Assembly (NCBI GenBank): GCA_018398765.1
Contig: JAHBMJ010000834.1
Location: forward strand, 1 to 22,287
Origin: Chromera velia
Taxonomy: Eukaryota > Sar > Chromeraceae
Length of the DNA: 22,287 nucleotides
Direction: 5' to 3'
Under the pieces are notes generated by a model that made no database searches, was not told the DNA's origin, and was given only the letters and a program-made list of their open reading frames with translations. A program made the translations under genes and the position numbers. Of the stretch, positions 1 through 22,287 are shown one piece after another; the stretch's first letter is position 1, and every line of letters begins with the position of its first letter.

Positions 1-23
1 GCGTGCGTGTGTGTGTGTGTGTG

Positions 24-58
<35 letters not shown>

Positions 59-299
59 CTATGCGTCAATCTGCTGTGTAAAGCAAAAAGGCCAAAATGC
101 GCTGCATTGCTGGAGATGACGCACAACATTGGCACATTTCTTTTTCTCTGCTAAGTTCTCATCATTTCTCCCAAAATAAAGATTGAACACAACATTTTTC
201 GTTGAAGAATTTAACCCATCCGGATTTTGATGTTCATGCACTGATCGAGTAGTATTCATATCACGGCGGTATCACGAATTTGAGTTTTGACTTCTGCAG
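1..299. repeat. (GT)n microsatellite and intron tail
   Basis: Positions 1-58 are an almost pure GT dinucleotide run with occasional GC. The rest, up to the CTGCAG acceptor at 294-299, shows no convincing exon. Since the next exon begins inside a codon, this stretch is read as the 3' part of an intron of the first + strand gene. Confidence 0.8.
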
Positions 300-391
300 A
301 GCGAGAGTCGAAGCAGCGAGCCGCGGCTGCGTTGGAGGAGGCTGCGAAGAAAATTGAGAGCCTTCAATCGACCCTCAACGAAAGAGACCAA
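300..391 (+). CDS. Exon 1 in window: coiled coil
   Basis: This exon lies between a CTGCAG acceptor and a GTGGGT donor. Its first two bases complete a split codon, then 30 codons stay open with Ala, Glu, Lys and Gln in a heptad-like pattern ([15 protein letters not shown]). The following intron, 392-791, shows nothing recognisable. Confidence 0.75.
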
Positions 392-3300
392 GTGGGTCAG
401 AGGGAAAAGAAAAGAAATTAGTGAAAGGATGGCATGAGGAAGCCTCTCACGAAAGGATTGAAAGGAAACCTGCATCACGGCTCTGGGCCGTCGAACCTCT
501 GATTGTTTTGTTTGTATTGTTTTCTTTTTGTCTGTTCTGATCGATTCGAGAGAGCCCTTTCTCTCTGTGTATGCACTACGGACACAAAAAAGGGTTTCAT
601 CAGCGCAAGCCGTGTCATGTGGAGGGTCGTCTCATCCATCGAAGGATGGATGGACAGGATCGACCTTGTTTGCGAAAGCAATAGAGGACAATGCAAACCC
701 ATACCTCCTCTTCTTCTACCCAATTGTCTCGCAGAAGAAAGGGAACAAAGGGATCATAATTCGCTGTCTGTCTGCATGTATCTGTCTACAGGCTCTTGAA
801 GAAGCGGAGAGGAATTTGAGAGCTCGGGAGGAGGAAGAGGCAAGACGAGAGGCTGCCAAAATTGTCAGACAAGTCAGTGCTCAGCCTGCCGGCACTGAAG
901 ACCTATTTTCAGTGATTGCTTGCTTGCTTGACCGATTGCTTGCTTCCTTGCTTGCTTGCTTGCTTGATTGATTGATTGATTGATTGATTGGTCATATAGT
1001 CAACCATCCACCCATCCGTCCAATGAGTGGGTGAGTGTCTGGGGCAGCGAGCAAGTTAGTGAGTGAGACAAGTGGGTAGATGGATGGATGGATGAATGGA
1101 TGGATGGATGGGTAGATGGGTGGGTGGATGGGTGGGTGGGTGGATGGGTTGATGGGTGGATGGATGGATGGATGGATGGATGGATGGGTGGGTGGATCGT
1201 TGGATGAATGGGTGGATGGGTGGGTGGACGAGGAGAAGGTCTCTGCGGACGCGAACTGAGAAGTAGCTGTTGGAAACGCTTTTCTTTGGATTTTTCCTGT
1301 CTCGCGCTTCACTTGTCCTCGAGGATCTTTCCGTTTCTTTGCAAAACCCACAGTGACGCTACACCTCTCCGCTCTCTCCCCCCAGGTCTCAAGGTCTGCG
1401 CTCCTTTCTGCCGAAGGAGAGGGAGAGAGAGACGTCAGTGGAGAGCGTCAGTCAGAGGGAAGCCGCGACGGCGAAGAGGAAGAGGTTGTGGTGATTACCC
1501 AAGCGGCGCCAGAGGAAAATACCGGTGGGTGGGTGAATTGGGAGCTTCAAGCCTTTAGAAAGGAAAGTGGGGTCATGGATGGGGAAACAATTTTGATGAA
1601 GAGGGCAAATCAAGACAGTCGATGGAAATTTTGTTTGTGTTTTTTTGTCTCCTTCCACTTATTTTTCTTTTCTTCTTCTTCTTCTTCTTCTTCTTCTTTT
1701 CCTTGTATGAAATTCCTGTGCTTTTTTATGTCTTCTTTTTTTGCCGTTTATGTTTTTTTTGTGTTTCTATACTGGACGCATGACTCTTCTCTTTTTTCCT
1801 TCATTCAACTTTTTAAAACGTCTTAGTATACCTCCACTTTTGTTCCTGCTCCTTCTCTAGATCTTTTCTCGTCACCACAATGACTAGAACTCTGATAGAA
1901 AGACAGAGGGGGATCCTTCTGCATTTCGTTTGCTTGACTCGAGATGCACGTGAAATGCAATTCGTTGCAGGTCTAGCCGACGAGGGGGTGGAAGAGGAGG
2001 TGACTGAACAAAAGGAAATGACCGAAGAGGAAGAGGAATTCGAAGAGGAAGAAGAGTGCCAGTGGGAAGACTGGCCTGCGCCTGGTTCCGTCTCCCTTCC
2101 TTCTGTCTCAACGGAAATGTACCAGCCTCTTCACAATCTGGTTATGTCAGGATCGGTAAGCACATCCCTTCTGCCTCTTGCATATTGGTGGTACGCGCTC
2201 TCCTGTTTTTCCTACTCAAAGCTGAGGAACGATAAGGAAACGGATAGAGAAAGCCCTAGCAGAGAGAGAAAAGTAAAACGGAGAGTATCTATCTCGAGAA
2301 TAAAAGGAATGCAGGCAGCGAGTGGGGAGGCGGAGTGGCGGTCGGAAGAGCAAAACATTCAGAAAAAAGCAAAAGTGAGAAGGGGGAACGTCGCGATGGT
2401 TCAAGGGGGGTGGAAAAAGAAGAAGGAGGAAGAAACGTGGACGGCAAACGAGATATTTGGGCAAAATGAAGCAGATAAGAGAAAGCGAACTGACCAAATG
2501 TACACCTGTCTGTGCGTGTATGTATGACAAGTAGGTGGGACGAATACATTACAGAAGTGAGTGAGTGACTGACTACCTGCAGGTCCGTCTGCTCCTCCCA
2601 GCTTGGTGGAAGGAAGCCATCCGGCCCCAAGCCCTGGAACCCCCCTTATTGTCAGTCAGTCACTCACTCACTCACTCACTCACTCACTCAGTCAGTCAGT
2701 GAGTCGATCAGTCACTGAGCCAGTCGGTCGGTCCGTCACTGAGTCACTGAGTCAGTCGGTTACACAGTCAGTCGGTCGGTCAGTCAGTCACTGAGTCAGT
2801 CGGTCAGCCAGCCAGCCAGCCAGTCAGTTGGTTGACACCGAAAGGGCAGGCAGATATCTACCTTTTCTTTTTTGTTTGTTTCAAGGCGATTGTGGAGAAG
2901 ACTCCATCATACAGACCACAACGTACAGAGTGCTGACGATTTGGGTGAAAGGAAATTCACATGAATGAAGAAGAAAAGGAGATAAAAAAGAGAAAAGGGT
3001 GCTGCCGAAGCACGGATAAAGAAAAGTTCCCCCCCTTATCTCCCTCTCCGATCGAATGTTTGCGTGTCTACGATGCCCTTGCGCGCGCGTCAAACAATTT
3101 CTGCTTAATCGACCCAATTATTACCGTCGTTCATTGGGTTCCCTTCTGCATGAGCGTGCAATAAAATGAAGTCGATGTTCTCGTCATGAAATACTGCAGA
3201 TCAATTCTCTGTGAGGAAGCCGAGGGCTCTTCCGACAGCCGGGCAAAGGCTTTCTTCTCCCCTTCCTCCGACGCTTCCGTCTTGTCGGAGGAGAATGTTG

Positions 3301-6300
3301 GCGATCGAGTCTTAATCGTTCCCTGGAGCGACAGAGACACATTCAGGACCCTCTTGATGAAGGCGGAGGACGACCAACTCGTTCTTTGGCCCCCTATTTC
3401 TTACACCTGTCTGGCACCCCTGGCACGTAGAGGCCTCCTTTCTGCAGGGAAAGTTCCGATCCAGGCGATGATTCCCGAGGAGGGTTCTTTTGAGGACTTA
3501 ACGGTGCCTGATGAGATTGTGAAACTTTTCCAACAGGAGGAGAAGGGGGCAGGGGGGGGTGAAGTGAAAGTGTTGTCACAGGCGGGGTTCCTCGCCATTT
3601 GCCGTCAGTGGGAGAGCACGGCGGGCGACTACTCTGGGTGGAAGGGCCTCTCGCGAGATACGGCAAGAGAAAAAGAGACGGCGGGTCATCAGAGTGTGTT
3701 CTTGCCTGTGAACGAGGAAGTCGGGCCTCGTTTCTTCCTGAAAAAGAAGGGGGGGTATAGAATGGGAGCCACTCGGAGAATTGTGGTGTTCGCCCCAGAT
3801 TGCTTTGATGCTCCTGGGGGAGGAACCGAGATAGAGCAGATTGTGGAAGGACTACAGGAAAGTGATGGCATCCTCTGGCCTCCTGTGTGTGCAAGGGAAT
3901 GGGTCTCAGTCACTCAGGAAATTCGAGAGTGGGAGAAAGCACCGCATCAGGGTGTCTTTGCTGGAGGGGGCGCGATGACGGGATTTGACGGACGTGAGGA
4001 TGTGAGTGAGTCGTTTTATTCTCCTCTCCTCTCCGGGTGTGTCTTTTCACGTGTCTCACTTTTCATTTTGCTCGCTATTTTTTTTTCTCAACCCATCCGT
4101 CGAAGAGTCATGCAGTCCTTTCTTTGAATTGCTGATTTGCTTGTGCTCCTTTTCAGTTTCCCTTTTGTTTCCTCCTGTGCTCACTGAAAATGAAACACAG
4201 CGACACCCTTTGACAAGAGGCGGTTCTAGGATTTGTGATGAAAGAAAAACTCCTAAGGCAAATAATACGAACCGGAACAGTGGCTTCGAGGATTAATTCT
4301 GTCCGTGAGCTTGCGAATGAATCATTGGAACCAGACTTGCATGCTAGAGGGACTTGAACATTCGATACTTCCTTGTGATTCTCTCTCGTGCACTGTCTCT
4401 CCCTCACGCAATGAATGGATGGATGGATGGATGGATGCAGGACATCGCCCTAACGAGCCGGGAGGCCCTCGTGAAGGTCGCCACTCGTGAACATGCGGCG
4501 GGTCGGATGTCTCTGGTCAGCTGCTGCTGCTGCCAAAATTTTAAATGGACATCCAGTTGCCCTGTGCTCATCCGGTCTTCTGCATGCATGTGGGGCGGCA
4601 CAGGGGTGAGGGAAGACGCTCGAGAGGACAGGACAGGACGGATGCAATGCATGCAAGACGGATCGACAGAACAACTGCATATGATGAAAGAAAGGAAGAT
4701 GCAATGAAATCGAGAGAGAAACGGCATGGCCTGGCAGAGAGAGGCTGCATGCATTTCCGTCGAGCGAAAGGTTTGTTGATGCTTGCGTGTCTGCATGAGA
4801 CAGCGTCAAGCTGACAAATTTGACGACTCTATTGAGCTTCGTGCCGCGATCATACCCTTGGTCTTAAGTGCTCAATTATCTTATTTGAATCTTTGATCCT
4901 CTTTTTCGTTCTTGCTCAATTGCCGTTCAGGTCAAAGTCGATTGGCTGCTTGACTACGCAAAAGAGCGAGAGGCAAGCAAAGCGTCCGGCAGGTGAGCGA
5001 GAGTCACAGTGTGTGGGGCTTTTCTTTCGTTCAACAAGACTGCTTTGCTACATTCTCTGCATTCTTGTCTGACGTGCCTCTTCATTTCTTCGTCCGTCCT
5101 TTTGCGCCTGGATACTGTGGCAACAGACGCTCAAGACCGTCTTGTTTAGTGGTCTGTGAAGATGCAGGGGGACCACACGAGTTGCTGCGTGATGGTGTGA
5201 CATGACGTGTCCTCGTACGATATGACGACACTCTCTCCCCATGCACAAGATCGCATGATGTATGTAATTCATAGCCTCACATCTATCTGATCACATGGAA
5301 TGGAAAGGCCCATCACATGCACCCTGACTGAAATGACGCATGCAACACGGCATCATGATCATGCATGCACCCACGCAGACCACCGTACGTGTACATGAAT
5401 GACTGCAGGTTCGTGGAGCCCCCCCCCCGACGCCAGCAGCTGCCTCTGGACGCCTTCGCGTCCTCTCCGAAAGAAGCGTCGAAGATTTTCTGCGTCTCCG
5501 CGAGGTGGAGGTCCCGCCACCATCCGGACCCAGATGGCAGAATTGTGCGCAGTCTTGGAAAGTTCTTCGAGGATTCCCACCACTTTGGCTCCTTCGCACT
5601 CTTTTGGGACTACTTTTCTCTTCCACAGGTCTGTCAGTCTGTGCTTCCGTGTGCGCATGATGAGCGAAGCATGAGTGAATGCGCGATGGGTGCACACGAG
5701 AATGGTGAAAGAGCGTGTCAGAGCAGAGCCTAGGCTAGGATTGGAAGGCCATGTGAGTGATGCAGGGAGGGGAAGGGAAAGCGGGACGGAGAGAAGAGGA
5801 GAGGGATGCCAGACCTATCTATGCATATGCATGGGAGGGAGGGAGGGAAAGAAAAGAAATGAAGGGCACCGTGTAATTCGCGGCTGAAGGGGGAAAGTGC
5901 CGTCAAAGGCAAAGGGGAGGGGGCTCCTTGATAATTGGTTGCGGAAGCGTTTGTAATGGAAAATAAGCTCCTTCTAGCTTTAGCTCTCTCTCCTTCAACG
6001 ACCCCTGTCTGTCCTCATTTCTTGTTCGTCTCCCGAAAGCTTGGAGAGCAGAGGGAGAACGGGACTGCATTCCGCCACCCGATCTTGCAGTGTGCCCAAT
6101 CGTTTGTTTTTTTAAGGAGAGAAAGGTGTATGCCATCCAGGCAAAATTTTATTTTCGATTCATTTCGTCCGATCATCTTTCATTTAAACAATGATCAGGG
6201 GCACTCAGTGAGTTGTGCATTCAACATAACCCCTACTCATTTCGTCCGTCCGTCCTTCCCTCTTTGTTTCTGCAGGAGCCTCGCACAATCAGTGAGGAAG

Positions 6301-8573
6301 GTCGCTATCGTCGGGCCCTGCAGTCTCTGGACCTATTTTACTCCTCCGAGCACTCTGAGGTTCTGAGAGTCAACTTTCACACAGAGGGAATGGGCGCTTC
6401 TTCTTCCTCCTCACCCTCTTCTGTAGAGGCAGAAGACGCCAGCAGAGCGTGGCTGTTCATGGAGAGGCGACTGCTCGGGTGGTCGCCGGGGAAGAGCACA
6501 GTCGTGATCGATGCCGACGGGGTGGAGGACGAGAAGGAAGAAAAAGCCCAAAAGCTCATCATGCCTTGCGGGCCTTTTACCTTCAAGAAGAGTGTCGATG
6601 AAGGAGGACATGAGGTGTCCCTCCCGGGGGATCGTGAGGTGGTCAAATCAATCTTTTTTAGACACCTCACGAGAGTCGCCAGAGAGCCCCACGGGCACGG
6701 GTTGGCGTACTTTGATTCGCCGAGCTTCACAGATGAGAACGCGAAAGAAGTCGCGAAGTTCGTGAAAGAAATGAGCGAGGATCCGTCAACGGGCAGAGTA
6801 TATAAACTCAGGCAGTTGGGGGTGAGTGACTGCCCTCTTGTGACCGACGAAGGCTTTCTGACACTCGTCCGGACAGCAGTCGAGGCTGAGGTTCCGTATG
6901 TGCAATTCAGGTCAGAACAAAGAACTGCATAGGAGTCCTCTTCGTTGTCTAGCTTTGAGCGATCGATAAGCGGACTTGCGGGGATTCAAGCTTCATGAAA
7001 GGATTGAGAAAAATAATGCAAAGTTTCTTTCGGACCCAAGATTGCGATACTTGATGTGATCGGGAATTCATTTACTCACTTTCTAGAAGTCCTTCGGGTC
7101 TCGTGAGTGAGTGTCTCCCCCTTTTACACATTTCTCTTTCCATCTCTGACACCGTCTTTTGGTTTGCCTCGAGTGGTCTGGCAAGGGAACCCAGAGGCAC
7201 ACACTTGTCCTCCCTCCCTCTTATGGCTTGCAGATACATTGACGAGATCACCGACGGGGCCGTGAAGGAAGCTGTCTCCTTATTTCTCTCCGCCCCACAG
7301 CCACCGAAGAAACTCGCCCTCAGAGGGTGCATTGGCGTGACGGACGAGTCCGTGATCCCCCTGAAGGAACTGCTTGACAAAATGCAGGAGGTGTGGGGAG
7401 AGCGGGCAGACATAGACGCGGAGGACACCGGCATCTCTGATGACATCGTCGAGCTCGTTTCGCCGCGAGGTCAGCTCAGATCGAGTCTCAGGAGCCCTCC
7501 CGGGGGGTAACTAGGTCAAGGAAGGCAGGAAGGAAGGAAGGAAGAAAGAAAGGAAGAAAGGAAGAAAGGAAGAAAGGAAGAAAGGAAGAAAGGAAGGAAG
7601 GAAGGAAGGAAGGAGTGAGATCATCTGATTTAATTACGAGGGAGAGACAATCAGATGATCATTCGAATAGGCCTGCAGGTGAAAATGCTGCATGCATGCA
7701 GACGGTGCACGCACGCACGTTTTCCGAATTCCTTCCGAGATCTACTGCATGACATGGAAGCAAGGAAAAAGACAGAATGTGAGGCCGGGTAGTTGATGAA
7801 TGCGCACAGGCCTGTTTGTAGAGATTTAAAAAAACGCACAAGCCTGTCGAACGTGTAGGTCATTTTGTGCTTGCAGAATGGTAGGAGTGCAAACAGTCAA
7901 AAGAAGAAATGTCTCTTTCTCTCTTCCATTGGCTGCCGCGAAATCTCTCGATCTCTTTTATACCTTGTGCAGCAACGACGAAACTCGGATTGACTGATCC
8001 AGATCTCTCCGGTAGCATCCGTCTGGGTATCTCTCTGCACCAGCTCAGCGGGACCCGCACGCTTTCGAACCTCTCCGGAGGGTCACCCCTTCAGAGAGGG
8101 ACCACGAACGTCTCCACTGGAAATTCTCAAACAGCCAACAGATTGGGACAGGTGCGGGAGGAGGAAGAAGAAGGAGAGGGAAGGAATGTCGATACATCAG
8201 ACAGAAGAAGCAGCGGGGCCTTATCTGCGTGATCGATTGCTGAATGAATGAGTACTCAGCAGGACCCTTGGCTACATTCAGACTTTATTAACGATTCTCA
8301 AGTCCGTGCAATCGCGTCAATTCACCTTCTCTCCTTTCTCTCATCAACAGAACTGTGCAGTCTGACAAGAGAGAGACTGCCGCAGAAAGGATCACTACTC
8401 GTTCTTGTCGTCAAAAAAACGTGGGTTGGGTTGTGGCGATTGGGGGTGGCAGGTCTGAATCCATCAATCAATCCAAGCATCAATCGCATGCGCAGGGGCA
8501 GGGTGGGACTGTCAATCTTTGGCTTCCTTCAACCGCGGAAGCGCTTGAGATCGACCCAAATCCGGTTCTCTAA
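300..8573 (+). CDS. Multi-exon gene: coiled coil, BRCT-like middle, TIR/HET-like domain, LRR C terminus (5' partial)
   Basis: Thirteen exons join with matching phases: 300-391, 792-872, 1386-1524, 1971-2155, 2583-2650, 3200-4001, 4441-4515, 4931-4992, 5409-5628, 6276-6910, 7234-7469, 7973-8151 and 8361-8573, about 994 residues counted from the first complete codon. Residues 1-57 are a charged coiled coil and 58-165 an acidic linker. Residues 166-500 contain Trp-bearing segments ([24 protein letters not shown]) that recall BRCT C-terminal helices. Residues 525-635 carry a domain seen in many protist proteins: [21 protein letters not shown] and RAWLFME in order. Residues 750-865 hold cysteine-type LRRs. 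A signalling or immune-receptor-like scaffold is plausible but inferred. The start codon is upstream of the window. Confidence 0.8.
792..872 (+). CDS. Exon 2: charged coiled coil
   Basis: An 81-base exon in phase 0 at both ends, between CTACAG and GTCAGT. It encodes 27 residues continuing the coiled coil ([19 protein letters not shown]). Joining to the previous exon keeps the frame. Confidence 0.75.
916..1228 (+). repeat. (CTTG)n/(ATTG)n followed by (GATG/GGTG)n microsatellites in an intron
   Basis: Intron 873-1385 contains tetranucleotide arrays: CTTG changing to ATTG at about 916-990, and degenerate GGAT/GGTG units at about 1078-1228. Long open frames through these arrays are repeat artefacts rich in Ser-Ile-His-Pro or Gly-Trp. 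Confidence 0.9.
1386..1524 (+). CDS. Exon 3: acidic linker
   Basis: Starts after CCCCAG in phase 0 and ends in phase 1 before GTGGGT. The 46 complete codons are rich in Glu, Ser, Arg and Gly and end [17 protein letters not shown]. It looks disordered. Intron 1525-1970 has a (TTC)n tract at about 1668-1700. Confidence 0.7.
1971..2155 (+). CDS. Exon 4: Glu-rich segment, start of a possible BRCT-like unit
   Basis: Starts after GTTGCAG in phase 1 and ends in phase 0 before GTAAGC. The first two thirds are dominated by Glu; it then becomes neutral and hydrophobic ([13 protein letters not shown]). The split Gly codon joins properly to the preceding exon. Intron 2156-2582 is unremarkable. Confidence 0.7.
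2583..2650 (+). CDS. Exon 5: [16 protein letters not shown] segment
   Basis: Starts after CCTGCAG in phase 0. The donor chosen is GTCAGT at 2651, leaving phase 2, which matches the acceptor at 3199; the identical repeat unit 4 bases downstream would leave phase 0 and break the frame. The short hydrophobic-Trp-basic stretch resembles the last helix of a BRCT domain. Confidence 0.6.
2651..2824 (+). repeat. (TCAG)n/(TCAC)n/(TCGG)n array starting at the donor site
   Basis: A degenerate tetranucleotide array (TCAG, TCAC, TCGG, CCAG variants) occupies the first third of intron 2651-3199. The GTCAGT donor is made from the first repeat unit, so several equivalent donor sequences lie side by side. 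Confidence 0.85.
3200..4001 (+). CDS. Exon 6: large central exon, possible degenerate BRCT-like repeats
   Basis: An 802-base exon from ACTGCAG (phase 2) to GTGAGT (phase 0). It encodes 267 complete codons with no low-complexity bias except a short Gly run. Two segments share an LWPP motif after a hydrophobic strand and a helix ([15 protein letters not shown] and [15 protein letters not shown]), suggesting an internal repeat. The second continues into a Trp-containing helix. BRCT similarity is only suggestive. Intron 4002-4440 ends in an (ATGG)n tract. Confidence 0.8.
4441..4515 (+). CDS. Exon 7
   Basis: A 75-base exon, phase 0 at both ends, between GATGCAG and GTCAGC. It gives 25 residues ending HAAGRMSL, which run directly into [12 protein letters not shown] of the next exon. 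The joined pattern, helix then strand then Trp helix, is what suggests a BRCT end. The next intron is 4516-4930. Confidence 0.7.
4931..4992 (+). CDS. Exon 8: [14 protein letters not shown]
   Basis: Starts after GTTCAG in phase 0 and ends in phase 2 before GTGAGC. A typical BRCT signature has a hydrophobic pair, a polar residue and then W-hydrophobic near the final helix, as seen here. Intron 4993-5408 holds no recognisable feature. Confidence 0.7.
5409..5628 (+). CDS. Exon 9: first half of TIR/HET-like domain
   Basis: Starts after ACTGCAG completing a split Arg codon and ends in phase 0 before GTCTGT. After a Pro-rich linker it encodes IFCVSARW, then HHPDPDG, a helix ([11 protein letters not shown]) and finally FWDYFSLPQ. 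These three blocks in this order and spacing are the hallmark of a widespread protist family usually written as SHRW, HPDPxG and DYxxxPQ. It may share the TIR/HET fold; that is inference. Confidence 0.85.
6276..6910 (+). CDS. Exon 10: second half of TIR/HET-like domain and first LRR
   Basis: Starts after TTCTGCAG in phase 0 and ends in phase 2 before GTCAGA. It continues directly from the FWDYFSLPQ block with a helix containing [13 protein letters not shown], then EVLRV and, after a Ser-rich insert, [10 protein letters not shown]. The last block corresponds to the RGWxxxE motif of the family. The end of the exon has a cysteine-type LRR ([15 protein letters not shown]). The preceding intron, 5629-6275, is the longest of this gene. 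Confidence 0.85.
7234..7469 (+). CDS. Exon 11: leucine-rich repeat (alternative end at 7510)
   Basis: Starts after CTTGCAG completing an Arg codon. It encodes another LRR of the cysteine-containing type ([17 protein letters not shown]). Two ends are possible: splicing at GTCAGC (7470), which leaves phase 1 and fits the next acceptor at 7971-7972, or reading through to a TAA at 7508-7510. The spliced form is preferred because phase, donor and intron size all fit. Confidence 0.75.
7519..7612 (+). repeat. (AAGG)n/(AAGA)n microsatellite
   Basis: About 95 bases of GGAA and AGAA tetranucleotides. It falls in the intron between exons 11 and 12, or just 3' of the gene if exon 11 is terminal. Confidence 0.9.
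7973..8151 (+). CDS. Exon 12: Ser/Thr/Gly-rich tail (alternative stop at 8232)
   Basis: Starts after TTGTGCAG in phase 1, in frame with the spliced form of exon 11. It encodes a Leu/Ser/Thr/Gly-rich tail ([11 protein letters not shown]). It either splices at GTGCGG (8152) to the next exon or reads on through an acidic stretch to a TGA at 8230-8232. Both keep the frame. Confidence 0.5.
8361..8573 (+). CDS. Exon 13: candidate terminal exon
   Basis: In phase 0 after TGTGCAG; stop TAA at 8571-8573. The first part is Ser/Gln/His-rich, partly from a CAAT-like repeat; the end ([17 protein letters not shown]) looks like real protein. The intron before it (209 bases) is shorter than the gene's others, so this exon is the least certain. 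Confidence 0.4.
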   Translation, partial: SDKRETAAERITTRSCRQKNVGWVVAIGGGRSESINQSKHQSHAQGQGGTVNLWLPSTAEALEIDPNPVL

Positions 8574-9198
8574 TCCTTTTCCTGCCCCCCGCCTCCACCA
8601 ACTTTAAGTACACGAAAATTCTTTTTGAAACAGTTGGATGGAGTGTTGCGTTATCGCTGAGTTCGACTTGGCGTGCAGTCGTAAGTTGTGATACTGCAGT
8701 GACAATAGATCATAATCCCACTATTTTTCGGTACTATGCACTACTAAATAGTATACCATAAAGACATGTATAAAAGTAAAAACCCAAAAAAGATAGACAA
8801 CTTGAATTTCCAAGACAAATAGTACATATCAATTCAAATTAACCTGATCAATCAATCAATCAATGAGATTGAATATACACAACCATATATGTTCAGGCTT
8901 AATATTTGATTATTCCAAACAATTTTAAGAATATATGCTGGATATTGCGCCTATTCTACTATAATAATTCTAGCGCTAGTGCCCATTCTACTAGCACGTA
9001 CTGACTTAGTGACTAGCTCAGTGACTGACTGTTATCTCTAGCGTTATCTATATATTTAACTATCTTTACCAATGTGAACATATCTGGCAGACTCAGTTTA
9101 GTGTATGATATGAATTATCTTTAAAATTGTCATGTAATGATGATGATGTATAGAATTGATGAGACAACACTTACAACCTAGCTTACAGCGTTCTATAA
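8574..9198. other. AT-rich intergenic DNA
   Basis: Composition changes sharply to AT-rich after the last exon. There is a short (CAAT)n tract near 8849-8862 and scattered short palindromes such as CTAGCGCTAG. No coding frame, RNA gene or clear polyadenylation signal was recognised. Confidence 0.6.
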
Positions 9199-9206
9199 AG
9201 AGTAGC

Positions 9207-9456
9207 CAGGGTTGCGATCGCTACCGGTAATGACCCTTCGCTGCCGGCAATTGCCAGTCTGCCGGCAATGGACATTTCTGACTTAGTCACTACCGAAAAA
9301 AAAATGATAAAAAAAGACCTACAGATTTTATCATTGAACTCTAACTTTCTCTGCCATCGACTGCCAGTCACTCTGCCGGTGGCGAGAAGCTCTGCCGGCA
9401 ATTACCGTCCTGCTGGCAATCGCTCTTCTCTACCACCGGAAAAAAAAACAACCCTG
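9207..9456. mobile_element. Non-autonomous hAT-like element (MITE) with 8-bp target duplication
   Basis: The 250-bp unit starts CAGGGTTG and ends CAACCCTG, its exact inverse complement. It is flanked on both sides by the identical 8-bp sequence AGAGTAGC (9199-9206 and 9457-9464). An 8-bp duplication with termini starting CAGGG is the signature of hAT transposons. Subterminal CTGCCGGCAA-like motifs recur several times in both orientations. No transposase is encoded. Confidence 0.85.
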
Positions 9457-9464
9457 AGAGTAGC

Positions 9465-9667
9465 CTTTAGGCAGCGGTTTTAAGAGTAACTTTGATGGTT
9501 TGAAATGAGGGCTCATCTACTAAATTACATTTTGAAAAGCAACTTCTTTGAATGAGTAGTAACCCTTATATGCTAGGCCGCTTTGCGGCCTGGCATAACC
9601 GTTATAAATCGCCACGCCTTTAGCGCACCTGGATAAATAACCGTTATACAGCCCAAAGCCGTGCATA
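9465..9667. other. Noncoding segment with ATAACCGTTAT-like repeats and GC hairpin
   Basis: Contains a hairpin (GGCCGC, loop TTT, GCGGCC) near 9578-9592 and two direct copies of ATAACCGTTATA-like sequence about 50 bp apart. No gene is seen. Confidence 0.4.
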
Positions 9668-9903
9668 CTACTGTATAAAGCAAGTTTTGAGTTTACTAGA
9701 TATTAAAATTTTGACGCTGTCTGGGGATGTGTGCGGCCTGGCTTGGGCCGCTTCATACATAAATTTTTGATCGCGATACGACTTAAAGAGCCGGCGAAAA
9801 ATTCCTGCAGAGTCATGTAAACTGCACTCACTCTGCATGACCAGATTGAGGGAGAAACTGCTCGACCATGCCTCGATGCAAGCATGATGTGTGGAATGAC
9901 ACT
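9668..9903 (-). CDS. Candidate terminal exon, minus strand
   Basis: On the minus strand a pyrimidine-rich tract precedes GTATACAG, followed by a 236-base frame, open when entered in phase 1, ending in TAG at 9668-9670. It reads GIFRRLFKSYRDQKFMYEAA near the middle. A second frame from the same acceptor is also open, to a stop at 9703, so the frame is unsettled. No upstream exon is firmly linked. It may be a relic. Confidence 0.22.
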
Positions 9904-10069
9904 CTGTATACGTGTTGGGAGGAAGAGGAGGAGAAGGGCCAAGAAGGTGCTTAATTAGTCTAACAATTTCTCAAAATGACGGAATCTCTAACTAACGTGG
10001 AGTTGACGTATTATTTGGTCGAGTCGGATGCAGCGCTTCAGAGATGGAGACGGGTAAAAACGTGAGATT

Positions 10070-10210
10070 TCACCTTACTACCTTATGAAGGTTAGGATAA
10101 CCGTTACCGGAAGCTTTGGCACTTTAACCCTAACTTAGTAACCGTAAATTGGTAACCCGGGCCGTTACTCAGCCGGTCGGTAACCAAACTAAAAGAGTAA
10201 CTCTTAAGAC
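10070..10210. repeat. Cluster of GTAAC/GTTAC palindromic motifs
   Basis: Within about 140 bp there are at least six GTAAC or GTTAC motifs, including GGTAACC and AGAGTAACTCT. Related ATAACCGTTAT copies lie at about 9590-9650. The role is unknown; it may be a decayed transposon end. Confidence 0.4.
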
Positions 10211-10384
10211 CTCATCCTAGTAGCCTTTTAGCTTACAATGCCTTACACTAGTAGGCTTTAAACCATTAACCTGCCTAAATAATAAATATTACTCAAAATA
10301 GCTCATTAGTGAGAAATCCCATACTACTTCATTATATCCCTCGAAGGACCCTCTCAAATTTAGCCCCTCAAATTGGGCTTCAAT

Positions 10385-10510
10385 ACTCATTGGGCATAGA
10401 CACATCCCTCTCAATCTAGCTTTCAATACCCATCGGACACACGTACATCCTTCTCCATCGAACATACGTACATCCGTCTTCATTGAACACATACACATCC
10501 TTCTTAAAGA
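10385..10510. repeat. Degenerate 25-bp tandem repeat
   Basis: Units of about 25 bp resembling CACACGTACATCCTTCTCCA recur at least three times, with older diverged units to the left. Nearby DNA from 9904 to 10660 shows nothing else convincing. Confidence 0.5.
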
Positions 10511-10667
10511 TTGATATATCCATCAAACGCATACACGCCTGCAACCATGCGCCCTTTTCTCCCTATACGATTCTATCTCACACCGTAATACGCACTCTGT
10601 ACCTCTTCATTCGTCCTTCTTATTCTTTTGCTTCGATTTGAGTCAGACTTTATAAAAAATAAGTAGA

Positions 10668-10897
10668 TTACAACAACCAAGTCAAACTCCAGAAGACAGA
10701 CGGCATGGCGATGAGGACGCGCATTTCACTGTATTTTATGATGTGACTGGAGCATACTCTGGCGATGGAGGAGAAATTAAAAAGAAAAGGCGGAGAAACA
10801 CGGGTTTTGGTTTCTGTCCAGAAGGATCGAGTGCACTGAATCACCGTCACCAAGTCGGCTATTCGTTGTGACGAAAAGATGGCACCCCCGAAGAACA
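10668..10897 (-). CDS. Candidate minus-strand exon
   Basis: A minus-strand frame of roughly 75-80 residues ends in TAA at 10668-10670. It contains IADLVTVIQCTRSFWTETK and a hydrophobic C terminus (MPSVFWSLTWLL). No start codon or partner exon is established. The 10898-11189 interval to its right shows nothing convincing. Confidence 0.2.
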
Positions 10898-11189
10898 GAA
10901 GACCGGGGCAATCTCATGTAACATCTCCTTTATTAATGACCTAATCCAGCTCGATCGTTCATCTTCCATATGACAGAGAGATACTCATTGCATATTATCT
11001 ACAGCCAGTCAAACCACACATTTCCAGTTGATATAAAAACAGACACACAAAGTGAAGACCGACAAAAAATTGAAAGTTTCACCTCAAAACCCTTCTACCC
11101 CCGAACGAACAATTCATCTGTCCCAACGAGCGTCATGCAATGCCATGCTCAACATCTTCACGAATATAGATAATTAAGAAGTCCTTTCT

Positions 11190-11393
11190 CTATAAAAAGT
11201 GTTCCCGAGGGCCGTGGGACCTCCACCTGCTCCTAAAGGAGGGGAAGGGGGGGTTTCTCGGCCGGCCGATAGGCTCAACAATGTCTCCAAGTCGGTGGGG
11301 ATGATCGCCAACACTGCCGCCGCCATGGGCCGCCCCACCGAAGAGCTGTTGACGCGTGAGGCTGCCGTCTCCAGAAGATCGGACGTTCAGCTC
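11190..11393 (-). CDS. Exon 2 of a candidate secreted small protein (minus strand)
   Basis: On the minus strand a long CTT-rich tract leads to GCATGCAG, then a phase-0 frame of 67 codons to TAG at 11190-11192. It joins in phase to the signal-peptide exon at 12107-12172, giving an 89-residue Gly/Pro/Arg-rich product. The + strand of the same DNA also has an open frame with higher GC at third positions (RPTEELLTREAAVSRRSD), so the coding strand is in doubt. Confidence 0.35.
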   Translation of the reverse strand, partial: ELNVRSSGDGSLTRQQLFGGAAHGGGSVGDHPHRLGDIVEPIGRPRNPPFPSFRSRWRSHGPREHFL

Positions 11394-11405
11394 CTGCATG
11401 CAAAC

Positions 11406-11437
11406 AGAAAAAGAAGAAGAAGAAGAAGAAAAAGAAG
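11406..11437 (+). repeat. (AAG)n tract
   Basis: A run of AAG/AAAAG units. Read from the minus strand it would be the pyrimidine tract of the acceptor at 11394-11395. Confidence 0.8.
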
Positions 11438-11524
11438 AAATGGAATTAGTGCAGGCGCAAAATGTGTATGAGATGAAAGATTCATGAAAGAGTAAATGTA
11501 TGTAAGAAGGAAGAAAGAGTGTTT

Positions 11525-11984
11525 ACGTATGCGGGGGCAAGTGGGGTGCTTTTTGCCCCCTTAAAGCGGCGCATTTCCATAAAAAACTCGTTCTCATAAT
11601 TTATAAGGAGTTAGAAGCTGAAACTTTGTGTAAGAAGACGTTGTAACGATAAAAAAAGAACTATGGAACAGATTATTTATATCATTTTTAAAAACATAGG
11701 CTACCATACATTTTTTTTTATTTTTGGGCCATTTTTTAACGGTTCCTAATAGTAAGAAAAACGGTATAAAACTCAGAAAATTTGTATAGCAGCCTATGTT
11801 TCTAGAAATGATATAAGAAATCTGTTCTATAGTTCTTGTTCTATCGTTATAACGTCTTCTTACACAAAGTTTCAGCTTCTAATTCTTTACCAATTATGAG
11901 AACGAGTCTTTTGTGGAAAAGCGCCGGTCTCCTATGCAGAGGGGGGGGTAAAAAGCATCCCACTCGCCCCTGGCATGCGTATAC
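11525..11984. mobile_element. Foldback (long inverted repeat) element
   Basis: The two halves of this roughly 460-bp region are inverse complements over about 200 bases each with some mismatches. For example, GAAACTTTGTGTAAGAAGAC on the left matches GTCTTCTTACACAAAGTTTC on the right. The outer ends share (A/G)AGTGGG(G/A)TGCTTTTT. The T-rich centre at about 11710-11760 forms the loop. No target duplication and no ORF were seen. It would be a non-autonomous TIR/foldback transposon. Confidence 0.8.
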
Positions 11985-12058
11985 AGATTGGAAGAGCCAT
12001 TGAATGGACACGGAGGAGATGGGGGGGGAGCTGGATACAGAGGAGGGGCATTAGAAAT

Positions 12059-12220
12059 TAGAAGGGCACAACCGAATGGAGAGAGACACAACAAGAAGCA
12101 ACTGACATTCGAAGGTTGACCAAAGCTAACTCCCGCAAGAGCAAAGCAAAGAGCAGTTCTGAGGAGTTTCATCTTCGTGAACAAAGAAGAGACCGGAGCT
12201 CAGAAGAGATGGAAAGAACT
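12059..12220 (+). CDS. Candidate + strand exon rich in Lys/Arg/Ser/Glu
   Basis: The + strand is open from just after a TAG at about 12056-12058 and reads as a highly charged, helical sequence (TDIRRLTKANSRKSKAKSS, then EQRRDRSSEEMERT). It ends at a GTAGGA that could be a donor. It is antisense to the candidate signal-peptide exon at 12107-12172, so only one of the two is likely real. Confidence 0.3.
12107..12172 (-). CDS. Exon 1 of a candidate secreted protein: signal peptide
   Basis: The minus-strand ATG at 12172 starts 22 codons, MKLLRTALCFALAGVSFGQ and three more, followed by GTCAGT. This is a textbook signal peptide: basic start, hydrophobic core, small residues at the cleavage region. 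The phase matches the exon at 11190-11393. The intron between them would carry the foldback element. Hydrophobic frames can arise antisense to Lys/Glu-rich coding DNA, which is the main doubt. Confidence 0.35.
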
Positions 12221-12245
12221 GTAGGACGTGTTCTCTCTTTTTTAG

Positions 12246-12354
12246 AAACGTGCTTTGAAGATTGATGAAATTATCGAAAAGAGTAAAGAACAATTTGACA
12301 GGAGAACACTGGCACTATTCTATGCCGCTCTGAGTGGACAAAGTGGATTGACAG
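12246..12354 (+). CDS. Candidate orphan + strand exon
   Basis: After a TTCTCTCTTTTTTAG acceptor the + strand encodes KRALKIDEIIEKSKEQFDRR, then TLALFYAALSGQSGLT, before a GTTTGG donor; reading through instead stops at TAG 12378-12380. It looks like genuine helical protein. The open exon 5' of it is separated by only 25 bases, too short for an ordinary intron here. Confidence 0.35.
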
Positions 12355-12468
12355 GTTTGGATATAGAAAACTGCGTATAGGCGCAAGGAATCAACCCAAA
12401 AATGGTGACTGGGCTTAGGCCCCTAAGCATGCCTAGCATTTGCATCTAATAAAAACGACCACAAAGTA

Positions 12469-12695
12469 ACCTCCCTGAACCTAAGTGCCACTTGAAAAAA
12501 TATAATCAAGATCATCTCTATCTGCGGCATCGTTTTTCAAGAGACCGTCCATGCTTGCGGTGTACACGGTCAAGACACCTTCCAGATATGCGGCCTTGGC
12601 TTTCAAGACACCATAAATGATACGTAGGCACAGACTTTCAAGCTTATCCAAAAATGCGGCTTCAACTTTCAAGTGGTAGTTAGGTTTAGGGAGGT
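12469..12695. mobile_element. TIR element with perfect 10-bp target duplication, internally repetitive
   Basis: The 227-bp unit begins ACCTCCCTGAACCTAA and ends with the near-perfect inverse; the roughly 28-bp terminal inverted repeats have a few mismatches. Both flanks carry the identical 10-mer CCACAAAGTA (12459-12468 and 12696-12705). A duplication of 9-10 bp suggests a Mutator-like (MULE) origin. Inside, minus-strand CTTGAAAG...GCCGCAT units recur with a period near 33 bp. No transposase is present. Confidence 0.85.
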
Positions 12696-12705
12696 CCACA
12701 AAGTA

Positions 12706-13649
12706 AAATATATATAAAAAAAAAAAAATCAACCCGAAAATTAATCCAAAATGCATGCATGCAAGAGATGGAGCTAGCTAGCTGCGCGCAACGGAAGTGC
12801 ATGTCAGAATGCAATATCGCAACATGCATGCAGCCGCGCGTGTAACAAAGCCTGTATAGCTACATGTTGCGTAGCACATACAGGCGTTGCATGCGCTACT
12901 GAGCGCGAGGTAATGCAATGTAAGGGTCTAAGTCCATGTGCATACGTATGCGCACGTATGCGCACGTATACTCAGCACTGTCAGGTGTTACTGGATGTTA
13001 CTGAGGAGTCTGAGTTCTAAACTAAGGTATGTAACAACAATATAATACAATACAATACAATACAATATGAAAAGGGGATAAATTTCCGATAAAAAGATCA
13101 TGATACATCATAATACAACTTTGAAGTTAGACTGTTACATTATTGTTACTACTTAAACTTCAAAAAATATTGAACGAATTTATTTAATTAAAATTTAATA
13201 AGTATCACTATAAAAATTATGGTTAAAGAAAAACATCTAGAATAATTCAAAAGTTATTTTCCAGTTAGAGCTACAACATCTAGCAGAATATCGATCACTG
13301 TCACCATTTTATTTACCATAATTTATTATAAAAAATCACTATGTAGAAAGTGTATACTGGAAAAACGCTTCGATATATTTTTTACTTATGTAAAAATCTG
13401 AACAAATTTCAACAACAAAGTTAAACCTTGTTTTATCCTATCATATCCTATATATCTTATGTATAATTGAACTTACTCCTGTTATATATGTAGATTAATG
13501 CTATACAATTATAAAATGACCTGCGAATATTGCTAGGAATGTTAGCTAAGCTTGTAGGCTTAGTACAAGAATGTATGGTAGGTAGACGTCTTATTAAGCT
13601 GCGATTTGACGCATTGATTGATCAATACTTTTTCAAATTATTCGATTCT
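12706..13649. other. AT-rich noncoding DNA with ATGC palindromes and (TACAA)n
   Basis: From 12750 to 12970 there are repeated GCATGC and GCGCGC blocks, and a 34-base strictly alternating purine-pyrimidine run at 12938-12971. A (TACAA)n microsatellite lies at about 13044-13067. The rest is very AT-rich. A + strand open frame starting at 13530 overlaps the end of the minus-strand gene and was not accepted. Confidence 0.6.
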
Positions 13650-13872
13650 CTACCCCGTTTCCCCACCGTCTCCCTGATCTGGCCAGGGTATCTGTACCAT
13701 GTGAGGCACAAGGAATGCCGAAGCAGGGATCGCCAGGAGAAACAATGGAGGGCCGAGCAGAGGCACTGCTGAGATGAGCATCCACGCGGCAGTGAACGGC
13801 AGCACCAGATCCAGATTCGCTCTCTGGAGCTTCACCATCCGATTAAACTCCCCTCGTTGCTGCTTGAACAGC
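13650..13872 (-). CDS. Terminal exon: LETM1-like membrane segment
   Basis: Starts after CTCTGCAG completing a split Arg codon; stop TAG at 13650-13652. It encodes 73 residues: a basic amphipathic helix (LFKQQRGEFNRMVKLQR), then a long hydrophobic hairpin containing AAWMLISAVPLLGPPLF, then VPHM and a short acidic tail. Confidence 0.75.
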
Positions 13873-15020
13873 CTGCAGAGATTCAAGGTGAAGCGCCCTT
13901 ATTTTTGGATCTTGTGGATGCATACCAAGTAGACTCCTCTCCCCTTGGGAGTGCCCCCTAAACTTAGTCTGCAGCTAGCTCCATTGCAGCTAACGGCGAG
14001 AAGAGTTTGCAGCGGCTGGCAAGAAACTCCAACTGCAGTGCTCACCCACCATGCATAGACCGCACATTCGACGTACACACACTCTAGCTCCCATCTTGTC
14101 CCTTGCCCTTTCATCCCCACCCAAGCAAGCACACGTTGAATCAGTGCATAAGCAAGCTGCCTGCCCACCTGCAGAAGAGAGGATCCAGAACATCTGCATT
14201 GACGAAGAAAGCCGATCTCCAGACGTTCAAGAGCCGAAAGAGCATATTCGTGCACACAGGAAAAAAGAACGAGACCGTGGCTGCTCCCCCCGCAACCAGG
14301 GGACCTGCACACATCCAGACATGCAGCCAGCCAGTCAGTCAGTCAGTCAGTCAGTCAGTCAGTCAGGGAGTGTGGAGGAGTGAATTAGTCAGTACTGGTC
14401 GAATCGGTTAAGTCTGCATGGGATCGACATGACTGTGAATATCAAACGAATAACCGCTTACACACACACACAGAGGGGGGGAGGGGGAGAGGGAGAGAGA
14501 GGGTTTCACCCCGCTTTTTGCTCTGCAGATCGCGGAGGTTTAGCTCATCTCGGCTGGGGCAAGCAGCAGCGGGGGGGGGGAGGCATGAATAAACTCAAGC
14601 TCCTCCCTGACATACACAAGCAGCAAGGATTGATTTCACAACCAAATGCAGAGTTCTTTCCGAGAGGATCGCTTCGACAGGTTCGGTCCACCATCACATA
14701 CCGACAGATATGGATATGAGTGGAGTTATGTGTGTTTCTATGCAACGACTTTGGACAAAAGCAGAACCTTACACACCGATACAGTGAGTGCAGGTATGTG
14801 TGTTTCTATGCAACGACTTTGGACAAAAGCAGAACCGCATGCTTGCGATCAAGACTGCCCCCTCACCTGTAAATAGAGTCAGCGCTGCAGCGCGAGCGAT
14901 AGCAGTGGCCAGAGATACCAGGCCCTTCCCCGGTAGAACCGCCAGGAAACAGAGAAGGAGGGAAAAGAGAAGCGTTGCCCGAAGCTTCCTCCAAATCTGC
15001 ACGTATGTACCACAGCAGGC

Positions 15021-15054
<34 letters not shown>

Positions 15055-15150
15055 TGTGGTTTGTTTCCCTCCTCTTCTTCGTGACAGACAGGCAGACAGA
15101 CTATATGTTTCTTCTTCTTCTCCACAGACAGACAGACACACACGCACACA

Positions 15151-15186
<36 letters not shown>

Positions 15187-15290
15187 TAGACAGACAGATA
15201 GATAGACAGACTATATCGTCTTTTCTTCACAGACAGACAGACAGACAGACAGACTTTATGCTTTCTTCTTCTCCCTCTTTTTCTTCATGA

Positions 15291-15324
<34 letters not shown>

Positions 15325-18072
15325 TATATCGTCTTTTCTTTCCTTTTTCTCTTCCTTCAGACACAAGACTATATTAGACAGACAGACAGACAGACAGACA
15401 GAACCTTGAGGCAGGCGGGCGGTCTTCTCAAAAACTTACGAACAATATGAAAACACATCATCAAAAGAAATCAAAAAGAAAACAGACGATTGAAAAGAAA
15501 TTGCGAGAAACAAAAGGAAGCACGGAGATCAAGAAAACACAAGGGAAAGAAAAGGAAAGGAAAGCAAAGCAACGAACCCTCTGTAAAAGGAAGATGAGAC
15601 TGCGGTCGTGTCGGGGAAATGCCGCAAGGCGGGAGTGAACCTCAGGGTGATGAAGCTCAAGGACATGCATAAACGCGGTGTCCAGACTGAATCCTGCACC
15701 GCAGCACAACAAAACACAGCAGAGCAGGGCACGAATGGGCTGAGGAGGCGTACTTTGTGAGATGTTCACATTCGCGTCTGTCCATTCACTCACCCTCTGT
15801 GCCCAAGCGACCCTGACTAGGTGACTGACTGAATGAATAAAAGCATTGATGCATAGACCCATCGATTGCTATATCTTTCACAGGAAAGAGGACAGAAAAA
15901 CTTATATCTCGATTGAATCCAGCGAGAACCCTTCCTTCCCCGCAAAGACAGGCTAGCGCTACACTCACTGTGGAAGTCTCGGACCCATCACACAAACAAA
16001 CGGACCAACTTTTTGAAGGCACTTACCCACTGACCGATGAGAGAGACAGCAAGACCTGGAAGCTGATCCATGATCATTCTGAGGAGACTTGCTGCAGGAA
16101 GGAAATAAGCAAAACGTGACAGTGCAAAAAAGAAAAAATCTGGGAACAGGTCAACGTTGGAACAACGGGGGGTAGACTGGCTTTCTGTTTTTTGACATGA
16201 GCGCGCTTTCTTCATGCGGGAAACTCGGCTACTTCTTCAATCAAGCAGGCAGACAGGAAGAAAGACAGGGAGGGAGGATCCCCACACGACACCCCCGCAG
16301 AAAATAAAAAGAGGTGATTTCTTTTGACCGACGTCTGGTCAAATTGGTGCATCAAGAAAAAAACATGCTAGTGCTACCAAAGAGAGATGCCGTTGGGAAG
16401 ACAAAAGCAGATTGGATTAAAAGGCAAATTACCACATGGAGAGCGGGAAGCCTCCTTTGTCATTCAATCTTTCTCAACCGAAGGGAAAGACAGACGGACC
16501 CGAAACTTTCGACAGAGACCCCGTCAGTTTCAATGCGTTCCCGGTGATCAGGTCTATCAACTGGAAAACTAGGGCTGCATATGTTCAAGCAAAGAGGCGT
16601 CCAGGGTACAACGAAGAGAAACGCACCCATGATGAAAAATTGCCAGTGTCATGAAAGAGTCCGCACAACGGAAAAGCCCGCACAGTGCAGAAGTGGTCAC
16701 GAAGAACTCTTTGTCGGCCGACACATGTAAAAAGTGCGCCATCTTCAGAGATCAGAAGCCAAGAGAAGGTAGGAGATCAAAAGAGAAAGAAAAGTAGACG
16801 GAACAGACGGACAGACCGCAATCCCAGCAAGAAAAGGGCCACGCAAGAGATTCAAAAGGACAGCCACACGAAAGGAACGGACAAACAGGAAGGCAGAAAA
16901 GGCGAGAAAGAGCAAGGAAGGAGAGCGGGGCAACTGGAATCTATTGACGCTTTTACGCACCCAATCAGCTATTTAATTGAAACACGAACAAGCAGATCTC
17001 TTTGTCCTCCAGATTTCGCACTTGCAGGAAAAGAAAAAAGGGCAGATGTGCACAGAGGCACCGGCATCACATGAATCCCCACTGGCTGACCGAATGGAAA
17101 TGTCAGAAGACTCGAAACACCTGCGCACACACAGGGAAGCACGTCGTTCGATCGACCGATCGATTCGACAAACAGAGCCCAGTCAAGTGCTCCAGTCCAT
17201 AAAGAGGAACTGACAAGCGGTACAATCAGGAGAAGAGCAGACGGGAAACGAAGCTCACACCAACTCGGGGGTCTTCGGGATTCTGGACGATTTCACATAA
17301 AGAAAACAACGTTCGCTTTGCCTCTCAACTATTTCCAAGGCCGTCCGACAAGAGAGAGCACAGTCAGTACGCACCTGGCCCGCCCAACCCTTCATTCCAC
17401 CCCCAGCTACTCAGACAGATCTGCATGAGGTCACACTAGAGTAAGGAAAGCCGGGAGACGGACCTATTGTCAAGCACAGCATCCAGAAGACCGTGTGCCA
17501 GCACCTGTAGTAGTCCGTGCGGATCTTTTCTGTTGTGAACACGACCTTCACACCTCTCACGACAGACCCTAAAGAGATGAAAATCTTCTCATAGTCTCTT
17601 TCCCCGGCCTGCTTCAGAGCAGCCCGGAAGGCCGCTACGACAGCCCTCTGCACGTCCACCACCACCTTCTTCAAGTCTTTTGAATCCATCAAGATAGACC
17701 GCCACACGTGCACAGTGAAGAAGTTTGCGGCAACCAGCAAATGTAGACGGACTGACGGACCGCAGCTGACGTGCTACACAAACAGCTACTGGTTCGAGAA
17801 CAGGCCCCTCTCGATGGGATGCTATCACGCTACCTTAATTGGCAGAGACTGTCAAATCACCAAGCGCAAGCACATTAAAGCAGTGCCGCGTTGAAAGGTG
17901 GAGACAAGGAGAACGACTTGAGTGGAGACTTTCTTTCACGGGCCGAGTCGTTGTTGCATTTTGATGCGAGCAACTGATCGAAGAGAACAGCAACACACAG
18001 CTCGAAGGTTTGAGGGTTGAAGAAGGTGCAAGGACCCAATACACCTGCTGACTTTTGCACAGAATCTGCCAT
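13650..18072 (-). CDS. Multi-exon membrane protein gene, possibly LETM1-like
   Basis: On the minus strand these exons join in phase: 17492-17773 (or 17765), 17375-17420, 16027-16091, 15601-15693 (or 15641-15693), 14867-14996, 14169-14304 and 13650-13872, about 320 residues. A possible first exon lies at 17875-18072. The C-terminal half has at least three hydrophobic segments. The last exon has basic residues, then LDLVLPF, a hydrophobic run with PLLGPPLF, and FLVPHM, which recalls the membrane segment of LETM1 proteins of the mitochondrial inner membrane (DLxRLVPF...P...LLP). The C-terminal matrix domain of LETM1 is absent. The membrane nature is clear; the family is tentative. Confidence 0.6.
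14169..14304 (-). CDS. Exon: second hydrophobic segment
   Basis: Between GTGTGCAG and GTGGGC, phase 1 in and phase 2 out, matching both neighbours. It encodes 44 complete codons with a hydrophobic run and aromatic residues (ATVSFFFPVCTNMLFRLLN) ending ADVLDPLFC. Intron 13873-14168 is unremarkable. Confidence 0.75.
14327..14510. repeat. (CAGT)n, (CA)n and G-rich simple repeats in intron 14305-14866
   Basis: CAGT units lie at about 14327-14366, then a short CA run and GGGGGAG-rich DNA at 14459-14510. They are intronic to the minus-strand gene. Confidence 0.85.
14727..14836. repeat. Perfect 42-bp direct repeat, 68-bp period
   Basis: The 42 bases at 14727-14768 (TATGTGTGTTTCTATGCAAC...) recur without mismatch at 14795-14836. 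They are separated by 26 unrelated bases. This is a recent local duplication inside an intron. Confidence 0.9.
14867..14996 (-). CDS. Exon: first strong transmembrane segment
   Basis: Between ACGTGCAG and GTGAGG, phase 0 in and phase 1 out. It encodes 43 codons with WRKLR, then LLFSLLLCFLAVLPGKG and a second Ala/Leu-rich stretch (ATAIARAAALTLFT). Basic residues before the helix suggest a membrane anchor. Confidence 0.75.
15016..15402. repeat. (GACA)n blocks interleaved with a recurring pyrimidine-rich unit
   Basis: At least six GACA/CAGA runs alternate with spacers, several of which read GACTATAT followed by CTTTTCTT- or TTCTTCTTC-like pyrimidines. A (CA)n(GA)n run lies at about 15138-15188. 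Read on the minus (sense) strand these are TCTG and CT tracts inside an intron. Confidence 0.9.
15601..15693 (-). CDS. Exon: DSVWTPRLCMSLSF segment
   Basis: Starts after GGTGCAG in phase 0, in frame with the upstream exon. With the donor GTCTCA it is 31 codons in phase 0, fitting the next exon's canonical acceptor. The alternative donor GTTCAC at 15640 leaves phase 2, which would force a poor acceptor downstream. The right border is firm, the left border is not. Confidence 0.5.
16027..16091 (-). CDS. Exon: SLLRMIMDQLPGLAVSLIGQW
   Basis: A strong pyrimidine tract and CCTGCAG acceptor, and a perfect GTAAGT donor. Two bases complete a split Ala codon, followed by 21 hydrophobic or amphipathic codons. 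Among the best defined exons of this gene. Confidence 0.75.
16092..17374. other. Long intron of the minus-strand gene, purine-rich on +
   Basis: This is about three times longer than its other introns, so a further exon may be hidden. The + strand is strongly purine-rich and gives highly basic open frames, read here as intron composition. Fragments resembling C2H2 zinc-finger linkers occur on the + strand at about 16620-16745. Confidence 0.5.
17375..17420 (-). CDS. Short exon: ICLSSWGWNEGLGGP
   Basis: A 46-base exon between CATGCAG and GTGCGT. Only phase 0 is open, and its phase-1 end matches the next exon. Confidence 0.6.
17492..17773 (-). CDS. Exon: amphipathic and hydrophobic N-terminal region
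   Basis: The minus strand is open from TTGTGTAG (or CGTCAG, giving an end at 17765) to GTCTTC, phase 0. It encodes VRLHLLVAANFFTVHVWRS, then an alternating charged-hydrophobic helix (DLKKVVVDVQRAVVAAF), then EKIFISLGSVVRGVKVVF. The donor is weaker than usual but leaves the required phase. Confidence 0.6.
17875..18072 (-). CDS. Candidate first coding exon
   Basis: The minus-strand ATG at 18072 opens MADSVQKSAGVLGPCTFF, followed by ELCVAVLFDQLLASK. The frame stops at 17875-17877, so a donor must lie before it. Three GTC-type donors all leave phase 2 and would all fit an acceptor at 17766-17767, so the end cannot be fixed. The ATG is itself preceded by a TGTAG that could be an acceptor. Confidence 0.4.
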   Translation of the reverse strand: MADSVQKSAGVLGPCTFFNPQTFELCVAVLFDQLLASKCNNDSARERKSPLKSFSLSPPFNAALL

Positions 18073-18919
18073 CTACAGACCAAGTGGCTGTCTACATCTG
18101 TCAAGGTCTCTCAGAGTGAGTGGTTTATGCAGGTGTATGCTTTGCAGTCATAACTGAATGTCACTGATCTGCATTGATCTGCTGTGGCCGGATATTACAC
18201 TTCGCGGATATCGATCAGTGTGTCAATTTTTTGAAGATTAATTTTTGTGGCGCGCGATGGCGCGCGTATATATATATTGGATCTCCGATCTCGCGCGCGT
18301 ACATGCATGCATGCATGACAAAATTCATGCATGCATGCGTGCACATGCATGCACGCGCGCGCAATTTGAGCGCGCATGCATGTGTGCTAGATTGCTAATT
18401 AAGTGCTTTTCATTGTTGCATGCAGCATGCATCATTGCGCATCTCGATTTCATGATTTTCACATGAAACCCATGTCACTGCAGGTCCCAAACGTGAATGT
18501 AATCGGGAGATTATCTCTACGAGTCAGAGTTGACCTCTTCGAGTCGCTGATTAGGCTCAACCGCCTTTTCTCTGCACCATATCAAAGGATTTCACACCAG
18601 TGGAACCGACTGTTGTTTATCAGGGTACCCGAAAACTGTGCGTGCATGGCAGAGTGACACCTGACCATTGTTCTGCAGAGAAGACGAGGAAAAGAGTGAA
18701 GGGTGAAGTAGAAACGGATCTAGGAGCACGCTGACCTCTTTCGTGAAGTCGATTGGTGCCTTGATTCGGGCTTCTGCTCAAGCCTTTATCAACGTGCGTA
18801 CATATGTATAGGTGATCATCTGTTGCTGACGAGATCCGCCCTTTCGCTTCACATTGCACTTCATTTCCTGCTTTGGCACAAGGTGCATCGAGAAGAATAG
18901 CGAAAAACCGTGCAAGAGG
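18073..18919. other. Divergent intergenic region
   Basis: This lies between the presumed starts of the minus-strand gene and the right-hand + strand gene. It contains GCGC/ATGC alternating tracts and a TATATATATAT run at about 18267-18277. An open + frame follows a CTGCAG at about 18478-18483 but lacks a partner exon. Core promoter elements cannot be assigned with confidence. Confidence 0.5.
18305..18338. repeat. Perfect 14-bp inverted repeat (GCATGCATGCATGA hairpin)
   Basis: Arms at 18305-18318 and 18325-18338 are exact inverse complements around the 6-base loop CAAAAT. The surrounding 18240-18380 is dominated by ATGC and GCGC alternations. Confidence 0.85.
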
Positions 18920-22110
<3,191 letters not shown>

Positions 22111-22287
22111 GTGAGTGAGTGGGTTGTCAGCCACGCATGCAGGAAGATTGGGTTCTTGCGGAGTGCCCTGCAATTTCTCCTAACTCGGGAAGGCATCTTG
22201 TTTCATGTCACCTTTTCTTCCGGGTTTTCCTTGTCTCCTTCCCGGCGTGGCTGCTTGTGTGTGTGTGTGCGTGCGTGTGTGTGTGTG

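Follow-up and report, generated by a model that had tools for sequence, protein, structure and literature searches.

The gene that opens the window (the whole analysed stretch of 22,287 nucleotides, which is one entire contig of the Chromera velia assembly) may well encode, judging from its sequence, a divergent protein from a large algal family that joins a domain of the TIR/HET superfamily to cysteine-type leucine-rich repeats (LRRs), and the protein may work as a repeat-sensing TIR/HET-type effector of defence or cell death. We put the probability of this reading, family membership and function taken together, at about 0.5.

Twelve exons on the plus strand, from 300-391 to 7973-8232, give a single frame of 950 amino acids that ends in a TGA stop. 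The exon borders, which were picked by hand, are all GT-AG, and their phases are compatible throughout.

300..391, plus strand: first visible exon, charged N terminus, beginning in phase 1; earlier exons are absent from the contig
792..872, plus strand: exon 2, charged N terminus
1386..1524, plus strand: exon 3, Glu-rich
1971..2155, plus strand: exon 4, Glu-rich
2583..2650, plus strand: exon 5, 22 amino acids, the least secure exon, with no homolog in its support
3200..4001, plus strand: exon 6, formerly labelled BRCT-like; from residue 209 on it has no second place in the genome
4441..4515, plus strand: exon 7, part of the spliced frame
4931..4992, plus strand: exon 8, the family linker, assigned by alignment
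5409..5628, plus strand: exon 9, first half of the TIR/HET-like domain
6276..6910, plus strand: exon 10, rest of the domain, with RAWLFME and W-x-x-x-E; the LRRs begin here
7234..7469, plus strand: exon 11, cysteine-type LRRs
7973..8232, plus strand: exon 12, tail and TGA stop

The 5′ end of the gene is absent because the contig starts at base 1 of the window, and since the first visible exon is in phase 1, the gene start lies beyond the contig. The junction 5628/6276 is independently supported, because intronless paralogs read FWDFMSLFQ-KPRDE straight across it. The original prediction had carried the gene to 8573, and the present model ends at 8232; the four motifs that it had placed in one protein do share one spliced frame, at residues 529, 539, 566 and 631 of 950.

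A search of the genome (177.8 Mb, 4040 contigs) with the window domain gave 53 matches at E ≤ 0.001, two of which are its own exons; the best of the others, at E 2.4e-14, puts the domain well beyond chance. Elsewhere in this genome, light-harvesting genes gave 58 matches, a number that includes some exon pieces, and a search for plastid psbA gave none. With 51 matches beyond its own exons, the domain forms the homologous core of a family with ankyrin repeats, a TIR/HET-like domain and LRRs. The domain of one paralog gave 84 matches, and the two sets merge into at least 69 places including the window, some of them weak or partial. Pfam found ankyrin repeats in five of eight paralog proteins and left the domain itself unnamed. 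We read 40 places besides the window, with 28 further places not among them, using an ankyrin profile built here from three training repeats. Since 31 of the 40 carry two or more ankyrin repeats on the domain's strand, the usual order is ankyrin, linker, domain, LRR. The nine places with fewer than two are an upper figure, because contig C3482 was masked before the domain and flanks were short. The same profile found no ankyrin repeat in the window, in 11 bacterial loci or on the opposite strand; for the window this result covers the contig, and exons upstream of its start would be invisible. The original prediction had presented the order of domains as one not known from a described protein; the gene is a variant within a large family rather than one odd protein. 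Pfam found no NB-ARC or NACHT NTPase in the window protein or the eight paralogs.

The shared domain appears to be a divergent relative of the TIR and HET signalling domains. HET proteins carry the consensus blocks S-Y-x-W, W-x-D-x-x-C-x-x-Q and R-x-W-x-x-Q-E in this order, and W-x-x-x-E spacing is seen in plant TIRs. The family columns contain S-x-x-W, D(+6)Q and R-x-W-x-x-x-E, candidate counterparts of these HET blocks. The W and E of W-x-x-x-E are invariant (24/24 and 10/10 rows), and this glutamate is a candidate equivalent of the functional glutamate of TIRs. Strands and helices alternate in two predicted models of bacterial relatives. The first AF2 model among them is too poor for use, and its two best Foldseek matches, a nucleoside deoxyribosyltransferase (E 0.038) and SPARTA (E 0.043), are not significant. 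TIR chains lead the VIA-align list with weak matches; HET structures are unlisted there, which is uninformative.

HMM and profile searches gave no significant link to HET or to TIR. The HET model (PF06985) matched none of 24 members at E ≤ 10, and HET searches gave nothing in the algal genome, where no control gave a signal, and nothing significant in ten bacterial genomes. Among the same 24 members there was no TIR match to the STIR clan models of Pfam, one stray match each in Pfam (E 0.1) and NCBIfam (E 0.24), and none in PADLOC. In hhalign, a single ThsB sequence aligned WYD...RKWVDYE on WYD...RAWCTLE with probability 3.3 and E 0.013, and the fuller ThsB alignment lowered this to probability 0.5 and E 0.13. 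The ThsB-TIR profile gave E 0.65 against the algal alignment, and the domain profile matched nothing in the PDB by sequence. TIR_2 has two matches in the algal genome, both under the cut-off and on contigs outside the 69 places. The TIR/HET-like assignment thus stands on motif spacing, the invariant W-x-x-x-E, the strand and helix order modelled in bacterial relatives and weak structural matches, but not on the HMM and profile tests.

Relatives of the domain occur in bacteria. The first lead, a weak match in a plasmid (E 0.1), pointed to WP_126390537, a protein of cyanobacterial origin that has all the motifs. With this protein and two algal domains aligned as the query, a collection of bacterial and archaeal genomes yielded 53 candidate stretches, among which ten loci (L077-L086) were confirmed, in Calothrix, Nocardia, Saccharopolyspora, a Rhodocyclaceae MAG, Thiothrix, two Catellatospora, a Pseudomonadota MAG, a Schlesneria MAG and a gammaproteobacterial MAG. 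An algal profile made without these loci recovers all ten at whole-sequence E 2.9e-13 to 1.9e-4 (set of 1000), with a weaker best single stretch in L081 (0.056), L082 (0.0036) and L083 (0.023). The algal and bacterial profiles align with each other over 67 columns (hhalign probability 98.8, E 9.7e-17). Since the profiles match across the alga and bacteria, the domain is a family common to both, and Pfam leaves it unnamed in the eight bacterial proteins scanned as well. The bacterial SHRW / WYD..CLPQ / AWC..E proteins (the ten loci and WP_126390537) are direct relatives with the same motifs. Unlike the algal family, they have no ankyrin repeats in 11 loci; LRRs were not seen in the eight Pfam-scanned proteins, one of which has weak TPR matches, and in most of the relatives an insert separates the first motif from the second. 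Neighbouring genes were scanned at four of the 11 loci, with no control set. The Calothrix copy has a ThsB-type TIR gene nearby, the Thiothrix copy an integrase and HipA, and the gammaproteobacterial copy a Gp157-like gene, and VWA, AAA and TPR genes surround the Pseudanabaena copy; we take these neighbours to be of defence or mobile type. Viral contigs gave no matches to the domain or to the ThsB neighbour, and neither phages nor a first scan of the genome contig collection matched the domain.

The repeats that follow the domain in the window protein resemble FBXL2 (6o60_C) at a whole-sequence E of 8.5e-8, made up of seven short stretches that do not pass singly. In the FBXL2 alignments they fit the cysteine-containing FBXL type, L-x-L-x-x-C-x-x-(I/V)-T-D. 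For the window protein, Pfam reports no LRR; in the paralogs it places LRR_6 after the domain in two of the eight scanned, both below the curated cut-off, and the C-terminal part of one paralog matched no LRR in the PDB by sequence. The proposed succession of a signalling-type domain and LRRs is thus borne out, with the FBXL2 match as the support for the repeats.

We consider a repeat-gated TIR/HET-type effector to be the most likely mechanism, and we infer its sensing, gating, NAD+ use and role in defence. The domain would adopt a TIR-like α/β fold. Its invariant W-x-x-x-E glutamate may act on a nucleotide, either NAD+ or a related one; alternatively, the domain may nucleate assembly as TIRs do. 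A ligand or partner would be sensed by the LRRs and, in most of the paralogs read, by the ankyrin repeats as well; the domain would then be released or clustered and signal defence or cell death. In the window copy, the ankyrin part may have been lost or may never have existed, and an N-terminal region of its own stands there instead.

Substitution rates were compared between the two parts of the paralogs. For six pairs of recent duplicates in which both parts were compared, dN/dS lies at 0.21-0.28 in the linker and domain and at 0.54-0.66 in the C-terminal part; over the 14 printed pairs, the linker and domain range from 0.14 to 0.34. A conserved core with apparently faster-changing repeats is expected of an effector with a changing sensor; relaxed constraint fits too. 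Alternatively, the domain may be TIR/HET-related and serve ordinary signalling or scaffolding in development, stress or organelle control, with repeats that bind fixed partners. This is possible, if on the whole doubtful. It accords with dN/dS below 1 in both parts and with the glutamate or detectable NAD+ hydrolysis being absent from some TIRs, as stated in the available part of PMC9153377. The many places and recent duplicates, the faster change of the LRR part and the defence- or mobile-type genes near the bacterial relatives in the four loci scanned argue against this alternative.

The resemblance to immune-receptor architecture holds for the order of the domain and the LRRs, while the immune function is conjectural. 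Like plant TIR-NB-ARC-LRR receptors, the algal proteins combine a signalling-type domain and LRRs in one chain and belong to an expanded family; unlike them, they have FBXL-like LRRs, have no NTPase in the Pfam searches and are led by ankyrin repeats in most copies read. TIR domains of the STIR clan (plant TNLs, SPARTA TIR-APAZ, ThsB) share with the family W-x-x-x-E and the alternation of strands and helices modelled in two of its bacterial relatives. Fungal HET proteins (PF06985; HET-E, TOL) are similar in motif order and spacing and in forming lineage-specific gene families, but the algal family has no HET HMM match. In the part of PMC4986451 available, HET homologs are reported from stramenopiles, haptophytes, choanoflagellates, green algae and bryophytes, and no NLR candidates with LRRs are reported in fungi. 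The accessible part of a 2026 preprint of a eukaryotic TIR atlas, based on STIR-clan models, describes uncharacterised, highly diverged TIR clades (PMC13142454); the algal family may be among them.

The TIR/HET-type domain itself is of a known kind. For an expanded algal family of ankyrin repeats, TIR/HET-like domain and LRRs with no NTPase, we found no description in the open-access literature, and the main text of PMC4501334, in the part available, does not mention "leucine-rich", "ankyrin", "heterokaryon" or "BRCT". Tentatively, the family could comprise several dozen intracellular receptors of this photosynthetic alga that link a HET/TIR-type enzyme domain common with bacteria directly to LRRs, usually with ankyrin repeats and with no NTPase switch. 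They would form an NLR-like immune or allorecognition system whose evolution was separate from that of the plant, animal and fungal systems, and within it the window gene would represent a divergent branch that has an N-terminal module of its own. If so, the receptor-like family of a free-living alga relies on the kind of domain known from TIR immunity and from allorecognition in fungi but dispenses with the customary NTPase switch. Such a family would open an experimental route to the sensing of invaders or kin by single-celled algae and, because its compact bacterial relatives lend themselves to expression and assay, to the relationship between TIR and HET. Since no Pfam, NCBIfam or PADLOC model fits the domain, which is present in several bacterial phyla, a survey that relies on such models may overlook it.

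The window copy itself is divergent. In a tree of 34 rows, its end branch measures 6.34 changes per column and its best identity to any row is 30%; its placement is unsure, with bootstrap values unsettled and row L007 miscut. The long branch, the truncated start and residues 209-500, which have no relative in the genome, would also suit a decaying copy, that is, a pseudogene or relic. We regard decay as unlikely, given that all twelve exons are open, that their borders are canonical and their phases match, the retained S-x-x-W, HPDP, FWD, Q, W and E, and a missing 5′ end that reflects the limit of the assembly.

Residues 209-500, the part of the N-terminal region put to this search, found no second place in the algal genome at E ≤ 1, and one PDB chain by phmmer, at E 1. 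In the paralogs read, the N terminus differs. Both observations would fit two adjacent genes joined in our model, one with a charged region and an uncharacterised domain (300-4515) and one with the TIR/HET-like domain and LRRs (4931-8232). We hold such a fusion to be improbable, as the phases agree over all borders, albeit hand-chosen ones. The original prediction had read this N-terminal region as a coiled coil and a BRCT-like domain, and neither is upheld. Charged residues make up 47% of residues 1-57, and 450 of 2000 shuffles equal the heptad contrast of that stretch. BRCT (PF00533) had no match by Pfam model or by phmmer against PDB sequences, and the genome search lent no support; Pfam returned no family at E ≤ 10 for the 280-residue region formerly labelled BRCT-like and none at E ≤ 5 for the entire window protein, and it gave residues 1-208 and 209-500 weak stray matches at most. 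A BRCT-containing nuclear protein of the DNA-repair type with an additional domain, a reading whose sole basis is a first impression of the sequence, is highly improbable against these null results and the lone PDB chain, and MAFFT places the BRCT-end-like stretch (WLLDYAKE...PPPRRQQ) on LxLLxx...PxRQ, the linker of the family itself. The N-terminal region was also considered as an internal duplication, which is unsupported, the best match being six residues long (E 0.033).

The N-terminal region was also aligned locally with nine paralog regions, with 300 shuffles each. For eight of them, 36 to 232 of the 300 shuffles reach the score. L005 alone stood out, with 4 of 300 shuffles at or above its score over a stretch that includes the linker. 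Separately, although the scores do not support it (113/300 and 87/300), a W.PVC stretch common to the window, L028 and L071 can be seen by eye.

Five copies of the ANK-(TIR/HET-like)-LRR family in the C. velia assembly, located on contigs C311, C1304, C1286, C222 and C3518, share 93-96% DNA identity across the family linker and the TIR/HET-like core. Since this region is so similar, the duplication of these copies is fairly recent. A further segment of the same genome (G000:C2227:6028-6174), matched without the L028 domain, shows 88% identity to a portion of the N-terminal region in the paralog L028. This segment is perhaps a partial copy.

Tandem arrays of 4-base and TC-rich units occupy introns and spacers of the window at the following positions:

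1079-1228, tandem array
2651-2828, tandem array
7518-7614, tandem array
19361-19483, tandem array

The GTCA array begins exactly at the end of exon 5 (2583..2650, + strand) in the hand-built gene model, and the end border of this exon is thus less sure. By eye, CTGCCGGCAAT-like words recur at 9200-9450, giving a small-repeat appearance.

Among the bacterial relatives carrying the same domain, that of Calothrix and a ThsB-type TIR gene are separated by ~700 bases (L077:3801-4289 and 1937-3109), and the Pfam scan of neighbours matched the Calothrix neighbour to PF08937 (E 1.2e-27). The Pseudanabaena plasmid relative (L075:1093-2232) is flanked by AAA ATPase, VWA (CoxE-like) and TPR genes, an arrangement that resembles bacterial conflict systems. 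A Gp157-like gene lies near the relative in a gammaproteobacterial MAG (L086:1739-2242). In Thiothrix, an integrase gene adjoins the relative (L081:1859-2851), and the integrase frame overlaps the start of the relative by 4 bases.
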